Source: Crocinitomicaceae bacterium
GTDB lineage: Bacteria; Bacteroidota; Bacteroidia; Flavobacteriales_D; Crocinitomicaceae
NCBI GenBank assembly: GCA_030830895.1
Contig: JAURMC010000014.1
Coordinates: forward strand, 186,001-250,000
Direction of reading: 5' to 3'
Length of the DNA stretch: 64,000 bases
The notes under the pieces are model-generated. The model did no database searches and was not told the DNA's origin. It saw nothing but the letters and a program-made list of their open reading frames with translations. Below are positions 1 through 64,000 of the stretch, piece by piece; the first letter of the stretch is position 1, and each line of letters begins with the position of its first letter. A program made the position numbers and the translations under genes.

Positions 1-2
1 AT

Positions 3-503
3 GCGTTTTGTTATTCCGGGGGATTCAGTTTACAGGCGTTAAAGCACGGTGCTAGCTTGGTCTATTCGTTAGATAGCTCTAAGAGAGCTATATCCTTAGT
101 TGATGAAAATGTTGCCATCAATAAACTTCAAGACCGTCATATTTCTGTAGTGGCCGATGCGATGGAGTTTATGAAAGATTTACCAGAGGCCTTCGATATC
201 ATAATATTAGATCCCCCAGCCTTTGCCAAGCATTTAGATAAGAAACATAAGGCTATGCAGGGATATAAACGGTTGAATGCCCATGCATTGAGGCAAATTA
301 AATCTGGTGGCATATTGGTGACCTTTTCTTGTTCTCAAGTTATTGACAAAATCTTATTCAATCACCTCATTATATCAGCTGCGATTGAATCTCGAAGAAA
401 TGTAAAAATCCTATACCAGCTCCACCAACCGGCAGACCACCCAATCGGGGCATTTCATCCAGAAGGAGAATATTTAAAAGGAATAGTGGTTTATGTCGAA
501 TAA
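3..503 (+). CDS. Class I SAM-dependent rRNA methyltransferase, RlmI-like (5' truncated by window)
   Basis: The frame is open from base 3, so the N-terminus (PUA and upstream linker in full-length family members) lies outside the window. The first visible residues, CYSGGFSLQALKHGA, match the SAM-binding motif I of the RlmI/YccW-like 23S rRNA m5C methyltransferase family, and DIIILDPPAFAK is the DPP-type motif IV; FSCS follows where this family often has a conserved Cys. About 166 residues of the usual ~390 are present. The first internal ATG/GTG/TTG starts are not real starts because motif I would be lost. The stop overlaps the MATE gene by 11 nt, so the two are probably co-transcribed. Substrate (23S rRNA) is inferred from family only. 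Confidence 0.85.
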   Translation, partial: AFCYSGGFSLQALKHGASLVYSLDSSKRAISLVDENVAINKLQDRHISVVADAMEFMKDLPEAFDIIILDPPAFAKHLDKKHKAMQGYKRLNAHALRQIKSGGILVTFSCSQVIDKILFNHLIISAAIESRRNVKILYQLHQPADHPIGAFHPEGEYLKGIVVYVE

Positions 504-1833
504 CGTATTACCCCTTTCCTACCGCTCTATTCTTGGAGTTGCTTTACCTATGATGGTGTCTGGTTTCATTCAATCCATTGTCTTAATCACTGACTCGGCG
601 TTAATTAGCCGATATAGTATCGTAGGATTCGATGCTGTTGGTAATGCAGGCTTAGCCTATATCACGTTTTTTATGATGTTACTCGGAATGTCTGATGGTG
701 CACAAATTCTAATGGCGCGAAGGATTGGTGAATCACGTTCAGATCAGCTTGGAAGAATACTCAATGCTACATGGCTAAGCCTGGGTGTACTAGCCTTCCT
801 GTTTTTTATTATTCTAACAGTATTTATCCCATCTTGGATAAATTCTTACTCTATAAATCAAGAAATAGCAACACTACAAGGAGAGTACTTGCATCATCGG
901 GCGTATGCCTTGTTTTTTACCATGATTACCCTAGGTTTTCAAGCTTTTTATCTCGCTATTGGGAAATCTTGGGTAGTATTAATTGCAGCAATTCTCACGG
1001 CATGCACAAATATCGTATTTGATTACCTTCTTATTTATGGGGTCGGCATTTTTCCTGAAATGGGTGTAGCAGGTGCCGCTACTGCATCAAGTATTGCCGA
1101 CGGAATGGGCATGATTTTTTTAATGTGCTTTACAATCCTTTCATCCAAAAACAAACAGTATAGGCTCTTTCATTCGCTCAAGGGGCTTTGGATTGAACTT
1201 AAGGAATTGTTAAGCCTTGGCACACCGCTATTAATTCAAGGATTTTCAGCTTTGTTTACTTGGACACTCTTTTTTACTTGGATCGAACAAATGGGTAAAT
1301 ATGAACTTACCATTTCCCAAAACATTCGTTCTATTTATTTTCTTGCTTTCGTTCCAATTTGGGGCTTTGCTGGAACCACTAAGACTTATATTTCCCAATA
1401 TATCGGTGCTGCAAAACAAATTGAACTTCCAAAAATTCAGCGTCGGGTACAATGGCTAACCTTTTTATTCATGTTGTTCAGTTTTCACGGGGCTTTCCTT
1501 TATCCTGAAACCATGATATCAATGATTAATCCGAATGAGGAGTTTATAAAAGAAAGTAGTTCTATACTTAGGCTCGTTTCAGGCTCCATATTACTTTATG
1601 CATTGGTGTCAGTATATTTTCAAACCATCCACGGAAGCGGAAACACCCTTGCCTCAATGACCATTGAATTTATTTCGGTTGGAATTTACATTTTTTGTGC
1701 ATACTTGTTTATTATCATTTGGTCATACGATATATATTATGTTTGGACAGTAGAATATATTTACTTTGGAACCATAGGAATATTGTCTTATTTATATTTG
1801 AAACTATTTTCTTGGAACAATAAACGCATTTAA
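493..1833 (+). CDS. MATE family efflux transporter
   Basis: 446 residues, strongly hydrophobic with about 12 predicted membrane segments, the usual size and topology of MatE/NorM cation- or drug-coupled exporters. The N-terminus (YRSILGVALPMMVSGFIQSI) and the repeat-half start (LKELLSLGTPLLIQGFSA) show the two-fold pseudo-symmetry of the family. It overlaps the preceding methyltransferase by 11 nt and its stop is immediately followed by the fmt ATG, so all three look like one transcript. The exported substrate cannot be told from sequence. Confidence 0.88.
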   Translation: MSNNVLPLSYRSILGVALPMMVSGFIQSIVLITDSALISRYSIVGFDAVGNAGLAYITFFMMLLGMSDGAQILMARRIGESRSDQLGRILNATWLSLGVLAFLFFIILTVFIPSWINSYSINQEIATLQGEYLHHRAYALFFTMITLGFQAFYLAIGKSWVVLIAAILTACTNIVFDYLLIYGVGIFPEMGVAGAATASSIADGMGMIFLMCFTILSSKNKQYRLFHSLKGLWIELKELLSLGTPLLIQGFSALFTWTLFFTWIEQMGKYELTISQNIRSIYFLAFVPIWGFAGTTKTYISQYIGAAKQIELPKIQRRVQWLTFLFMLFSFHGAFLYPETMISMINPNEEFIKESSSILRLVSGSILLYALVSVYFQTIHGSGNTLASMTIEFISVGIYIFCAYLFIIIWSYDIYYVWTVEYIYFGTIGILSYLYLKLFSWNNKRI

Positions 1834-2778
1834 ATGGGATTAAGGATTGTATTTATGGGAACTCCAGATTTTGCAAGCCACATGCTTACAGGTTTAATTT
1901 CGTCGCACCATACGGTTGTTGGCGTTGTTACCGTAGCGGATAAACCCGCTGGAAGAGGAAAGCAACTTCGCGAAAGTGCCGTTAAATTAAGGGCGAAAGA
2001 ATTTGGTATTCCAGTTTTACAACCTAACTCATTGAAAGAAGAATCATTTCTAACCGAATTAGGATCTTTTAATGCCGATATCTTTGTAGTAGTTGCGTTC
2101 AGAATGTTACCCGCTTTAGTTTGGAGGATGCCTCCCAAAGGAACGATTAACCTTCATGCTTCTCTCCTTCCAAGCTATCGTGGCGCAGCACCAATCAATT
2201 GGGCAATAATTAATGGGGAAACAAAGACCGGACTAACAACTTTTTATATAAACGATGCGATTGATTGTGGGGCGATTCTAAAACAGTATGAACTAGAGAT
2301 TATTCCCGGATTAACCGCTGGCGAATTGCATGATCGAATGCTCGCACCCGGAGTTCATTTAATAATTGAAACGTTAGAAGCTATTGAATCCAATAATGCA
2401 CAATCAATTCCTCAAGACATCAATCTCTCAGAAAAGAATGCACCTAAACTTACCAAAATCAACACCCAAATTGACTTTAGTAAAACAGGTGTAGAAATCA
2501 CGAATCTCGTAAATGGATTAAATCCTTATCCAAGTGCCTATTGTCTTTTGAAACATAACTCATCTCATCGCATTTTCAATTTTAAAATATTTAGTGGTTT
2601 TTTTGTAGCTGAAAACCAGCCTAATCAATGGCTGTCTTCATGTAAAGATGGATTACTATTTCCTTGTATGGATGGATATTTCTGTGTACAAAACCTTCAA
2701 ATGGAAGGAAAACGCAAGATGAATTATAAAGAATTTTTAGCGGGCAACGATATACAGCAATATAGTTTGATAATTTGA
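1834..2778 (+). CDS. fmt: Methionyl-tRNA formyltransferase
   Basis: Formylates the amino group of initiator Met-tRNA using 10-formyl-THF. The 314 residues are full length for the family. The N-terminal formyltransferase domain holds the catalytic set N106, H108 (INLHASLLPSYRGAAPINWA) and D144 (INDAIDCGAIL); the C-terminal OB-like tRNA-binding domain starts around residue 205. The ATG directly follows the MATE stop without any spacer, so translation is probably coupled. No Shine-Dalgarno sequence is evident, as usual in Bacteroidota. Confidence 0.95.
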   Translation: MGLRIVFMGTPDFASHMLTGLISSHHTVVGVVTVADKPAGRGKQLRESAVKLRAKEFGIPVLQPNSLKEESFLTELGSFNADIFVVVAFRMLPALVWRMPPKGTINLHASLLPSYRGAAPINWAIINGETKTGLTTFYINDAIDCGAILKQYELEIIPGLTAGELHDRMLAPGVHLIIETLEAIESNNAQSIPQDINLSEKNAPKLTKINTQIDFSKTGVEITNLVNGLNPYPSAYCLLKHNSSHRIFNFKIFSGFFVAENQPNQWLSSCKDGLLFPCMDGYFCVQNLQMEGKRKMNYKEFLAGNDIQQYSLII

Positions 2779-2831
2779 TATTTTTCAGTAGATGGCGTTA
2801 TATATTGAAATTATCTTATTTTTAACCTTGA

Positions 2832-3185
2832 ATGTCGGATTTCAAATCGAATAGAAAAGAACTTGATGAAGAGTTAGAAAAATTCATGCGTTTGCTTGAA
2901 GAATTACTTCCTCATTATCATCATCTACTAAAAAAAGAGCCCCTTAGTTCTGAAGAGTTGAAGCGCCTGGGAGAAATTGAACATTATTTAATTGGTGTAA
3001 ATGCAAAAATACTTGAAATCAAAAAACGCCTAGAACAGGATCTTTTCGGGCAATCTTTGGATGTTTATTACAAAACGAAAAAAGATGCTATTTCTGGCAA
3101 TCCACATGCGAAATTAAAATTGGAACGCATGAGGGATTCATTTTCTGAGGCCTTACAAGGTGGTGAAATCTTTAATTTCAATTGA
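2832..3185 (+). CDS. Hypothetical small coiled-coil protein
   Basis: 117 residues, highly charged and almost entirely helical by composition (heptad-like Leu/Glu/Lys spacing through residues 5-75), with a His cluster HYHHLL at 29-34. It has no signal peptide or membrane segment and is probably cytoplasmic. I do not recognise the family. It sits between fmt and gpsA on the same strand with 53 and 36 nt gaps; coding status rests on the clean frame and the composition. Confidence 0.6.
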   Translation: MSDFKSNRKELDEELEKFMRLLEELLPHYHHLLKKEPLSSEELKRLGEIEHYLIGVNAKILEIKKRLEQDLFGQSLDVYYKTKKDAISGNPHAKLKLERMRDSFSEALQGGEIFNFN

Positions 3186-3210
3186 ACCTTTTACATTTCT
3201 TAAGTTTAAT

Positions 3211-3218
3211 TAATTTTG
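3211..3218 (+). promoter_or_regulatory. Candidate -7 box (TAATTTTG) before gpsA
   Basis: Exact match to the Bacteroidota -7 consensus TAnnTTTG, ending only 3 nt before the gpsA ATG at 3222. If functional the message would be leaderless or nearly so. No clear -33 TTG at the usual spacing was found, so this is tentative. Confidence 0.35.
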
Positions 3219-3221
3219 ACT

Positions 3222-4229
3222 ATGCTTAATCATTCACAACCGATTCGTATAGGGGTGATAGGAAGTGGAAGTTGGGCCACCGCATTGGTTAAACTCTTCT
3301 CTAACAATCAAGATGCTGTAAATTGGTGGGTTCGTTCCGAAGAATCCATTGCTCATATTAAGGCGTACAAACATAATCCTAAATACTTACAGGCTTTAGA
3401 ACTTGATGTTACATCACTACACATTAACAGCTCATTAACTGAAGTTATTTCCGCTAGTGATTATTTGGTAGTTGCCGTTCCGGCGGCATTCATTCATGAG
3501 GTTTTCCATCTTATTGATCCAAATATTTTTAAGGGAAAGCGCATTATTTCAGCCGTTAAAGGAATAATTCCAGAATTCAACTCCATCCCTGCAAGATATT
3601 TTCACAAAAGTTTTGGGGTTCCTTATTCCGATATTGGGATTATCTGTGGTCCTTGTCACGCCGAAGAGGTTGCCTTGGAGAGGCTTTCATATTTAACCGT
3701 AGGTGCTGAGGATACGTTGCTTGCAGAAAAAATTGCTCTAGCACTAAGATGCAGATATATAACTGTTTCTATAAGCGAGGATTTATTTGGAGCTGAAATC
3801 TCAGCAATATTAAAAAATGTATATGCCATAGCATCTGGAATTTGCGCCGGGCTCGGTTATGGAGACAACTTTCAAGCAGTTTTAGTATCCAATGCTATTC
3901 AAGAAATTGAACGCTTTATTGATGTGATAAATCCTATTCACCGAGATGTGAAAAACAGTGCCTACTTAGGGGATTTATTGGTCACAGCGTATTCAAAGTT
4001 TTCAAGAAACCGCACCTTCGGTTTTATGATTGGAAAAGGGTATTCAGTTAAAGCAGCTACATTAGAAATAGGAATGATTGCAGAAGGGTACTATGCGACT
4101 AGATGTCTAATGGAAATAAACGAAAAATTTATGGTTGAACTACCTATTTTAACAGCCGTTTATGAAATTATTTATACCAATCGGTCGGCCCGAAAAACAA
4201 TGCAAGAATTAGCCGAAAAACTCAATTAG
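3222..4229 (+). CDS. gpsA: NAD(P)H-dependent glycerol-3-phosphate dehydrogenase
   Basis: Reduces dihydroxyacetone phosphate to sn-glycerol-3-phosphate for phospholipid synthesis. The 335 residues contain the Rossmann motif GVIGSGSWATAL (11-22), the conserved SAVKGI lysine segment and the ICGPCHAEEV signature, and the C-terminal helical domain. I chose the ATG at 3222 over the in-frame TTG at 3216 because the TTG is part of a TAATTTTG promoter-like box and the N-terminus then matches the usual length. The stop lies two bases before the aspartate kinase ATG. Confidence 0.94.
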   Translation: MLNHSQPIRIGVIGSGSWATALVKLFSNNQDAVNWWVRSEESIAHIKAYKHNPKYLQALELDVTSLHINSSLTEVISASDYLVVAVPAAFIHEVFHLIDPNIFKGKRIISAVKGIIPEFNSIPARYFHKSFGVPYSDIGIICGPCHAEEVALERLSYLTVGAEDTLLAEKIALALRCRYITVSISEDLFGAEISAILKNVYAIASGICAGLGYGDNFQAVLVSNAIQEIERFIDVINPIHRDVKNSAYLGDLLVTAYSKFSRNRTFGFMIGKGYSVKAATLEIGMIAEGYYATRCLMEINEKFMVELPILTAVYEIIYTNRSARKTMQELAEKLN

Positions 4230-4231
4230 TG

Positions 4232-5497
4232 ATGAAGGTATTTAAATTTGGTGGAGCCTCGGTTAAGGATGCAGAATCCATAAAAAATGTGGGGGAAATA
4301 CTATTGAAGCACGAGCAAGACCACGTGCTGGTTGTAGTTTCAGCCATCGGAAAAACCACCAACAAACTTGAAGAATGTCTTAATTATTTACTCTCTAAAG
4401 ATAAACTGAATTATTACCATACCCTTGACAGTGTGCATGACTTTCATATCGATATTGTCGCTGCATTGTTTCAGGACAAACACGGCAAGGTATTCCGATT
4501 TATCAACGAGGTATTTGAACAACTAAAGAATAAATTTAACCTACCGCTTGCAGAAAATCATTCCTTTGAATATGACCAACTTGTATCACTTGGCGAAGTG
4601 ATGTCCTCCTATATTATACATGAATATGTTTGTGAACTAGGAATAAAATCTCAATGGTTAGATGCACGTCGTTTAATTCGAACAGACCATCACTATCAGG
4701 AGGCTAATGTAAACTGGGACAAAAGTGAGGGGCTTATAACGGCTAAATTGGAGTCTTCTGTTAATAATACCAATACATTTATTACCCAAGGATTCATTGG
4801 CCATACAGATGAGGGCTTTAGTACCACACTAGGGAGGGAGGGCTCGGACTACACTGCAGCAATCTTTGCATTTTGCACCAACGCAACGGAGGTGACAATT
4901 TGGAAAGATGTTCCTGGAATGCTCAATGCGGATCCTAAATATTTCAAAAACACTCAATTATTAACTAAGATTTCTTATCGAGAGGCCATCGAATTGGCCT
5001 ATTTCGGTGCAAGTGTAATTCATCCAAAGACCATAAAACCATTGCAAAACAAAGGCATACCACTATATGTTAAAAGTTTTATTGATCCAGAAGCTATTGG
5101 AACAACCATTTATACAGAGTCTGAGCATGACCATATTATCCCATCATTCATTGTAAAGAAAAACCAACTTTTAATTACCATTAGCTCCGCAGATTTTTCA
5201 TTTATAAATGAGGATGCCTTGGCTAGAATCTTTGATATTTTTTATACTTTGAGATTAAAAATTAACCTAATGCAAAATTCTGCATTAAACTTTTCTGTAT
5301 TGGTAGACGGAGACAAAGTGAATATGCAATCGCTACTGATAAATCTTAGCCCAACCTTCCTTTGTAAATACAACGAAGGGGTTGAACTAGTCACCATTCG
5401 ACATTATAATCAAACGACAATAAATCAAATGGTCTCCAATCGGGAGATACTTTTGGAACAACGATCACGTCAAACTGCTCGTTTTGTCATTCGATGA
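4232..5497 (+). CDS. Aspartate kinase (monofunctional)
   Basis: Phosphorylates aspartate, the first step to lysine, threonine, methionine and diaminopimelate. From the ATG at 4232 the protein is 421 residues. The kinase signature KFGGASV lies at the N-terminus; TLGREGSDYTAA is the nucleotide/substrate loop and KDVPGMLNADP a conserved kinase segment. An ACT-like regulatory region starts about residue 308 (LITISSADFSFINEDALARI), suggesting amino-acid feedback control. A GTG three bases upstream is an alternative start overlapping the gpsA stop. Which pathway end-product controls it cannot be told. Confidence 0.92.
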   Translation: MKVFKFGGASVKDAESIKNVGEILLKHEQDHVLVVVSAIGKTTNKLEECLNYLLSKDKLNYYHTLDSVHDFHIDIVAALFQDKHGKVFRFINEVFEQLKNKFNLPLAENHSFEYDQLVSLGEVMSSYIIHEYVCELGIKSQWLDARRLIRTDHHYQEANVNWDKSEGLITAKLESSVNNTNTFITQGFIGHTDEGFSTTLGREGSDYTAAIFAFCTNATEVTIWKDVPGMLNADPKYFKNTQLLTKISYREAIELAYFGASVIHPKTIKPLQNKGIPLYVKSFIDPEAIGTTIYTESEHDHIIPSFIVKKNQLLITISSADFSFINEDALARIFDIFYTLRLKINLMQNSALNFSVLVDGDKVNMQSLLINLSPTFLCKYNEGVELVTIRHYNQTTINQMVSNREILLEQRSRQTARFVIR

Positions 5498-5552
5498 GTA
5501 AATACCTTGTTTGTGGTATAATATATTGAAATAGTTAGGGTAATTTTACAAC

Positions 5553-5786
5553 ATGTTTCTCAATGAACTTAAGAAGGGTGACCAAGCGAATATCGTACGC
5601 ATTACAGACGATTTGTTTCGCACAAAACTACTTGAAATGGGAATTATGCCTGGTACTTTAATTACCCTTTTTTTTAAAGCACCTTTCAACGGACCAATCG
5701 CCTTTTCATATGAAAACTCCTTGCTTTCTATTCGTAAAGAGGATGCCAACAATATACTCGTCGAAAAAATGATGCATCACAAATGA
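5553..5786 (+). CDS. feoA: FeoA family protein
   Basis: 77-residue SH3-like protein needed for FeoB-dependent ferrous iron uptake. Typical features are the opening L-x-x-L-K-x-G-D segment, LLEMGIMPGT in the middle, and PIAFSYENSLLSIRKEDANNI, equivalent to the GDPIxxxxxGxxxxLRxxEAxxI end of the family. It overlaps feoB by 4 nt, indicating translational coupling. It acts at the cytoplasmic face of the inner membrane with FeoB. Confidence 0.9.
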   Translation: MFLNELKKGDQANIVRITDDLFRTKLLEMGIMPGTLITLFFKAPFNGPIAFSYENSLLSIRKEDANNILVEKMMHHK

Positions 5787-7723
5787 AAATTGCAATATTC
5801 GGCAACCCCAACACCGGTAAAAGCACAATATTTAATCTGCTTACTGGATTAAGACAAAAAATAGGCAATTTTCCTGGTGTAACTGTAGAAAAAAAAAGTG
5901 GCGTTATTAAACTGAATAATGAGGAACACGAACTAATCGATGTTCCTGGAATTTATAGTATTTACCCATCAAATCAAGAGGAAAAAGTGGTCTATGACCT
6001 GCTTGTATCCTCTCATGATAATGAAAGACCAGAACTAGGTATCCTTGTAGTAGATGCCTCTAATCTCACACGAGGATTATTTTTATTTAGTCAGCTCATT
6101 GATTGTGGCATCCCCCTAGTATTGGTAATTAACATGAATGACCTAGCCGAAAAGAATGGGATTTGTATTGACCTAGATTTATTAAAAAGCACCTATAATA
6201 ACACCCCCATTGTCTTAATGAATGCTCGTGTTGGTTTGGGAAAGGACCGTTTATTAAGCGCGCTTAATAATCAAATCAATCTACTGACTACTGAACCAAT
6301 ACAAGTTAGTAATCATCAGATATCTCTCGATGATTTATCGGGACAAGAACATGAGGCGTTTAAACGTCATGAATCAATTAGTAATGTCGTGAATAAAGTA
6401 GTAAAACGGTCAACGAAAAGCCCTCGTTTGAATGCCTTAGACCATTGGTTAACACACCCAATTATTGGCTACCTTATCTTCATGGTAATACTTTTTGTGA
6501 TTTTTCAATTTGTGTTTTCATTTGCATCGTATCCAATGGACCTTATTGAAAAAGGGTTCGAATGGCTTACCAATGTTATTAAAGGGTTTTTGACGGAAGG
6601 CCCATTATCCGAATTAATTTGCGAAGGAATAATACCAGGTATTAGTGGAGTATTAGTATTTATTCCTCAGATAGGAATATTGTTTTTCTTCATTGCATTA
6701 TTAGAAGATTCAGGTTATCTGGCACGGGCTGTCTTTTTAATGGATCGCTTAGTTCGTCCGTTTGGATTAAATGGCAGAAGTGTTGTTCCTTTACTTTCAA
6801 GCATGGCCTGCGCTATCCCCGGAATTATGGCCACTCGGGGAATTCCTAATTATAAGGAGCGTATTATAACAATATTTGTTGCTCCTTTAATGAGTTGCAG
6901 CGCTCGGATTCCGGTATTTACACTTCTAATTGGATTGGTTATACCTAAAATGAAATTGTTTGGATTTATACACTTGCAGGGAATGGTTTTGTTTAGCCTC
7001 TATGTATTAGGTATTGTCTCTGCATTATTCAATGCTTGGATAATGCATTTAATCCTTAAAAATGAAAAGCGTTCTTATTATTTAATGGAAATCCCCGATT
7101 TTAAGCGGCCTTTGTGGCGTAACATATTTTTTACTGTATATGAAAAAATAAAAGTGTTCACGACAGAAGCCGGTGGGATTATTCTAGCAATCTCAATCGT
7201 GCTGTGGGCATTAGCCAGTTATGGCCCAACAGAAAAACGTCGCGAAGCGATTCAATTACTAAAAAATACAAGAACATATAAACTAAAAAGCATTGAAGAA
7301 AAGGAAGGCTTAGAGAATGCAATTCTATTAGAAAACTCTTATATCGGGATTGTCGGAAAAGGGATAGAACCCCTTATAAAACCAATCGGGTATGATTGGA
7401 AAATTGGTATTGCATTAATTACTTCATTCGCAGCTAGAGAAGTTTTCGTTGGATCATTGTCTACTATTTATGCCACCGAAGGAACCGGTAATGACCTACG
7501 GTTAACTGAGCGATTGAAAAATCAAAAAAGACCTGATGGAACCCTAATATTTTCATTACGAACGGGTATTTCTCTCATGGTGTTTTATGTATATGCGATG
7601 CAATGTATATCTACTCTGTCAATAGTGAAGCGCGAAACAAAATCTTGGAAGTGGCCTTTATTGCAGGTAATGGTATTTGGATTTATGGCATACACTGGTG
7701 CATGGATATGTTTTAATATTTAA
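5783..7723 (+). CDS. feoB: Ferrous iron transporter B
   Basis: 646 residues. The N-terminal G domain has G1 GNPNTGKST (7-15), G3 DVPG (53-56) and G4 NMND (117-120); the membrane domain begins near residue 215 and carries the two Gate regions with conserved LLEDSGYLAR and PLMSCSARIPV segments. It imports Fe2+ across the inner membrane. The 4-nt overlap with feoA and the downstream Cys-containing small protein make a complete Feo cluster without a FeoC. Iron (Fur) control is likely for the family, but I saw no convincing operator. Confidence 0.95.
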   Translation: MKIAIFGNPNTGKSTIFNLLTGLRQKIGNFPGVTVEKKSGVIKLNNEEHELIDVPGIYSIYPSNQEEKVVYDLLVSSHDNERPELGILVVDASNLTRGLFLFSQLIDCGIPLVLVINMNDLAEKNGICIDLDLLKSTYNNTPIVLMNARVGLGKDRLLSALNNQINLLTTEPIQVSNHQISLDDLSGQEHEAFKRHESISNVVNKVVKRSTKSPRLNALDHWLTHPIIGYLIFMVILFVIFQFVFSFASYPMDLIEKGFEWLTNVIKGFLTEGPLSELICEGIIPGISGVLVFIPQIGILFFFIALLEDSGYLARAVFLMDRLVRPFGLNGRSVVPLLSSMACAIPGIMATRGIPNYKERIITIFVAPLMSCSARIPVFTLLIGLVIPKMKLFGFIHLQGMVLFSLYVLGIVSALFNAWIMHLILKNEKRSYYLMEIPDFKRPLWRNIFFTVYEKIKVFTTEAGGIILAISIVLWALASYGPTEKRREAIQLLKNTRTYKLKSIEEKEGLENAILLENSYIGIVGKGIEPLIKPIGYDWKIGIALITSFAAREVFVGSLSTIYATEGTGNDLRLTERLKNQKRPDGTLIFSLRTGISLMVFYVYAMQCISTLSIVKRETKSWKWPLLQVMVFGFMAYTGAWICFNI

Positions 7724-7747
7724 TAAAAAAAACCTTAATATTGAACT

Positions 7748-7888
7748 ATGATACAGGGTTTAATCGTTGGAGTAATAGTTATTAGTGCGTTGGGTTTCTT
7801 GGTAAAAAAATCCTTTTTTACACCCAAAAAATGTGGTTCCTGTTCAATGAATCCCAAAACATTACCTACAAATGAAGAACGCATGTGA
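7748..7888 (+). CDS. Small FeoB-associated Cys-containing membrane protein
   Basis: A 46-residue frame with one N-terminal membrane segment (about 4-19, GLIVGVIVISALGFLV) followed by basic residues and a KKCGSCSM cysteine pair. This matches the pattern of the 'FeoB-associated Cys-rich membrane protein' family often found just after feoB. It starts 24 nt after feoB and its 3' end overlaps corA by 17 nt. A role in Fe2+ transport is inferred from position and pattern only. Confidence 0.75.
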   Translation: MIQGLIVGVIVISALGFLVKKSFFTPKKCGSCSMNPKTLPTNEERM

Positions 7889-8897
7889 ACTGTATAAATA
7901 CAATAATTGTTTTTATCTCATAAAAAACGATAGCCTTGACTATTTCGCATGCGATTTTTTAGATGCAGAATTAGACGAGGATCATGTGTGCTGGCTAAAT
8001 ATCCATGATACTACGGACCATATTGCAATTAAACAACTTTGTACTAAGTTGCACATTGATAAATTAAGCATTGAAAATATCTATGTGCAACAACGAAGGC
8101 CTAAAGTTGAGGAATACCCAAACTACATTTATTTTAGTGTAACATTAACTGATCTAAGGGCAAAAGACAGGGATATGTTTGATGAAAATCAAATCACATT
8201 TTTTCTAGGTTCATCATATTTAATTACCATGCAAAATGGAATGAAGGGTTACTTTGATGACGTAAGAGACCGCATTGAATTTTCAAAAGGAAAAATTCGA
8301 AGGCATAAATCGGATTTCTTATTGTATCGATGCATGGAGGCTATATTAGATAACTATTATCGAATTATTGATGATGTAGCGGAGAATTCTTCAAAAATTG
8401 AGGATCGATTACACCAACATGAAGATAAATCGCTATTACATGATATTGAAACTCAGAAACGTAAGTTAATCAAATTAAGAAGCATCTCTCGCCCGATTCG
8501 TGACATAACTGAACAGTTATATAGCAGTGAAACTGATTTGATTTTTAAATCGAATACTCGATATTTTAAAACGCTAAACAGCAATTGCAACAATTTAATC
8601 ACCGAAATTGACAGTCAAATTCAAATTTTAGATGGATTAGCCAATTTTTATTACGCAGCACAGGGCCAACGTATGAATGAAATAATGAAGGTGTTAACTA
8701 TTGTAAGTGCTATTTTTATTCCACTAACTTTTATTGCGGGGGTTTATGGTATGAATTTCGAAAACATGCCTGAATTAAAAATGAGAAATGCTTATTTCGT
8801 TATTATTGGTTTAATGATTTCATTGGGAATCATTTTATTTGCTTACTTCATAAAAAAAGGGTGGTTAAGAAAAAGCGATTACCACATTGACCAGTAA
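7872..8897 (+). CDS. corA: CorA family magnesium/cobalt transporter
   Basis: 341 residues: a large N-terminal cytoplasmic alpha/beta and helical funnel domain, then two C-terminal membrane segments (about 272-292 and 306-326) separated by the selectivity motif YGMNFENMPE (GMN at 293-295). It forms pentameric Mg2+ channels in the inner membrane. It overlaps the small Cys protein upstream by 17 nt, and its TAA shares one base with the trmH ATG, so feoAB-corA-trmH may share a transcript. Confidence 0.93.
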   Translation: MKNACELYKYNNCFYLIKNDSLDYFACDFLDAELDEDHVCWLNIHDTTDHIAIKQLCTKLHIDKLSIENIYVQQRRPKVEEYPNYIYFSVTLTDLRAKDRDMFDENQITFFLGSSYLITMQNGMKGYFDDVRDRIEFSKGKIRRHKSDFLLYRCMEAILDNYYRIIDDVAENSSKIEDRLHQHEDKSLLHDIETQKRKLIKLRSISRPIRDITEQLYSSETDLIFKSNTRYFKTLNSNCNNLITEIDSQIQILDGLANFYYAAQGQRMNEIMKVLTIVSAIFIPLTFIAGVYGMNFENMPELKMRNAYFVIIGLMISLGIILFAYFIKKGWLRKSDYHIDQ

Positions 8898-9589
8898 TGG
8901 GGAAACAAGAGAATACGTATGTTCTCCAGCGATTTAGGGAGATTTTAACGCCACACAAAGTTGCACTTTTTAACCGCATTTCTGAACAACGTACTCGACA
9001 TATTACCATTGTTCTAGAAGACCTCTTTCAGGAACACAATGCATCTGCTGTTATAAGGTCGTGCGACTGTTTTGGAATTCAGGATTTATATACCATTGAA
9101 AATAAAAACAAATATGTACTGAAGCGTAACATTGCATTAGGCGCAGGAAGATGGATTGATTTACACCGATTTACGAACAAAGAAACTGCTTCGTTGGATT
9201 GTTTAAACCGGTTACGAGGTCTCGGATACAAACTAGTGGCTACATCACCTCATGCAAATGCCTATACCCCAGAATCCCTTCCAATAAACGAACCCATTGC
9301 GCTCCTTTTTGGTACTGAGCGACAAGGATTAACATCCAATGTTTTGGACACTGCTGATTATCACATGGCGATACCCATGTATGGCTTTACAGAGAGTTTT
9401 AATTTATCTGTATCAGTCGCCATTATTCTTCAGACATTAAGAACTCGTCTTGAAAAAGAGTCCTTCCCATGGAAATTAAACATCGAGGAACAGGAAGAAT
9501 TGCAAATTCAATGGAGTACGCGAATTTTAAATGGTGGCAATGCGCTTGAAAAGCAATTTAGAACTGCACATTTAGAAAAAGAATTTTAA
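8897..9589 (+). CDS. trmH: TrmH family RNA 2'-O-methyltransferase, probably tRNA Gm18
   Basis: 230 residues with all three SPOUT-class motifs: motif 1 NASAVIRSCDCFG (48-60, with the catalytic Arg), motif 2 LLFGTERQGLT and motif 3 IPMYGFTESFNLSVSVAI forming the knotted SAM site. The length and N-terminal helical segment resemble TrmH, which methylates G18 of tRNA, rather than RlmB, but target assignment is by family. The start overlaps the corA stop by one base. Confidence 0.88.
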   Translation: MGKQENTYVLQRFREILTPHKVALFNRISEQRTRHITIVLEDLFQEHNASAVIRSCDCFGIQDLYTIENKNKYVLKRNIALGAGRWIDLHRFTNKETASLDCLNRLRGLGYKLVATSPHANAYTPESLPINEPIALLFGTERQGLTSNVLDTADYHMAIPMYGFTESFNLSVSVAIILQTLRTRLEKESFPWKLNIEEQEELQIQWSTRILNGGNALEKQFRTAHLEKEF

Positions 9590-9594
9590 CTTTG
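9587..9594 (+). promoter_or_regulatory. Candidate -7 box (TAACTTTG) before the THX gene
   Basis: Exact TAnnTTTG match overlapping the trmH stop codon and 30 nt before the ATG of the THX gene. It gives that ribosomal protein gene its own promoter. No obvious -33 element. Confidence 0.45.
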
Positions 9595-9624
9595 TACAGA
9601 TAACTGAACTACAATACATAGAAC

Positions 9625-9855
9625 ATGGGAAAAGGAGATAAAAAAACCGCAAAAGGAAAACGAGTAATTGGTTCATACGGAAACGTACGCAAAAGAAAAT
9701 CAAACGCAAAAGTTGCTGTTGTTACTAAACCAAACAAAAATAAGGTAGAAAAACCGGTAACCGAGAAGAAAACTACAGCCAAAAAAGCGAGCACAGCAAA
9801 GAAATCAACAACGAAGAAACCAACAGCAAAGAAATCTTCTAGCGATTCTAAATAA
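9625..9855 (+). CDS. 30S ribosomal protein THX with extended Lys/Ala-rich tail
   Basis: The first ~25 residues (MGKGDKKTAKGKRVIGSYG and a following basic stretch) match bacterial THX, a small basic peptide of the 30S head. At 76 residues it is much longer than the minimal ~25-30 residue forms: the C-terminal ~50 residues are a low-complexity tail of AKK, TKK and KKS repeats resembling histone H1/Hc1-like tails. A promoter box lies upstream and a terminator directly after the stop, so it is monocistronic. Confidence 0.85.
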   Translation: MGKGDKKTAKGKRVIGSYGNVRKRKSNAKVAVVTKPNKNKVEKPVTEKKTTAKKASTAKKSTTKKPTAKKSSSDSK

Positions 9856-9879
9856 GCTGTCAGATGACGGCTTTTTTTT
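9855..9879 (+). terminator. Rho-independent terminator after the THX gene
   Basis: 7-bp stem AGCTGTC/GACGGCT (one G-U pair) with a 4-nt loop, followed by seven T. It begins at the last base of the THX stop codon. Confidence 0.8.
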
Positions 9880-9900
9880 ATTGATATAATTCCATTCATC

Positions 9901-10965
9901 ATGAAACATAATTTTGGCGCAGGTCCCTGCATTTTACCGCAAGAAGTATTTAAAGAAGCCGCCGAAGCGGTGCTTGATTTTAATGGACTTTCCATTCTTG
10001 AAGTATCCCACCGACACAAAGATTTTGTTGCCGTAATGGATGAGGCAATAATCCTTACGAAAAAAGCCTTAAATATCCCTAACGGATATTCGGTAGCTTT
10101 TTTACAAGGTGGGGCAACACTTGGTTTTACCATCGCCGCACTGAACATGATGAGATCGAGTAAACGAGCCGGCTACATCAATACCGGAACATGGGCGTCT
10201 GGTGCTATAAAGGAGGCAAAAAAAGTAGGGTTAGATGTTGATGTTTTTGCGAGTTCGGAGGACCGTAATTTCACCTATATTCCTACAAATTATAAAATTT
10301 CCCCCGATTTAGATTATATTCATTTTACATCGAATAACACCATTTATGGAACTCAATTTCAAGATTACCCTAAATCTGAATTGCCGCTAGTTTGCGACAT
10401 GTCCTCCGACATTTTTTCAAAAGAAATCAATGTAGCTGATTTTGATTTAATATATGCCGGTGCCCAAAAAAATCTTGGTCCTGCGGGTGCCACCTTATAC
10501 ATCGTAAAAGATGAAATCTTAGGAAAATCCACATCTCCTTTTATGCCTACCTATTTAGATTTAAAACAACAAATAGATAAGGAATCCATGTTAAACACAC
10601 CACCTGTTTTTTCAGTTTATGTAGCCATGTTGAATCTTCGAAATCTAATTGCTCAAGGTGGGGTTAAAAATATAGAAGCGAGAAATAATACAAAATCAGC
10701 CCTCTTATATGCTGAAATCGACAGGAATTCACAATTCAAAGGGGCAGTAGAACGAGCAGATCGTTCGAAAATGAACATCACTTTTCTATTGAATGACGAG
10801 ACTCGTGCTTCTATGTTTGATGCAATGTGGAAAGATGCAGGAATTGTTGGCCTTCCTGGGCATCGTTCTGTTGGTGGGTATCGTGCATCTATATACAATG
10901 CTTTACCCATTGAAAGTGTGCAGGTTTTAGTTGATGTTATGAAGGAATTTGAACGAAAATCATAA
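9901..10965 (+). CDS. serC: Phosphoserine aminotransferase
   Basis: Second step of serine synthesis (3-phosphohydroxypyruvate to phosphoserine, PLP-dependent; also used in pyridoxal phosphate synthesis). 354 residues, full length. FGAGPCILP opens the protein; FLQGGATLGF binds the cofactor phosphate; K190 in AGAQKNLGPAG is the Schiff-base lysine; GHRSVGGYRASIYNA is the C-terminal substrate-binding segment. serA follows after 3 nt, forming a serCA operon. Confidence 0.96.
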   Translation: MKHNFGAGPCILPQEVFKEAAEAVLDFNGLSILEVSHRHKDFVAVMDEAIILTKKALNIPNGYSVAFLQGGATLGFTIAALNMMRSSKRAGYINTGTWASGAIKEAKKVGLDVDVFASSEDRNFTYIPTNYKISPDLDYIHFTSNNTIYGTQFQDYPKSELPLVCDMSSDIFSKEINVADFDLIYAGAQKNLGPAGATLYIVKDEILGKSTSPFMPTYLDLKQQIDKESMLNTPPVFSVYVAMLNLRNLIAQGGVKNIEARNNTKSALLYAEIDRNSQFKGAVERADRSKMNITFLLNDETRASMFDAMWKDAGIVGLPGHRSVGGYRASIYNALPIESVQVLVDVMKEFERKS

Positions 10966-10968
10966 GTA

Positions 10969-11925
10969 ATGAAAATACTTGCAAACGATGGAATCTCAGC
11001 AGCAGGTCAAACAGTTTTAGAGCGTGCTGGATATAAAATAATTACAACTAAAGTAGCTCAAGAAGAACTTGCAACCTACATGAACAACGAGGACATAGAA
11101 ATCCTTTTAGTAAGAAGTGCTACCACTGCAAGAGTATCCTTAATAGACGCTTGTCCGAACTTAAAATTAATAGGTAGAGGAGGAGTTGGCATGGACAATA
11201 TTGATGTAAAATATGCCCGAGAAAAAGGAATAACCGTTGTCAATACTCCCGCATCATCATCGCAATCTGTTGCTGAATTAGTTATGGGTCAATTATTCGC
11301 CATTTCTCGCTTTTTACACCACAGTTTCAAACATCTCGAGCATGGAGATTTTTCTACTTTAAAAAAGAATTATGGTAAAGGGGTTGAGTTACGTGGTAAA
11401 ACTATTGGGATTCTTGGTTTTGGACGTATTGGACAAAGTTTAGCGTCATATGCACTTGGTGCAGGAATGCATGTTATTCCTATAACGTTAAATGAAGAAA
11501 CATTCGAAATACCCGTAATAATTGGCCTAGATAAGCAGATATCGGTTAAATTACAAAGTGCTACATTGAATCAAGAAACACTAGGTATTTTAGACTATTT
11601 GTCGATTCACGTTCCTAAACAAGCAAACGGAGAGGCAGTAATTGGATCAAAGGAATTTCAAGTAATGAAAAAAGGAATTCGCCTTGTAAACGCGGCCCGT
11701 GGAGGAGTGATCGATGAACAAGCATTATTGGATGCCTTAGCAGATGGGACGGTTACTGCGGCGGCTTTGGATGTGTTTAACAACGAGCCTAACCCTGACC
11801 AGCGATTAATTAGTCACCCTCAAATTGCATGCACTCCTCATATAGGAGCCGCTACCAATGAAGCTCAAGACCGTATCGGAGAAGAATTAGCCGAACTGAT
11901 TATTAAACAATTCGGCCATTTCTAA
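10969..11925 (+). CDS. serA: D-3-phosphoglycerate dehydrogenase (short form)
   Basis: First step of serine synthesis. 318 residues: a short form without the C-terminal ACT regulatory domain. NAD-binding motif GILGFGRIGQS lies around residues 147-157; the catalytic Arg, Glu and His sit in the conserved NAARGGVIDE, EPNPD and TPHIGAATNEAQ segments. It pairs with serC; the phosphatase serB is not in this window. It converges with the cyclophilin gene 7 nt downstream. Confidence 0.93.
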   Translation: MKILANDGISAAGQTVLERAGYKIITTKVAQEELATYMNNEDIEILLVRSATTARVSLIDACPNLKLIGRGGVGMDNIDVKYAREKGITVVNTPASSSQSVAELVMGQLFAISRFLHHSFKHLEHGDFSTLKKNYGKGVELRGKTIGILGFGRIGQSLASYALGAGMHVIPITLNEETFEIPVIIGLDKQISVKLQSATLNQETLGILDYLSIHVPKQANGEAVIGSKEFQVMKKGIRLVNAARGGVIDEQALLDALADGTVTAAALDVFNNEPNPDQRLISHPQIACTPHIGAATNEAQDRIGEELAELIIKQFGHF

Positions 11926-11932
11926 TTATTTA

Positions 11933-12385
11933 TTAAGCTTGAATTTCGATTTCAATTATTTCGTCTCCTTGACGAATATCGTCTAACACATCTAACCCTT
12001 CAGATACCTTACCAAAACACGTATGATTCCTATCTAAATGTGCGGTATTATTTCTCGAATGACAAACAAAGAACTGTGATCCACCTGTATTTCTTCCAGC
12101 ATGTGCCATGGATAACACTCCGCGATCATGATATTGTAATTCTCCATCTAATTCACAATCGATTTGGTAACCTGGCCCCCCTGTACCCGGCATCCCTGTT
12201 GCTCCCGGACGTGAATTTGGGCAGCCTCCTTGAATTACAAAATCAGGAATCACACGATGCCAAGTTAGGTTGTTATAATATCCCTCCTCTGCTAATTTTT
12301 TAAAATTAGCGACTGTATTCGGTGCGTCGGTTTCAAATAGCTCCGCGATCATGTTTCCTTTTGATGTTTTAATAATTGCTTTCAT
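11933..12385 (-). CDS. Peptidyl-prolyl cis-trans isomerase, cyclophilin type
   Basis: 150-residue single-domain cyclophilin without signal peptide, so cytoplasmic. Conserved signatures are [18 protein letters not shown] (with the catalytic Arg), a [12 protein letters not shown] turn, the ALAMA-like [17 protein letters not shown] and [12 protein letters not shown]. It catalyses proline isomerisation in protein folding. Monocistronic with its own TATTTTTG box upstream. Confidence 0.94.
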
Positions 12386-12400
12386 TGAATTTGTTTTTCA

Positions 12401-12408
12401 CAAAAATA
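12401..12408 (-). promoter_or_regulatory. Candidate -7 box (TATTTTTG) for the cyclophilin gene
   Basis: On the minus strand, exact TAnnTTTG match 15 nt before the ATG at 12385. No clear -33 box at standard spacing. Confidence 0.4.
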
Positions 12409-12478
12409 CATCGGAATGCTGTTGAAAACTCCGTTAATAAGATAAAACTTGTGAAAAAAATAATCAGGAATCCTTAAT

Positions 12479-12486
12479 TATTTTTG
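12479..12486 (+). promoter_or_regulatory. Candidate -7 box (TATTTTTG) for gene 12515
   Basis: Exact TAnnTTTG match 28 nt before the ATG at 12515, in the divergent gap with the cyclophilin gene. Confidence 0.4.
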
Positions 12487-12514
12487 TATACAACTATAAA
12501 TGCTCAGTTAAACG

Positions 12515-13051
12515 ATGTTTTCCAGTATTTTAAAGAAAAAATTAAGCGAAGATCAGGTTTCTAATATTTTCATAAACGGGATATTTGATGTGATTGATCG
12601 CGGATTTGAGTTAGTTGCTGGTGCGATTAACGATGATCCATGTTTCATTAGCTCACCATCGATTAATGGAAAGAATGTTAATGAGTTTGCCCTAATTGTA
12701 ATTGCGGGGAACATCATTGAAATGGAGAGATTATTTGATGGTCAAACCGGTGCTCGGGTAATTAATTTAGTTTACGATAAACTTGCCAGCGTATATAACA
12801 TGGAGGTATTAGAAATGCGCCAACTAATTCAAGAGTATAAATCTTACATGAAGCGTGTTAATATTCCATCAAAGACAACACTTTATGCCATGTCCAAGGC
12901 TATCTTTCATAAATATGGGCTAAATGAGTTCCAAGACGATTACTTCAAGCGTATGAATACACCTAATCCTGTGTTCTTAAAGCGTATCGATGAATTAATT
13001 GCACCCTTCTTATGGAACTGGGAAGCATTCTTCAAAAAGTATCGCATCTAA
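12515..13051 (+). CDS. Hypothetical cytoplasmic protein
   Basis: 178 residues, mixed alpha/beta composition, no signal peptide or membrane segment. A short hydrophobic strand (NEFALIVIAGNIIEMERL) in the middle and an aromatic-rich C-terminus (FLWNWEAFFKKYRI). I do not recognise a family. It has its own promoter box and is convergent with the peptide transporter gene, 19 nt away, so probably monocistronic. Confidence 0.7.
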   Translation: MFSSILKKKLSEDQVSNIFINGIFDVIDRGFELVAGAINDDPCFISSPSINGKNVNEFALIVIAGNIIEMERLFDGQTGARVINLVYDKLASVYNMEVLEMRQLIQEYKSYMKRVNIPSKTTLYAMSKAIFHKYGLNEFQDDYFKRMNTPNPVFLKRIDELIAPFLWNWEAFFKKYRI

Positions 13052-13070
13052 AGATCATTAACAATCTCGA

Positions 13071-14543
13071 TTATTCCGGATTTTCTTGCATCAATCGATT
13101 CAACCATCGAGCGACAAGGATGATTACAACTCCGGTAATTAACGCATAGATACTTAATTGTAAATATCCATTGGTATATCCATCTAAACGAACGCTCAGC
13201 GGAGCATTTTCATCCGGGTTAGACATACCTGCACCCAGAACTCCTGCAACATATTGTCCATAGGCGGAAGCCAAAAACCACATGCCCATCATGATTCCCC
13301 ACAAGTGTTTAGGCGACAATTTTGTCATAAGGGAGAGACCTATAGGTGACAAGAAAAGCTCTCCTATTGAAATCACAAGATATGCCAACGCGAAAAGTCC
13401 TAATGAAGCAAGACCATCACTGTTGAGCCAAAATCGCATTGCGTAAAAAATATAAAACGAAAGGCTTAAGAACAGAAAGGCCAAACCAAACTTTGCAAAG
13501 TAATTAGGCTCCAGTTTTCGTTTATTTAACCAAACCCACATCATTCCGATGAGCGCACTAAAACAGATCACAAAAAACGAATTCGCTGAATTATTAACCA
13601 CATTGGAATCAATATCAATTCCCATCATGTTACTGGCAACTAAATCTCGTGCAAAGAGGCTCAAAGAACCACCACTTTGCTCAAAAAACGACCAAAATAT
13701 GATGGACAACAAAATGAAAATAATCGCGGCCACCATTTTCTTAATTTGCATCTTATCCAATTTTGTCATCTCATAGAATATATAAACCAATGTAACCGGT
13801 CCAATGATGTACATGAACAGGTCGGTATATTCAGTTTTACGAATCATGATATAAATCAATGGCAAAACCGCGAGTGTACCGGCATAAACAAACCATCGAT
13901 TTCTACGGTCTTTTTTAGGAGATTCTGTGACGGGTGAAATTCCAATAGGTCCTAAGAGCTTTCTTGTTAAAATAAAATTCAATAACCCTAAGGCCATAAA
14001 AACACCAGATAATAAGAAGGCAATATTCCAGCTGTACGTTTTACCAACATAAACACAAAGTCCCCCTCCTAACAAGGCTCCGATGTTGATGCCGGCATAA
14101 AACAAACTAAATCCGGAATCCCTTCGTGGATCACCATCACGATACAACTCACCTACCATGGTTGAAATATTCGGCTTGAAGAATCCAGTTCCTACAATGA
14201 TAAAACAAATACCGTAAAAAAAGAATTGTTTTGCATCTAATCCCATCACAATACTACCCAACACCATTAATATCCCCCCCCATAACAAAGATCGCTGAAA
14301 ACCTAAGATTTTATCAGCAAACAATCCTCCAACAAAGGTAAATGCGTAGACAAATGCCTGTATAGCTCCATATTTCAGGTTAGCTACATCATCCTTAATT
14401 AATAGTATATCAGTCATGAAAATGACTAACATTCCTCGATTGCCATAAAAGCAAAAGCGCTCCCACATTTCGGTAAAAAACAAATACCAAATTTGTTTTG
14501 GGAATTTACCTTTAAAGTCTTGAATTTCTGATAGACTAAGCAT
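13071..14543 (-). CDS. POT/PTR family peptide MFS transporter
   Basis: 490 residues with about 12-14 membrane segments. The proton-coupled oligopeptide transporter signature ExxERFxYY is present as EMWERFCFYGNRG in TM1; GTGFFKPNISTMVGELY is the second family signature; FEQSGGSLSLFA lies at the end of TM7. It imports di-/tripeptides across the inner membrane with protons. It lies downstream of a second POT gene on the same strand but a terminator separates them, so it may be expressed separately. Confidence 0.92.
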   Translation of the reverse strand: MLSLSEIQDFKGKFPKQIWYLFFTEMWERFCFYGNRGMLVIFMTDILLIKDDVANLKYGAIQAFVYAFTFVGGLFADKILGFQRSLLWGGILMVLGSIVMGLDAKQFFFYGICFIIVGTGFFKPNISTMVGELYRDGDPRRDSGFSLFYAGINIGALLGGGLCVYVGKTYSWNIAFLLSGVFMALGLLNFILTRKLLGPIGISPVTESPKKDRRNRWFVYAGTLAVLPLIYIMIRKTEYTDLFMYIIGPVTLVYIFYEMTKLDKMQIKKMVAAIIFILLSIIFWSFFEQSGGSLSLFARDLVASNMMGIDIDSNVVNNSANSFFVICFSALIGMMWVWLNKRKLEPNYFAKFGLAFLFLSLSFYIFYAMRFWLNSDGLASLGLFALAYLVISIGELFLSPIGLSLMTKLSPKHLWGIMMGMWFLASAYGQYVAGVLGAGMSNPDENAPLSVRLDGYTNGYLQLSIYALITGVVIILVARWLNRLMQENPE

Positions 14544-14560
14544 GATTCATTTGGTTAATG

Positions 14561-14582
14561 AAAAAAGGCTCCGAAGAGCCTT
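14561..14582 (-). terminator. Rho-independent terminator between the two POT genes
   Basis: Read on the minus strand: AAGGCTC-TTCG-GAGCCTT hairpin with a UUCG-type tetraloop followed by a run of T. It terminates the 14590-16650 gene. Confidence 0.85.
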
Positions 14583-14589
14583 AAATGAT

Positions 14590-16650
14590 TTATAAAACGT
14601 TATTTTCTTTCATAACTCGATTCAGCCAACGCAACATCATGAACAATAATAAGGCGGCACCTATTACGAGTCCAAAATTCAAATAAAAGAAATTTTGCTT
14701 ACTGTTGGCGTCAAATCCTTCCCAAAGACTTGATAGCATTCCTGACATCTTATTCCCTACTGAAATAGCGAGGAAATATCCTCCCATCATTAATGCAGTG
14801 ATGCGTGGTGGACTTAATTTAGACACTAATGACAATCCCATTGGCGATAAACAAAGTTCACCTATTGTGATTACACCATATGACGCTAACAACCACATTG
14901 AACCTGCCTTTGCACTCAATCCGTTTGTTGCAAATACAGCACCTACCATTACAAGTGCGGACAAGGCTGTAATTACTAAACCGATGGCAATCTTAGCGGG
15001 TGTACTAGGTTCTTTTTTTCTTCTTCGGAAAAAGCCCCAAACGCCAACCATCACTGGCGTTAACACAACTACCCAAAATGGGTTAATGGATTGATAAAGC
15101 TCAGTAGAATATAACTTTAAATTTGGCGCTTCTGTATTTGATTTATCGATAAGTTCATTCTTTTGTAAATAATCATAAACATGTAATGCCGAATTGAGTG
15201 CGGTGAGTTCTCCTTTCAAGACTTCTTGTTCTTCACCATCCTTTGCTTTAGCAAGGACTGATTCTTTGTCTTTGATTTGCTTTGCCGTTTCCATAGAAAG
15301 AACTGATATAGATTTCTTTTCGCCGAGCACGCTCGGTAGTTGCTTACTTGGAGTTTCTGCCAAACTAATTAGTAATAATTTCTCTGAATCCTTCAATAAA
15401 GAATCACTTTCAATATTTGCAGTTGTTGTACCATCAACTTTAATTGATTTTAAAGCGGGAACATCTGATTTAGATAAATTCGTGAAATACTTGTAAGATT
15501 TATCAATACGCTCAATTTTCTCGGCGCAATCTTTTAGATTTTTAAAATCCTCCTTTGATTCTTTTGGCAGTGACGCTTGAGTAATATTCAAAAAGCTAAT
15601 GGATGCCTCATAGATCGCAGAATCTTTAATTAACGGACTATTTTCCACCAACTGTGCCATACCTGCAGCATCCGCAACACCAGTTATACTTGCTGGCATT
15701 TCACGATCGGTAAAGTCTTCCGCCCAGACGGTTAGTGCATCCCCATTTTGATGAAAAATTGCAAAGAATAAAATTACACAAGTAAATACCGCCAATAAAG
15801 CTTTAATTGCCCGACTTTCTTTCGCTTCCGATTTAAATGCAAGATAAATGAAGAAAATAATTACTGGTAAACATCCAATTATAAATGCATCATTCGTATC
15901 GGTTCCTAATAAATTCCCAGGAATCAAATATCCAATGATTCCGAAAACAAACATTGGAAGTACTGTTAACGCTAAGATTTTCAAGGTTGACATATCCCCT
16001 TCTTGTAACGGTTTTACCACGTCGTAACTCTTGATGTGTCTATTTCCAATTATGAAAATAACAACGCCCAAAAGCATGCCAACTCCTGCGGCGGCAAATG
16101 CATGACCCCAACCGTAGTTGATTCGCATAAAGGCTGCAACGAAATTACAAACGAATGCCCCAATGTTGATTCCCATATAAAAGATATTGAATCCCGCATC
16201 TTTTTTATCCTTAAGTGTTTCCTCACTATATAAATTTCCAACCAGTGTAGAAATGTTTGGTTTAAAAAATCCGTTACCAAGAATTATTAGAAGCAAGGCA
16301 ATGTAAAAACTCGGAATGGTGTGCATCGCTAGCATAAAATAACCTGCAGCCATCATTAAGCCACCTATTACAATGGATCGTCGATACCCCAACAATCGAT
16401 CCGCTAATAATCCTCCTATAAACGGCGTTAAATATACTAATCCCAAGTAGGTGCCATAAATATCAGATTTCAATTGACCATCAAAACCCATTCCACCGTT
16501 ATTCCATCCATCAAGCATATAAAGTGAGAAAATACCAAGCATAAGGTAGTAACCAAAGCGCTCCCACATCTCAGTTCCAAACATAAACCACAAACCTTTC
16601 GGATGACCGAAAAGCATTTGAATTTCATTCTTATTGTCCGTATTACTCAT
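14590..16650 (-). CDS. POT/PTR family peptide MFS transporter with large periplasmic insertion
   Basis: 686 residues, well above the usual ~450-520. EMWERFGYYLMLG (TM1) and GNGFFKPNISTLVGNLY are the POT signatures. FHQNGDALTVWAEDF marks the end of TM7 at about residue 314, but TM8 (SINPFWVVVLTPVM) does not begin until about 521, leaving a ~200-residue hydrophilic insertion rich in Lys, Ser, Glu and Ala, with coiled-coil-like helices at about 455-495. Topology puts it outside the inner membrane, i.e. in the periplasm. The C-terminal bundle afterwards is normal, so this is an inserted domain, not a fusion or frameshift. Confidence 0.9.
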   Translation of the reverse strand: MSNTDNKNEIQMLFGHPKGLWFMFGTEMWERFGYYLMLGIFSLYMLDGWNNGGMGFDGQLKSDIYGTYLGLVYLTPFIGGLLADRLLGYRRSIVIGGLMMAAGYFMLAMHTIPSFYIALLLIILGNGFFKPNISTLVGNLYSEETLKDKKDAGFNIFYMGINIGAFVCNFVAAFMRINYGWGHAFAAAGVGMLLGVVIFIIGNRHIKSYDVVKPLQEGDMSTLKILALTVLPMFVFGIIGYLIPGNLLGTDTNDAFIIGCLPVIIFFIYLAFKSEAKESRAIKALLAVFTCVILFFAIFHQNGDALTVWAEDFTDREMPASITGVADAAGMAQLVENSPLIKDSAIYEASISFLNITQASLPKESKEDFKNLKDCAEKIERIDKSYKYFTNLSKSDVPALKSIKVDGTTTANIESDSLLKDSEKLLLISLAETPSKQLPSVLGEKKSISVLSMETAKQIKDKESVLAKAKDGEEQEVLKGELTALNSALHVYDYLQKNELIDKSNTEAPNLKLYSTELYQSINPFWVVVLTPVMVGVWGFFRRRKKEPSTPAKIAIGLVITALSALVMVGAVFATNGLSAKAGSMWLLASYGVITIGELCLSPMGLSLVSKLSPPRITALMMGGYFLAISVGNKMSGMLSSLWEGFDANSKQNFFYLNFGLVIGAALLLFMMLRWLNRVMKENNVL

Positions 16651-16725
16651 AGTTTAGTTTTAAAGATTATTGTTGCCGAATATACAAAAAAACACGTGAC
16701 CAATCGATAATAATCATTTACCAAT

Positions 16726-16733
16726 TATTTTTG
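16726..16733 (+). promoter_or_regulatory. Candidate -7 box (TATTTTTG) for the tatD-tcdA pair
   Basis: Exact TAnnTTTG match ending 7 nt before the ATG at 16741, implying a very short leader or none. Confidence 0.4.
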
Positions 16734-16740
16734 GTGTGAA

Positions 16741-17355
16741 ATGAAAAGCTACAATGCGCACACCCACAAAATTCCTGATAATCATATAGGAATATTCCAT
16801 AGCGATGGCAAGTACACCGCAAGTTTATTCTCAGTAGGTGTGCATCCTTGGGATACAGAAATGAAGTCGGTTAAGGAAATTATTCCCGCCATTAACCACC
16901 CAAATTGCCGCGCGGTTGGTGAAATTGGATTAGATCGACTTAAAGGTCCGTCAATGGAAATTCAACGAGCAGTACTCTTGGATCAACTAAAACTGTCAAA
17001 CGAACTAAAGAAACCGGTTATTTTCCATATTGTCAGAGCGTGGGATGAATTTTATTCCTACATCAAACCACATCAAAATACACCATGGATTATCCATGGA
17101 TTTAATTCGCCGAAACAATATTCACAGATTCTGCAAACTAATGTAATGTTGAGTCTCGGTCCTAGTAGCTTAAAAAACCCTCATATGCAATCCATCCTTA
17201 AACAAATTCCATTAAATCGTTTATTATTGGAAACCGATGACACGTTGATTGACATCGTACAAGTTTACCACGATTTCTCCATAGCTACAGGACACCCTAT
17301 CGGAGTAGTTTATAGTCAAATTGAACAGAATTTTTTGGCTATTTTTGGGACATGA
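16741..17355 (+). CDS. TatD family metal-dependent hydrolase
   Basis: 204 residues, slightly shorter than the usual ~255. Metal-binding features of TatD-type amidohydrolase folds are visible: NAHTHK (H7, H9), VGEIGLD (about 59-65), VIFHIVRA, WIIHGF and LLLETDD. Family members are Mg2+-dependent nucleases/exonucleases with a role in DNA quality control; the substrate here is unknown. The stop overlaps tcdA by 4 nt, so they are co-translated. Confidence 0.85.
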   Translation: MKSYNAHTHKIPDNHIGIFHSDGKYTASLFSVGVHPWDTEMKSVKEIIPAINHPNCRAVGEIGLDRLKGPSMEIQRAVLLDQLKLSNELKKPVIFHIVRAWDEFYSYIKPHQNTPWIIHGFNSPKQYSQILQTNVMLSLGPSSLKNPHMQSILKQIPLNRLLLETDDTLIDIVQVYHDFSIATGHPIGVVYSQIEQNFLAIFGT

Positions 17356-18077
17356 ATCATTGGTTGGAACGGTCGGAACTGTTGATTGGGGATGAAAAAC
17401 TCAACAAATTAGCAACCTCCCATGTGATGATAGTTGGCTTAGGCGGAATCGGGTCTTTTGCAGGTGAATTCATCGCTAGGGCAGGAATTGGTACGCTTAC
17501 GCTAATTGATGGAGACCTTTTTGATCCTACAAACAAAAATCGACAGTTAACCGCCTTAGATTCCACGATTGGAAGAAACAAGGCGGTAGTACTTGGAGAA
17601 CGCATTAAAGATATCAACCCGAATGTAAACTTGAATATCATTGAAGAATTTGTACTCCCGGAACGCGTATGGGAGCTCCTAGCCGAATACAAACCCGATT
17701 ATGTGATGGATTGTATTGATTCTGTAAGTCCTAAACTGGCATGGTTACTCGCCTGCAAACGACTCAAAATTAAAATCATTAGCCACCTTGGTGCTGGAGG
17801 AAAATCGGATCCTTCTACGGTTAAGGTTGTTAACTTAGCCGACACACACAATTGTAAGTTAGGTGCTCATATTAAAAAACGTATGAAACGAAAAGGAGCA
17901 TCATTGCGCGGAATCAAAGCAGTTTTTTCTTCCGAATTACAGGATAAAAATGCGCTTAAAATGACGGATGGAACAAAATTTAAAAAGTCTTTCTACGGGA
18001 CGATAAGTTATATGCCGGCACTTTTCGGTTTACATGGTGCTGCAGAAGTGATAAGGTACTTAAGCACTAAAGATTAA
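17352..18077 (+). CDS. tcdA: tRNA threonylcarbamoyladenosine dehydratase (TcdA, E1/ThiF-like)
   Basis: 241 residues, ThiF/E1-like Rossmann fold. GLGGIGSFAGEFIARAG (about 29-45) is the ATP-binding loop, DPTNKNRQ the Arg-containing catalytic segment, and MDCIDSVSPK and ISHLGAGGKSDPS match the TcdA subgroup rather than MoeB/ThiF. TcdA cyclises t6A37 of tRNA to ct6A using ATP. It is translated with the upstream TatD protein. Confidence 0.9.
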   Translation: MNHWLERSELLIGDEKLNKLATSHVMIVGLGGIGSFAGEFIARAGIGTLTLIDGDLFDPTNKNRQLTALDSTIGRNKAVVLGERIKDINPNVNLNIIEEFVLPERVWELLAEYKPDYVMDCIDSVSPKLAWLLACKRLKIKIISHLGAGGKSDPSTVKVVNLADTHNCKLGAHIKKRMKRKGASLRGIKAVFSSELQDKNALKMTDGTKFKKSFYGTISYMPALFGLHGAAEVIRYLSTKD

Positions 18078-18108
18078 TCGTATATTTACCCACAATTAAT
18101 TAAATCTT

Positions 18109-20118
18109 ATGAAGAAAGCCTACCTATTGGTTATGTGTTCAGTAGCCTTAAATTTAAATGCACAATTGTTTTCCGACAATTTTGATGCTTACAGTGCGGG
18201 ACAATATCTTGGTCCTCAATCGTTAACTTGGTCCACTTGGTCAGGTACGGAGGGAGGAAATGAAGATGTTCAAATCACTAGTGCTAATTCAAGCTCCGCA
18301 CCGAATTCTATTTACCTATCCTCAACATCTGCAAATGGAGGCCCTCAAGATGTGATTTTGAAATTTGGGCAACTATACAATAGCGGAGTCTTTACATTAC
18401 AGAATAAATTTTTTATCAATGCAGGAAAAACAGGTTATTACAATATCCAAGGAGCCATAACTGTGGGTAACTTATGGGCTTTGAACGTTCACATGGATAG
18501 TGGTGAATTAATAATTGATGATGGGACAACTCCAAACCTAGTAGTAACCTCATACCCAGAAGCAACTTGGTTTGAATTAAAAATTGAAGCAAACCTTACT
18601 TTGCATGTATGGAAGGCCTATATAAATGGAAATATTGTTGGAACGTGGGTAAATGGTGTTAATACAGTGGCCTCTGCCGACTTCTTCCCGATACAAAACA
18701 CCCAAATGTACATTGACGATGTCATGTTCGACCACATGCCATTTTCCGTACCGGCGTTAGACGCTATGGTTGCAGATATTGACATGGGGGCAGAACTCGC
18801 TACCCAAAATGGAACCCCAACCGTTAAAGTTGTTAATGGAGGAAGTTCTGCTATTACTAGTTTATCGGTTGATTTAACGTATAACGGCTCTACGACCACA
18901 CAAAATGTTACAGGCGTGAATATTGCCACTGCGGGTGTTTACAACGTAAGCCTTCCAAGTACAGTACTCGTTGCTGGTGCACTTCCTGTTTCAGCATTTG
19001 TATATAATGTGAATGGTGGTGCGGGTGACAATACTCCTAGTAACGATACTTTGATTGAACAGATTAATCCCATTGTTCCAGCACCGGGTAAAATGGTGGT
19101 TGGAGAAGAAGCTACTGGAACGTGGTGTCAGTGGTGTCCCCGTGGTGCTGTTTTTATGGATTTGTTTGAATCCAAATACCAAGATTTCTGGGCTGGAATT
19201 GCAGTTCACAACGGCGATCCTATGACTGTACCCGATTATGATTCCGGTATCGGAACTCTAATTGGAGGGTACCCAAGTGCATTAGTAGATCGGTTAGGCG
19301 ATGTAGATCCTTCTGGTATGTCTTCTGATTTCTTTACACGCATTCAAACCGCGCCAAAGGCAACCATATTGAATGGCGCAACATGGGACCAAAGCTCACG
19401 TGTGCTCAACGTTTCGGTTCGATATAACTTTGCATTAGCGGCCAACGACAATTACAAATCAGCTTGCGTACTAACCGAAGATGGTGTAACCGGTACCGGT
19501 GCAGGATGGAGTCAATCAAATGCGTATGCCGGAGGAAATAATGGTGTGATGGGTGGTTATGAGTCCTTACCAAGTCCAGTACCAGCCGCTCAAATGGTAT
19601 ATGACCATGTGGCAAGGGCAATTGCCCCTTCATTCACAGGAATGGCCGGTATATTCCCAGCAACTATTAATGTTGGAGACGCGCACATCGTTAATTATAG
19701 CTTCACATTACCAGCAGAATGGGATGAAAATGAAATTCAAATCATTGGCCTATTGATCGACCCAACAGGTAAAATAGATAATGCTGGATCAGTAGATATA
19801 CCGACCGCTGTTTCAAATGGATATGAAAACGGATTAAATGCAGGAATAGGGCAAATAGTAAGTAAAAGTAATCCTGTAGCGTTAGCGCCTAATCCAGCCA
19901 ATGGATCATCCGCGATTCTATTGAATTTGAATACAGAAAGTGAAGTACATATTGAAATAACTGATTTAAATGGTAAACTAATTTCTAGCGGATCCTATAC
20001 GAATATTTCGGGTAATCATAGCATTGATATCAACCTAAACGGCATCTCTGCAGGTATGTATGCAGTAAACATTTTAATCAACGGCACACCCTATTTAGAG
20101 AAATTAATTGTTGAATAA
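18109..20118 (+). CDS. Secreted Omp28-like (thioredoxin-fold) protein with T9SS type A sorting domain
   Basis: 669 residues. A signal peptide (1-19, ending in NLNAQ) is followed by a LamG/concanavalin-like jelly-roll region (about 20-210), a CARDB-like beta-sandwich (about 220-325), then an Omp28-type thioredoxin-like domain opening with GEEATGTWCQWCPRG, giving a CxxC pair at C340 and C343. The C-terminus (about 593-669: PNPANGSS..., DLNGKLI, GMYAVNILIN) is a T9SS type A sorting domain. It should cross the outer membrane by T9SS and be anchored or released there. The CxxC suggests redox activity, which is inferred. A strong terminator follows. Confidence 0.88.
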   Translation: MKKAYLLVMCSVALNLNAQLFSDNFDAYSAGQYLGPQSLTWSTWSGTEGGNEDVQITSANSSSAPNSIYLSSTSANGGPQDVILKFGQLYNSGVFTLQNKFFINAGKTGYYNIQGAITVGNLWALNVHMDSGELIIDDGTTPNLVVTSYPEATWFELKIEANLTLHVWKAYINGNIVGTWVNGVNTVASADFFPIQNTQMYIDDVMFDHMPFSVPALDAMVADIDMGAELATQNGTPTVKVVNGGSSAITSLSVDLTYNGSTTTQNVTGVNIATAGVYNVSLPSTVLVAGALPVSAFVYNVNGGAGDNTPSNDTLIEQINPIVPAPGKMVVGEEATGTWCQWCPRGAVFMDLFESKYQDFWAGIAVHNGDPMTVPDYDSGIGTLIGGYPSALVDRLGDVDPSGMSSDFFTRIQTAPKATILNGATWDQSSRVLNVSVRYNFALAANDNYKSACVLTEDGVTGTGAGWSQSNAYAGGNNGVMGGYESLPSPVPAAQMVYDHVARAIAPSFTGMAGIFPATINVGDAHIVNYSFTLPAEWDENEIQIIGLLIDPTGKIDNAGSVDIPTAVSNGYENGLNAGIGQIVSKSNPVALAPNPANGSSAILLNLNTESEVHIEITDLNGKLISSGSYTNISGNHSIDINLNGISAGMYAVNILINGTPYLEKLIVE

Positions 20119-20137
20119 TGTAAAAATGAACAAATTT

Positions 20138-20160
20138 AAAGGGGCTTCGGCCCCTTTTTT
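20138..20160 (+). terminator. Rho-independent terminator after 18109-20118
   Basis: AAAGGGGC-TTCG-GCCCCTTT hairpin followed by further T. The A-tract on the other side makes it potentially bidirectional. Confidence 0.88.
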
Positions 20161-20182
20161 ATTAAGTAATTAATCTAATACT

Positions 20183-20190
20183 TACCTTTG
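20183..20190 (+). promoter_or_regulatory. Candidate -7 box (TACCTTTG) before ctaA
   Basis: Exact TAnnTTTG match ending 3 nt before the ATG at 20194. The junction TTTGACTATG is the same as that before gpsA. Confidence 0.4.
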
Positions 20191-20193
20191 ACT

Positions 20194-21204
20194 ATGACAT
20201 TTTCAAAGCGTTTTATCCGGTTTCAATGGGTGGCATTATTTAGTCTTTTTCTTGTGATTAGTGCTGGAAGTTTTGTTCGGATTACGGGGTCTGGAATGGG
20301 CTGTCCAGATTGGCCAAAGTGTTTTGGAAAATGGATTCCGCCTACAGCGGAGGAGCAACTTCCCTCGAATTATTTATCTCTTTTTCAAGCAAAACGAGCT
20401 AAAAAAGCAGTTAAATTCTGCAAGTTTTTAACCAGCATTGGCATGAGGGAAACCGCAGAAAAAATAAAAGCGGACCCTACCCTATTAAAAGAAGAGCCCT
20501 TTAATGTAGCAAGAACGTATACCGAATATATTAATCGTTTGTTGGGATTTCTTGCAGGAAATCTCATCCTGTTGGGATTTATTTGGAGTTTGATGTATTA
20601 CCGAATTCCATGGCTCTTAGGCCTATCCATTTTGAACTTAATTTTTATGGGCATTGAGGCTTGGTTTGGGTCTATTGTAGTCGCAACTAACCTTGTACCA
20701 TGGACAATTACGGTTCACCTATTCCTTGCATTAGTTATTTTATTAATTCAGACTTACCTCATTTATCGTATATCCCCGAAACACAGTAAAAAAATACCTG
20801 TAAATAGGACCATTCTTTATATTTGGTGGGCTGTATTTGTAATCACCTTTTACCAAATGTTTCTTGGGACGCAAGTGCGAGAGTATATTGATGAATTAAC
20901 GAAACAAGGCTTGGGTAGAGATGCCTGGAGTGATCGATTTGGTATGGAATTTTTAATCCATCGAAGCTTCAGTTGGCTTGTCCTCATATTGCTTTTATTT
21001 TTAGGATGGAAAAATGAACAAGAAGGAAAGATACCCATTATTCGATGGGCCTTTGTAATACTAAGTATTGAACTTGTTGCGGGGGTTTTATTGGCCTATT
21101 TCGACTTGCCCGGCCTGGTTCAAACGGCGCACTTAGTATTTGCGACCATATTATTGGGCATCCTTGGTATGGGAGCCTACCGCTTTAAAAGACAACTCAA
21201 CTAA
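20194..21204 (+). CDS. ctaA: COX15/CtaA family heme A synthase
   Basis: 336 residues, eight membrane segments. The N-terminal FVRITGSGMGCPDWPKCFGKW is the COX15/CtaA signature. His residues in the paired helices, in RTYTEYINRLLG/TVHLFLAL and FLIHRSFSWLV/TAHLVFATI, are the expected heme b/heme o ligands, though the first position reads EYINR without the common His. It oxidises heme O to heme A for cytochrome c oxidases. The in-frame TTG at 20188 was rejected because it lies in the promoter-like box. No ctaB or cox genes are nearby. Confidence 0.9.
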   Translation: MTFSKRFIRFQWVALFSLFLVISAGSFVRITGSGMGCPDWPKCFGKWIPPTAEEQLPSNYLSLFQAKRAKKAVKFCKFLTSIGMRETAEKIKADPTLLKEEPFNVARTYTEYINRLLGFLAGNLILLGFIWSLMYYRIPWLLGLSILNLIFMGIEAWFGSIVVATNLVPWTITVHLFLALVILLIQTYLIYRISPKHSKKIPVNRTILYIWWAVFVITFYQMFLGTQVREYIDELTKQGLGRDAWSDRFGMEFLIHRSFSWLVLILLLFLGWKNEQEGKIPIIRWAFVILSIELVAGVLLAYFDLPGLVQTAHLVFATILLGILGMGAYRFKRQLN

Positions 21205-21220
21205 TTATTCTATAATACTC

Positions 21221-22261
21221 ATGAAACATCTACTACTCTTTTCAATCGCGTTATCATGTCCATTTATTTGGGGACAAATAACTATTGATCAAACAGACAT
21301 GCCCTCAGTTGGGGATTACATTCCACGCAAAAGCGATACCATGACTGTGTTGCCCGGGCCGGGCGGAAGTGGTCCCAACCAAGTTTGGAACTTTACCAGC
21401 TTGAGTTCTTATGTGATTACGGAAAATACCTCAGTAGTTTCGGTAGCTTCTACTCCGAACGGTAATCAATTCGGTAATTCCAATATGGCCATGACCAATG
21501 ACAATGCAAGTTTTTTATATTTTAACAATAGTGCCCAATCATTCTCAACGCAGGGGTTTTCGGGTGATTTATTAGGTACAGGAGTAATAAATGCAGTGTT
21601 CAGCCCTGATTTAACGCTTCACCAATTTCCGAGAACTTTCGGCTCAAGCTTTAATGACAACTATGTCATTGATGTTATTGTTCCAGGAACGGCAATCAAT
21701 CCTTTAGTTAGCCAAATACGTTTTAAACGTTCTTCGGTGATTCACGACACTACTGATGCTTGGGGACAACTCACCACACCTCACGGCACCTACGATGTAT
21801 TGCGCATTCACACAATAGATGAATTTACCGATTCAATTTGGGCTTTGCCAATTTTCCCACCCACTTGGAGTTTGGTGAGTACTAATTCGGACCTTACCAA
21901 CAGCTATACTTGGGTTGGCAAAGGCGGTAAATTGGCGATTGCGGAAATGAGTTTCGATACACTTGGCGCCCCTAAAACTTTTAAATGGTCCGAATTGACT
22001 GGCATTGGAGTGGGGATAGAGGAACCAGTAAGTTCAACCATACGATTATATCCAAATCCTTGTATAAACCACGTATTTATTGAGGGGGTTTTTCCAGAAG
22101 AAATTTCTTTTCTCAATGTGTTTGGTAAACAGTTAAATGTAGAGAAAATACAATTACCGTGTGGGACTCAATTAATCCTTGAGGATTTCGCCAATGGGGT
22201 CTACTTTATTGAAACAACAAAAGATCAGGTAACACTTAAAACTAAAATAATTAAAGAATGA
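21221..22261 (+). CDS. Secreted protein with T9SS type A sorting domain
   Basis: From the ATG at 21221 the protein is 346 residues with a signal peptide (about 1-19, LSCPFIWGQ). A longer frame runs upstream into ctaA, but only this ATG gives a proper signal sequence. The middle is beta-rich and Ser/Thr/Asn-rich with no recognised catalytic motif. The C-terminus (about 270-346: IRLYPNPCINHVFIEG..., FANGVYFIETT, TKIIKE) is a T9SS type A sorting domain. It overlaps the bestrophin gene by 4 nt. Function unknown; probably cell-surface. Confidence 0.8.
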   Translation: MKHLLLFSIALSCPFIWGQITIDQTDMPSVGDYIPRKSDTMTVLPGPGGSGPNQVWNFTSLSSYVITENTSVVSVASTPNGNQFGNSNMAMTNDNASFLYFNNSAQSFSTQGFSGDLLGTGVINAVFSPDLTLHQFPRTFGSSFNDNYVIDVIVPGTAINPLVSQIRFKRSSVIHDTTDAWGQLTTPHGTYDVLRIHTIDEFTDSIWALPIFPPTWSLVSTNSDLTNSYTWVGKGGKLAIAEMSFDTLGAPKTFKWSELTGIGVGIEEPVSSTIRLYPNPCINHVFIEGVFPEEISFLNVFGKQLNVEKIQLPCGTQLILEDFANGVYFIETTKDQVTLKTKIIKE

Positions 22262-23115
22262 TCAAATACAATCCCAAAAGTTGGTTGACAATTATTTTTT
22301 CGTTACACAAAAGCGACACCATTCGTATTTTATGGAAGGAGATCGTATATATTGCTATTCTAACAGCAATTATCACAACATTAGAATTGCATTTTTATCC
22401 AGAAAGTTCTGTTTTAAAAAACCTAACGGTAGTTTATTCCTTGTTAGGTTTTGTTATATCGCTTTTGCTCGTTTTTCGTACAAATACTGCATATGATCGA
22501 TGGTGGGAAGGACGGAAGATTTGGGGTTCAATAGTGAATGACACCCGTAATCTATCTAGTTTACTTTCCTCACTTGATATAAATGCTATGGAGCGGAAAT
22601 ATTTCATGGATCTTGTTGTATCGTTTTCTAAAAGTTTGAAAGAACATTTAAGGAAAAATAAATTAGACCTACCTTTTCCATTAGATGCATCTTCCTCATC
22701 TGTAAATCAACCGTTGTGGATAGCGCATGAACTGCGAAAAGTGCTGCATGACTTACAAGTAACTAACCGCATTGACACCATTCAATGGCAGCAATTAAGT
22801 ATTCATTTAGATAATCTCATTGACAGCCTTGGAGCATGCGAGAGAATTCTGAATACACCAATTCCATTTTCTTATAGTTTGTTTTTCAAAAAATTCATTT
22901 TCATTTATGTGGTAACCATGCCGCTTGCCTTTGTAGAATTGTTCGAATATTGGTCTGTTTTGATATCCACCTTTGTGTTTTATGCGCTTGTTTCGATGGA
23001 AATACTCGCGGAGGAAATCGAGGATCCATTCGGAACCGATGATAATGATCTACCCCTTGATGAAATTTGTGAACGGATTGAAGAGGGGGCAAGGCAGGTG
23101 TTAATAAACCCTTAA
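22258..23115 (+). CDS. Bestrophin family anion channel (UPF0187)
   Basis: 285 residues, four membrane segments. FRTNTAYDRWWEGRKIWGSIVNDTRNL is the bacterial bestrophin signature, spread over about residues 78-104; the C-terminal EEIEDPFGTDDNDLPLD stretch is the conserved acidic loop. It is likely a pentameric inner-membrane anion or ion channel. The start overlaps the T9SS gene stop by 4 nt (ATGA). Ends 3 nt before the convergent gene 23119. Confidence 0.9.
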   Translation: MIKYNPKSWLTIIFSLHKSDTIRILWKEIVYIAILTAIITTLELHFYPESSVLKNLTVVYSLLGFVISLLLVFRTNTAYDRWWEGRKIWGSIVNDTRNLSSLLSSLDINAMERKYFMDLVVSFSKSLKEHLRKNKLDLPFPLDASSSSVNQPLWIAHELRKVLHDLQVTNRIDTIQWQQLSIHLDNLIDSLGACERILNTPIPFSYSLFFKKFIFIYVVTMPLAFVELFEYWSVLISTFVFYALVSMEILAEEIEDPFGTDDNDLPLDEICERIEEGARQVLINP

Positions 23116-23118
23116 ATG

Positions 23119-24978
23119 TTAGTTTGCAAATATCGACTTATCTTCTTTCTTTCTTTTAAATATTTTTGAGAAAATCCAATAGAAGATAGATTCGTCATTC
23201 ATTATTTGTGCTCCAAAGATTGAATACGTTAAAATCACGAATAAGAAAACAGAAACGACATAATCTATCATAAGTGTGCTAATTGACAACACAAAATAAA
23301 AAATGGTCAATCCAAAAGTTCTTAGAATTGAAATTGTTTTGATGTTCGTTTCAAGACGATTAGCTTGTAGTTCACAAATTGCTAATTGAGACTGTAAACG
23401 TTCAGTATATTTGTCTCGTCGTTCTTCATACTTTTCCAATACTACTTGATTAGAAGTTGACTCAACTAGTTTCGATTCAATATCAAATTCAATTTTTTTC
23501 AATTGGATATGTTCCTCTCTACTATTCCATACCGTTGCCTTATTTATCTCGGAGGAGAAGTTTTCAATCCCAACAATAATTGGAAAACGCTTAAGTAATA
23601 CAGCAATAAAACTAACGGAACATAATATACTACCAATTGCAATCAAGAATAAATACTCTTGTTCATCCCATGTGGATTTAACAATGCTCTTGTATCTCTC
23701 AAAGCCGATTGTTGAGTAACGTGCACTCAAAATCTCTATTTCACGTATTCTTTTTCCTTTCAATGATTCAATTGGTATAGAATCTATTTGCTGAGCCAAT
23801 CTCCAAAAAATTAATTCTTTTGCAATGTATTGAAAATCTAAAGCAGTAATTTTATTTAACTTTTTGCTTTGCCAGCGTTCGATAATTTTTTTCAATGATG
23901 CCGCTTCGATTTCATTTAATTCACAATTATTATTCTTATCAGTAATGTGTTGGAAAAACCATTTCTTATCATTTCGACCCAAATAATATGATTTGAAAAT
24001 GGTCAGTTTACGATTAATAACCCAATTTTGAAAATACCCTTTTGAAGAACTATTAGGGATAATTTTAATATATCCGCAGCCTGGAAAACATGTATCAAAA
24101 ATGCGATATAGCTGATCGTTATTAGTTCTACCTGGATACGATGAATACAAATTCAAGAATTCGCTTTTAGTTAAGGAAGTGTCAATTGTTTGATTAATAT
24201 GGTGGTAATCATCTTCCGTTTTCTGAATCATCGGTAAACTAGAAATACTTTCCGGACTCGTTAATTGAACAAAGGTTGCAAATGTAAGTGTGCCTATAAA
24301 AACCGCCTCAATTAAAAGTGTATCAACACGTTGCCGATATTCATTCAATTTTCTGCGATATGAAATTAACCACATATCATTTAAATAATGTGTTGACTCT
24401 ATAGGTTTATCTTCAAATAGTCCATTTAGATAGTTTAACTCTTCTTTTGTAATTATTTGTCCGTTCCTTCTTACGCTTATAACATTATGGTTCATAAAAA
24501 ACCCTTTAAATTTCATGAAGACGATAATATAACAAATTGGCATAAATATTAATGCACTAATTACTAATAAAATTTCTTGGCTAAAACTAGATACACCTTT
24601 TGCTAGAATTAATGGCTCTAACACAATCGAAATACCAAAAATAAAGGCTTGTAAAATAACCAAATAACGAAAATCAGAATATTTAAAATTTGAAAGAAAC
24701 TCAAAATGAGAATTAGTGTATTCTTGTTGATTAGACAACCGCGAATGGAATGTTTTTTTAATTCCTAGGACACGCCTATACCCATAATATAAACTAATGA
24801 AACTTATAACTACATTTACCAAAATACAAAACAAAAGGCATTCAAGCACTAAATTATACCGTTGATTAAAGTTTTTATAGGTAATACAAACAAATGTGGT
24901 CAAAACAATTCTTGCTATTAACTCCGGAAGAAAAAACTTAGGTTTATGACCTAATTCAAAGACAATATGATTCTGCAT
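23119..24978 (-). CDS. Orphan polytopic membrane protein with coiled coil
   Basis: 619 residues that I do not recognise. Membrane segments are visible at about 20-35, 43-66, 105-125, 137-158, 221-240, 442-463 and 552-590. Between 245 and 435 is a hydrophilic, probably periplasmic domain with a CFPGCGY Cys pair (C297, C301); between 485 and 550 is a charged coiled coil on the other side. The C-terminal two segments are unusually hydrophobic. Base composition is more AT-rich than its neighbours by eye, consistent with an acquired gene. It is alone on its strand, convergent with the bestrophin gene. Confidence 0.75.
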   Translation of the reverse strand: MQNHIVFELGHKPKFFLPELIARIVLTTFVCITYKNFNQRYNLVLECLLFCILVNVVISFISLYYGYRRVLGIKKTFHSRLSNQQEYTNSHFEFLSNFKYSDFRYLVILQAFIFGISIVLEPLILAKGVSSFSQEILLVISALIFMPICYIIVFMKFKGFFMNHNVISVRRNGQIITKEELNYLNGLFEDKPIESTHYLNDMWLISYRRKLNEYRQRVDTLLIEAVFIGTLTFATFVQLTSPESISSLPMIQKTEDDYHHINQTIDTSLTKSEFLNLYSSYPGRTNNDQLYRIFDTCFPGCGYIKIIPNSSSKGYFQNWVINRKLTIFKSYYLGRNDKKWFFQHITDKNNNCELNEIEAASLKKIIERWQSKKLNKITALDFQYIAKELIFWRLAQQIDSIPIESLKGKRIREIEILSARYSTIGFERYKSIVKSTWDEQEYLFLIAIGSILCSVSFIAVLLKRFPIIVGIENFSSEINKATVWNSREEHIQLKKIEFDIESKLVESTSNQVVLEKYEERRDKYTERLQSQLAICELQANRLETNIKTISILRTFGLTIFYFVLSISTLMIDYVVSVFLFVILTYSIFGAQIMNDESIFYWIFSKIFKRKKEDKSIFAN

Positions 24979-25096
24979 TACAAAATAATTTTCGAGGGCA
25001 AATTAATTTAAATTTAGATTAGTTTCAAATTCCCAATCCCTTAATGCCTTTAATTTCAATTATTTTCGCCAACATTTACCATTATGATTACCATAC

Positions 25097-25104
25097 TAAC
25101 TTTG
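25097..25104 (+). promoter_or_regulatory. Candidate -7 box (TAACTTTG) for gene 25145
   Basis: Exact TAnnTTTG match 40 nt before the chosen ATG, leaving a ~30-nt leader that contains a strong purine-rich ribosome-binding site. Confidence 0.45.
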
Positions 25105-25134
25105 TTCATCAGTTTCTTTATAGAACAAATATTT

Positions 25135-25142
25135 GGAGGAGG
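25135..25142 (+). promoter_or_regulatory. Shine-Dalgarno sequence (GGAGGAGG)
   Basis: GGAGGAGG sits immediately before the ATG at 25145. Strong SD sequences are uncommon in Bacteroidota and in this window. It decides the start against the in-frame TTG at 25133. Confidence 0.6.
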
Positions 25143-25144
25143 AA

Positions 25145-25951
25145 ATGAATAAAATAGCATTATTACTAATTTTCTGTTATTCAGCACAAACAGTTTTCGG
25201 TCAAGTATTGAACATAGACCGTGAAAACGGACAAGATACTATGTTCCATCGCAATTTGTTCTCGTTAAATTTTGGGCTCAGCCTAGACAAACAGAAACGT
25301 GATTTAATTGAATTTTCTAGTCAAATGGAAAACGACTTCTTTTTCAAGAAAAATTCACTGGTTTGGATCGTTCTTGCACAAACGGATGCATCGTTAAATG
25401 GAGGCTCCGTTTTAGAAAACAATGGGTATTTCCAAACTAGATTAAGAGATGATGATAAACGAAGAGTTTATCCGGATTATTTCGTGCAATACCAATGGAA
25501 TGGTGTTTGGGGGCTTCAGAACCGTGGATTAGCGGGATGCAATGCACGATTTAAATTCTGGGAAGGTAAAACAGATGATTTATATGCAGGAATTGGCGTT
25601 TTTTACGAATTTGAAAAGTGGAACCCAACCCTGTCCGCATTTGCATTTGCTGAAGATTCCTTAACAGTGGTTTACAGAACCATCCCTCGATTGAATTTGA
25701 CCGTAAAAACTGCGTTTAAAATAAAGGATGGAATTGATTTTAGTGGAACTACCTTTGTTCAATTTCCGATGAACGAGCAGTTTCAGCATTTTTTAACGCC
25801 TCGCTGGTTTATTGACGCAAACTTATTCTTCACCGTCTCAAAACACCTCGCAATCCGAGTTCATTATGACCATAATTTAGATGCCTATCGACCGTTACCT
25901 ATAGAGCAATTATACTACAATTTCAATATGGGATTCCAACTCAACTGGTAG
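25145..25951 (+). CDS. Secreted/outer-membrane beta-barrel-like protein (DUF481-like)
   Basis: 268 residues from the ATG at 25145. Signal peptide about 1-20 (CYSAQTVFGQ). The mature part is a run of amphipathic beta strands with alternating aromatic residues (YAGIGVFYEFEKW, IPRLNLTVKTAF, LAIRVHYDHNLD) ending in an aromatic residue (FNMGFQLNW), typical of an outer-membrane barrel. The pattern resembles DUF481 proteins, but I would not assign a role. It has its own promoter box and SD. Confidence 0.75.
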   Translation: MNKIALLLIFCYSAQTVFGQVLNIDRENGQDTMFHRNLFSLNFGLSLDKQKRDLIEFSSQMENDFFFKKNSLVWIVLAQTDASLNGGSVLENNGYFQTRLRDDDKRRVYPDYFVQYQWNGVWGLQNRGLAGCNARFKFWEGKTDDLYAGIGVFYEFEKWNPTLSAFAFAEDSLTVVYRTIPRLNLTVKTAFKIKDGIDFSGTTFVQFPMNEQFQHFLTPRWFIDANLFFTVSKHLAIRVHYDHNLDAYRPLPIEQLYYNFNMGFQLNW

Positions 25952-25954
25952 ACT

Positions 25955-26003
25955 AAATATCTTTTAGTTCTAAATTGCTTAAATGCATTATTAAAAGATA
26001 TTT
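25955..26003. repeat. 12-bp perfect inverted repeat with 25-nt loop
   Basis: AAATATCTTTTA at 25955-25966 and its exact reverse complement at 25992-26003, starting 3 nt after the stop of gene 25145. AT-rich and without a following T-run, so at best a weak terminator or mRNA 3'-end structure. The rest of the gap up to 26144 holds no convincing gene. Confidence 0.5.
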
Positions 26004-26144
26004 ATTCCCCTGAGTTCTTCCTTCTAGATATCCGCGATATTTTTTACCCCCGTCTTGAAAAACCATGTAAGAGCAATTAAAGACGCTAACGGATCAAATA
26101 AATCAATTAAGAAAATCCTAATCCAACGTTTCTTCCGTGGGGTT

Positions 26145-26852
26145 TTAATTTTTAATTAAGAAGGATCGATCTTTCGCTAAATGTTGTTTAATTTTCATTA
26201 AACCAAGTCTCCATAAATAAATATCAAATGCCACGAAGGCAATAACAAGCAGCCCTGCCAATAACGGACTTATTTTTGCTTTAGCCCCCATATACATTAA
26301 TATAAAATCGAAAGTACCGTGTAATAACATAGGAATCACTAAACTTAACATGCGATGATTCGCAGATTCCTTTCCTTCTTCAAACTTAGATAAGGATAAG
26401 TAATATCCCATTGGAATTGCGAAGAGCATATGCCCAGGAACCGAAAAGATTGCTCTAACTATTGCAACACTTAAACCTCCTGATATCACATACCCAATGT
26501 TTTCTAACAAAGCGAAGCCCATGGAAATAAATATCGCATACAAGATGCCATCGTAATATTGATCAAAATGTGGAGCTTTTTTAATGACCCAATAAAAAAT
26601 CAACCATTTGGCGAATTCTTCGGGAATTGCGGCACCGAAAAATGCTGAATAAAAGGATTGCAAAAACCCAGAAGGAAAAGCTGTTTCAAACAGCCCTAAG
26701 GGTATGGCTATCGCCAAGGCAATAAAAATTGAAAGGACTCCTCCAAAAAAAGCCTTAACCAACATTTGAATCGGTTCTTTTTCGAGGTCATGCTTATAAA
26801 TTAGAAACATTATAATCAGCGCTGGAGCTATGGAAGATATTAATAATGTCAT
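26145..26852 (-). CDS. PrsW family intramembrane metalloprotease
   Basis: 235 residues, about seven membrane segments. The PrsW/CPBP-like glutamic-protease-type motifs are present: PEEFAKW (E78, E79), a second conserved ALLENIGY (E117), GHMLFAIPMGYY (H141) and MLLHGTFDF (H178). PrsW in Bacillus cleaves an anti-sigma factor within the membrane; here no anti-sigma partner is adjacent, so the substrate is open. Immediately downstream (26020-26144, minus strand) is a short hydrophobic frame without a start codon, possibly a fossil. Confidence 0.85.
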   Translation of the reverse strand: MTLLISSIAPALIIMFLIYKHDLEKEPIQMLVKAFFGGVLSIFIALAIAIPLGLFETAFPSGFLQSFYSAFFGAAIPEEFAKWLIFYWVIKKAPHFDQYYDGILYAIFISMGFALLENIGYVISGGLSVAIVRAIFSVPGHMLFAIPMGYYLSLSKFEEGKESANHRMLSLVIPMLLHGTFDFILMYMGAKAKISPLLAGLLVIAFVAFDIYLWRLGLMKIKQHLAKDRSFLIKN

Positions 26853-26977
26853 TGATAATTATATTAATTGTAAATATACTTTTTTAAATTAGACAAAGTC
26901 AAATTTGATTAAATTGTGTTGTTTTTGAGCTAAAAAGAAACCACTTTAAATAATTTTATATCCACATTACATTACAC

Positions 26978-27296
26978 ATGAACAAGCTTTACATTCTTTC
27001 TTTTTTTAGTTTCCAGTTTACTTCCTCCGCCACAGACGCTTAAAAGCCTTTGTAGTATTGATCCACAAAAAGTATATTCACAAAATATTTTGGGTAAAAA
27101 TGTTGGATATTATGTTTCCATCAAAAACAATGCAACGCACGAAGTGGATGGCATTGAGTGGACTGCTTAATTTTATAATAATTTTGACGACTTGAAAGAA
27201 AGTAAATAAGGATCTCGGGAATCCGGAAATGTTATGAGCCCTGTAGCTAGTGGAGAATCTATCACAGATCTTGAGGGTGTAAATAGCCGCTTATAA
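26978..27296 (+). pseudogene. Decayed gene for a small secreted protein
   Basis: An ATG at 26978 begins a signal-peptide-like stretch (MNKLYILSFFSFQFTSSATDA) ended by TAA at 27041-27043. A +1 shift continues into a protein-like frame (KSLCSIDPQKVYSQN...) that is interrupted by stops at 27168-27170 and 27207-27209 and ends at 27294-27296. Between the stops the frame reads like real protein: VGYYVSIKNNATHEVDGIEW, FYNNFDDLKESK and SPVASGESITDLEGV. One frameshift and two nonsense changes therefore separate it from an intact gene of about 100 residues. The family was not recognised. Confidence 0.65.
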
Positions 27297-27328
27297 AAGG
27301 GGATTTTGACATTTTAGCCAAAATCCCC
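27293..27328 (-). terminator. Rho-independent terminator of the tRNA gene
   Basis: On the minus strand: GGGGATTTTG and its reverse complement (10-bp perfect stem) around a 10-nt loop, followed by TTTTAT. It starts 8 nt after the 3' end of the tRNA. Confidence 0.8.
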
Positions 27329-27335
27329 ACTTGGG

Positions 27336-27409
27336 TGGTCCCACCTGGGCTCGAACCAGGGACCACCTGATTATGAGTCAGGTGCTCTAACCAACTGAGC
27401 TATAGGACC
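27336..27409 (-). tRNA. tRNA with CAT anticodon (elongator Met or lysidine-modified Ile2)
   Basis: A 74-nt cloverleaf. Acceptor 5' GGTCCTA pairs with 3' TGGGACC (one T-G wobble); the D arm has AGCTCAGTTGGTTAGAGC, the anticodon arm CCTGA-CTCATAA-TCAGG with CAT, and the T arm CCTGG-TTCGAGC-CCAGG. The discriminator base is A and CCA is not encoded. The lack of an initiator-type mismatch at position 1-72 excludes fMet. Elongator Met and Ile2 cannot be separated by eye. Confidence 0.93.
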
Positions 27410-27493
27410 GATGTTACATTGCTGCAACGTTTTAAATATAATCTTTCGACAGAGTGCAAAAATAAGGATTTATCTATTCCTATGAAAGAGAAT

Positions 27494-27796
27494 TTAAATG
27501 AAAATAAATTTCTTTGTATCACATTGAAAAGCGACAAATTTTCCATGCTTCGCTACGCTGTAATCCAAACGGATTGCTTATTGAATTTTATTCCCCGGAT
27601 TTCCCTTCAGCCAATAATACCCAAAAAACACGGGTTTTTAAGCCGTGTAAATACACAAGTCACTTCCCGGGGGCATCGGATTGCTTTGTTTAAGTTGCTG
27701 GACATTCCATAAAACCCGATGATATCCTAATTTCGATAGCAACCGTTCAAGCATGTCTGCATGACCGTGGGTGTATCCGATGTTGTCGTAAAAACT
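27494..27796 (-). pseudogene. Metallophosphoesterase remnant with internal deletion
   Basis: Read on the minus strand. The 5' part gives FYDNIGYTHGHADMLERLL SKLGY, matching the N-terminus of Ser/Thr-phosphatase-like metallophosphoesterases (usual GDIHGHAD, here GYTHGHAD: the metal-binding Asp is Tyr). After a nonsense/frameshift the 3' part gives KPVFFGYYWLKGNP, then stop, then AIRLDYSVAKHGKFVAF, which matches the C-terminal region of the same family. The central ~200 codons with the other metal ligands are gone. Clearly dead. Confidence 0.7.
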
Positions 27797-27860
27797 GATT
27801 TTTTTTAGTGAAGATACATAACATCCTAACAATTATCTTATTTTCGTAAAAACTTATACC

Positions 27861-28073
27861 ATGGAAGAAAGAGACGTTGAAAAAACCTACACAAAAGAAG
27901 AGTTTGTAAGTAAATTAAGAAGACTAGCCGATTGCATTGAAAAAAATGAGAATTTTAGAATCTCCGTTGCAGGCGAGGCCATTTATGTTCCTGACGGCGC
28001 AACCTTTTCCATTGAGCACGAACGAAGCGAAGGCTCACACGAGCTCGAGTTTCAGGTTAAGTGGGGGGATTAA
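27861..28073 (+). CDS. amphi-Trp domain protein
   Basis: 70 residues, no signal peptide. The pattern FRISVAGEAIYVPDGATFSIEHERS...HELEFQVKW fits the small amphi-Trp domain (beta-rich, alternating hydrophobics ending in a Trp) found alone or in small proteins of unknown function. It lies 35 nt before the nine-gene membrane cassette on the same strand and may be its first gene. The function of the domain is not known to me. Confidence 0.8.
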   Translation: MEERDVEKTYTKEEFVSKLRRLADCIEKNENFRISVAGEAIYVPDGATFSIEHERSEGSHELEFQVKWGD

Positions 28074-28108
28074 GTTATATTTTGAAAGGTGAAATCGAAC
28101 AATATTGA

Positions 28109-29059
28109 ATGTCCGAAATATACATTTATTTAATTATTTTAATCGTTGCTGTTGTAATTCTCAACAGTAACCTCTCCTTTGGCGCTAAGCCAATTACAAA
28201 AAATCAAACCAATAACCTTTCGGTTATAGAACATTTAACCCAATTTGCTACTAAACAAAAAAACTACCGCCGTACTCCGCGTAATTTCGCATCTTTTGGA
28301 TACGCAGTTCACGGTAGAATTGTTGACGAAGATGTCTTTTTAGAATACAAATTCCCTCTGATTGGAAGTAAAGAATCTCAATTCACCATAAAGCTAAACG
28401 CTAAAACCACTTCTTCCACGGTTAGTAAATTTGGATGCAAAACAAGCTGTTTCGACCGAGAATCCGAGTCAACTTACAAATTACAATCAACCGACCACGA
28501 TTTTTTGTCTAAAAACATGAATAACGATGGGTTCTACTTTTTTGGTTTTGGTAAAAACGAATATGGAATTAATTATAACGAGGTAATTGGATTATCTGAC
28601 GAAATAAATTATTCGGTCGCTCGCTTTATCGAATCTGAATTACAAAAATTGGGGAAGGACACCTATGAAAACAGGGTTCGTGCTGCACTGCATTTTGTTC
28701 AATTTATTCCCTACGGTGTCCCTGATTTTGATGAGGGAGAAGATGCTTACTTCGGTTTGGCACTACCGCACGAAAGTTTAGCTATATCCTACAGTGATTG
28801 CGATAGTAAATCGACGATGTTTGCAGGAATTTTGCACCATTTGATATCTGAACAGAACATCGTTTTAGTGGACTGTATTATTGAAGGACAAGGGCATATG
28901 ATCACAGGAGTTGCGGGGGTTTATTTCCCTGGACAATATGTTACCCACCAAGGAAAAGACTTTTTGTTGATAGAAACAACCACACCAATAACTTTGGAAA
29001 ATCAACCAAGCAATAGATTTCAAGAAATTAATGTAGTTTCGATAAAACAACAAGAATAA
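28109..29059 (+). CDS. Membrane-anchored transglutaminase-like (cysteine-protease-fold) protein A
   Basis: 316 residues: one N-terminal membrane segment (about 5-23) acting as a signal anchor, then a periplasmic domain. The C-terminal half has a transglutaminase-like core: helix RAALHFVQFIPYGVPD (about 191-206), SYSDCDSKSTMF with the presumed nucleophile C231, EGQGHMITGV with H263, and LLIETTT with E289 in the place of the usual Asp. A Cys pair C110/C114 lies in the N-terminal beta region. It shares this plan with the protein at 34476. First gene of the nine-gene cassette, 1 nt before the next. Substrate unknown; peptide, isopeptide or peptidoglycan cross-link cleavage are all possible. Confidence 0.8.
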   Translation: MSEIYIYLIILIVAVVILNSNLSFGAKPITKNQTNNLSVIEHLTQFATKQKNYRRTPRNFASFGYAVHGRIVDEDVFLEYKFPLIGSKESQFTIKLNAKTTSSTVSKFGCKTSCFDRESESTYKLQSTDHDFLSKNMNNDGFYFFGFGKNEYGINYNEVIGLSDEINYSVARFIESELQKLGKDTYENRVRAALHFVQFIPYGVPDFDEGEDAYFGLALPHESLAISYSDCDSKSTMFAGILHHLISEQNIVLVDCIIEGQGHMITGVAGVYFPGQYVTHQGKDFLLIETTTPITLENQPSNRFQEINVVSIKQQE

Positions 29060-29060
29060 T

Positions 29061-29831
29061 ATGATTGAAAAAATTGCTGCATTAGGAGAACCATCGCTGT
29101 GGACCATTTTTTTGGTTTGCGCTTTGCTGATGGCTATTTTTCCATTTTGGAAACAGATAAAAAAGGCAATTCGAATTAAATTTTCAAATCAAAAAGCCGC
29201 GATTCATGATTTTTCTTGGCGCTTAGCACCAGACCATTATTTATTCACAGTTAAAGACAACGAATATTATCTACAGTCCAGTGGTAAACAATTTATCCTG
29301 GAGGGAGGCGCAATCATTCTTTCTTGGCATGTTACGGGGGCTTACCGTGTCGACATCCACCCCTTAGGGGACGATATCAAAGGAAACACAGCGGTAATCG
29401 CAGCAAAAAAAGAACGGAATCGTTTTATGTTAAGGGCCTACACGTTGGAAGGAAAATTAACCAAAGAGTTAGAGCTGAACCCCGCATTATTCCGGACCTT
29501 AGATACCTTTAATTTAAGCCAAGAACTTCATTTTAAACAGAAAAATAACAAACTAAGAACCAATGCGCTAAGCGAGAAGCGATGGATGCACGGCAAATAC
29601 AAACCCGGAAAAATGCAGCCTTTAGCTGCAATAAATACCCATAATATTCAACATAAGAATGCTCGATATTATTTCACAACATTATTAGATCGCTTGCGAT
29701 TTTTTAACCCTAACACAGACGCAAAATCTAATGTAATTACGTATATTAGCTTCAATAAAATTGTAAAAACTTTGCGATCAAACAACGCGAAATATAACCA
29801 AGCCCTAAATAGCCAACAAGAACCCCTTTAA
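29061..29831 (+). CDS. Single-pass membrane protein of unknown function
   Basis: 256 residues. One N-terminal membrane segment (about 13-31, WTIFLVCALLMAIFPFW) followed by a very basic region (KQIKKAIRIKF), so the C-terminal domain is probably cytoplasmic. Residues 45-150 look like a beta-sandwich (LSWHVTGAYRVDIHPLG..., NRFMLRAYTLEGKLTKEL); the rest is Lys/Asn-rich and likely flexible. No family recognised. Embedded in the cassette, 1 nt after the upstream stop and 12 nt before the DUF4407 gene. Confidence 0.75.
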   Translation: MIEKIAALGEPSLWTIFLVCALLMAIFPFWKQIKKAIRIKFSNQKAAIHDFSWRLAPDHYLFTVKDNEYYLQSSGKQFILEGGAIILSWHVTGAYRVDIHPLGDDIKGNTAVIAAKKERNRFMLRAYTLEGKLTKELELNPALFRTLDTFNLSQELHFKQKNNKLRTNALSEKRWMHGKYKPGKMQPLAAINTHNIQHKNARYYFTTLLDRLRFFNPNTDAKSNVITYISFNKIVKTLRSNNAKYNQALNSQQEPL

Positions 29832-29843
29832 AACAAGAACACT

Positions 29844-31238
29844 ATGAGTCAGAATAAAAATTCCATTGGGATGAATGAATTGGTAGATTACCAAAAGAAA
29901 AATTATGGGAAAACCATGGACCGCATTATGAAGTTTCTCTGGAAATGCGGAGGTGCTGATGCGCAAATCTTACAGTATGCTCCATATGCAGATCATATCA
30001 AGGCGGCAGGAATTGGAGGGGTAGTTCTTGCAACCACTGTCATGGCAATGATCGCTATGGGCTTTGCCATGCATACCATATTTGGAGAAAACACCAAAAA
30101 TGGGCATGAAGGTAATTGGCTTGTAACCATCCCTGCCGCTTTGGTTTGGGGATTAATCATCTTTAACCTCGACCGTTTCATTGTTTCCACGGTGAAAGGT
30201 GACGGTACCGAAAAAATCACTTGGGGTGAATGGGGAGCTATGTTACCCCGACTCTTTATGGCAGTCATTATTGGTCTTACCATTTCTGCACCGCTTGAGA
30301 CGCACATTTTTGAGAAAGAGATTAATAGGGAATGGGGTGAAGTTCAATATAAAAAATCACAGAATAGAGCTGACCAAGTTGAAGGTATTTACGATACACG
30401 AATCAACGAAATTAAAGCTAAACTGGCGAAAAATGATAGTATATATATGTCAAATAAAGTAATATTCGATTCTCTAAGCAATCAAATAAACGATTTACAA
30501 GCTGGTGTTGGCGTATATCGAGGTCAACCATGTGATTTAGGCCCTGGATGCCCAAAGCATGGAGAAATGTATGGCTCCAAAAAAAATGCTGAATTGATTA
30601 TGATTCAATCGAAAACCAGTAGAGAAAATTCTGAGAAAGAACTTGCAAAGCTACTTGAGGAAAAGGATAGCGAAAAAAAGGCACAAATGGATTCAATTAG
30701 AGCGCAATTACCTGGTTTTTTAGACCAATTAATGATGCTCGAAAATTTATCATCTCACGGTGAAACTTATAATCCTGTTGATCCTGCGACCAAGAAGCCA
30801 AAGATTGACCCAGAAACAAACCAACCTGTAATGGAAGAACTTTACGGTGCAGCTTGGGGCCCCATCTGGTTAGTCCGTTTATTGTTCATGATTGTTGAAA
30901 TTGCACCGGTCATATTTAAGTTTATGATATGGGATTCTTCTTATGACTATATGAAGGACAATGTTGCCCAAATTCTCGAAGCGAAACAAGGCATTTCTTT
31001 GGAGTCGTTTCCAGATGAGAACAACAATACGCATAGAATTCGTAAAAACTACAACGCAGAACGTATCGTAGAAGTCGCTAAGCGGCAAAATGAACTCGAG
31101 AAAGAGAATGCCATTCATGCGATTACCTTGTATGCAGAGCAAGAACGTAAAGACATCGAGGAAAATCCGGATGCTTTTGTTCAGAATCAGGATAACACCG
31201 TTGATTCCGACGATCTTGAATCCTCACCAAACGCGTAA
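29844..31238 (+). CDS. DUF4407 domain membrane protein
   Basis: 464 residues. The opening (MDRIMKFLWKCGGADAQILQYAPY) and IIFNLDRFIVSTV / ISAPLETHIFEKEI segments match DUF4407. Membrane segments lie at about 55-78, 92-112, 134-155 and 337-361. Between the third and fourth is a ~180-residue loop, predicted outside the inner membrane, with coiled-coil helices and a GQPCDLGPGCPKHGE Cys pair (C230, C236). The C-terminal ~100 residues are cytoplasmic, charged and helical. Function of DUF4407 is not established. Central gene of the cassette. Confidence 0.88.
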   Translation: MSQNKNSIGMNELVDYQKKNYGKTMDRIMKFLWKCGGADAQILQYAPYADHIKAAGIGGVVLATTVMAMIAMGFAMHTIFGENTKNGHEGNWLVTIPAALVWGLIIFNLDRFIVSTVKGDGTEKITWGEWGAMLPRLFMAVIIGLTISAPLETHIFEKEINREWGEVQYKKSQNRADQVEGIYDTRINEIKAKLAKNDSIYMSNKVIFDSLSNQINDLQAGVGVYRGQPCDLGPGCPKHGEMYGSKKNAELIMIQSKTSRENSEKELAKLLEEKDSEKKAQMDSIRAQLPGFLDQLMMLENLSSHGETYNPVDPATKKPKIDPETNQPVMEELYGAAWGPIWLVRLLFMIVEIAPVIFKFMIWDSSYDYMKDNVAQILEAKQGISLESFPDENNNTHRIRKNYNAERIVEVAKRQNELEKENAIHAITLYAEQERKDIEENPDAFVQNQDNTVDSDDLESSPNA

Positions 31239-31252
31239 GAAAATCCTGCTGA

Positions 31253-32368
31253 ATGGCCGGAGAGTTGGTTGTATACGGAACGTTTCGTGGTCGGTTTAAA
31301 ACAGACCAAGTTCTTCCATTAGGGAGCCAAGAAGCCTTTCCGAAAGATTTAACCAATAAAGTACAAGTGTACAGTGGTACCCTAGAAGACACTGTGTTTG
31401 AACATGAATATAAACCCGAGAAGCATCGGGTGCTCTCCTCATTTGTATTATCCAACGTTCCAAATATCGAAATCGTTGGAAATCAGAGCAAAAATGCGCA
31501 ATTTGCTGATACACGGGTCTATGACTTTACACAGTTAGTTATTATTAGACCAGTAATAGAACTCACCTTTCCTATGAACGGGGGCACCTATGGCGAAGTA
31601 AGTGGAATGGCCTATGGTAAAACCGCAGATCGTCCTCGGATTTCTAAACTAGATCCTCCCGACCCCCCAACAGTAACCGGAGCAAATAATAATGGAAATA
31701 ATACGGGGAGTGCTGCGGGTAATAATGGGTTCAATGACCAATCACAAATTGGTGATTTGGTAAATCGCACTCAGGAAGGCTGTAATACACTTTTTACTGG
31801 TTGTATTGCAAATTTTTGGCGCATTCTCGGGTATCTACTACTGCTACTTTTTCTTTGGTGGTTAATCAAGGCTTGCTCATCCATGGCTTCAGGCAACGAT
31901 TGCCGAGAAAGGGATCAGAATGAATTAATTCTTAAAGAAGAACAGAAACTTCGAGATTCATTGAGACATATTTATGAAGGTAATTTAGAACAAGCCTTGG
32001 CAAATATTAATAAAGTTTATTTTTACCGCAACAGCGACGAAATTCACAACTATTCACTTGGTGATAATGGAAGTTTGAAGCGATTGATTTATCTCTTGCA
32101 AGTGTATGAGGATAAGTCTTTCTATTTAATTGGAAACTATTCTGGAGCGGGAGTTGAAAACGCCTCATTGCATTTAGATTCAATGCGCGCCATCAAAATT
32201 CGCGATGTAATGATGATGAATGGAATCGCTGCAAATCGCTTGGAAATAATCAATAAAGCCGATAAAGAACCTATAGATCAAGCCATTATTTATCCCTATA
32301 TGTTGCCAGATTATTCATTGCAATATTACAACAGAAATATGCGGGTAGAAATAACAGTAAAAAAATAA
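31253..32368 (+). CDS. Single-pass protein: cytoplasmic N-domain, Asn/Gly linker, TM, OmpA-like C-domain
   Basis: 371 residues, no signal peptide. An N-terminal beta domain (about 5-125) is followed by a Pro/Asn/Gly linker (133-165), a GCNT motif (177-180), a membrane segment (189-207) and a Cys (208). After a helical stalk comes an OmpA/MotB-like domain (about 254-371): KVYFYRNSDEI, then SMRAIKIRDVMMMNGIAANRLEI and RNMRVEITVKK. Such domains usually bind peptidoglycan, but the canonical TD..GxxxxNxxLSxxRA residues are only partly kept. N-in topology leaves the first domain in the cytoplasm. Its N-domain and TM resemble the next gene, so the two are paralogs with different C-domains. Confidence 0.78.
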   Translation: MAGELVVYGTFRGRFKTDQVLPLGSQEAFPKDLTNKVQVYSGTLEDTVFEHEYKPEKHRVLSSFVLSNVPNIEIVGNQSKNAQFADTRVYDFTQLVIIRPVIELTFPMNGGTYGEVSGMAYGKTADRPRISKLDPPDPPTVTGANNNGNNTGSAAGNNGFNDQSQIGDLVNRTQEGCNTLFTGCIANFWRILGYLLLLLFLWWLIKACSSMASGNDCRERDQNELILKEEQKLRDSLRHIYEGNLEQALANINKVYFYRNSDEIHNYSLGDNGSLKRLIYLLQVYEDKSFYLIGNYSGAGVENASLHLDSMRAIKIRDVMMMNGIAANRLEIINKADKEPIDQAIIYPYMLPDYSLQYYNRNMRVEITVKK

Positions 32369-32369
32369 G

Positions 32370-33509
32370 ATGTCGAGCCTAGGTAAATACTTTGTTAAAG
32401 GTCATTTTGTAGGACAATTCACTACAAATCAAGATAAAGTATTATCTGCCGGCCATCCGTTACCGGAAGGGGACGAACATCAAGTGAACATCTATCGTGG
32501 AATTATAGATCAACCGAACCAAATTGAGGTTGAAGAATTTAACAATGCTCATGGATTCTACAACTTCTGGGAAGTTAATAACATTCAAATAAATAAGTCA
32601 TCCGCTTGGCCCATTGAGAATGATCGGATTTTTTCGATGAATCATTTGAAAATGAACAATGTTGAAATTAGTAACGTAACTACAAGCGACGGGAAAACGA
32701 GAGGAGAAATACGAGGAGATATTATTGCATCAGTCTCCGAGTTGCCATTTGAAAAGAGCGAGGGGAAACCATATAACCCGGGAAAATCAGCAAAACCGTT
32801 CAATGTTGACGACAATAATCAATCTAATGGTTCGGGTGATAATGTTGGTGGAAATTCAGGAAATCAGAACGGAGATGGTTCAGGAACCGGGGGACCAAAT
32901 AATCCCGGTGGTAATAATCCAGGCTGTCTCGATTTCGGGAACAAACTCCCGCAATTTCGAAGCGGCTGCAATACCAAATGGTCGCGATGGCTACTCTATT
33001 TACTCTTGATTTTATTATTGCTTTATCTTTTGGCTACGTGTACACAAATTGGAAAGAACATATATTGTAAAATTGATAATTGGAAAATAAAAAAAGAACT
33101 AAAATTCGTAAACGCGGAAATCGATACCCTTCGTACCCGGATCAACCAAACCTTACCCGTAGCAGAACCTTGTGGGAATAAAATTGATCATAATGGGACA
33201 AATGAATTTTGGGATCATCGATACAACATTGGTATACAGGATGGTACGGTATCAATATTTTTTGATGCGGTTCATATACCTGATAGGTTAGAAGTGATAT
33301 ACGATGGTAAATTGGTTGCTCAGACAAACGATAAATCAATAAATGGTTATCCAGAATTAAATGGCAAAGGCTTTCAACAAGATAGCATAACCTTATATTT
33401 TCCATATAAGTATGATAAAACTAAGCCCACCGAACTACTTCTTCGGGTAATTCCAAACAAAGATGATGATGGAACTGAATGGCACATTGACTTATCCTGC
33501 CCACGATGA
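32370..33509 (+). CDS. Paralogous single-pass protein with different C-terminal beta domain
   Basis: 379 residues. The N-domain (about 7-130) aligns with that of the preceding protein (VKGHFVGQFTTNQDKVLSAG vs its VYGTFRGRFKTDQVLPLG; later RGEIRGD vs YGEVSGM). Then a Asn/Gly/Ser-rich linker (149-187), the shared GCNT motif (199-202), a Leu-rich membrane segment (206-222) and a Cys (C224). The C-terminal part (about 266-379) is beta-rich, with a final Cys (LSCPR), and is not OmpA-like; family unknown. It starts 1 nt after the upstream stop and overlaps the next gene by 4 nt. Confidence 0.75.
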   Translation: MSSLGKYFVKGHFVGQFTTNQDKVLSAGHPLPEGDEHQVNIYRGIIDQPNQIEVEEFNNAHGFYNFWEVNNIQINKSSAWPIENDRIFSMNHLKMNNVEISNVTTSDGKTRGEIRGDIIASVSELPFEKSEGKPYNPGKSAKPFNVDDNNQSNGSGDNVGGNSGNQNGDGSGTGGPNNPGGNNPGCLDFGNKLPQFRSGCNTKWSRWLLYLLLILLLLYLLATCTQIGKNIYCKIDNWKIKKELKFVNAEIDTLRTRINQTLPVAEPCGNKIDHNGTNEFWDHRYNIGIQDGTVSIFFDAVHIPDRLEVIYDGKLVAQTNDKSINGYPELNGKGFQQDSITLYFPYKYDKTKPTELLLRVIPNKDDDGTEWHIDLSCPR

Positions 33510-34486
33510 ATTTAGGTAAATATATATTCGGAGTCAGGGAGGAGTACTTTGCGAAGGTAAGCACCAAGGAAAAGGAACGTCAATTTCTTGTGTTCAACAA
33601 CCTTACCCTCATGTATTTTATCCTTGTTGGATTCACAATTTTATCAGGATTTGTTTTCGGACTTATGATTTTCAATAACATCTTGCTAGCCATAGGAATT
33701 AGTCTTTTTTTAGGAGCCATTTGCTTTGTTTTATTATTGCTGGTCTTTTATCTGAACATGACCACCAATTATCAGGGCCTTTATTTAACCATGACCAATA
33801 TGGAGCCTTTGTTCGAAACTCATTACGATGAGGATTTAAAAGGGCTTTCCGATGAACGAGCACTAGAAATGGTAGCTAATGAAAAACAAAAATTACGTGA
33901 AACAAATCAACAGGCCACCTTCGATCATTTTCATTTATCGAGCGTAGTTACCTCAGCGGTTAAAGTTATTTTAATTCTAATCATTTCAGCCATGGTTGCG
34001 AATGCCATGGAGTTTGTTTTCTTTAGAAGTTCTTTGAATGAATCCCTACACAAAATCAAAAGTGACCCTACAATTATTGCTTGTGCTAACGCGAAAGAAT
34101 CTGAGCACAACGATGAATTGAATCGAAAAATAGGATTAGCTAATTGGACTTTGAAGATGTTAGAACCTAATCCAGGAGAGTCTTTCTTGTTTATTGATTC
34201 CCAGTCTTTTTTACTTTCATATCAAGTACTTGAAATGAGTTTAGGTCCTTGGAAGGTACTGTTAGATATTGCATTTGCTTTGTTGTTCTTGACCCCTTTC
34301 ATTCTCCTAAGGAAAAGTAATGAATATGCGGGTGGGATATTTCTAAAAGAGGCTGCGCTCATTGATATTGCACATTCTTACATGTTTTTTTTATTAGCCG
34401 AACGAGAGCGTCAGAAGATCAAGGAAGAAATAGCATTAAATTACGACTACTCAGAATTATTAAAGAAACCAACGGATGAAGCGTAA
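33506..34486 (+). CDS. Four-TM membrane protein with long extracytoplasmic loop
   Basis: 326 residues. Membrane segments at about 33-54, 57-82, 147-172 and 249-267. A charged coiled-coil-like stretch lies between TM2 and TM3 (cytoplasmic) and a ~75-residue loop between TM3 and TM4 (extracytoplasmic). The arrangement recalls the DUF4407 protein of the same operon in layout, though sequence similarity is not evident by eye. The C-terminus is a basic/acidic helix. Overlaps both neighbours by 4 and 11 nt, arguing for coupled translation. Confidence 0.75.
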   Translation: MNLGKYIFGVREEYFAKVSTKEKERQFLVFNNLTLMYFILVGFTILSGFVFGLMIFNNILLAIGISLFLGAICFVLLLLVFYLNMTTNYQGLYLTMTNMEPLFETHYDEDLKGLSDERALEMVANEKQKLRETNQQATFDHFHLSSVVTSAVKVILILIISAMVANAMEFVFFRSSLNESLHKIKSDPTIIACANAKESEHNDELNRKIGLANWTLKMLEPNPGESFLFIDSQSFLLSYQVLEMSLGPWKVLLDIAFALLFLTPFILLRKSNEYAGGIFLKEAALIDIAHSYMFFLLAERERQKIKEEIALNYDYSELLKKPTDEA

Positions 34487-35345
34487 TTTTTTTGATATAA
34501 GTAACCTTGTGTTTTGGATTTTATTAATCCTGATTGGCGTATTCATTCTTCCATTTTTAAAAGAACCACTATATGACGAGGATCGTGTAAAGGAATGGGT
34601 AACACTTTTTGATACAATTCAACCTATACCACAAAATGATACGCTGGTAGTTATTGACTCTAGCGGTACCACAATAGACACGCTACAATATGCATTTAAG
34701 GTTTGGGATTGGCACGATTTCGATGGGAATTGGCATAGTATAAAATTTAAATATCCGGTTGGTTCATTACAAGAAGCTACGATGAATAGGGCTTCAAGCT
34801 TTTCATATGACCCACTGTACGAGCATGATAAACCAATCCTGAATGATCTCATTGTACAAATGAAAAAGCACATCGACACGAAAAATTTATCATACATGGA
34901 TGCTTTAGAATATGTGTGTTCTTCAGTTCAAGACATTCCTTATACTCTCGTACTCGATGACCCTAACGGTTGCCCTTGTGAACAGCCGTTTGGTTCATTT
35001 TCAGGAAATTGTCGGGTTCAATCAAACGGGGATGGCTGTTGTGAGGGTGTTGGACCATTTGGTGTATATTCACCTTTTGAATTTGTTTATTATGAAACAG
35101 GTGATTGCGATACGCGAGCACTACTAACTTTCACTATTCTAAAGGAAATAGGGTTCGATGTGGCTGTAATGGTTAGCCGTTCTGAAGGTCATTCTGTACT
35201 TGGAATTGCAAACATTGGTAAATTTGGAGATTCATATGGTAAAAATGCCTATGGAAAAAAATATTATTTATGGGAATTAACCTCTAAGTCTTGGAGATTT
35301 GGTCAAGGAGTTAGCGGTAATGACTGGAAGGCAGCGTTAGAATAG
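34476..35345 (+). CDS. Membrane-anchored transglutaminase-like (cysteine-protease-fold) protein B
   Basis: 289 residues. N-terminal signal anchor (about 9-26). The core repeats the plan of protein A at 28109: helix ALEYVCSSVQDIPYTL (143-158), YYETGDCDTRALLTF with C211, SEGHSVLGI with H239, and YLWELTS with E267 replacing the usual Asp. Between the helix and the nucleophile is a Cys-rich insert, with C166, C168, C179, C188 and C189, that may bind metal or form disulfides. Predicted periplasmic. It overlaps the upstream gene by 11 nt and is followed by two small membrane proteins. Confidence 0.8.
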   Translation: MKRNFFDISNLVFWILLILIGVFILPFLKEPLYDEDRVKEWVTLFDTIQPIPQNDTLVVIDSSGTTIDTLQYAFKVWDWHDFDGNWHSIKFKYPVGSLQEATMNRASSFSYDPLYEHDKPILNDLIVQMKKHIDTKNLSYMDALEYVCSSVQDIPYTLVLDDPNGCPCEQPFGSFSGNCRVQSNGDGCCEGVGPFGVYSPFEFVYYETGDCDTRALLTFTILKEIGFDVAVMVSRSEGHSVLGIANIGKFGDSYGKNAYGKKYYLWELTSKSWRFGQGVSGNDWKAALE

Positions 35346-35366
35346 TAATTTTTAAAAATTAAGTTT

Positions 35367-35840
35367 ATGAAAGAGTTTTTGAATATTTTATTGTTATTGA
35401 TTTTGGGCATTATCTATGTTGTCTCGTTTACAAAGGTTATTTCTTCCTTTCTGAATAAAATTGTACAGCAAAGAAACAATGCAATCATTGCCTTGTACCT
35501 TGCCGCTATTGGTTCTGCGGGGGTTATTTTAATTGATATTTCCAAAATAATTACGGATGCGTTTATCTTTTTCTATGAGGCCGGAAATATTGGAAAGTCC
35601 ATTGGTTATACCGCATTATTCTTCATCGGAGCATGGGTATATTCCCTGGCTCAGTTTCATTTAAGTTTCTTTTTGGTTTCCCTCTTGTCAAAAGAAAATG
35701 AAAAAATCCAATTGAATAATAACAATTTAGAAATTGCTTTAGTGCATGGGATAGTTCTTATTATTTTATCCTTCTTAGTAGGACCTGCGTTAAGTACTTT
35801 CGCATCAAGCTTTATCCCATATCCAGAACTCCCATTTTAA
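35367..35840 (+). CDS. Small four-TM membrane protein
   Basis: 157 residues, about four membrane segments (approx. 5-25, 40-60, 78-105, 124-147), Ile/Leu/Phe-rich, no catalytic motif seen. The gene directly abuts the next one (0 nt), and the two products are similar in size and topology, so they may be a heteromeric pair. Some resemblance to DUF350-type small membrane proteins by size only; I would not assign it. Confidence 0.65.
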   Translation: MKEFLNILLLLILGIIYVVSFTKVISSFLNKIVQQRNNAIIALYLAAIGSAGVILIDISKIITDAFIFFYEAGNIGKSIGYTALFFIGAWVYSLAQFHLSFFLVSLLSKENEKIQLNNNNLEIALVHGIVLIILSFLVGPALSTFASSFIPYPELPF

Positions 35841-36299
35841 ATGAACATGCATTTACTAATTATCATTGCGACGCTAATAATTACTCTAGTATTCATGTTT
35901 TTGACATATTTAATATTTAGAAACTATTTTTATTCCATTATTTTCCCACTCAACGCTGCTGCGCGTATATTTTTTATTTCAGCCCTTTTTGGATCGGGAA
36001 TGAGCCTCTATTTATTCAGTGAATTTGGAATTAGTTTATTAAATCATTACTACGAAACTAACCATTTAGGTTTAGGGATAGGAGTGTTTTTAGTAGGTGT
36101 TTTTATTTGCTTTTGTTTTAATATAGTTATTTTCAGAACTACGATATTGATAAACAAAATCTCCTTATTTGAAAATGAACACGCGGAACTAGCTAAAGGC
36201 AATCTACTAATCGCAGGGATTCAATCCATTACATTTCTGATTTTTATTTTCCTATTATCAGGACCTTTGATAAAACTTATATTAAGGGTTATTCAATAA
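35841..36299 (+). CDS. Small four-TM membrane protein
   Basis: 152 residues, about four membrane segments (approx. 4-25, 40-61, 79-102, 126-148) with a short charged ISLFENEHAELAKGN cytoplasmic or periplasmic loop before the last. Size and layout parallel the preceding gene, which it follows without spacer. Last gene of the cassette; no terminator was seen after it, only pseudogene debris. Family not recognised. Confidence 0.65.
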   Translation: MNMHLLIIIATLIITLVFMFLTYLIFRNYFYSIIFPLNAAARIFFISALFGSGMSLYLFSEFGISLLNHYYETNHLGLGIGVFLVGVFICFCFNIVIFRTTILINKISLFENEHAELAKGNLLIAGIQSITFLIFIFLLSGPLIKLILRVIQ

Positions 36300-36504
36300 G
36301 ATAGATTATAATAGTCTAACGAAATTAATCGCCCCATGCCCCCTTGCTATACATACACGGATTAGGCTCTTATCGGAACTCCACTAAATTCCTGGTCTTT
36401 CAGGCTTTCTTCCCTGATATGTTTGATTTTCATTGCCTGGGATGGACAGAACTTTCAAATATTTAACGCTTGATATCACAAACGTACACCACATTTGAAA
36501 AAAC

Positions 36505-36864
36505 CAATCATCTCATCTTTTTTGGTGATTCAACTGGGGCTAATTTCGCTTATCAACTGAGAGATAATTGAGCATTGAATGGACTACAAACGAAATTAAT
36601 TTTATCTGCTCCCTTACTGGATCTTTCAAAAAGAATCATTGACTTCAATTTTCCCAAATGCTTAATCCCCCAATTAATTAAGATTGAACAGCCTACACAT
36701 GCCCTATTAATTTGCCAATGCACGATGAACTAATTAATCACACAGCGTTGAAATCAGACGTCACGAATAAACTACAAGTACTTCAAGTCAATGATACCCA
36801 TCGCCTCCCTAGATTTAAAGAATACCTACCCGCCGTTAAGGCCTATATCGAAGAAGATGAGTAA
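36505..36864 (+). pseudogene. Alpha/beta hydrolase remnant
   Basis: A disrupted frame downstream of the cassette. HLIFFGDSTGANFAYQLRDN shows a GDSTGA nucleophile elbow of serine esterases, followed by a stop, then LQTKLILSAPLLDLS and further stops. After a frameshift near 36720 the other frame reads PMHDELINHTALKSDV, QVLQVNDTHRLPRF and KEYLPAVKAYIEEDE, ending at 36862-36864; the DTH segment may hold the catalytic His. Together these make a decayed C-terminal half of an esterase/lipase-like gene. Bases 36300-36504 hold nothing readable apart from a possible upstream continuation. Confidence 0.6.
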
Positions 36865-36874
36865 GTATAATCGT

Positions 36875-37888
36875 TTAATTCCCTAGTACCTTTCTCCAAT
36901 AATAATTAAAGTCAAGCGCTCCCCAAGGTGCCTTTCGTAACATCTTGGTACTCACAATCTTTTTATTACACAACTTAAATTCATAGCCCATTATCGGGGT
37001 ATTTATTGTCTCCCTAGTAAACTTGCCGGTATACCCAAAGCGCAAATCATAGGCGCGTAACCGTTTTCCTTGTTCCTGAATTAAGCAAAAATCTGAGGTA
37101 AAACGATGTAAGTCCCAGTTGTGATTAGTTTCTGCCCACGATAAATGTTGGATTCTCCAAGGTCCACGGTCAATGACTAGGGGCTTATCTGTTATTTGAT
37201 CATTAAAAATGGAACGGTGCATCACCACGTATTGATCATTATTCTCCCCTAACACATACCAATAAAAACAGGTAAATGGCATTGGGGTAACCATCATGCG
37301 ATTCACCTTCAAGTGATGTGCTTTAACATAGGCCTGAGATTCTGTCCATATATACCATTTAATCAACAGACCCAAGAACAAATAGGCGGTAGAATAAATC
37401 AAGCCGATTCGATTCAGCCTTCTTCGTTTTGTGCTATTTCTATCAAAGCGCATCGCCCAAATGAGTAACACCATAAACGGAACCGTGTACAAGGGGTCAA
37501 TCACAAATACCGAATTGAAGGTAATTCTTGCTTCAAACGGCCATAGGAATTGAGTACCGTAATTGGTAAACATATCGAGTATTGGGTGGGTTACAATTCC
37601 CCAAAAAAACAGCTGCACCCACAACCTAAATCCGTAGGTACGCTTTGTAGCGATATTCAACAAGTATGCAAGAATTGGGGAAACTAACAAGGAAAAAAGC
37701 AAGGAGTGGGAAAATCCACGGTGAACCAATGCCGCCTCAATCGGATGATAGAACACTCGAAAGAATACATCAAGGTCTGGAATAGTTCCAGCGATCGCTC
37801 CCCAGAGCACTGCCCGATTCCCCATTTTTCTTCCGGCTACTAATTCTCCAATTGCGCCTCCTAATACAATCTGTGTTAACGAATCCAT
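36875..37888 (-). CDS. YdjM-like membrane-bound metal-dependent hydrolase
   Basis: 337 residues. The opening MDSLTQIVLGGAIGELVAG, the GTIPDLDVFF and HRGFSHSLLFSLL His motifs, and HPILDMFTNYGTQFLWPF are the conserved metal-binding segments of the YdjM/DUF457 family of inner-membrane hydrolases. Four or so membrane segments in the first 180 residues; the C-terminal ~140 residues are a soluble domain. Substrate unknown. Its 3' end is 10 nt from the hydrolase pseudogene. Confidence 0.88.
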   Translation of the reverse strand: MDSLTQIVLGGAIGELVAGRKMGNRAVLWGAIAGTIPDLDVFFRVFYHPIEAALVHRGFSHSLLFSLLVSPILAYLLNIATKRTYGFRLWVQLFFWGIVTHPILDMFTNYGTQFLWPFEARITFNSVFVIDPLYTVPFMVLLIWAMRFDRNSTKRRRLNRIGLIYSTAYLFLGLLIKWYIWTESQAYVKAHHLKVNRMMVTPMPFTCFYWYVLGENNDQYVVMHRSIFNDQITDKPLVIDRGPWRIQHLSWAETNHNWDLHRFTSDFCLIQEQGKRLRAYDLRFGYTGKFTRETINTPIMGYEFKLCNKKIVSTKMLRKAPWGALDFNYYWRKVLGN

Positions 37889-37939
37889 GGTTCGTCAAAA
37901 ATACACCTTGCAATTCATACTTCATAGCTAGATTACCTT

Positions 37940-37947
37940 TATTTTTG
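37940..37947 (+). promoter_or_regulatory. Candidate -7 box (TATTTTTG) for gene 37962
   Basis: Exact TAnnTTTG match 14 nt before the ATG at 37962, in the divergent gap with the YdjM-like gene. Confidence 0.42.
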
Positions 37948-37961
37948 TACATATCGTCACC

Positions 37962-38345
37962 ATGAAAGATCCCCTAAAATGTACTAAAGTTAAGGAAGAG
38001 GTATCTGTTGATGAACAAATAAAAACCTTTGAAGTCACCGAAAAACAAGTGATTGTTCATTGTTCATTGCATAGCCCCAACGGAACTTATGTTAGAATTT
38101 GGAAAAGTACGTATTTGAAAACAGAAAGCGGTCAACACTGTCCCTTGGTGTCTTGGAAAGGCATAACGCTCGCTCCCCAATGGCTGCCTTCTACGGATGA
38201 ATACACGCGATTTACCTTAATTTTCACGGGGCTCCCCTCCGATTGCAAGGTCTTTTCCCTAATTGAAGAGATTCCAGAGGATAATGGATTTGTAAAACAT
38301 GGAATCCAACGCAACGGCTCTGACATCTATCAGGTAACGCTTTAA
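37962..38345 (+). CDS. Hypothetical cytoplasmic protein
   Basis: 127 residues, mostly beta-strand-like (KQVIVHCSLHSPNGTYVRIW, RFTLIFTGLP, CKVFSLIEEIPE) with no signal peptide or membrane segment. The conserved-looking IWKSTYL and SLIEEIPE segments do not point me to a named family. A promoter box lies just upstream; a 153-nt gap without features follows. Confidence 0.65.
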   Translation: MKDPLKCTKVKEEVSVDEQIKTFEVTEKQVIVHCSLHSPNGTYVRIWKSTYLKTESGQHCPLVSWKGITLAPQWLPSTDEYTRFTLIFTGLPSDCKVFSLIEEIPEDNGFVKHGIQRNGSDIYQVTL

Positions 38346-38498
38346 GGCATTTGAACCAAATTAATGGGGCAAAAAAGGTTAACAGAAGCGCAACTTTTAC
38401 CGGTTTCCAAAATCTTCAGCAGTAATTGTAACCAACCAGAAACATTGTATTTTACCCTTGAATGATTACACCCCTACCTAACCATTTATTGAATTGTC

Positions 38499-39437
38499 AT
38501 GAAGCGTCACGTGATCATTGGGGTAGTTATATCATTTGTTACCGTTCATTGTAGCAATGCCCAACTCACCCAAGAGTGGGTAATGAATCAACTCTATTCG
38601 TATTCCACTACCTCATATGAAATTGTTAATGGCTTTAAGAAAAATGGAAGCTCCATTTCACATGGTGGGCACACGCGTTCATTTTCTATGCAACATTTGA
38701 AATATTGTGAATTAGACGACTTAAAGAGTTTTTTAAATTCTATTGACATCACCGTTCATGAAACCGCTCATGCGTATGACAGTCAAATACCCTTCATAAT
38801 GGCTAATCAAGGCAGCACATTCAGCAACCTTAGTAATACAGAAGGTTTTTATTTGGGTCCGTTATCAAGTGTTTGCATTGAATTTCCAAAAAGCAAGCTT
38901 TTCCCAAGCAATGAACTGATAAAGGCGATTCCCGAGTCACTGCGTACTTTCAGGTTCAATATCTATATAATTGCCGGTCCAACCCAGTCCACGCAATGTG
39001 ATGGAGTCGTTGGCTTGATGGATGAATTCAACGCTTATTATCATGGCAGCAAGGTGTTGTACGATCTATATCCCTTATTCAAGGAAGCTTATGGAACTGG
39101 CGTTTCTTGGTCTTGGCCTTCAAAATTTGTTAGTAATGCCGATGCATTCTATGAGTTCGATTTCTTCATTAAAGAATACTTGCTCTATGCCAAGCAGCAT
39201 CACCCCGCACTCTATCAAGAATTGAAAGCTCATCCCACATTTTCGTTTGTTTACAAAAGCATCCACAAGTCATTTTCGACACTTATGACGAATTATGAAA
39301 AAAAGTATGATGAGCTCAATAAAAACTCCACGGGATATGGGATAAGCACACCCAAGCATGGAGACATTTACAAAACCCTACTTCCTACTCTCCAATCCAA
39401 TCGATATAAGGAGATAACCGCTGATTTTTTAAATTAG
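38499..39437 (+). CDS. Secreted protein with HExxH zinc-binding motif
   Basis: 312 residues with a signal peptide (about 1-22, CSNAQ). ITVHETAHAYDS supplies HExxH at H87-E88-H91, the zinc-binding and catalytic helix of zincin metallopeptidases. A downstream LMDEFNAYYHGSKV (E176) could supply the third ligand, as in families with a Glu about 80-90 residues after the motif. The rest is aromatic-rich with scattered His. The protein is presumably periplasmic or exported; it has no T9SS sorting domain. I do not recognise the specific family. Confidence 0.75.
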   Translation: MKRHVIIGVVISFVTVHCSNAQLTQEWVMNQLYSYSTTSYEIVNGFKKNGSSISHGGHTRSFSMQHLKYCELDDLKSFLNSIDITVHETAHAYDSQIPFIMANQGSTFSNLSNTEGFYLGPLSSVCIEFPKSKLFPSNELIKAIPESLRTFRFNIYIIAGPTQSTQCDGVVGLMDEFNAYYHGSKVLYDLYPLFKEAYGTGVSWSWPSKFVSNADAFYEFDFFIKEYLLYAKQHHPALYQELKAHPTFSFVYKSIHKSFSTLMTNYEKKYDELNKNSTGYGISTPKHGDIYKTLLPTLQSNRYKEITADFLN

Positions 39438-39653
39438 AGGGGGGAAAGAATTAAATCTAGAACACATTTTCGATTCAACAATGAATTTCACCTCCCCGTT
39501 CTCTCAATTCTAGGATACCATGAAAGATTAATTAAAAACTTATTGCTTTTGGAGACTATCGTTAATCCTTGGGAATAATAATTAAACAATATTAAAAGCA
39601 CTATAAAGCAGAGGGTATTTCTAATCTTGATTTGTAATATTTAATACGTGTAT

Positions 39654-39683
39654 AAAAAAACCCTGACCTTAGGGTCAGGGTTT
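39654..39683 (-). terminator. Rho-independent terminator of rpmH
   Basis: Read on the minus strand: AAACCCTGACC-CTAA-GGTCAGGGTTT followed by T-rich sequence. The stem is 11 bp including A-T pairs. The preceding gap 39438-39653 shows nothing else. Confidence 0.85.
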
Positions 39684-39701
39684 AATATAAATGGATTAAA
39701 T

Positions 39702-39860
39702 CTATCTTTTGTGAAGTGGCTCGTCAGAAACCGTTAATTTTTTTCTTCCTTTTCTACGGCGTGCTGCTAATACACGACGACCATTTTTGGTAGCCATTCT
39801 GCTTCGGAAACCGTGCTTGTTTCTTCGTTTTCTTTGTGAAGGTTGAAATGTTCTTTTCAT
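39702..39860 (-). CDS. rpmH: 50S ribosomal protein L34
   Basis: 52 residues: [20 protein letters not shown], then [20 protein letters not shown] and a short tail. This is the universal L34 sequence, very basic. It sits in the 50S subunit. A full promoter (TTTG-N18-TATATTTG) lies upstream on the minus strand and a strong terminator downstream, so it is monocistronic. The usual rnpA partner is not adjacent. Confidence 0.97.
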
Positions 39861-39896
39861 CGTATTATCTTTAAATATCTACCTAAAAAGGGAGTG

Positions 39897-39926
39897 CAAA
39901 TATACGATTTTTTTCAGCATTTCAAA
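39897..39926 (-). promoter_or_regulatory. rpmH promoter (-33 TTTG, -7 TATATTTG)
   Basis: On the minus strand, TTTG at 39926-39923 and TATATTTG at 39904-39897, spaced by 18 nt: the best complete Bacteroidota-type promoter in the window. It leaves a leader of about 30 nt. Confidence 0.6.
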
Positions 39927-39975
39927 TTGTTTTGATAAAAAAAATGAAATTATTCCTCACTCCCTTAAAAGTAGG

Positions 39976-39983
39976 TATTTTTG
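39976..39983 (+). promoter_or_regulatory. Candidate -7 box (TATTTTTG) for the ABC exporter-bshC operon
   Basis: Exact TAnnTTTG match 27 nt before the TTG start at 40011. No -33 match at standard spacing. Confidence 0.42.
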
Positions 39984-40010
39984 CAATACAATCCATTAAA
40001 GTAGAACGTC

Positions 40011-41813
40011 TTGTCATCCAATCAAAAGAATACCAATAAGATTAGCGCTTCAAAAAAACTACGTTTTTTACTTTCTTATTTAAGCCCATACCTATTTCTG
40101 TATATCATAGGGTGGATTTTCTTGGTGCTTTCAACATTAGCAGGACTAGTTTTTCCATACTTGATGGGAGGCTTACTTGGAGCAGATTCAGGGGGAAGTA
40201 CTGTGGATACTATAGGTCAAGTGTTATCCAAAAACTCGGTGAATGGAATCGCATTTGCCTTGTTCATCCTTTTCGGTGTTCAATCACTATTTTCATTTTT
40301 CAGAGTCGTCCTTTTTAACAACGTCACCGAAAATGCCTTGCGAGATTTAAGAAATGATGCGTTTGAACGAATGATTTATATGCCAATGGATTTTTTCAAT
40401 ACCCACAAAGTTGGCGAGTTAACGAGCCGCATAGCATCAGATATCACGCAAATCCAAGAAACTATGCGTACTACTATTGCAGAGTTTTTTCGACAGTTAG
40501 TAATTGTTGTTGGAGGTATTATATTTTTAATATTAATCTCTTGGAAACTTTCCTTAATCATGTTGGGAACTGTGCCAGTAATGGCAATTATCGCTGTGAT
40601 TTTTGGACGTTTTATTCGAAAATTAAGCAAGAATGCACAAGATTTTACTGCCGAATCAAATTCAATCATTGAAGAGGCGCTTAGCGGTATAGCCAATGTT
40701 AAAGCCTTCACAAATGAAGTTTTCAATTTAAATCGATTTAGAAGTAATACGCAGAAAATGCGTAATCTGAATGTCAAGAGCGGCATTTGGCGTGGGGTAT
40801 TTGTTTCCTTTATCATTTTCTGTCTTTTTGGTGCCATAGTATTTATCATTTGGCAAGGAATGATGATGACACAAGGTGCTCATCCGAGTCTACCCAAAGA
40901 AGGGTTTTATCAATTTATCCTTTTCACTATCTTAATGGGGGCAAGCATCGGGTCGCTTCCTGAATTGTATGCTAACATACAAAAGGCCCTTGGTGCAGTT
41001 GAAAACCTTATCGAAATAATGAATACAGCCACAGAGCGAGAATTAGTTGACGGGACTAAAAAACCGAAGCTCGAAGGGAATATCCGCTTGGAAGATATAT
41101 ATTTTCAATACCCGCAACGCGTAGATGTCCCAGTGCTCAGTGGTATAACTTTTAGTATAGGTAAAAACCAAACCCTTGCGGTAGTTGGAGGTTCAGGCGC
41201 GGGAAAATCAACCTTGGCAAGCTTACTCCTTCGGTATTATGAAGCCCAGTCTGGTGGTGTGTTTTTTGATGACACAAACATACAGGAAATTGACTTAGAG
41301 TATTTACGCGCACACATTGCTATCGTTCCCCAAGAAGTGATGCTTTTTGCGGATACCATTCAAGAAAACATTCGCTTTGGTAGACCCGAAGCAAGCTCCC
41401 AAGAAATTGAAGAGGCGGCAAAAGCGGCCAATGCCTTTGAATTTATAAGTGGGTTTCCGGATGGGATGAATACCCAAGTAGGAGATCGTGGTATACAATT
41501 ATCTGGTGGACAAAAACAACGCATTGCGATTGCCCGAGCAATTTTGAAAAATCCAGCGATTCTCATTCTCGATGAAGCCACCTCTGCACTGGATTCTGAA
41601 TCAGAAAAATTAGTTCAAGATGCCCTTGATCGGTTAATGACCAATCGCACCGCAATCGTTATCGCACATAGACTTTCAACCATTCGTAAGGCAGACAAAA
41701 TCATTGTGCTTCAGGATGGTAAAATAGTTGAAGAAGGATCCCATGAATCGTTGATTTCTATCAACGGTGCCTATGCGCGATTTGTAGAGTTACAAAACCT
41801 TTCCGAGGCATGA
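40011..41813 (+). CDS. ABC exporter (fused permease and ATPase)
   Basis: 600 residues. Six membrane segments (about 25-320), including TRIASDITQIQ, a coupling-helix region, then the nucleotide-binding domain: Walker A GGSGAGKSTLAS, Q-loop IVPQEVMLFA, signature LSGGQKQRIAIARA, Walker B ILILDEATSALD and H-loop AHRLSTI. It is a half-transporter of the MsbA/lipid- or drug-export type and would act as a dimer. The start is a TTG: a stop lies in frame at 40002-40004 and the first ATG is codon 52, inside TM1. It overlaps bshC by 4 nt. Confidence 0.92.
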   Translation: MSSNQKNTNKISASKKLRFLLSYLSPYLFLYIIGWIFLVLSTLAGLVFPYLMGGLLGADSGGSTVDTIGQVLSKNSVNGIAFALFILFGVQSLFSFFRVVLFNNVTENALRDLRNDAFERMIYMPMDFFNTHKVGELTSRIASDITQIQETMRTTIAEFFRQLVIVVGGIIFLILISWKLSLIMLGTVPVMAIIAVIFGRFIRKLSKNAQDFTAESNSIIEEALSGIANVKAFTNEVFNLNRFRSNTQKMRNLNVKSGIWRGVFVSFIIFCLFGAIVFIIWQGMMMTQGAHPSLPKEGFYQFILFTILMGASIGSLPELYANIQKALGAVENLIEIMNTATERELVDGTKKPKLEGNIRLEDIYFQYPQRVDVPVLSGITFSIGKNQTLAVVGGSGAGKSTLASLLLRYYEAQSGGVFFDDTNIQEIDLEYLRAHIAIVPQEVMLFADTIQENIRFGRPEASSQEIEEAAKAANAFEFISGFPDGMNTQVGDRGIQLSGGQKQRIAIARAILKNPAILILDEATSALDSESEKLVQDALDRLMTNRTAIVIAHRLSTIRKADKIIVLQDGKIVEEGSHESLISINGAYARFVELQNLSEA

Positions 41814-43390
41814 TTCCCTTAAAACGGTACCTGCTGCCTAGAACGGATGTTGATGGGTTCGGAACTCCGATTGAACAATGGTCTACCCAGAACAAACATA
41901 CATTTTTGAATGGAGAAGTCTCAAAGACTAGCCTTCTGAGACAATGCAACACTAAATCAATCAACTATTCCAGCGAGCATAGAACAATCCTTTGTTCGTA
42001 CCTCAACGATCAATATTCGAAAATCACCACCACGGAAGCACAAGACAAAAATCTTAGTCACCTCGCTAAGGATAACACGTTTACCATCACCACAGGCCAT
42101 CAACTTTCTTTAGGTCTTGGTCCACTGTTCTTGATTTACAAAGCGCTGCATGTAATTAATCTCTGCGAACAATTGAACAAGGAACAACCCGATTTCCATC
42201 TTGTTCCTGTTTTTTGGTTGGCCTCCGAAGACCACGATTTTGAAGAGATCAAAGCCACGCAGTTTTTCCATAAAGATTTTGCTTGGGATACGAATCAAAC
42301 CGGTCCGGTCGGCAGATTTGAAACCTCTGGCTTAAAAGAAACCTATCAGGCAATGCTTTCGCTATTCCAAGAGGACGCACGGCAAGAATTAACAGATCTA
42401 TTTCATGTTGGTGAAGGTCAATATGCGGAGCATTATAAGGTACTTTTAAATAATTTATTTGGGTCCTATGGCTTACTTATCATGGACGGCGATAATCCGG
42501 AACTTAAGCGGATGTTTAACCCTATAATGAAAAAAGAACTCGAACATCCATTCGTTTTTGAACACGTTAATGCAACAAATCAAGGATTAGAAGAGGCTGG
42601 TCAAAAAGTGCAAGCTTTTGTACGTCCAATTAACCTGTTTTACTTGACCGAGGGCAAAAGGTCGCGAATTATCCCTACTTCTAATGGATATCGTATTGAT
42701 GAAATCGAATGCGAGAAAGACGCATTAATTAAGGAATTAGCGCAGTTTCCAGAACGATTTTCTCCAAATGTGTTGTTACGCCCCTTGTACCAAGAGTGTA
42801 TTCTACCGAACATATGCTATGTTGGTGGAAGTGGCGAAATGGCCTATTGGGCACAACTCAAAGCAACATTTTCAGCGGTGAATGTAGAGTTTCCTTTGAT
42901 CCAAACAAGAGTCAGTGCTTTTATAACTCCCGATAACATCGAGGAATCCATGTTGCAAACATATTTCAGTGATTTATCATCGCAAATCGAAACCCTTCTC
43001 TCAAAAAAATCCAATCGAGATGCAGTTTTTAATGCCCTCGATGAAGAAGTTACCCGACTAAAGCTTCGCATGACTGAAGGGATTTCATCCTTTGGTAACG
43101 AAGCGAATAAATGGTGTGGAGCTCAGCACGCTAGCATTGATTCAAGCATCAGCCATTACAAAAAACGTTGGCAGAAAGAAGAAAAACAACAATTAGATTC
43201 ACAAATAAAACGGCTTGAACGCATTCATCGAGAATTGTATCCCAATAAAGTGCCCCAAGAACGCCAAATGAACCTGCTTCATTTTTGCGGAAACCACAGC
43301 ATTCATGATTGGATAGCAGCATTAAAACATCAAATCGACCCCTTTTCAAAGGATATTCATATTTTTGTAAAAGCCCATGAAACAGCATAA
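41810..43390 (+). CDS. bshC: Bacillithiol biosynthesis cysteine-adding enzyme
   Basis: 526 residues, full length for BshC. TTGHQLSLGLGPLFLIYKALHVI and PVFWLASEDHDFEEI are the hallmark N-terminal segments; YVGGSGEMAYWAQLKATF is conserved in the C-terminal half of the catalytic core; residues 400-475 form the coiled coil. BshC is thought to add cysteine to GlcN-malate to give bacillithiol. It overlaps the ABC exporter stop (ATGA) and the aldolase gene by 14 nt. Confidence 0.94.
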   Translation: MIPLKRYLLPRTDVDGFGTPIEQWSTQNKHTFLNGEVSKTSLLRQCNTKSINYSSEHRTILCSYLNDQYSKITTTEAQDKNLSHLAKDNTFTITTGHQLSLGLGPLFLIYKALHVINLCEQLNKEQPDFHLVPVFWLASEDHDFEEIKATQFFHKDFAWDTNQTGPVGRFETSGLKETYQAMLSLFQEDARQELTDLFHVGEGQYAEHYKVLLNNLFGSYGLLIMDGDNPELKRMFNPIMKKELEHPFVFEHVNATNQGLEEAGQKVQAFVRPINLFYLTEGKRSRIIPTSNGYRIDEIECEKDALIKELAQFPERFSPNVLLRPLYQECILPNICYVGGSGEMAYWAQLKATFSAVNVEFPLIQTRVSAFITPDNIEESMLQTYFSDLSSQIETLLSKKSNRDAVFNALDEEVTRLKLRMTEGISSFGNEANKWCGAQHASIDSSISHYKKRWQKEEKQQLDSQIKRLERIHRELYPNKVPQERQMNLLHFCGNHSIHDWIAALKHQIDPFSKDIHIFVKAHETA

Positions 43391-43937
43391 CATACGTGCC
43401 ATTTTAGAAAAACATCCCATCATTCCGGTAGTTACCTTTAATGAAGTATCTGAGGTGGTTCCCCAATTGGAAAAACTTGAATCGCAAGGTGTTTCCTGCA
43501 TCGAAATCACGCTGCGCACCCCTATTTCTTTTGACGCAATCGCGGAGGCAAAACGCACTTTCGGACAACGCATGGACATTGGTGTGGGTACGTTAGTTTC
43601 CAATGAACAAATTGAGAAAGCGGCAGAATTAGGTGTGGATTTCATGGTAAGTCCAGGGATCAACAAAGATCTTGCGCCTACATTTGAAACTTGCGGAATT
43701 CCCTTTATCCCCGGTGTAGCCACACCGAGTGAAATCATTGCCGGACTTGAACTTGGTTGGGACACTTTTAAATTCTTTCCCGCCCACCTGTTCGGCGGGC
43801 TCGACGCCCTTAAAACCTACGGTCAAGTATTCCCACAGGTAAAGTTTTGTCCAACCGGTGGAATCAAAGCCGAAACTTACGAGCAATATCTCAGCCTATC
43901 AAATGTAATCTCTGTAGGCGGATCTTGGTTGCAGTAA
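43377..43937 (+). CDS. KHG/KDPG aldolase-like protein
   Basis: 186 residues. Class I aldolase features: IEITLRTP with the catalytic Glu, the IGVGTL turn, Lys in TFKFFPAHLFGG (Schiff-base lysine, with FPA), and PTGGIKAE in the phosphate-binding site. The family usually has ~205 residues; here it ends at VGGSWLQ, about 15-20 residues early, so the last helix is missing. No Edd (dehydratase) or kdg genes are nearby, so an Entner-Doudoroff role is not certain; the gene may be a moonlighting or oxaloacetate-decarboxylase relative. It overlaps bshC by 14 nt. Confidence 0.87.
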   Translation: MKQHNIRAILEKHPIIPVVTFNEVSEVVPQLEKLESQGVSCIEITLRTPISFDAIAEAKRTFGQRMDIGVGTLVSNEQIEKAAELGVDFMVSPGINKDLAPTFETCGIPFIPGVATPSEIIAGLELGWDTFKFFPAHLFGGLDALKTYGQVFPQVKFCPTGGIKAETYEQYLSLSNVISVGGSWLQ

Positions 43938-43939
43938 GA

Positions 43940-44788
43940 TTAATCTACCGGTGATTTCGGGATCTTCGCCTCCCTGTTTTTTAAGAGTGAGAATTCTACC
44001 CCAAAATTGACATTGAATTGGTTATACAAGAACATTTGTGATGCCTGATCGCTGGCGTTCATGGTGGTCCGAATATCAGGCATGTGAATGAATCCCATTT
44101 TTGCCTCACCCTGAACAAAGAAGTACTTAAAAAAATTTAGTTGCAAAGACATTACGCCATTAATCCCATAACCTGCCAAATGAAACGCATCATATCGCGG
44201 ATTTGCTAATAAGGTCGTATTGGTTTTAGGTAATAGCATCCCAAACCCTCCGCCGAATAAAAACGTGGATTGAAAATGTTTCACTCCTAATATGCGCATA
44301 GACTTCCTGAGTTCGGTGTTTATGTAATTTAGGCCATCCGTATGTTCAAATTTCAAAAAATCCTGAGCGATTGTAATCGGTTCATTGACATAAACGCCAT
44401 CATACGAAGTATTGCTATTATAAATATACCCATTGATCGTGCTCGGTTGATCGTGTAACATGACGTATTTCATGTGATCAACACCCAACGAAATCTGCAG
44501 ATCATGTTTAAAATAATACCCGATTCTCGCGTTATATTGTGGTATTGTCATTTTCTTCGGAGTAAAATATAATTCCGCGTTGAACGGTGATTGACGATCT
44601 ACGGCCACCACATCATACAGCTGAAAATCATAATAATTTCCACTGAAGTGAATGGTTGAAGGCGAATAAAAGGCTCGATTCCAACCCCAATAAAAATAGA
44701 AGGAACCTTTCTTAAATGCCTCTGGGTTTCGCTGAGCCACAAAAGAAAAGGTAACAAAAATGAAAAATAGGATTTTTATGTTATGCAT
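43940..44788 (-). CDS. Secreted, outer-membrane beta-barrel-like protein
   Basis: 282 residues, signal peptide about 1-18 (FVTFSFVAQ). The mature part has alternating aromatic strands (GSFYFYWGWNRAFY, YNARIGYYFKHDLQISLGV, STFLFGGGFGMLLP, YFFVQGEAKMGFIH, FNVNFGVEFSLL), as in 8-12-stranded OmpA/OmpW-like barrels. Conserved in function only by fold; no specific substrate. Convergent with the aldolase gene, 2 nt apart. Confidence 0.75.
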   Translation of the reverse strand: MHNIKILFFIFVTFSFVAQRNPEAFKKGSFYFYWGWNRAFYSPSTIHFSGNYYDFQLYDVVAVDRQSPFNAELYFTPKKMTIPQYNARIGYYFKHDLQISLGVDHMKYVMLHDQPSTINGYIYNSNTSYDGVYVNEPITIAQDFLKFEHTDGLNYINTELRKSMRILGVKHFQSTFLFGGGFGMLLPKTNTTLLANPRYDAFHLAGYGINGVMSLQLNFFKYFFVQGEAKMGFIHMPDIRTTMNASDQASQMFLYNQFNVNFGVEFSLLKNREAKIPKSPVD

Positions 44789-44867
44789 GGCAAAATATTG
44801 GTTGTGTAAAGATGAAGATATTTATGCAATCGGCCGTAAAGACGATAACTTTTAATAATTTTAAAGT

Positions 44868-45362
44868 ATGAAAAGCTCACTTTTCCTTTTAATGTTAGCG
44901 CTTGTAGCTCGCATTTCAGCTCAATATTCGGTAACGCTTGATACGGCGATTCAACGGAGTATACTAATCGAACACAATAAAGAGCGAAAATTACTTAAGA
45001 TTCCTAACCTTACATGGAATGAAGAGATTGCTGCCTACGCCGAAGAATGGGCGCTTCAATTAGCAAAAGAGGATAATAGCATTCATCACCGAAGTGGAGA
45101 CAATTACGGTGAGAACATTTCATGGATTTCCGTCATGCCCGATGACTTTTCTGAAGGCGTTACTATGTGGAATGAAGAGAAAGTTTATTTCAAATACAAA
45201 CCCATCGGAAATGATTGGGCGAAAGCTGGGCATTATACCCAAGTGATTTGGAGAAACACCACCCAAGTGGGTTGTGGCTGTGCAGTAAGTAAATCCGGGG
45301 CATTTTTCTTCGTCTGCAATTATGACCCTCCCGGAAATTATATAGGACAAAAACCTTATTAA
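44868..45362 (+). CDS. Secreted CAP (SCP/PR-1) domain protein
   Basis: 164 residues with a signal peptide (about 1-18, ISAQ). The whole mature chain is a CAP domain: LIEHNKERK, LTWNEEIAAYAEEWA, HHRSGDNYGENISW, AGHYTQVIWRNTTQVGCGCA and FFVCNYDPPGNYIGQKPY contain the conserved His/Glu cavity residues and Cys. Bacterial CAP proteins are surface or periplasmic; activity is unknown. A tiny lipoprotein gene follows after 1 nt. Confidence 0.9.
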   Translation: MKSSLFLLMLALVARISAQYSVTLDTAIQRSILIEHNKERKLLKIPNLTWNEEIAAYAEEWALQLAKEDNSIHHRSGDNYGENISWISVMPDDFSEGVTMWNEEKVYFKYKPIGNDWAKAGHYTQVIWRNTTQVGCGCAVSKSGAFFFVCNYDPPGNYIGQKPY

Positions 45363-45363
45363 C

Positions 45364-45468
45364 ATGAAAGCATTTATCATAATTTTCCTACTTTCGTTTT
45401 ATCTTTTTGCGTGTAAATCCTCCAGTGGATGTAACTGCGCAAAAGCACAATCAACTTTAAATAAATAA
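45364..45468 (+). CDS. Tiny predicted lipoprotein (34 residues)
   Basis: MKAFIIIFLLSFYLFACKSS, then a short SGCNCAKAQ tail. The first 16 residues are a signal sequence ending in a lipobox LFAC; after cleavage at C17 an 18-residue lipopeptide with a CNC motif would remain. It sits between the CAP gene (1 nt) and the band-7 gene (4 nt) on the same strand. Read directly from the sequence; no family known to me. Confidence 0.6.
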   Translation: MKAFIIIFLLSFYLFACKSSSGCNCAKAQSTLNK

Positions 45469-45472
45469 AAAC

Positions 45473-46390
45473 ATGCCCATTTATTACATCTTAGGAGGAA
45501 TACTTGTTATCCTTCTCAGCGGCCTTTACACCGTAAATCAAGGAACCATTGTTGTAATTACCCTATTTGGAAAATATAAACGCACTGCCGCACCTGGGTT
45601 ACGGTTAAAAATACCGTTCATAGAAAAAGTGTACAAGCGTATTTCTTCGCAAAACCAGAGTATTGAAATGGAATTTCAAGCAGTAACCATTGATCAGGCC
45701 AACGTGTATTTCAAAAGTATGCTTCTCTATGCGGTATTAGATGAAAAAGAAGAAACGATAAAAAAGGTAGCATTTAAGTTCATTAGCAATAAAGACTTAA
45801 TGCAAGCGCTTATTAGAACCATTGAAGGGTCGATTCGCTCCTATGTTGCAAGTCAAAAGCAATCAGAAATCTTAGGCCTACGCCATGAGTTAGTAGAAAG
45901 CGTAAAAGGTCAAATCGATCACACGCTTGAATCTTGGGGCTATCACTTATTAGACTTACAAATAAACGATATCACCTTTGATGCCGCCATCATGGAAAGT
46001 ATGAGTAAGGTGGTCGCATCCAACAACCTTAAGGCTGCTGCTGAAAATGAAGGACAAGCCCTACTAATAACCAAAACAAAGGCTGCAGAAGCGGAAGGAA
46101 ATGCCATTAAAATTGCGGCTATGGCTGAAAAAGAAGCGGCTATGCTTCGCGGACAAGGAGTAGCGTTATTCCGTCAAGAAGTGGCGAAGGGTATGACAGA
46201 AGCAGCAGAACAAATGCAACAAGCAAACCTCGACACCAACGTCATCTTATTCTCCATGTGGACCGAGGCCATTAAGAACTTTGCTGAATATGGAAAAGGA
46301 AACACCATATTCCTCGACGGCAGCCCGCAAGGAATGGAGAATACCATGCGGCAAATCCAAGCGATGATGACCGAGAAAGGTAAACTTTAG
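45473..46390 (+). CDS. SPFH/band-7/prohibitin-domain protein
   Basis: 305 residues: one N-terminal membrane segment (about 4-22), the band-7 domain (about 25-200; GLRLKIPFIEKVYKRISSQNQS, VYFKSMLLYAVLD), then an Ala/Glu-rich helix that often drives oligomerisation (about 175-235). Stomatin/slipin-like proteins form membrane microdomain scaffolds. It follows the lipoprotein gene by 4 nt. No NfeD partner is adjacent. Confidence 0.88.
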   Translation: MPIYYILGGILVILLSGLYTVNQGTIVVITLFGKYKRTAAPGLRLKIPFIEKVYKRISSQNQSIEMEFQAVTIDQANVYFKSMLLYAVLDEKEETIKKVAFKFISNKDLMQALIRTIEGSIRSYVASQKQSEILGLRHELVESVKGQIDHTLESWGYHLLDLQINDITFDAAIMESMSKVVASNNLKAAAENEGQALLITKTKAAEAEGNAIKIAAMAEKEAAMLRGQGVALFRQEVAKGMTEAAEQMQQANLDTNVILFSMWTEAIKNFAEYGKGNTIFLDGSPQGMENTMRQIQAMMTEKGKL

Positions 46391-46454
46391 CCAAAGTCAA
46401 AGAATCCATTTACAACACAGATTCTAGTTTTTTTTAATTTTTTTCACACTTGTT

Positions 46455-46470
46455 TTAAACAACTGTTTAA
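46455..46470. promoter_or_regulatory. Palindromic operator candidate (TetR-type)
   Basis: TTAAACA-AC-TGTTTAA, a perfect 7-bp inverted repeat with a 2-bp spacer, ending 10 nt before the TAACTTTG -7 box. Location and symmetry fit autoregulation by the TetR protein encoded directly downstream. Confidence 0.55.
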
Positions 46471-46480
46471 TATTTGTGTT

Positions 46481-46488
46481 TAACTTTG
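46481..46488 (+). promoter_or_regulatory. Candidate -7 box (TAACTTTG) of the efflux operon
   Basis: Exact TAnnTTTG match 17 nt before the ATG at 46506 and directly after the palindrome. The standard -33 position falls within the palindrome. Confidence 0.5.
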
Positions 46489-46505
46489 CACCGCGAAATG
46501 CAAAA

Positions 46506-47114
46506 ATGAACCAAAGCGCCGAAGAAAAAATTAGAAATGCCGCACTCCGTGTCTTTATTCAAAAAGGCTCATCGAATTGTACTTCGCGTGAAATAGCGCG
46601 CGAAGCAGGCATGAATGTCGCCTTAGTCAATTATTATTTTAGATCCAAAAGCAAACTATTCGCCATTATTTTCGAATCTGTCATGCAGGATTTCTTGAAA
46701 TCAATGGTACAAGTATTCAGCTCAGAATTACCCATTCGTGAAAAAATCAGAATCCTAATCGAACGAGAATTTGAGTTTTTAGGACAACACCCCGATATAC
46801 CGAATTTTGTGCTCAATGAATTAGCCAGAAATCCACAGGCTATTGAAGGGTTTATTCCGGTATTAAACATGGTTAATGAATCTGGAGTTTTTGATGAGGC
46901 AAAAAAACTTCAAGCACTTGGTGAGATGCGCCAAATGGATATTGTACAAATTACTATACTCATCATGTCGAACTGCCAATACCCATTTATGGCGCAACCC
47001 CTCATGAAAGTTATTCATGGGGTCAGTAATGAAACATACAAAGAACACCTTATCGCTCATAAAACACATGCTGTCAATATGGTAATTGGGTATTTATTTC
47101 CTAACGACAATTAA
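46506..47114 (+). CDS. TetR/AcrR family transcriptional regulator
   Basis: 202 residues from the ATG at 46506 (the longer GTG form runs into the promoter). The N-terminal helix-turn-helix (KIRNAALRVFIQKGSS..., TSREIAREAGMNVALVNYYFRSKSKLF) is a standard TetR reader head, and the C-terminal ~140 residues a helical ligand domain. Local repressor of the TolC-adaptor-RND genes that follow by 9, 6 and 1 nt; the palindrome upstream is the probable operator. Confidence 0.93.
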   Translation: MNQSAEEKIRNAALRVFIQKGSSNCTSREIAREAGMNVALVNYYFRSKSKLFAIIFESVMQDFLKSMVQVFSSELPIREKIRILIEREFEFLGQHPDIPNFVLNELARNPQAIEGFIPVLNMVNESGVFDEAKKLQALGEMRQMDIVQITILIMSNCQYPFMAQPLMKVIHGVSNETYKEHLIAHKTHAVNMVIGYLFPNDN

Positions 47115-47123
47115 TAATTCCTT

Positions 47124-48419
47124 ATGAATAAAGCCGTCCTGTTTCTCTTCTTATTTCTTACTTCATGGGTCTCGGCACAGGTATATTCCCTATCAGATCT
47201 TTTGAAGATGGCCGATACCGCTAATATTACGTTAAAAAACGCACGCCTAGATGTCGTATCAAATTCCAACCAACGCAAGGCTTTTTTAGCAAGTCAGTAT
47301 CCAAAAATTACAGCTTCTGGGGACTATCGTTATAATGCCATCATCCCCGGTCAAATTGTACCCGCCGACTTTTTCGGCGGGCCTCCAGGCACCTTCGCTG
47401 AGGTGAAATTTGGGGTTCCTATTAACTTGAGTAATACGGTTCAACTTACGCAATTTCTGTTCAATCCACAATTGAACTATGGGTTAAATGCCCTGGCAAT
47501 AAATGCTCAAGTAGTTCAAGTTCAAGAGAAAATCGCATATCAAGAAGTTCATTATCAAGTATCAAATGCCTTTTTTGCCTTGCAAGCCATAAACCAACAA
47601 TTAGCTTATCTGAAGAAAAATGAAAAAAATATGGATGAACTTATCCGTAACATGGAATTAATGCTTCAACAAGGCTTAATTATACCAACCGAACTTGATA
47701 AACTTAAAATCAACCGGAATAGCATAACCAACGGAATTATCAAACTCGAAAATACACGCTTGCAATTGAATCAGTTACTTTCCATTTTAGTAGGTTTTCC
47801 GGAGGGTACGGTGCTAACCATTGCTAGCGATGAAATTATTTCAAATCCAACAGTTACGGAAACCACATCTGGACTTAGACCAGAATTGGAACTAATACAA
47901 CTTCAAAAACAAATGAATATTGAAGAGCGCAAAGGAACCTACATGGCATACCTTCCGACCCTTTCGATGTATGCAGCCTATAATTACAACTACAACATGA
48001 AGCCAGAAAATGATTTTAGAACGGGAATTCCATCTGCATTTTTAGGGTTACGGTTAGAGTGGACCATATTTGACGGTTTCGAGAAAAAAAACAAGTTGAA
48101 AGTAAATGCATACAACAAAGAGAAAATTCAAAATCAAGAAGTATTGGCGACCCAACAATTGAATTTAGCTACAGCTAATGCGAAACGTGAGGCGGAATTA
48201 CAAACCGCTAATTTGGAGATGAATAAGGAACAGTTAAGGTTATCCGAACGAGTCTATGATGCGGCAAAAGCGCAGTTCAAAGCAGGCACCATCAGTACCA
48301 ACGAATTACTCCAAGCCGATAATGGACTTCAACAAGCCCAATCGAGCTTAGTTGGCGCATACCTTTCGTTGCGTCAAGCCGAATTAAGTTATTTAAAATC
48401 AATAAGTCAACTCAAATAA
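47124..48419 (+). CDS. TolC family outer membrane efflux protein
   Basis: 431 residues. Signal peptide about 1-19 (SWVSAQ), then two OEP repeats: VQLTQFLFNPQLNYGLNALA and the C-terminal LSERVYDAAKAQFKAGTISTNELLQADNGLQQAQ. It forms the outer-membrane channel of the tripartite pump with the next two genes. Confidence 0.93.
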   Translation: MNKAVLFLFLFLTSWVSAQVYSLSDLLKMADTANITLKNARLDVVSNSNQRKAFLASQYPKITASGDYRYNAIIPGQIVPADFFGGPPGTFAEVKFGVPINLSNTVQLTQFLFNPQLNYGLNALAINAQVVQVQEKIAYQEVHYQVSNAFFALQAINQQLAYLKKNEKNMDELIRNMELMLQQGLIIPTELDKLKINRNSITNGIIKLENTRLQLNQLLSILVGFPEGTVLTIASDEIISNPTVTETTSGLRPELELIQLQKQMNIEERKGTYMAYLPTLSMYAAYNYNYNMKPENDFRTGIPSAFLGLRLEWTIFDGFEKKNKLKVNAYNKEKIQNQEVLATQQLNLATANAKREAELQTANLEMNKEQLRLSERVYDAAKAQFKAGTISTNELLQADNGLQQAQSSLVGAYLSLRQAELSYLKSISQLK

Positions 48420-48425
48420 GCAACC

Positions 48426-49484
48426 ATGAAAATGAACAAAAGTATCTTTGCTGGCATTGCAATCGCATGTATTCTAATCACATTCGCGGCGTTTAAATTA
48501 ATGTCTAACAAAAAATTAGTTGAAGAGAAAATTTACATTCCAGATGTTGACGCACCGGTGTTAGTAGAAGTCGTAAACCCTACCATGCACACCTTTGAAG
48601 ATGAATTCTCCTATCTTGGAACCTTTGAGCCGTATCGTCAGAATCTAATTGGTGCCGAAGGAAATGGTAGGGTAATCTCCATGAATGTTTCAGAAGGTGA
48701 CCAAGTGGGTCAAGGCAGCATAATCGCAAAATTAGATGACGAAATGATCAAACTTCAAATTGAAAATTTAGAGGTTAGCATTGAAGGTCAAGAAAAAGAC
48801 GACGATCGCTACACCACCCTCTCTAATCAGAATGCGGCTCCAGCAGTACAAGCGGAAAAAGCCAAACTGGGAATAAAAGCAGCAAAAATTCAGAAAAAAC
48901 AACTGGAAAAACAGTTGAGAGCCACCGTCATAAAAGCACCGTTTGCAGGGGTAATCACAAAAAAATTAATTGATTTAGGATCGGTTATCGGTGCAGGATC
49001 TCCGGTGGTTGAAATCACCGATATTTCAAAACTGAAACTTACGGTGAATATTCCAGAACGGGATATCCAAAAATTCAAATTGAATCAAGCAATAAGCATT
49101 AGCAGTGACCAAACCAGTTCCACGCTTAGCGGAAAAATTGCCAACATTGCTGTGCAGGCGGATAAATCACACAACTTTAAAGTTCAAATTATTGTAAACA
49201 ATGCAAACAAGTCCCTTCGAGCCGGTATGTATGGATCTGCAATTATTCAAAGCGATTACAGCGTAAACAACCTTTCCATTCCTAGAAAAGCCATCGTTGG
49301 ATCCCTAAAAAACCCTCAAGTATATGTAGTTCGAAATGGAAAAGCTCAACTCGTGTCATTCGCCATTGGACTTTCCGAAGGAGACGTGATCGAGGTCCGC
49401 AGTGGCTTGAGTGCAAAAGATAGAATCGTGGTGCGAGGCCAGATCAACTTAAGTGAAAATAAAAACGTTAAAATCGCTCAATAG
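48426..49484 (+). CDS. RND efflux periplasmic adaptor subunit (HlyD/AcrA-like)
   Basis: 352 residues. A single N-terminal membrane segment (about 6-25) anchors it; there is no lipobox. The lipoyl halves are EGNGRVISMNVSEGDQVGQG and VIKAPFAGVITKKLIDLGS, separated by a short coiled coil (about 110-165); a beta-barrel and membrane-proximal domain follow. It joins the permease to the outer-membrane protein. Confidence 0.93.
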   Translation: MKMNKSIFAGIAIACILITFAAFKLMSNKKLVEEKIYIPDVDAPVLVEVVNPTMHTFEDEFSYLGTFEPYRQNLIGAEGNGRVISMNVSEGDQVGQGSIIAKLDDEMIKLQIENLEVSIEGQEKDDDRYTTLSNQNAAPAVQAEKAKLGIKAAKIQKKQLEKQLRATVIKAPFAGVITKKLIDLGSVIGAGSPVVEITDISKLKLTVNIPERDIQKFKLNQAISISSDQTSSTLSGKIANIAVQADKSHNFKVQIIVNNANKSLRAGMYGSAIIQSDYSVNNLSIPRKAIVGSLKNPQVYVVRNGKAQLVSFAIGLSEGDVIEVRSGLSAKDRIVVRGQINLSENKNVKIAQ

Positions 49485-49485
49485 C

Positions 49486-52400
49486 ATGACACTTACCGAA
49501 CTATCGATTAAAAGACCTTCCTTCATTATCGTTATTTTCACGATTCTGATTGGTGGTGGGATGCTTAGTTATCAGCAGTTGAGTTATGAGTTAATGCCTG
49601 ACTTTTCACCTCCTGTACTTACCGTTACCACAACGTATCCTGGAGCGTCACCTGCTACGGTTGAATCTCAAGTATCTAAACCATTAGAAGATGGGCTTAG
49701 TGGAATAGAAAACCTTTCTGAGGTTACCACCTTCTCTTTGGAAAACGCCTCCATCATCCTACTCGAGTTCAAGGATGGAGTTGATATCAATATGGCTTTG
49801 CAAGAAGCACAACGAAAAATTAATACAATTGAATCTATTTTACCTGACAATTCAACCAAACCTGTATTAGCCAAAATTGAGCCAAATGCCACCCCTGTAT
49901 TGCAAGTAATTGTTACGGCTAAGAACAAGGATGGCAAGGATTTCATGACGTTATTGGATGATCAAATCCTCCCACAAATCAAACAAGTTAAAGGAGTTGC
50001 AGAGGTCCAAGTAATTGGTGGTGAAAAACGGGAAATCCGTGTAAATGTCGATAAGGAAAAATTGAAGTCATACGGCCTTTCACTTTCAAACGTAAACCAA
50101 GCTATTGCCGCATCGAATATTGAATTTCCTACAGGTAAAGTAAAAAACACGGATGAACAAATGACCGTTCGGTTATCTGGAAAATTTAAATCCGTAGACG
50201 AAATTAAAAACCTTATATTATTTTCTAATGGTACATCTTCCGTTCGCTTAATGGATGTCGCTGAAGTTGCAGACGGTTCATCTGATCAGCTTTCATTATG
50301 TCGCCTCAATGGGAAAGAAGGTATCGGGTTGAGAATTAAAAAACAAAGCGATGCAAATGCGGTAGAAATGTCGGAGCTTACACGAAAGCGTATTAAAGAA
50401 ATTGAGGAAAAATATATCAAAGAAGGTGTTGAATTTACTATTGCAACAGATACCTCAACGGTAACACTTGACTCGGTACATGCTGTACTTCACGACCTCG
50501 AACTGGCCATTACCCTGGTGGCCATTGTTATGCTATTGTTTTTGCACACACTGCGCAATGCGTTTATCGTATTGATTGCAATTCCAGCATCATTAGTATC
50601 AACATTTATTGCAATGTACGCCTTGGGATATACCTTGAATTTGATGACTTTATTAGCTATGTCCTTGGTAATCGGAATACTTGTGGATGACTCCATTGTG
50701 GTTTTAGAAAACATTTACCGACACCTTCAAATGGGCAAAAACCGGAGACAAGCCGCTTTAGATGGTCGAAATGAAATTGGATTTACCGCTCTCGCAATTA
50801 CCTTAGTTGATGTCGTGGTATTCTCTCCTGTTGTATTCATAGAAGGGGTAATTTCTGACATACTTGAACAGTTTTCAATTGTAGTAGTTATTTCAACTTT
50901 AATGTCGCTTTTTGTTTGTTTTACACTTACGCCATGGCTCGCATCACGCATGGCAAAGGAAGTGAAATTCGAAAACAAAAAAGGACTTTTCTATCGGTTT
51001 TTACATTGGTTTGAATTAAGGGTTTCTAGATTTACTGAGGGATATGTTTCTCTTGTAAATTGGTCCCTACAACACAAAATCATTACTGGTCTATCTATTT
51101 TTTTACTTTTCGTTGCCAGCTTTGGAACCATGGCCTTAGGTATTGTGGGGCAAGAATTCGTTGCTCAAGGCGATCAAGGAAAGTTCATGCTTAAATTGAA
51201 ATTTGACAAAAGCACAACTATTGAAGAAAATAACCGAGTAACCTTGGCCATTGAAGACATGCTGAATAGTCAAAAAGAGGTGAATTCTGTAGTGTTTTCC
51301 AATGTTGGTGGACCTAGTTCAGGTATGGGGGCATTGTCTTTTGGGTCCGAGTATCGTTCGGAGATTACTATAAAAATGAAATCAGGTATCCAGGAACAAA
51401 TTCCCACAATCAAATACATGACCAAGATTCGCGAGAAAATTGAACAAACATATCCTGGGATTGAGGTTCGAGCAATGAACGTCGGTATGATTGAATCTGA
51501 AGAAGCTCCCATAGAAATTTTCCTTTCATCGGACAATAATGACTTACTTATTCAAGAAGCGAGAAGACTTAAAGGCCACATGGACAGTATTAAAGGAGCT
51601 AAAGATGCGTATATCTCAACAGATGACGTAACTCCAGAAATCCGAATTGAACTAGACCGTGACAAAATGGGACAACTCGGCCTTCCGGTGGCTGTTATCG
51701 GGATGCAACTGCAAAATGCTTTGACCGGGAATGATGATGTTAAATTTGATGATCAAGGGAATGAATACGGGATTCGGATTATGGCAGACAAATTCGATCG
51801 AAAAAACATAGATGATATAGAGTCTATGGCCTTTTCTACCAATGACGGTAAATTGGTGAGGTTAGAAGAATTTGCCACAGTGACCATGGAAAATGGAAAT
51901 GGAACCTTAGAACGAAAAAATCGGGCAAATAACACTACCTTAAGGTGCTGGGTTTTAGGAACCGCTGCGGGGAATGTCGCACAGGACATTGACAAATACC
52001 TTGATGAACATCCGTTAAATGACCAAGTTCGGATGAAATGGGGAGGTGAAGTTAAACGCCAGAAAGAATCCATGGGAGCTCTGGGAACAGCTATGGGTAT
52101 TGGGGTGATTTTAGTTTACCTGATCATGGTGGTCTTGTATGACAATTTTATTTATCCATTTGTGGTTTTATTCTCAATCCTCGTATCCTTAATAGGAGCT
52201 ATTCTGGCCTTAAGCTTATCGGCTTCAAACATGGGTATTTTTACCATGCTTGGTATGCTTATGCTTTTAGGTTTGGTGGCAAAAAATGCTATACTCATTG
52301 TTGACTTTACGAACCACTTAAAAACAACAGGAGTAAAAACTCACGAAGCCTTATTAGAGGCCGTTAGAACAAGAATGCGCCCTATATTAATGACAACTAT

Positions 52401-52620
52401 AGCCATGGTGTTTGGGATGATACCTATAGCTATTGGTAAAGGATCAGGCGCAGAATGGAAGAACGGCTTGGCTTGGGTATTAATCGGTGGGTTAACCTCA
52501 TCCATGTTCCTTACCATCATCGTTGTTCCGATTATGTATAGTACGGTAGATTCGGTAAAGGACTGGTTTTCAAAAAGAAAAATCGCTAAACGGTTGACTG
52601 AGGAATTTAATGAAGGTTAG
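49486..52620 (+). CDS. RND family efflux permease (HAE1/AcrB-like)
   Basis: 1044 residues from the ATG at 49486, one nt after the adaptor stop; the longer frame overlaps the adaptor and is not needed. The opening MTLTELSIKRPSFIIVIFTIL is the cytoplasmic helix and TM1; TYPGASPATVESQVSKPLE is the HAE1 signature after it; TM4 has VIGILVDDSIVVLENIYRH with the paired Asp of the proton relay; TM10 has LVAKNAILIVDF with the Lys. Twelve membrane segments with two large periplasmic loops. Drug or hydrophobic substrate not defined. Confidence 0.96.
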   Translation: MTLTELSIKRPSFIIVIFTILIGGGMLSYQQLSYELMPDFSPPVLTVTTTYPGASPATVESQVSKPLEDGLSGIENLSEVTTFSLENASIILLEFKDGVDINMALQEAQRKINTIESILPDNSTKPVLAKIEPNATPVLQVIVTAKNKDGKDFMTLLDDQILPQIKQVKGVAEVQVIGGEKREIRVNVDKEKLKSYGLSLSNVNQAIAASNIEFPTGKVKNTDEQMTVRLSGKFKSVDEIKNLILFSNGTSSVRLMDVAEVADGSSDQLSLCRLNGKEGIGLRIKKQSDANAVEMSELTRKRIKEIEEKYIKEGVEFTIATDTSTVTLDSVHAVLHDLELAITLVAIVMLLFLHTLRNAFIVLIAIPASLVSTFIAMYALGYTLNLMTLLAMSLVIGILVDDSIVVLENIYRHLQMGKNRRQAALDGRNEIGFTALAITLVDVVVFSPVVFIEGVISDILEQFSIVVVISTLMSLFVCFTLTPWLASRMAKEVKFENKKGLFYRFLHWFELRVSRFTEGYVSLVNWSLQHKIITGLSIFLLFVASFGTMALGIVGQEFVAQGDQGKFMLKLKFDKSTTIEENNRVTLAIEDMLNSQKEVNSVVFSNVGGPSSGMGALSFGSEYRSEITIKMKSGIQEQIPTIKYMTKIREKIEQTYPGIEVRAMNVGMIESEEAPIEIFLSSDNNDLLIQEARRLKGHMDSIKGAKDAYISTDDVTPEIRIELDRDKMGQLGLPVAVIGMQLQNALTGNDDVKFDDQGNEYGIRIMADKFDRKNIDDIESMAFSTNDGKLVRLEEFATVTMENGNGTLERKNRANNTTLRCWVLGTAAGNVAQDIDKYLDEHPLNDQVRMKWGGEVKRQKESMGALGTAMGIGVILVYLIMVVLYDNFIYPFVVLFSILVSLIGAILALSLSASNMGIFTMLGMLMLLGLVAKNAILIVDFTNHLKTTGVKTHEALLEAVRTRMRPILMTTIAMVFGMIPIAIGKGSGAEWKNGLAWVLIGGLTSSMFLTIIVVPIMYSTVDSVKDWFSKRKIAKRLTEEFNEG

Positions 52621-52621
52621 T

Positions 52622-54004
52622 CTAACAACAATGTGATGGGCTTAATAAATCCATTACATTTTTTACCGGACTAAATACCTGAGAAGGAATTTCTACAAAA
52701 ACGGTATTCCAGTAATACATTGAACCGTTCCATAATCCTGGTTTTTCAAGATAGTATACAGTTTTTCCTAAATGGTTCTTTTTTACTGCCATGGAAAGGT
52801 CTTCCCGAACATACTGGGTTATATCTAATTTATTTCCCATTAAGTCATATGGTGAAATTGCCATCATTACTGGGTTAAAATGAGAACTTTCCGTAAGTTT
52901 AGCCAGGTGAATCGAATCAATTTGTGACTTTTCAACAATTTGCTTTGTTTTAACCCCATCGCTAGAAACCCAAAAAGGACCTCCTCCAGGCATTCCTTCG
53001 TTTTTCACCATACCGCAAACACGAAAGGGGCGGTGAAGCATCGCAGAAATATATTCCCAATTTATTGACTCATCAGTTTCATCTAACAGTTGAAAATCCC
53101 TGCTTATTTTCAGAAACTCAGAAATATTCTTTGTAGTATATGCATATAAAAACTTCGCTCGCAGATTCACTAATAATCCCCCGAGTAATCCCCATGCTTG
53201 ATTTACATGTTCATCTTTAACAGGACATTGAATGTTGTCGATATTCTTAATGAAAATAACATCCGATGATATGGTATTTAAATTTGAAACAATCGCACCG
53301 TGACCCGCCGGTCGCCTCAAATATAATCCAGATTGACTCTGAATTGGTTTCATAAATTCATCAAATACAAACGAATCGGTTTCAATAGATTGGGTACTAA
53401 AATCAATATCAAATGGAAAAGACATTAATACCTTGTCGCGCTCCGTAGATAATTGCTGTAAATGTTCTTGCTGAACCGTGAAATGAAATGATTCAATAGG
53501 TTTAAGTGCCTTTTTACCTTGCCTCAGATGACCCTCAAAAGGCGAAGCATTATTTTGATTAAACCTGTGAAAAGGAAACAAAGCCTTTGGTGTGTTAGAA
53601 AAATTTAATCCCTGAGGGCCCAATAAATAATCACAAAATGCCAATAAATCCAACGCTGGATCCTTCACTAATTGACGCCATGTTTCATTCATTTGGCTGT
53701 AAAATGCAAAGGACTCAATTTTACTTAAAAATAATCGAACCTCATCCCCTTGCTCATGCCCCATAGAACCCAAGAATTGCTGAAGGAAATCAAACATGCG
53801 GGAACCTACACCGGAAGCTGGAATAAAGAACGAAATGGACTCTTTGCATAAGACAAATTCTTCTTGGAACCTATTGATTTCTTTAGGAGTAAATCGCAGG
53901 ATTCCATTTCCAATCGTGCAAGCCTCAACGATATTTGGGGACGACAAAGAAGAGAACAAGCGGTTTCGCTGTTTATCAATCGCTTCATGTATATCCTTCT
54001 CCAT
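52622..54004 (-). CDS. DUF4301 family protein
   Basis: 460 residues, cytoplasmic. SISFFIPASGVGSRMFDFLQQF near residue 65 is a nucleotidyltransferase-like (GSGxGSRM) glycine-rich segment, and the end LWNGSMYYWNTVFVEIP is characteristic of DUF4301, a family common in Bacteroidota. A sugar-nucleotide-type transferase fold is plausible, but the reaction is unknown. It is convergent with the RND permease, one nt apart. Confidence 0.85.
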   Translation of the reverse strand: MEKDIHEAIDKQRNRLFSSLSSPNIVEACTIGNGILRFTPKEINRFQEEFVLCKESISFFIPASGVGSRMFDFLQQFLGSMGHEQGDEVRLFLSKIESFAFYSQMNETWRQLVKDPALDLLAFCDYLLGPQGLNFSNTPKALFPFHRFNQNNASPFEGHLRQGKKALKPIESFHFTVQQEHLQQLSTERDKVLMSFPFDIDFSTQSIETDSFVFDEFMKPIQSQSGLYLRRPAGHGAIVSNLNTISSDVIFIKNIDNIQCPVKDEHVNQAWGLLGGLLVNLRAKFLYAYTTKNISEFLKISRDFQLLDETDESINWEYISAMLHRPFRVCGMVKNEGMPGGGPFWVSSDGVKTKQIVEKSQIDSIHLAKLTESSHFNPVMMAISPYDLMGNKLDITQYVREDLSMAVKKNHLGKTVYYLEKPGLWNGSMYYWNTVFVEIPSQVFSPVKNVMDLLSPSHCC

Positions 54005-54031
54005 CCGAAATAAATAGTTTTACTTTGCAGT

Positions 54032-54805
54032 GTGAATTTAATCGTCGAAGGTATAAAATATCACTTACACGCCAAAAAACGGCAAGGAATTCATTCGCCT
54101 TTTGTTTATAAATTGGCAGATAAGGGTCTTCAATTAAACATAGAAAAAGAACACCATCATACTTTATTTTTATTTGATAAAAAACAGCGTACGGACCGAC
54201 GGAAATTGACGATAATCGATTTAGGTGCAGGTTCGAAAACCTTAGGCAATCAACGTTCAATCATTCAGATTCATAAAACCAGCAGCTCCGGTAAACGCTA
54301 TGGAACCTTACTTTATCGCCTGTGTAAACACTTCGAACCCGCGCGAATACTTGAATTAGGAACCTCCCTTGGCAGAGGAACCTTGGTCATGCATCTTGGA
54401 TATCAACAGTCAGAAATAATAAGCATTGAAGGTTCACCGGAAATCGCGGCTATTGCACGTGAAAACATGAATGAATTCGCCACGAATCCCAGCAACATTG
54501 ACTTGGTAGTAAGTTCATTCAGCGACTATTTATCAAATTTGGATAACAACACCTTTGACCTCGTTTATATTGATGGCCATCATGAAGGGGAAGCGCTACG
54601 CCGCTACCTTAACCAAATTATGCCACACACTCACGATCAAACGCTTTTCATTTTGGATGATATTCGATGGAATAAGGATATGTTCAAGGCTTGGAATCAA
54701 CTTATCGAAGATGAACGATTTCATGTGAGTATTGATTTTTTTAGAATGGGATTATTAAGTCGGCGACCAACACAGGCAAAGGAGCATTTTATTTTGACCT
54801 TTTAA
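54032..54805 (+). CDS. Class I SAM-dependent methyltransferase
   Basis: 257 residues. The N-terminus has the family's HAKKRQGIHSPFVYKLADKG segment, then ILELGTSLGRGTLVM (motif I), ISIEGSPEIAAIA (post-I acid), LVYIDGHHEGEALRRYL and FILDDIRWNKDM (motifs IV and VI-like). It resembles the O-methyltransferase-like group of Bacteroidota; substrate unknown. The start is GTG: the first ATG is far inside. A TACTTTG box 4 nt upstream suggests a nearly leaderless message. Convergent with the anti-sigma gene, overlapping by 4 nt. Confidence 0.82.
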   Translation: MNLIVEGIKYHLHAKKRQGIHSPFVYKLADKGLQLNIEKEHHHTLFLFDKKQRTDRRKLTIIDLGAGSKTLGNQRSIIQIHKTSSSGKRYGTLLYRLCKHFEPARILELGTSLGRGTLVMHLGYQQSEIISIEGSPEIAAIARENMNEFATNPSNIDLVVSSFSDYLSNLDNNTFDLVYIDGHHEGEALRRYLNQIMPHTHDQTLFILDDIRWNKDMFKAWNQLIEDERFHVSIDFFRMGLLSRRPTQAKEHFILTF

Positions 54806-55569
54806 TAAACCGGCTTAATCTGTTTTAACATGAATGAGGTATTCAGGCGTTTTGAATCCGATTTATTTTGTTTTTTCATCGATACGTCAGCTAACTCAAC
54901 CTGTTCCGATGCTAAACGTTTATCCCCCGCGGTCCACATGTAGGTATTATTTTTAGGAGCATTGCTTGCCATATTCCCCGTTACGAGCACAGCATCCTCA
55001 TCGGATCTAGATCCCCTTATGCTTTCCTGCTTTGCATCTTCGATTTCAATCGAAGCAATAGGAGCAGGTTCATCCATAACTTGTTCAATAGGTGAAACGG
55101 TGCTAATATCCTCGTAATCAAGTGGTGCAATAGGTTCTACCGTTGCCAGTTGAGGGTTTTGAGTTGGTTTAGGATTAGGTGCTGGTTTTGGGGCCTTCAC
55201 GTTCTTCGGAGATTGCTTGCTTTCAACCTTCACCAACTTTTTCTGTGGTGTGTTATCGACACCAAAATAATAAATCGATAAAAAAACTAACACCGAAGCG
55301 GCAACGGCAACGGCAGTAAATAAATTGAACATTTTTGGCCGCATATGCTGCACCGGTGCCTGTGAATACGTTTGATCAAATGTTTGATTTAGTGCATCCA
55401 ACACATGCGCTGGGGGATTTATAGGTAAGACTTCCTTGCTTCGTGTCACAAGTATCTTAACCTGCTGAAAACTAGATTCATCGGAACATAAATCCTCAAT
55501 TAAGGATTGCTCACTTGGCGTCAAATCGTTGTAATTTGACTTTAAAAATAAATCGTCTATCTGCTTCAT
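54802..55569 (-). CDS. Putative anti-sigma factor, single-pass membrane protein
   Basis: 255 residues. A cytoplasmic N-terminal helical region (about 1-80) precedes one membrane segment (about 84-104, LFTAVAVAASVLVFLSIYYF). Then follows a Pro/Lys/Ala-rich periplasmic tail (APKPAPNPKPTQNPQ) that ends without a recognised domain. Its gene starts 4 nt before the ECF sigma stop, the classic sigma/anti-sigma arrangement. The sequence is divergent from zinc-binding anti-sigma factors: no HxxxCxxC. Confidence 0.75.
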   Translation of the reverse strand: MKQIDDLFLKSNYNDLTPSEQSLIEDLCSDESSFQQVKILVTRSKEVLPINPPAHVLDALNQTFDQTYSQAPVQHMRPKMFNLFTAVAVAASVLVFLSIYYFGVDNTPQKKLVKVESKQSPKNVKAPKPAPNPKPTQNPQLATVEPIAPLDYEDISTVSPIEQVMDEPAPIASIEIEDAKQESIRGSRSDEDAVLVTGNMASNAPKNNTYMWTAGDKRLASEQVELADVSMKKQNKSDSKRLNTSFMLKQIKPVY

Positions 55570-56150
55570 CGTTCTGCGAGTTCAAACATTTTTAATTCTG
55601 CTGCCAATTTCTTTATGGCATAAAATAAGCGTGACTTTACCGTACCTTCATTGATTCCTACAATCTCTGAAATTTCTTTAATCGAAAGACCATCCATATG
55701 TTTTAGAACAAAAACCTCCCGGTGTTTATCGTCTAATTTTAAAAGTTCCTGATCCAATGCCACTTTAAATTCCCAATCAGTTACCGTCTGCTCAACGTCA
55801 TCGGCTCCACTTAAATGGTAATGACTATCAAGCCCATTACTGGTATTCTTTCTAACTTCATTCCGCTTAAACTCATTCTTGCATAAATTGGATGCAATGG
55901 TATAAACCCATGTTTTAAAATTGCGATTGGTATCAAACAAATGAGGCTGTGTAATAATCTTGGTAAACAAATCTTGAAGTAAATCCTGCGCACGAACTTC
56001 GTTGTACCAAAGTAACTTCAAAATATATCCGTAAAGCTTACCCGAGTAGCGCTTATACAATTCATTAAAGGCAGTCTTCTCCCCTTGACGAATCGCTAAC
56101 ATGAGCTCTTCATCAGAAAAATGAGAAAAACCTGACTTCAATCCTCGCAT
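55566..56150 (-). CDS. ECF RNA polymerase sigma factor
   Basis: 194 residues. Region 2 is AFNELYKRYSGKLYGYILKLL to NFKTWVYTIASNLCKNEFKR; region 4 is LDDKHREVFVLKHMDGLSIKEISEIVGINEGTVKSRLFYAIKKLA, a helix-turn-helix. It is followed by its presumed anti-sigma gene (4-nt overlap) and preceded 7 nt upstream by the secreted-protein gene 56158, so all three may form one operon. Confidence 0.93.
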   Translation of the reverse strand: MRGLKSGFSHFSDEELMLAIRQGEKTAFNELYKRYSGKLYGYILKLLWYNEVRAQDLLQDLFTKIITQPHLFDTNRNFKTWVYTIASNLCKNEFKRNEVRKNTSNGLDSHYHLSGADDVEQTVTDWEFKVALDQELLKLDDKHREVFVLKHMDGLSIKEISEIVGINEGTVKSRLFYAIKKLAAELKMFELAER

Positions 56151-56157
56151 GTGTATT

Positions 56158-57291
56158 TTAATTCTTTTGTCTGATTTTAATTTTTCTGCTTTCGATTTTA
56201 GACCGCTTTTCCTTGCTTTTATCCGTAGTTAATGTCTCAACGGTTAAAATCATGGGTAAGTAATTTTGCTTGAGTGCTACGATCGATTCATCTGGTTCAG
56301 CCCCACAATCCATGTAGGAAAATGAATCCATAAATTGCTCGTTCTTTTGAAGAATAAATTCATTGCTAAGTCTATTTGGGTATAAGAAAACCAATCCATT
56401 GGGTGCCAAATCCTCTTGGAATTGAACCAAGTAATCGCTAGGGATCGTCATCGAAAAGGCAAACTGTTTTGAAGGATTCACTCGAATTAAATCTCCGAGA
56501 TAGGTCACATCCACATTAGATTGCACAGGAACAGTATACCCTTTTTTCAACAGTAAGGCACGATACTGATTACTTTGTAATAAATCTAAAGAAACTACAT
56601 CAATAGTATTTCTGCGCAAAGTCAATTGTTCTTGAATGGCACTGTAAGTGTCCAAAGTACCATGTGTTATTAATGTGGTATGGTCCGGAACGGATTCTAT
56701 CAAATCATTACCATAACAGGTCATTGCATCGGGAATGATGTGTAGCGATTTAAACTTATCCAAGGTTTTTAAAACCATTAAGGTATCACCGGTAACCAAT
56801 GAATTTGCTAATAACAAGTTTAACCCATGCGGATGATTTGGATTTAAACGCAAGGCCTCTATAAGTTGAGGTGCTCTTTCGGCATTATAATTCCCCTGGT
56901 CATAATAAAGAATATTCGCTTCAATTTGCTCGGATAATGTTTGGGCAACCCCCTTTAATTTCACAACAGATTGTTGTAGTTGCATCTCATCGGCCTCGGA
57001 AGCGGAGCGCGAAGAAGAATTGCTTTTCACCTTCGCTTTACTAGACTTGTAGGTATCCACCTCTTTTTCAAAAGAACTTTTTTCCTGTTTTAACTTGGTA
57101 TTATCCGCACCTACAGCCCCGGATTCCTCGTCCTTGCTTCGTATAATAAACTGCGTACTGTCAAGTAATTCAGGTGATTTTTCTACGGAATTAAAATTAA
57201 TGCCATTAGAAATACTATTGGTTTGAGGTGGCTGAGCAAGCGAATGGACAGCAGCAAAAACTCCAAAAAATATAAATAAGTTTAGTTTCAT
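56158..57291 (-). CDS. Secreted/periplasmic protein of unknown function in the sigma operon
   Basis: 377 residues. Signal peptide about 1-19 (AAVHSLAQ), then a Ser/Lys/Glu-rich linker (about 25-100) and a tetratricopeptide-like helical segment (about 105-165, IEANILYYDQGNYNAERAPQLIEALRLN PNHPHG). The C-terminal beta/alpha part (about 170-360) has no catalytic motif I recognise. It is first in the operon with the ECF sigma and anti-sigma genes, so it may sense or be the target of that stress response. Confidence 0.7.
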   Translation of the reverse strand: MKLNLFIFFGVFAAVHSLAQPPQTNSISNGINFNSVEKSPELLDSTQFIIRSKDEESGAVGADNTKLKQEKSSFEKEVDTYKSSKAKVKSNSSSRSASEADEMQLQQSVVKLKGVAQTLSEQIEANILYYDQGNYNAERAPQLIEALRLNPNHPHGLNLLLANSLVTGDTLMVLKTLDKFKSLHIIPDAMTCYGNDLIESVPDHTTLITHGTLDTYSAIQEQLTLRRNTIDVVSLDLLQSNQYRALLLKKGYTVPVQSNVDVTYLGDLIRVNPSKQFAFSMTIPSDYLVQFQEDLAPNGLVFLYPNRLSNEFILQKNEQFMDSFSYMDCGAEPDESIVALKQNYLPMILTVETLTTDKSKEKRSKIESRKIKIRQKN

Positions 57292-57367
57292 AACAATTCA
57301 CTTTACATGCGTCAGCGGAAAAAGTTCATTTAACGAAGTTAAGTATTTACCTAAGACAAATATTATG

Positions 57368-57375
57368 TAAGTTTG
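57368..57375 (+). promoter_or_regulatory. Candidate -7 box (TAAGTTTG) for gene 57391
   Basis: Exact TAnnTTTG match 15 nt before the GTG start at 57391. Confidence 0.42.
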
Positions 57376-57390
57376 TGCGTTACGTCACCT

Positions 57391-58773
57391 GTGAAAAATC
57401 TAATATACTTTCTTAGTACCATAGCATTGCTCATTGGATTGGTTCCTTTGAATAGCTGCAATAAAATAAAAGGATTTTCAAAGGAAAACCTGACTTTTTC
57501 AGTAGACACTGTTGTGTTTGACACGGTGTTTACGACAGTTGGGTCGACCACAAAACAATTTAAGATTTATAATCCCTCGTCAAAATCAATTCAAATTGAT
57601 GAAATTGAGTTGATGGGCGGGGAACAATCTCCATTTCGCCTTAATGTGGACGGCATCCAAGGAACATTTTTGGAACAGATGGTTCTGGAGGGAAACGACA
57701 GTTTGTATGCGTTTGTAGAGGTGACGCTTTCGGCCAACGCACAAAACCAACCCTTGATTATTGAAGATTCGATTCGATTTAGAACCAATGGAAAGGACCA
57801 ATTTGTAAAACTCGCGGTGTGGGGACAAGATGCCTATTTTCATTATAAAGACTTGAATGAAGGAACATGGCCAAATGATAAACCCCATGTAATTTATGGC
57901 TATGCCGCTGTAGATTCTTCCAAATCGTTAACCATTCCAGCGGGAACAATCATTCACCTTCATAAAAACTCTATTTTATACGTATATAAAGGCGCATTGC
58001 ATGTTCAAGGAATGCAAAACAATGAAGTCGTATTTCAAGGAGACCGTTTAGAGGGGATTTATAGCAACGTGGCCGGCCAGTATTATGGGATTTATTTTCA
58101 TGAAGCGCTTCCTTCCACTATTGATTATGCAATTTTAAAAAATGGTACCGTTGGGGTGCATTTGTATCACGAAGACCCAAGTAATTCGGATTATACATTG
58201 CAAATAACCAATACTCGGATTTTTAATACAACAAGATACGGCGTGTTTATTTATGCGGGGGCTAAGGTTAAGGCTGAAAATTGCATCATTTCTAGAAACG
58301 AAAGCCATGCTTTATTGGTATTAGAAGGCGGAGATTTTAATTTTAACCACTGTAATCTAGTAGGTTATGGCGCTTCACAAGTACCTGCAGTGGGTATTAG
58401 TAATTACTTTTTCAACGCGCTTACAGGAGTTACAACCGTATCTTCCATCAACGAAGGGGTATTGCGCAATTGTATAATTGCGGGAAACTTAGATTATGAA
58501 TTGGCCATCGACACCTTAAATGCCCCTGGTGTAAATCTAAATTTTAATTTCACAAATTGTCTTATTCGCAGTGAAAACACCTACATCGATCCATTTTACA
58601 CGAACATTATTTGGAATGAAAATCCACTTTTTGAAAATACGGCACAGGGAGATTTTCTATTTCTTCAGAATTCTCCATTACATGGTGCGGGGATTAATAC
58701 CACGGTAGTTACTGATATATTAGGAAATTCAAGGAATAACCCACCAGATATTGGAGCCGTGGAACTCCCATAG
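57391..58773 (+). CDS. Lipoprotein with parallel beta-helix (right-handed)
   Basis: 460 residues from the GTG at 57391; the longer TTG form overlaps the promoter box. A signal sequence ends in the lipobox LNSC (Cys about residue 23). The N-terminal 25-155 is a beta-sandwich (FDTVFTTVGSTTKQFKIYNPS). The rest is a run of short strands with N-x-x-I/V-F turns (NTRIFNTTRYGVFIYAGAKVKAENCIISRNESHALLV), as in right-handed beta-helix proteins. The C-terminus NPPDIGAVELP is typical of such Bacteroidota surface proteins. Ligand unknown. Confidence 0.82.
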   Translation: MKNLIYFLSTIALLIGLVPLNSCNKIKGFSKENLTFSVDTVVFDTVFTTVGSTTKQFKIYNPSSKSIQIDEIELMGGEQSPFRLNVDGIQGTFLEQMVLEGNDSLYAFVEVTLSANAQNQPLIIEDSIRFRTNGKDQFVKLAVWGQDAYFHYKDLNEGTWPNDKPHVIYGYAAVDSSKSLTIPAGTIIHLHKNSILYVYKGALHVQGMQNNEVVFQGDRLEGIYSNVAGQYYGIYFHEALPSTIDYAILKNGTVGVHLYHEDPSNSDYTLQITNTRIFNTTRYGVFIYAGAKVKAENCIISRNESHALLVLEGGDFNFNHCNLVGYGASQVPAVGISNYFFNALTGVTTVSSINEGVLRNCIIAGNLDYELAIDTLNAPGVNLNFNFTNCLIRSENTYIDPFYTNIIWNENPLFENTAQGDFLFLQNSPLHGAGINTTVVTDILGNSRNNPPDIGAVELP

Positions 58774-58774
58774 A

Positions 58775-58803
58775 CAAAAAAAAGCTGCCTAAGCAGCTTT
58801 TTT
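58775..58803. terminator. Bidirectional terminator between 57391 gene and mdh
   Basis: AAAAAAAAGCTGC-CTAA-GCAGCTTTTTT. The flanking A- and T-runs make it work for both converging genes. Confidence 0.88.
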
Positions 58804-58820
58804 AAATTATCTATCACATC

Positions 58821-59759
58821 CTATGCATTCGCATTCATATTATCCAATACATCCATCACACTTTTAACCGCTTCTGCTGATTCATTAAGCAATGTTCTCT
58901 CCGCTGCATTCAAATCTAATTCAATGATTCGTTCAATTCCATTTTTACCCAAGACCACAGGTACACCGAGATAAATATCCTTTAATCCATATTCTCCCGT
59001 TAACCATGCACATACTGGGAAGATTCGTTTTTGGTCTCTTACAATCGCCTCCACCATCTGAGCTGCTGCAGCTCCAGGAGCGTACCATGCAGAGGTTCCT
59101 AGCAATTTAACGATCTCTCCGCCACCAAATTTAGTGCGCTCAATAATCTCATTCAATTTATCCTCTGCAATTAATTCGGTAACAGGAATTCCTGCGACAG
59201 TAGTATATCGAGGAAGTGGAACCATGGTGTCCCCATGCCCCCCCATCAATACAGCTTGAATATCTTTGGGTGAAACATTCAATTCCGTTGCGAGAAACGC
59301 GCGATACCTTGCGGTGTCTAAAACACCCGCCATTCCAAATACTTTTTTTGAATCAATTTTGGCATTTAGATAAGCACAATACGTCATTACATCTAATGGA
59401 TTAGAAACTACCACAATGATTGCATTTGGCGAATATTTGATCACATTCTCAGTTACTGTTTTAACAATTCCCGCATTGGTTGCGATTAAGTCATCACGCG
59501 ACATGCCTGGCTTTCGTGGTAAGCCCGAAGTAATAACCACTACATCTGAATCCTTGGTCATTCCATAATCATTCGTAGAACCAATCGTTCTTGAATCATA
59601 CAAATTAATTGGCGACGTTTGCCAAATATCAAGAGCTTTACCTTCGGCAAAACCCTCTTTTATATCCAATAATATAATTTCATTGGCAATTTCACGTGAA
59701 GCTAATACATCCGCACACGTTGCACCCACATTTCCCGCACCTACTACAGTAACTTTCAT
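58821..59759 (-). CDS. mdh: Malate dehydrogenase
   Basis: 312 residues, NAD-dependent oxidation of malate in the TCA cycle. MKVTVVGAGNVGATCADVLA is the Rossmann N-terminus; GLPRKPGMSRDDLI holds the substrate-binding Arg pair, NPLDVM a conserved turn, and MGGHGDTMVPLPR the catalytic His. LDH-like (MDH type 3) subgroup by length and motif. Monocistronic; shares a bidirectional terminator with the gene at 57391. Confidence 0.96.
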   Translation of the reverse strand: MKVTVVGAGNVGATCADVLASREIANEIILLDIKEGFAEGKALDIWQTSPINLYDSRTIGSTNDYGMTKDSDVVVITSGLPRKPGMSRDDLIATNAGIVKTVTENVIKYSPNAIIVVVSNPLDVMTYCAYLNAKIDSKKVFGMAGVLDTARYRAFLATELNVSPKDIQAVLMGGHGDTMVPLPRYTTVAGIPVTELIAEDKLNEIIERTKFGGGEIVKLLGTSAWYAPGAAAAQMVEAIVRDQKRIFPVCAWLTGEYGLKDIYLGVPVVLGKNGIERIIELDLNAAERTLLNESAEAVKSVMDVLDNMNANA

Positions 59760-59909
59760 AATTATTCTAAATTTACGATTTGTATTTTTTACATTGCGAA
59801 TTTACGATAACTGTATTAAATTGTAGCTTTACAAAATAAAAAATGTTTGCCAATTTCGTTAGGTCGAGGCAACGCCATTGAAAATAAATACGTTAAACGA
59901 TAAAAGCCA

Positions 59910-60479
59910 TTGGATACTGTAGAACTTAAAGAGTTGGTCGCAGCATGTGTACGAAAGGAGCGAAAAGCTCAACAACAATTCTTTAAGGCGTATTACGGAA
60001 AGATGTTTTCTGTTTGTCTCCGATATATAAAGGATCGAGACAGCGCACAAGAAGTAGTTCAAGATGGTTTTATAAAGGTCTTTGATAAATTGGAATTATT
60101 TGACTTCCGTGGTTCAATAGAAGGATGGATGCGACGTATCTTTTCTAATACTGCGATTGATGCCATTCGTAAAGCAAAGCGAAATCCATTTTTGTCTGAC
60201 CAAGACAATGACTTTCGTTTAGAAGAAGAAAATGCTTTGGAGGCGCGTGAGGAATTGCAAGCCTTGCAACTGAAGTACTCAGTTGCTCTTGAATGCATTA
60301 ATCGACTGTCACCAGCCTATCGAACGGTATTTAACTTATATGTGTTCGAGGAGTATTCACACAAAGAAATCGCTGAAATCCTTGGAATCAGCGAAGGAAC
60401 GTCAAAATCCAATTTAGCTAAAGCTAGAATGAATGTTCAAAAAATGCTAGAAAAAATGTATAATAAGATCCCACAATGA
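59910..60479 (+). CDS. ECF RNA polymerase sigma factor
   Basis: 189 residues. Region 2: AQQQFFKAYYGKMFSVCLRYIKDRDSAQEVVQDGFIKVFDKL to IEGWMRRIFSNTAIDAIRKAKR; region 4: RLSPAYRTVFNLYVFEEYSHKEIAEILGISEGTSKSNLAKARMNVQKML. The start is TTG: a stop lies in frame at 59901-59903 and the first ATG comes within region 2. The stop overlaps the next gene by 4 nt (ATGA), its presumed regulator. Confidence 0.93.
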   Translation: MDTVELKELVAACVRKERKAQQQFFKAYYGKMFSVCLRYIKDRDSAQEVVQDGFIKVFDKLELFDFRGSIEGWMRRIFSNTAIDAIRKAKRNPFLSDQDNDFRLEEENALEAREELQALQLKYSVALECINRLSPAYRTVFNLYVFEEYSHKEIAEILGISEGTSKSNLAKARMNVQKMLEKMYNKIPQ

Positions 60480-61708
60480 TGGACAAATTAGATCAAATAT
60501 TTAAAAATGCCCTAGATTCACAGTCTGAACCCTATGATCCAGCGGCTTGGGAGTCACTTTCGAATCGCCTCGATAAGCAACTGCCTCCTTCTTCCAATCC
60601 ATTTAAGAAATGGGGCCTTCCTGGTGCGGTATTGTTACTTGGAATTTCGCTTACCTCATGGTATGTTATGAATGCCTCTAATCCTGAACCACCTCAAAAT
60701 GCTCAAAAAACAGTTGCAGTGGAACCGTTAAAAAAGGATGATAACCCTCAAGAAATCCAAACTAGAACAACGAAAGAGCATTTGAAGCTTTCATTACATG
60801 AGGATAAAAATGCATCCCTTATCGATCAAAATGAAATAGTTACTAAGCTTACAGAGGAACAAGTTCCTGAGATTTCAATACCAACATTAAGGGATGCGGT
60901 GGTTGAACAAAATACTTCTATAACGTTTGACCAAATTAATGAACAGACACCGAAGGAACTTTTCTCATTTACTCCAATCGAACTTCCAGACTGCGCCGGT
61001 ATGTCCACGGAATTGAAAAATACTAACGGATTTGAGGTAATGGTGAAAAACGATTTGATGACACATTCGATACCTCCAAATACATCCATAATCATAGAAT
61101 TAGGTGCAGGAAACATTGAAATTATTGACCCAACAACCGGAGTAATTCTTCAAAAAACTCTGGTTAATAGCCCCAAAGGCGACCTTGTAGTTGATGAAAT
61201 GATTTATGAAAACGGGCTGCCTGTTCAAGCAATTCACGTGAAGTCAGATGCAAATATACAGTCTGTCCGTTATGGAAAACAGCAAACAGATATATCCAAT
61301 AAAGACATTAACTTGTATGTATTTGAAAAGGGTTCAAAATCGGTGCAAATCACATTAACTGATGACCGCGGTTGTACTTCTGAAATCCAAGGTATGATTC
61401 ATGTATCTGAAGAATATAATCTTTTGGCGGTTAACGCCTTCGAACCTACTTCACAAGACTCCCGTAAAAACACGTTTATGCCTTATGCATTAACGCAGCG
61501 AGCCACACCATTTCGCATGATTATTTTAGATCCAAATGATGGCGGTATTGTTTTTGAAAGTACGGATGCTACTTTACCATGGGATGGGATTGATCGTAGA
61601 TTTGGGAAAATGGGGGATTCAAACAAAGCTTATGTTTGGAAAGTAACCCTATCTGAACCAATCGCTGGAGAAAAATTAGAATACATGGGCACCGTAGTGC
61701 GGATGTAA
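60476..61708 (+). CDS. Anti-sigma-like protein fused to gliding-motility-type C-terminal domain
   Basis: 410 residues. The N-terminus (MDKLDQIFKNALDSQSEPYDPAAWESLSNRLDKQL) follows a pattern common in Bacteroidota membrane anti-sigma factors; one membrane segment at about 47-64 (GLPGAVLLLGISLTSWYV). The long periplasmic part ends with a gliding-motility-associated C-terminal domain (about 318-410: LLAVNAFEPTSQDSRKNTFMP, FRMIILDPNDGGIVFEST, WDGIDRRFG, KAYVWKVTLSEP, GTVVRM), which elsewhere is a T9SS type B export signal. Here the protein has a TM and no signal peptide, so the domain is probably used in place as a sensor or binding module. Overlaps sigma by 4 nt. Confidence 0.8.
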   Translation: MMDKLDQIFKNALDSQSEPYDPAAWESLSNRLDKQLPPSSNPFKKWGLPGAVLLLGISLTSWYVMNASNPEPPQNAQKTVAVEPLKKDDNPQEIQTRTTKEHLKLSLHEDKNASLIDQNEIVTKLTEEQVPEISIPTLRDAVVEQNTSITFDQINEQTPKELFSFTPIELPDCAGMSTELKNTNGFEVMVKNDLMTHSIPPNTSIIIELGAGNIEIIDPTTGVILQKTLVNSPKGDLVVDEMIYENGLPVQAIHVKSDANIQSVRYGKQQTDISNKDINLYVFEKGSKSVQITLTDDRGCTSEIQGMIHVSEEYNLLAVNAFEPTSQDSRKNTFMPYALTQRATPFRMIILDPNDGGIVFESTDATLPWDGIDRRFGKMGDSNKAYVWKVTLSEPIAGEKLEYMGTVVRM

Positions 61709-61733
61709 TAAATAAAGTAAAGAAATGTTAAGT

Positions 61734-61765
61734 AAGGATTATTCTTAGGGATAATCCTTATTTTT
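61734..61765 (+). terminator. Rho-independent terminator after the sigma/anti-sigma operon
   Basis: Perfect 9-bp stem AAGGATTAT/ATAATCCTT with an 8-nt loop, followed by ATTTTTG. The T-run also supplies the mutL -7 box. Confidence 0.72.
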
Positions 61766-61766
61766 G
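61759..61766 (+). promoter_or_regulatory. Candidate -7 box (TATTTTTG) for mutL
   Basis: Exact TAnnTTTG match 24 nt before the mutL ATG at 61791, overlapping the terminator T-run. Confidence 0.4.
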
Positions 61767-61790
61767 TTTAATCGCTCTTGCGAGATTCAA

Positions 61791-63608
61791 ATGCATGTGA
61801 TTAAACGCCTTCCGACTCAAATTGCCAATCAAATTGCCGCTGGTGAAGTGGTTCAACGTCCAGCTTCCGTTGTGAAAGAACTCATGGAAAATTCAGTCGA
61901 TGCAGGAGCAACGGAGATTTCAATTACTATAAAAGATGGGGGTAGAACTCAAATATCAATACAAGATAATGGAAGTGGGATGAATTCTCATGATGCGCAA
62001 TTGTGTTTTGAGCGGCATGCAACGAGTAAAATCAATCTACTTAATGACCTATTTAGTTTAAACACCATGGGATTTCGAGGCGAAGCTTTGGCATCGATTG
62101 CAGCGGTTGCGCATGTTTCCTTAAAAACTAAAAAAGCTGAAGATAATACAGGCACTCATATTAGAATTGAGGGAGGCACTATTATTCAAAACGAGGAGGT
62201 TGTTTGCTCAAAAGGTACATTAATAGAAGTGAAAAATCTATTTTTCAATGTACCGGCCCGTCGTAACTTTTTGAAATCAGATAGCATTGAATTTAATCAC
62301 ATTGAGGATGCATTTCTCTACATAGCTATCGCTCATCCCGAAGTAAATTTCACTTTACATCATAACAATCAGGCCATTTACAATTTGAGTTCAACGAATC
62401 TAAAGCGTCGTGTCACCGATGTGTTAGGAAAGAATTCCGGAGATCGAGTATTTCCAATTGATTCAGAGACCGATATTGTAAAGATTACCGGCTTTATCGG
62501 TAAACCTGAGACTGCGAAAAAAACACGAGGTAACCAATTCTTTTTTGTGAATAAGCGCTTTTTTAAAAGTTCGTATTTTAATCATGCTGTTTTGAAAGCA
62601 TTTGAAGGATTGATACCAGAGAAAACACATCCTACTTATTTCATTTTCTTAGAGGTAGACCCTGCGAAAATTGATGTTAATATTCATCCAACAAAGACAG
62701 AAATTAAATTTGAAGAGGATAGGTTCATATATTCAATATTGCTGAGTACGGTACGTCAATCTCTAGGAAAGTATAACCTAATGCCTAGTCTTGATTTTGA
62801 ACTTGAAACCGCATTTGATTTACCCGCAGGCTTTAGAAAGCAGCCAATAATTGAGCCCACAATCCAAGTAGATCCAAGTTTTAATCCATTTAAAGCACAA
62901 AACCAAGGTGGTAAATCAAATGGATTTTCAAATGGTATTCGTGAGCAAGGATTTGGAAAATCTAAATCCCATGAAGAAGATTGGAAATCTTTTTATTCAA
63001 TCCAGGAAAATCTAGAGAATCCACAGCAAGAGTTCATAGGAATTGATGCGGGAATCACCAGCGCAGATGTATTGCTCATAGATCGATATATTCTAACACC
63101 AATAAAAACTGGTATTATGGTGATTGATTCAAGACGCGCTATCGAACGGATCTTGTATGATGAGTGCATTGATGCATTTGTTAAGCACCCTTTGAATCAA
63201 CAAATGCTTTTATTTCCAATTGAAAAAGTATTAGAAAAACAAGAACAACGAATTATCTCGATTCATTTAAAGACTTTTGAACAGCTTGGATTCAACCTTG
63301 AACTTGAAGATACTATGCTTCGCATTTTAGGTGCTCCTGAAATATTAGACGAAAACGGGGTCATCCAATGTGTCGATGAATTAATAGAACGAATAAACTA
63401 CAGTGACCAAAATAAAGAAGATATAGCTCATGCGTTAGTTGTAAAAATTGCAACTAATGCGGCAAGGTATCATCGCATTGGCAATAAGCAAGAAGCGGAA
63501 TTACAAATACAACGGTTATTTAGCTGTAAATCACACGCCATAAGTCCATCAAATGAACCAATTTTACAAATTCTCACATTAGAACAGTTAAACCAGTTGA
63601 TAAAATAA
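61791..63608 (+). CDS. mutL: DNA mismatch repair protein MutL
   Basis: 605 residues from the ATG at 61791 (the longer TTG form is rejected). The GHKL ATPase N-terminus has NQIAAGEVVQRPASVVKELMENSVDAGA, DNGSGM, RHATSKI and GFRGEALASIAAVAHV; the transducer domain follows to about residue 330; the C-terminal dimerisation domain begins near 415. In the C-domain the family endonuclease motif DQHA(x)2E(x)4E reads DSRRAIERILYD, so Gln, His and the last Glu are changed. It binds MutS-marked mismatches and recruits repair factors. The rhomboid gene follows after 4 nt. Confidence 0.95.
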   Translation: MHVIKRLPTQIANQIAAGEVVQRPASVVKELMENSVDAGATEISITIKDGGRTQISIQDNGSGMNSHDAQLCFERHATSKINLLNDLFSLNTMGFRGEALASIAAVAHVSLKTKKAEDNTGTHIRIEGGTIIQNEEVVCSKGTLIEVKNLFFNVPARRNFLKSDSIEFNHIEDAFLYIAIAHPEVNFTLHHNNQAIYNLSSTNLKRRVTDVLGKNSGDRVFPIDSETDIVKITGFIGKPETAKKTRGNQFFFVNKRFFKSSYFNHAVLKAFEGLIPEKTHPTYFIFLEVDPAKIDVNIHPTKTEIKFEEDRFIYSILLSTVRQSLGKYNLMPSLDFELETAFDLPAGFRKQPIIEPTIQVDPSFNPFKAQNQGGKSNGFSNGIREQGFGKSKSHEEDWKSFYSIQENLENPQQEFIGIDAGITSADVLLIDRYILTPIKTGIMVIDSRRAIERILYDECIDAFVKHPLNQQMLLFPIEKVLEKQEQRIISIHLKTFEQLGFNLELEDTMLRILGAPEILDENGVIQCVDELIERINYSDQNKEDIAHALVVKIATNAARYHRIGNKQEAELQIQRLFSCKSHAISPSNEPILQILTLEQLNQLIK

Positions 63609-63612
63609 TTAC

Positions 63613-64000
63613 ATGTTAAACAACATTCCACAGGTTACAAAGAATTTATTACTCTTAAACATATTTGCTTTCATTCTTACTTTCATTCTTGGTGGAAAGG
63701 GGGTGGATTTGAATCAATATTTAAGTACTCATTCCATTGGATCTCCATTATTTAAACCTTACCAAGTGATTACCCACATGTTTGCCCATGCAGGATTTAT
63801 TCATTTGTTAATGAATATGTGGTTGTTTGTAATGCTTGGGGGTTACTTAGAGCGCTTGTGGGGTCCAAAGCGGTTCTTTTTATTCTTTTTAATCTGCGGA
63901 TTCGGTGCATTTTTACTTCAAAATGCCATGAGTGCGTATCAACTTTTTGATTTAAAATCAGAGATTTCTGCTTCTGGAATTGATTTACATACAATCAATT
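63613..64000 (+). CDS. Rhomboid family intramembrane serine protease (3' truncated by window)
   Basis: 129 residues before the window ends. N-terminal membrane segment (about 12-28, LLLLNIFAFILTFILGG), then the rhomboid signature HMFAHAGFIHLLMNMWLFVMLGGYLE and further segments RFFLFFLICGFGAFLL. The catalytic GxSG and His lie downstream of the end. It starts 4 nt after mutL, so they are likely co-transcribed. Confidence 0.9.
   Translation, partial: MLNNIPQVTKNLLLLNIFAFILTFILGGKGVDLNQYLSTHSIGSPLFKPYQVITHMFAHAGFIHLLMNMWLFVMLGGYLERLWGPKRFFLFFLICGFGAFLLQNAMSAYQLFDLKSEISASGIDLHTIN

Follow-up and report, generated by a model that had tools for sequence, protein, structure and literature searches.

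The window, a stretch of 64,000 nucleotides from a Crocinitomicaceae bacterium, carries a tightly packed cassette of membrane protein genes close to a tRNA gene. The nine plus-strand open reading frames listed in a preliminary description of this DNA are real and lie at the coordinates given there, and their gaps came out identical when recomputed (1, 12, 14, 1, -4, -11, 21 and 0 nt), but that list overlooked a co-inherited amphi-Trp gene upstream. The features are as follows, genes being named below by their start coordinate.

27334..27409, minus strand: tRNA-Met, left edge of a variable site (ARAGORN, Rfam)
27861..28073, plus strand: amphi-Trp protein, 70 aa (TIGR04354, E 4.5e-12; PF20068, E 5.1e-7)
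28109..29059, plus strand: TG1, signal-anchored transglutaminase-like protein (Q-C-H-E conserved; weak Transglut_core profile match; related to TG2)
29061..29831, plus strand: one transmembrane (TM) segment, then an Ig-like domain with the motif LSWxVxGAxxxxIxP, predicted cytosolic (motif; charge after the TM)
29844..31238, plus strand: DUF4407 protein, 4 TM, long helical hairpin between TM3 and TM4 (PF14362, E 9e-52; AF2 model)
31253..32368, plus strand: adaptor with N-domain, TM and an OmpA-like domain without the canonical Asp (profiles, solved OmpA structures, residue count)
32370..33509, plus strand: adaptor with N-domain, disordered linker, TM, helix and a predicted PPC/GOLD-like beta-sandwich
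33506..34486, plus strand: DUF4407b, divergent DUF4407 paralogue, 4 TM (hhalign Prob 99.2, E 8.2e-20, 249 columns)
34476..35345, plus strand: TG2, signal-anchored transglutaminase-like protein (Q-C-H-E conserved; hhalign to Transglut_core)
35367..35840, plus strand: small 4-TM protein (fixed profile in 9/9 complete class I loci; adjoins TG2 in six reduced loci)
35841..36299, plus strand: second small 4-TM protein, paralogue of 35367 (phmmer E 2e-5)

The cassette is thus made of four duplicated families (DUF4407, transglutaminase-like, N-domain/TM adaptors and small 4-TM proteins) and one TM/Ig-like protein. By hydropathy, each of the nine products has one or more TM segments, as first described, with four in both 29844 and 33506 and three and four in the two small proteins. 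The reported absence of an internal terminator is a fair reading: the region holds 6 terminator-like matches against 7.7 expected in shuffles, two plus-strand matches falling within genes (28145, 33990) and two further ones directly past the cassette end (36391-36417). The same eight proteins stand in the same order in all nine complete class I loci, so that the cassette is a single conserved unit. Reduced and rearranged classes also occur, so the nine genes need not stay together. Both the unit as a whole and the identity of its components have good support.

The two signal-anchored proteins keep their place as transglutaminase-like enzymes through profile comparison. No transglutaminase family of Pfam or NCBIfam matches TG1 or TG2, and Transglut_core (PF01841) stays under the Pfam cut-off in all scanned family members (best 0.00039, in L213; 0.049 in one of ten members of A1). 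Compared as profiles, TG2 aligns to Transglut_core with hhalign Prob 91.8 and E 7.3e-7, and TG1 gives a weak match at E 4.2e-4, with controls at 0.42 or worse. Cropping to the core, in a comparison that took 19 of 22 loci (all except L186, L204 and L207), raised the score; the uncropped alignment reaches E 0.0017 with TG2 and 0.032 with TG1. The Cys and His align in this comparison, and the Gln and the acidic residue are invariant in the cassette enzymes. In fact, Q, C, H and E are kept in 9/9 TG1 sequences and in 37/37 TG2 family domains, both enzymes present the catalytic Cys-His-Glu order of the transglutaminase-like superfamily, and profile comparison relates them to each other (Prob 97.4). 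Searching solved structures by sequence gave nothing meaningful for TG2 and nothing for TG1. TG1 and TG2 are probably cysteine peptidases.

DUF4407 had been placed at the core of the cassette, and it is there with certainty in 29844, which passes the curated PF14362 cut-off (176.6 bits vs 31.3), and in fact it is there twice. The product of 33506, first described as another four-TM protein, does have four TM but is a DUF4407 paralogue; it has no Pfam match to DUF4407, and its homology appears through profile-profile comparison only, making it a divergent paralogue rather than a curated member. Iterated searches drifted: from the Ig-like profile they came to kinases, and from the 33506 profile to DUF4407 proteins generally. 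Fixed profiles and profile-profile tests were used instead. In the AF2 model of 29844 (mean pLDDT 77), the hairpin is formed by helices 157-219 and 237-286. Sequence searches of DUF4407 against solved structures returned coiled-coil noise only, and a fold search with the model returned helical rows only, with no indication of a new fold. The top Foldseek row is the peptidase-containing exporter PCAT1 (E 0.018, TM-score 0.18, rmsd 34.6), a likeness that we rejected as a match of generic long helices. An export or maturation machine, in which the transglutaminase-like enzymes process an exported substrate, would agree with this row and with the presence of several membrane proteins and peptidase-like domains; given that the PCAT1 match is generic and that Pfam and NCBIfam find no ATPase in the cassette, we consider it very improbable.

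The two single-pass proteins 31253 and 32370 are indeed paralogues, sharing the N-domain and differing in their C-terminal modules. The OmpA-like domain of 31253 taken alone scores E 0.0024, under the Pfam cut-off, and the profile of its family has matches among solved OmpA-type structures, the best at E 2.9e-18. The canonical Asp and Arg of such domains form the diaminopimelate site in known OmpA structures. Both residues are present in 20/20 class II OmpA-like domains, whereas the Asp is kept in only three of eight class I loci and lost in the other five, the window among them, where Ser replaces it and Arg is kept. With this exchange, the peptidoglycan binding first ascribed to the domain is unsupported. 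For the C-terminal module of 32370, a PPC/GOLD-like beta-sandwich is predicted rather than a peptidoglycan or protease module as had been thought. Foldseek found no match for 32370 at E 0.001 or better and gave no indication of a new fold; its list is taken up by this sandwich, so that the N-domain was barely tested.

These adaptors bear directly on a different view of the cassette, an accessory machine for envelope remodelling in which the DUF4407 pair would be tied to peptidoglycan via the OmpA-like adaptor and the transglutaminase-like enzymes would, in certain conditions, cut or cross-link the peptides of peptidoglycan or proteins of the envelope. It draws on the intact residue pair of the 20 class II proteins, on the membrane nature of all nine products and on the predicted periplasmic location of the enzymes. 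However, the Asp is gone in the five class I loci, patchy presence and replacement-like variation at one site are unusual for housekeeping, and the DUF4407 pair also adjoins TIR and caspase genes (see below). We regard envelope remodelling as unlikely, though the most serious of the competing accounts.

On the side predicted to be cytosolic, 29061 carries six K/R and no D/E within 15 residues past its TM, and similar Ig-like domains are encoded upstream of other DUF4407 genes. At the far end of the cassette, the second small 4-TM copy is confined to the window and L033 among the nine complete loci; the first, 35367, has DUF350 and DUF4271 matches at E about 0.005, below the cut-off. The amphi-Trp gene lies 35 nt upstream of TG1 and occurs in 9/9 genus genomes with TG1 vs 4/77 others (Fisher p 1.6e-9, uncorrected for relatedness). 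It is a probable tenth member of the cassette.

Relatives form wider classes. In class II and III, N-domain, TM and TG2 are fused in one protein, showing that adaptor and enzyme belong together. One such fusion (L212) begins with a DnaJ domain (E 6.8e-23), which speaks for the N side being cytosolic. Crude TM counts in the fusions range from 1 to 7, which tells against a firm placing of TG2 on one side of the membrane; for the same reason we dropped an earlier impression that the number is always odd. Looking at the fused protein only, we also found it in named strains, among them Zobellia galactanivorans and Flavobacterium reichenbachii. Six loci, of which two lie outside the class, have TG2 and a small 4-TM gene but no DUF4407 close by. 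Of 295 sampled genomes of the class, 43 contain DUF4407 itself. In one locus (L042) the DUF4407 pair starts 10 nt after a TIR gene, with a caspase gene upstream; this context is limited to that locus, as a second such locus (L229) ends before the region. The cassette belongs to a modular family of Bacteroidota systems, apparently one not described before.

A single DUF4407 gene adjoins protein kinases in three further loci (L046, L051, L069). These are TerY-P triads of vWA, PP2C and kinase; like the cassette, they have a DUF4407 gene preceded by a gene with an Ig-like domain. TerY-P-like modules are reported to be anti-phage systems (PMC11090510). The window differs from them: its cassette adds a second DUF4407 and the transglutaminase-like enzymes, and vWA, PP2C and kinase are all absent from the ten proteins (Pfam, NCBIfam). 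Such kinases next to single DUF4407 genes suggest a signalling role for DUF4407 and, together with the combination of peptidase-like enzymes, cytosolic N-domains and an Ig-like domain, could point to regulated proteolysis, whereby TG1/TG2, activated by a cue from the periplasm or the cytosol, cut a membrane protein and so change expression or motility, with no role in conflict. Yet neither a transcription factor nor a kinase is found in the cassette by Pfam and NCBIfam, and no regulator recurs in the list of recurring neighbours, which makes this account quite improbable.

The cassette is accessory, being carried by 9 of 86 genus genomes, and it sits in a variable site. An intact site without it exists in two relatives (G585, G600), and GmrSD genes occupy the same site in relatives. 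L134, L135 and L164 also have a tRNA-Met near the site, as do L181 and L183, which lack the cassette. Cassette proteins are 31-56% identical to those of L134/L135, whereas three flank proteins are 71-97% identical; TG1 of the window shares 83% identity with its counterpart in G523, though G523 is more distant by its flank genes. Variable envelope systems would look alike, a point against a conflict or defence reading.

As first described, the products match no named system. Across Pfam, NCBIfam and PADLOC, the ten proteins match only DUF4407, amphi-Trp and the sub-threshold OmpA; PADLOC gives one chance-level match, Cas2b at E 0.009, which we set aside as chance together with SpoVS, HemY_N, Curto_V3 and similar weak matches. 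No recognised immune effector was found in the window's cassette. Around the cassettes, 144 neighbouring proteins from 25 loci match 124 PADLOC models, vs 16 models for 145 proteins from 21 solo-DUF4407 loci (ORFs of 110 to 700 aa among the nearest 6 or 7 per locus, small upstream partners excluded). A single methyltransferase accounts for 50 of these models and one GmrSD for 28, and the solo-DUF4407 controls also give defence-type matches (CARF, RT). We do not count this as defence-island enrichment because few proteins match many models and the controls have such matches too. No DUF4407 relative was confirmed on viral contigs or in plasmid records, and none of TG2 was found in phage records.

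The nearest analogies are in known defence and conflict systems. Zorya (ZorA/ZorB; PMC11890865), an anti-phage system, is analogous in design, with a multi-TM platform, a single-pass protein bearing an OmpA-like peptidoglycan-binding domain, and accessory genes. However, no zor model matches the ten proteins at E <= 1 (PADLOC), the long hairpin of DUF4407 is predicted outside rather than as a cytoplasmic tail, and where Zorya has nuclease effectors the cassette has transglutaminase-like enzymes. With respect to a MotA-like 5:2 ion-driven motor, DUF4407 gave no MotA/ZorA match by sequence profile and only helical rows in the fold search. As described in PMC7159879, iSTAND/vWA-MoxR ternary conflict systems use TM and OmpA effector domains, and their VMAPs rarely carry transglutaminase-like peptidases; the cassette has no STAND, MoxR or vWA protein (Pfam, NCBIfam).

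From genomic context, we tentatively favour, at somewhat less than even chances, a trans-envelope sensor/protease complex with an accessory role in conflict or defence. In its favour are the accessory nature and variable site of the cassette and surroundings of a conflict type: the TIR and caspase genes of L042, GmrSD genes at the same site in relatives, and protein kinases next to solo DUF4407 genes. Weighing against it are the negative results above on immune effectors, neighbour enrichment and mobile carriage. The trans-envelope arrangement proposed earlier is plausible as far as predicted topology goes. A pair of DUF4407 proteins would form the membrane platform, with the N-domains and the Ig-like domain on the cytosolic side and the OmpA-like and PPC-like modules brought to the periplasmic side by the adaptors. 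In the periplasm, two membrane-anchored transglutaminase-like enzymes would work with a small 4-TM partner. A disturbance, for example phage entry, would alter the DUF4407/adaptor assembly and free TG2, which may then act on the small 4-TM protein, as a pore or substrate, or on another envelope protein. The outcome would be growth arrest or cell death.

A broader proposal, which we hold as distinctly more doubtful, is that pairs of DUF4407 proteins serve generally as the inner-membrane platform of a new class of bacterial immune complexes, combining cytosolic sensing through N and Ig-like domains with periplasmic sensing. Outputs would be swappable, here a transglutaminase-like peptidase in the periplasm with a small 4-TM membrane effector as its target and in L042 TIR/caspase, while solo DUF4407 would serve TerY-P-like kinases; the window allele would have been acquired by replacement at the tRNA-linked variable site. 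Our searches of open-access literature listed no description of an immune or stress complex that spans the envelope and relies on cysteine peptidases in the periplasm. If our reading is right, the cassette would be such a complex, and DUF4407, so far a domain of unknown function, would gain a role.

The membrane cassette is a genuine, conserved feature, and its parts are now defined more clearly than in the preliminary description, whose nine ORF positions agree with ours and whose intergenic gaps match to the base on recomputation:

28109..29059 (+), TG1, signal-anchored transglutaminase-like protein
29061..29831 (+), TM/Ig-like protein
29844..31238 (+), DUF4407 protein
31253..32368 (+), N-OmpA adaptor, N-domain/TM protein with OmpA-like domain
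32370..33509 (+), N-PPC adaptor, N-domain/TM protein with predicted PPC/GOLD-like module
33506..34486 (+), DUF4407b, divergent paralogue of DUF4407
34476..35345 (+), TG2, second signal-anchored transglutaminase-like protein
35367..35840 (+), small 4-TM protein
35841..36299 (+), second small 4-TM copy

The window lies within a 387 kb contig of a draft genome with 64% completeness. A tenth gene, 35 nt upstream of the cassette, encodes a 70-residue amphi-Trp protein (TIGR04354, E 4.5e-12), and farther away are a PrsW-like gene, a YdjM-like gene and a tRNA-Met. We also noticed a calcineurin-like phosphoesterase remnant at 27638-27832 (-), intact relatives of which (~300 residues) adjoin amphi-Trp in the compared loci L033, L134 and L135. 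On the other side, 36341-36870 is a ~89% DNA match to L135 and probably holds a decayed gene, because L135 carries a 177-residue ORF directly after its cassette and every ORF of the window there is shorter than 60 residues.

The set had been proposed to be one unit, and this holds for eight proteins: with fixed profiles, the order TG1, Ig-like, DUF4407, N-OmpA adaptor, N-PPC adaptor, DUF4407b, TG2, small 4-TM (class I) is identical in nine complete loci, namely the window, L033 (genome G571), L035 (G440), L123, L130, L131, L134, L135 and L170 (G595). The second small 4-TM gene is found in the window and L033 only, L037 has no OmpA adaptor, and a contig end cuts the third gene in L034/L164 (G523). 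Of the 86 genomes of the genus, 9 carry TG1 and 13 carry amphi-Trp: every TG1 genome has the latter, as do 4 of the remaining 77 (Fisher p 1.6e-9, with no correction for relatedness). Amphi-Trp lies directly upstream of the cassette in the window, L034, L131, L134 and L135, on a different contig in G440 and G595, and is present without a cassette in G430, G559 and G495 (the contig of G615 is too short to judge).

A wider family surrounds class I. Class II, with the order DUF4407, DUF4407b, N-OmpA adaptor, N-domain/TM/TG2 fusion, small 4-TM, comprises 16 complete loci (L038-L040, L111, L112, L114, L118-L122, L124, L126-L129), and G571 and G440 carry both classes; profile searches did not detect the fusion's N-domain in L121 and L124 or call DUF4407b in L125, and contig ends interrupt L036, L113, L117, L139 and L140. 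In class III the OmpA adaptor is missing (L041, L044, L132, L212, and L045, which has an additional N-domain protein); by profile, no N-domain was found in L132 and no small 4-TM protein in L212, where a 162-residue protein with four TM segments occupies that place. The L212 fusion opens with a DnaJ domain (E 6.8e-23), which argues for a cytosolic N side. Six loci have TG2 and the small 4-TM protein without DUF4407 in the stretch examined (L133, L136-L138, L213, L214), the last two outside the taxonomic class and in reversed order. L042 and L229 combine the DUF4407 pair with an N-domain/TM protein (in L042 with sub-threshold TPR matches in its C-terminal part) without TG2, and L047 has the pair and no other part of the system. 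In L042, 10 nt separate the Ig-like gene from a preceding TIR gene (PF13676, E 2.2e-14), with a caspase gene (PF00656, E 7.7e-19) upstream; this context is that of one locus, because L229 is cut at that point. TG2 is found in 32 of 299 genomes of the order and 6 of 395 of the phylum, 13 of 395 genomes of the taxonomic class and 2 of 87 of G115's family have a cassette-type DUF4407 (E <= 1e-100), and the fused protein is represented by at least 282 database clusters at E <= 1e-8.

Other features accompany these loci. In the class II cassette of L039, adjoining ORFs (13235-14068 and 14055-14495) have nearly identical N-terminal starts, a sign of domain duplication; the first contains an OmpA domain (E 2.4e-20) and lacks a TM segment. 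In L042, L134 and L135, related ion-channel-type genes (PF00520, E 1.6e-13 in L134) are found a short distance downstream of the DUF4407 pair or cassette. A further gene directly follows class I or II cassettes in four loci, in the same orientation, and is nearby in five more:

L033:16490-17032, L038:15190-15738, L114, L119, 4HBT thioesterase (E 1.4e-15 in L033)

DUF4407 itself, in 43 of 295 genomes of the taxonomic class, often stands alone. The preceding gene matches a protein kinase in L046 and L069 (over the Pfam cut-off) and L051 (below it), with vWA and PP2C genes, recognised by eye rather than by scan, before the kinase gene in all three; TerY-P triads are described in PMC11090510. After DUF4407, L046 (13618-13779) and L069 (11431-11610) encode very similar 53- and 59-residue proteins starting MGWRFRKS. 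A loose Ig-like motif lies in the gene upstream of DUF4407 in each of the five tested class I loci, and also in L043, L046, L051, L052, L054, L069 and L073, and is missing upstream of most solo DUF4407 genes; the fixed profile supports L043 (4e-4), L046 (1e-4) and L229 (7e-8). Proteins with Ig-like repeats precede DUF4407 in L043, L073, L054 and L061, apparently further pairings, with weak matches of PLD-like type in L043 and L073 and of zinc-ribbon type in L061.

The genomic site is variable. L181 (G585) and L183 (G600) retain flank genes from both sides of the window, and tRNA-Met and YdjM lie no more than a few kb away; the cassette, PrsW and amphi-Trp are absent, and the tRNA is in opposite orientation. 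L134 and L135 share the window's order (tRNA-Met, phosphoesterase, amphi-Trp, cassette, YdjM). Between the window and L135, amphi-Trp is 97%, YdjM 90% and the 37962 protein 85% identical, whereas the eight cassette proteins are 32-56%, and the DNA match resumes at 36341 (88.9%), 42 nt past the last stop; for L134 the values are 89, 71 and 88% versus 31-56%. L134 and L135 share 81-96% in the cassette and 71-95% in the flanks. The window's TG1 is in fact 83% identical to that of G523, a genome more distant from it than G446 (77% vs 94% over 127 residues, one ABC protein compared). These differences point to replacement of the cassette allele at the site. L134 and L135 also bear, beside the 37962-type gene, a second copy of the first 45 YdjM codons (L134:14201-14335, L135:5341-5475), the full copy being beside the cassette; this duplicated start reads as a trace of past recombination. 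To the right of the site, L134 has a GmrSD gene that is closely related to genes in L135 and L182; in L182 (G430), PCMT-type genes adjoin YdjM, one matching PADLOC's mad2.

As first suspected, the cassette matches no named system: no system name in PADLOC, Pfam or NCBIfam fits it. In the open-access literature searched, DUF4407 turns up in three papers, in two of them as a table entry, amphi-Trp is not mentioned, and no system of this kind appears among the papers retrieved on transglutaminases in conflict or defence, most subscription papers being outside this scope. The claim of novelty is limited to these sources. Zorya is the nearest analogy, one of design rather than of membership.

How might the system work? 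A structure model predicts a ~130-residue helical hairpin between TM3 and TM4 of DUF4407, which would lie in the periplasm. Each adaptor would hold one module in the periplasm and, through a flexible linker, an N-domain in the cytosol; residues 136-199 of the 32370 protein are predicted to be disordered. The canonical OmpA Asp is kept in 20/20 class II proteins, 3/8 class I loci and 1/34 shorter database relatives (46 of 54 proteins used). Its loss in 5/8 class I loci, with Ser in the window, argues against a simple peptidoglycan anchor. TG2 and the small 4-TM protein may be the output, a peptidase plus its membrane substrate or pore, because the pair also occurs by itself. We infer the function of the cassette, as we do the trigger, substrate and outcome of the system, and we give a role in conflict or defence slightly less than an even chance.
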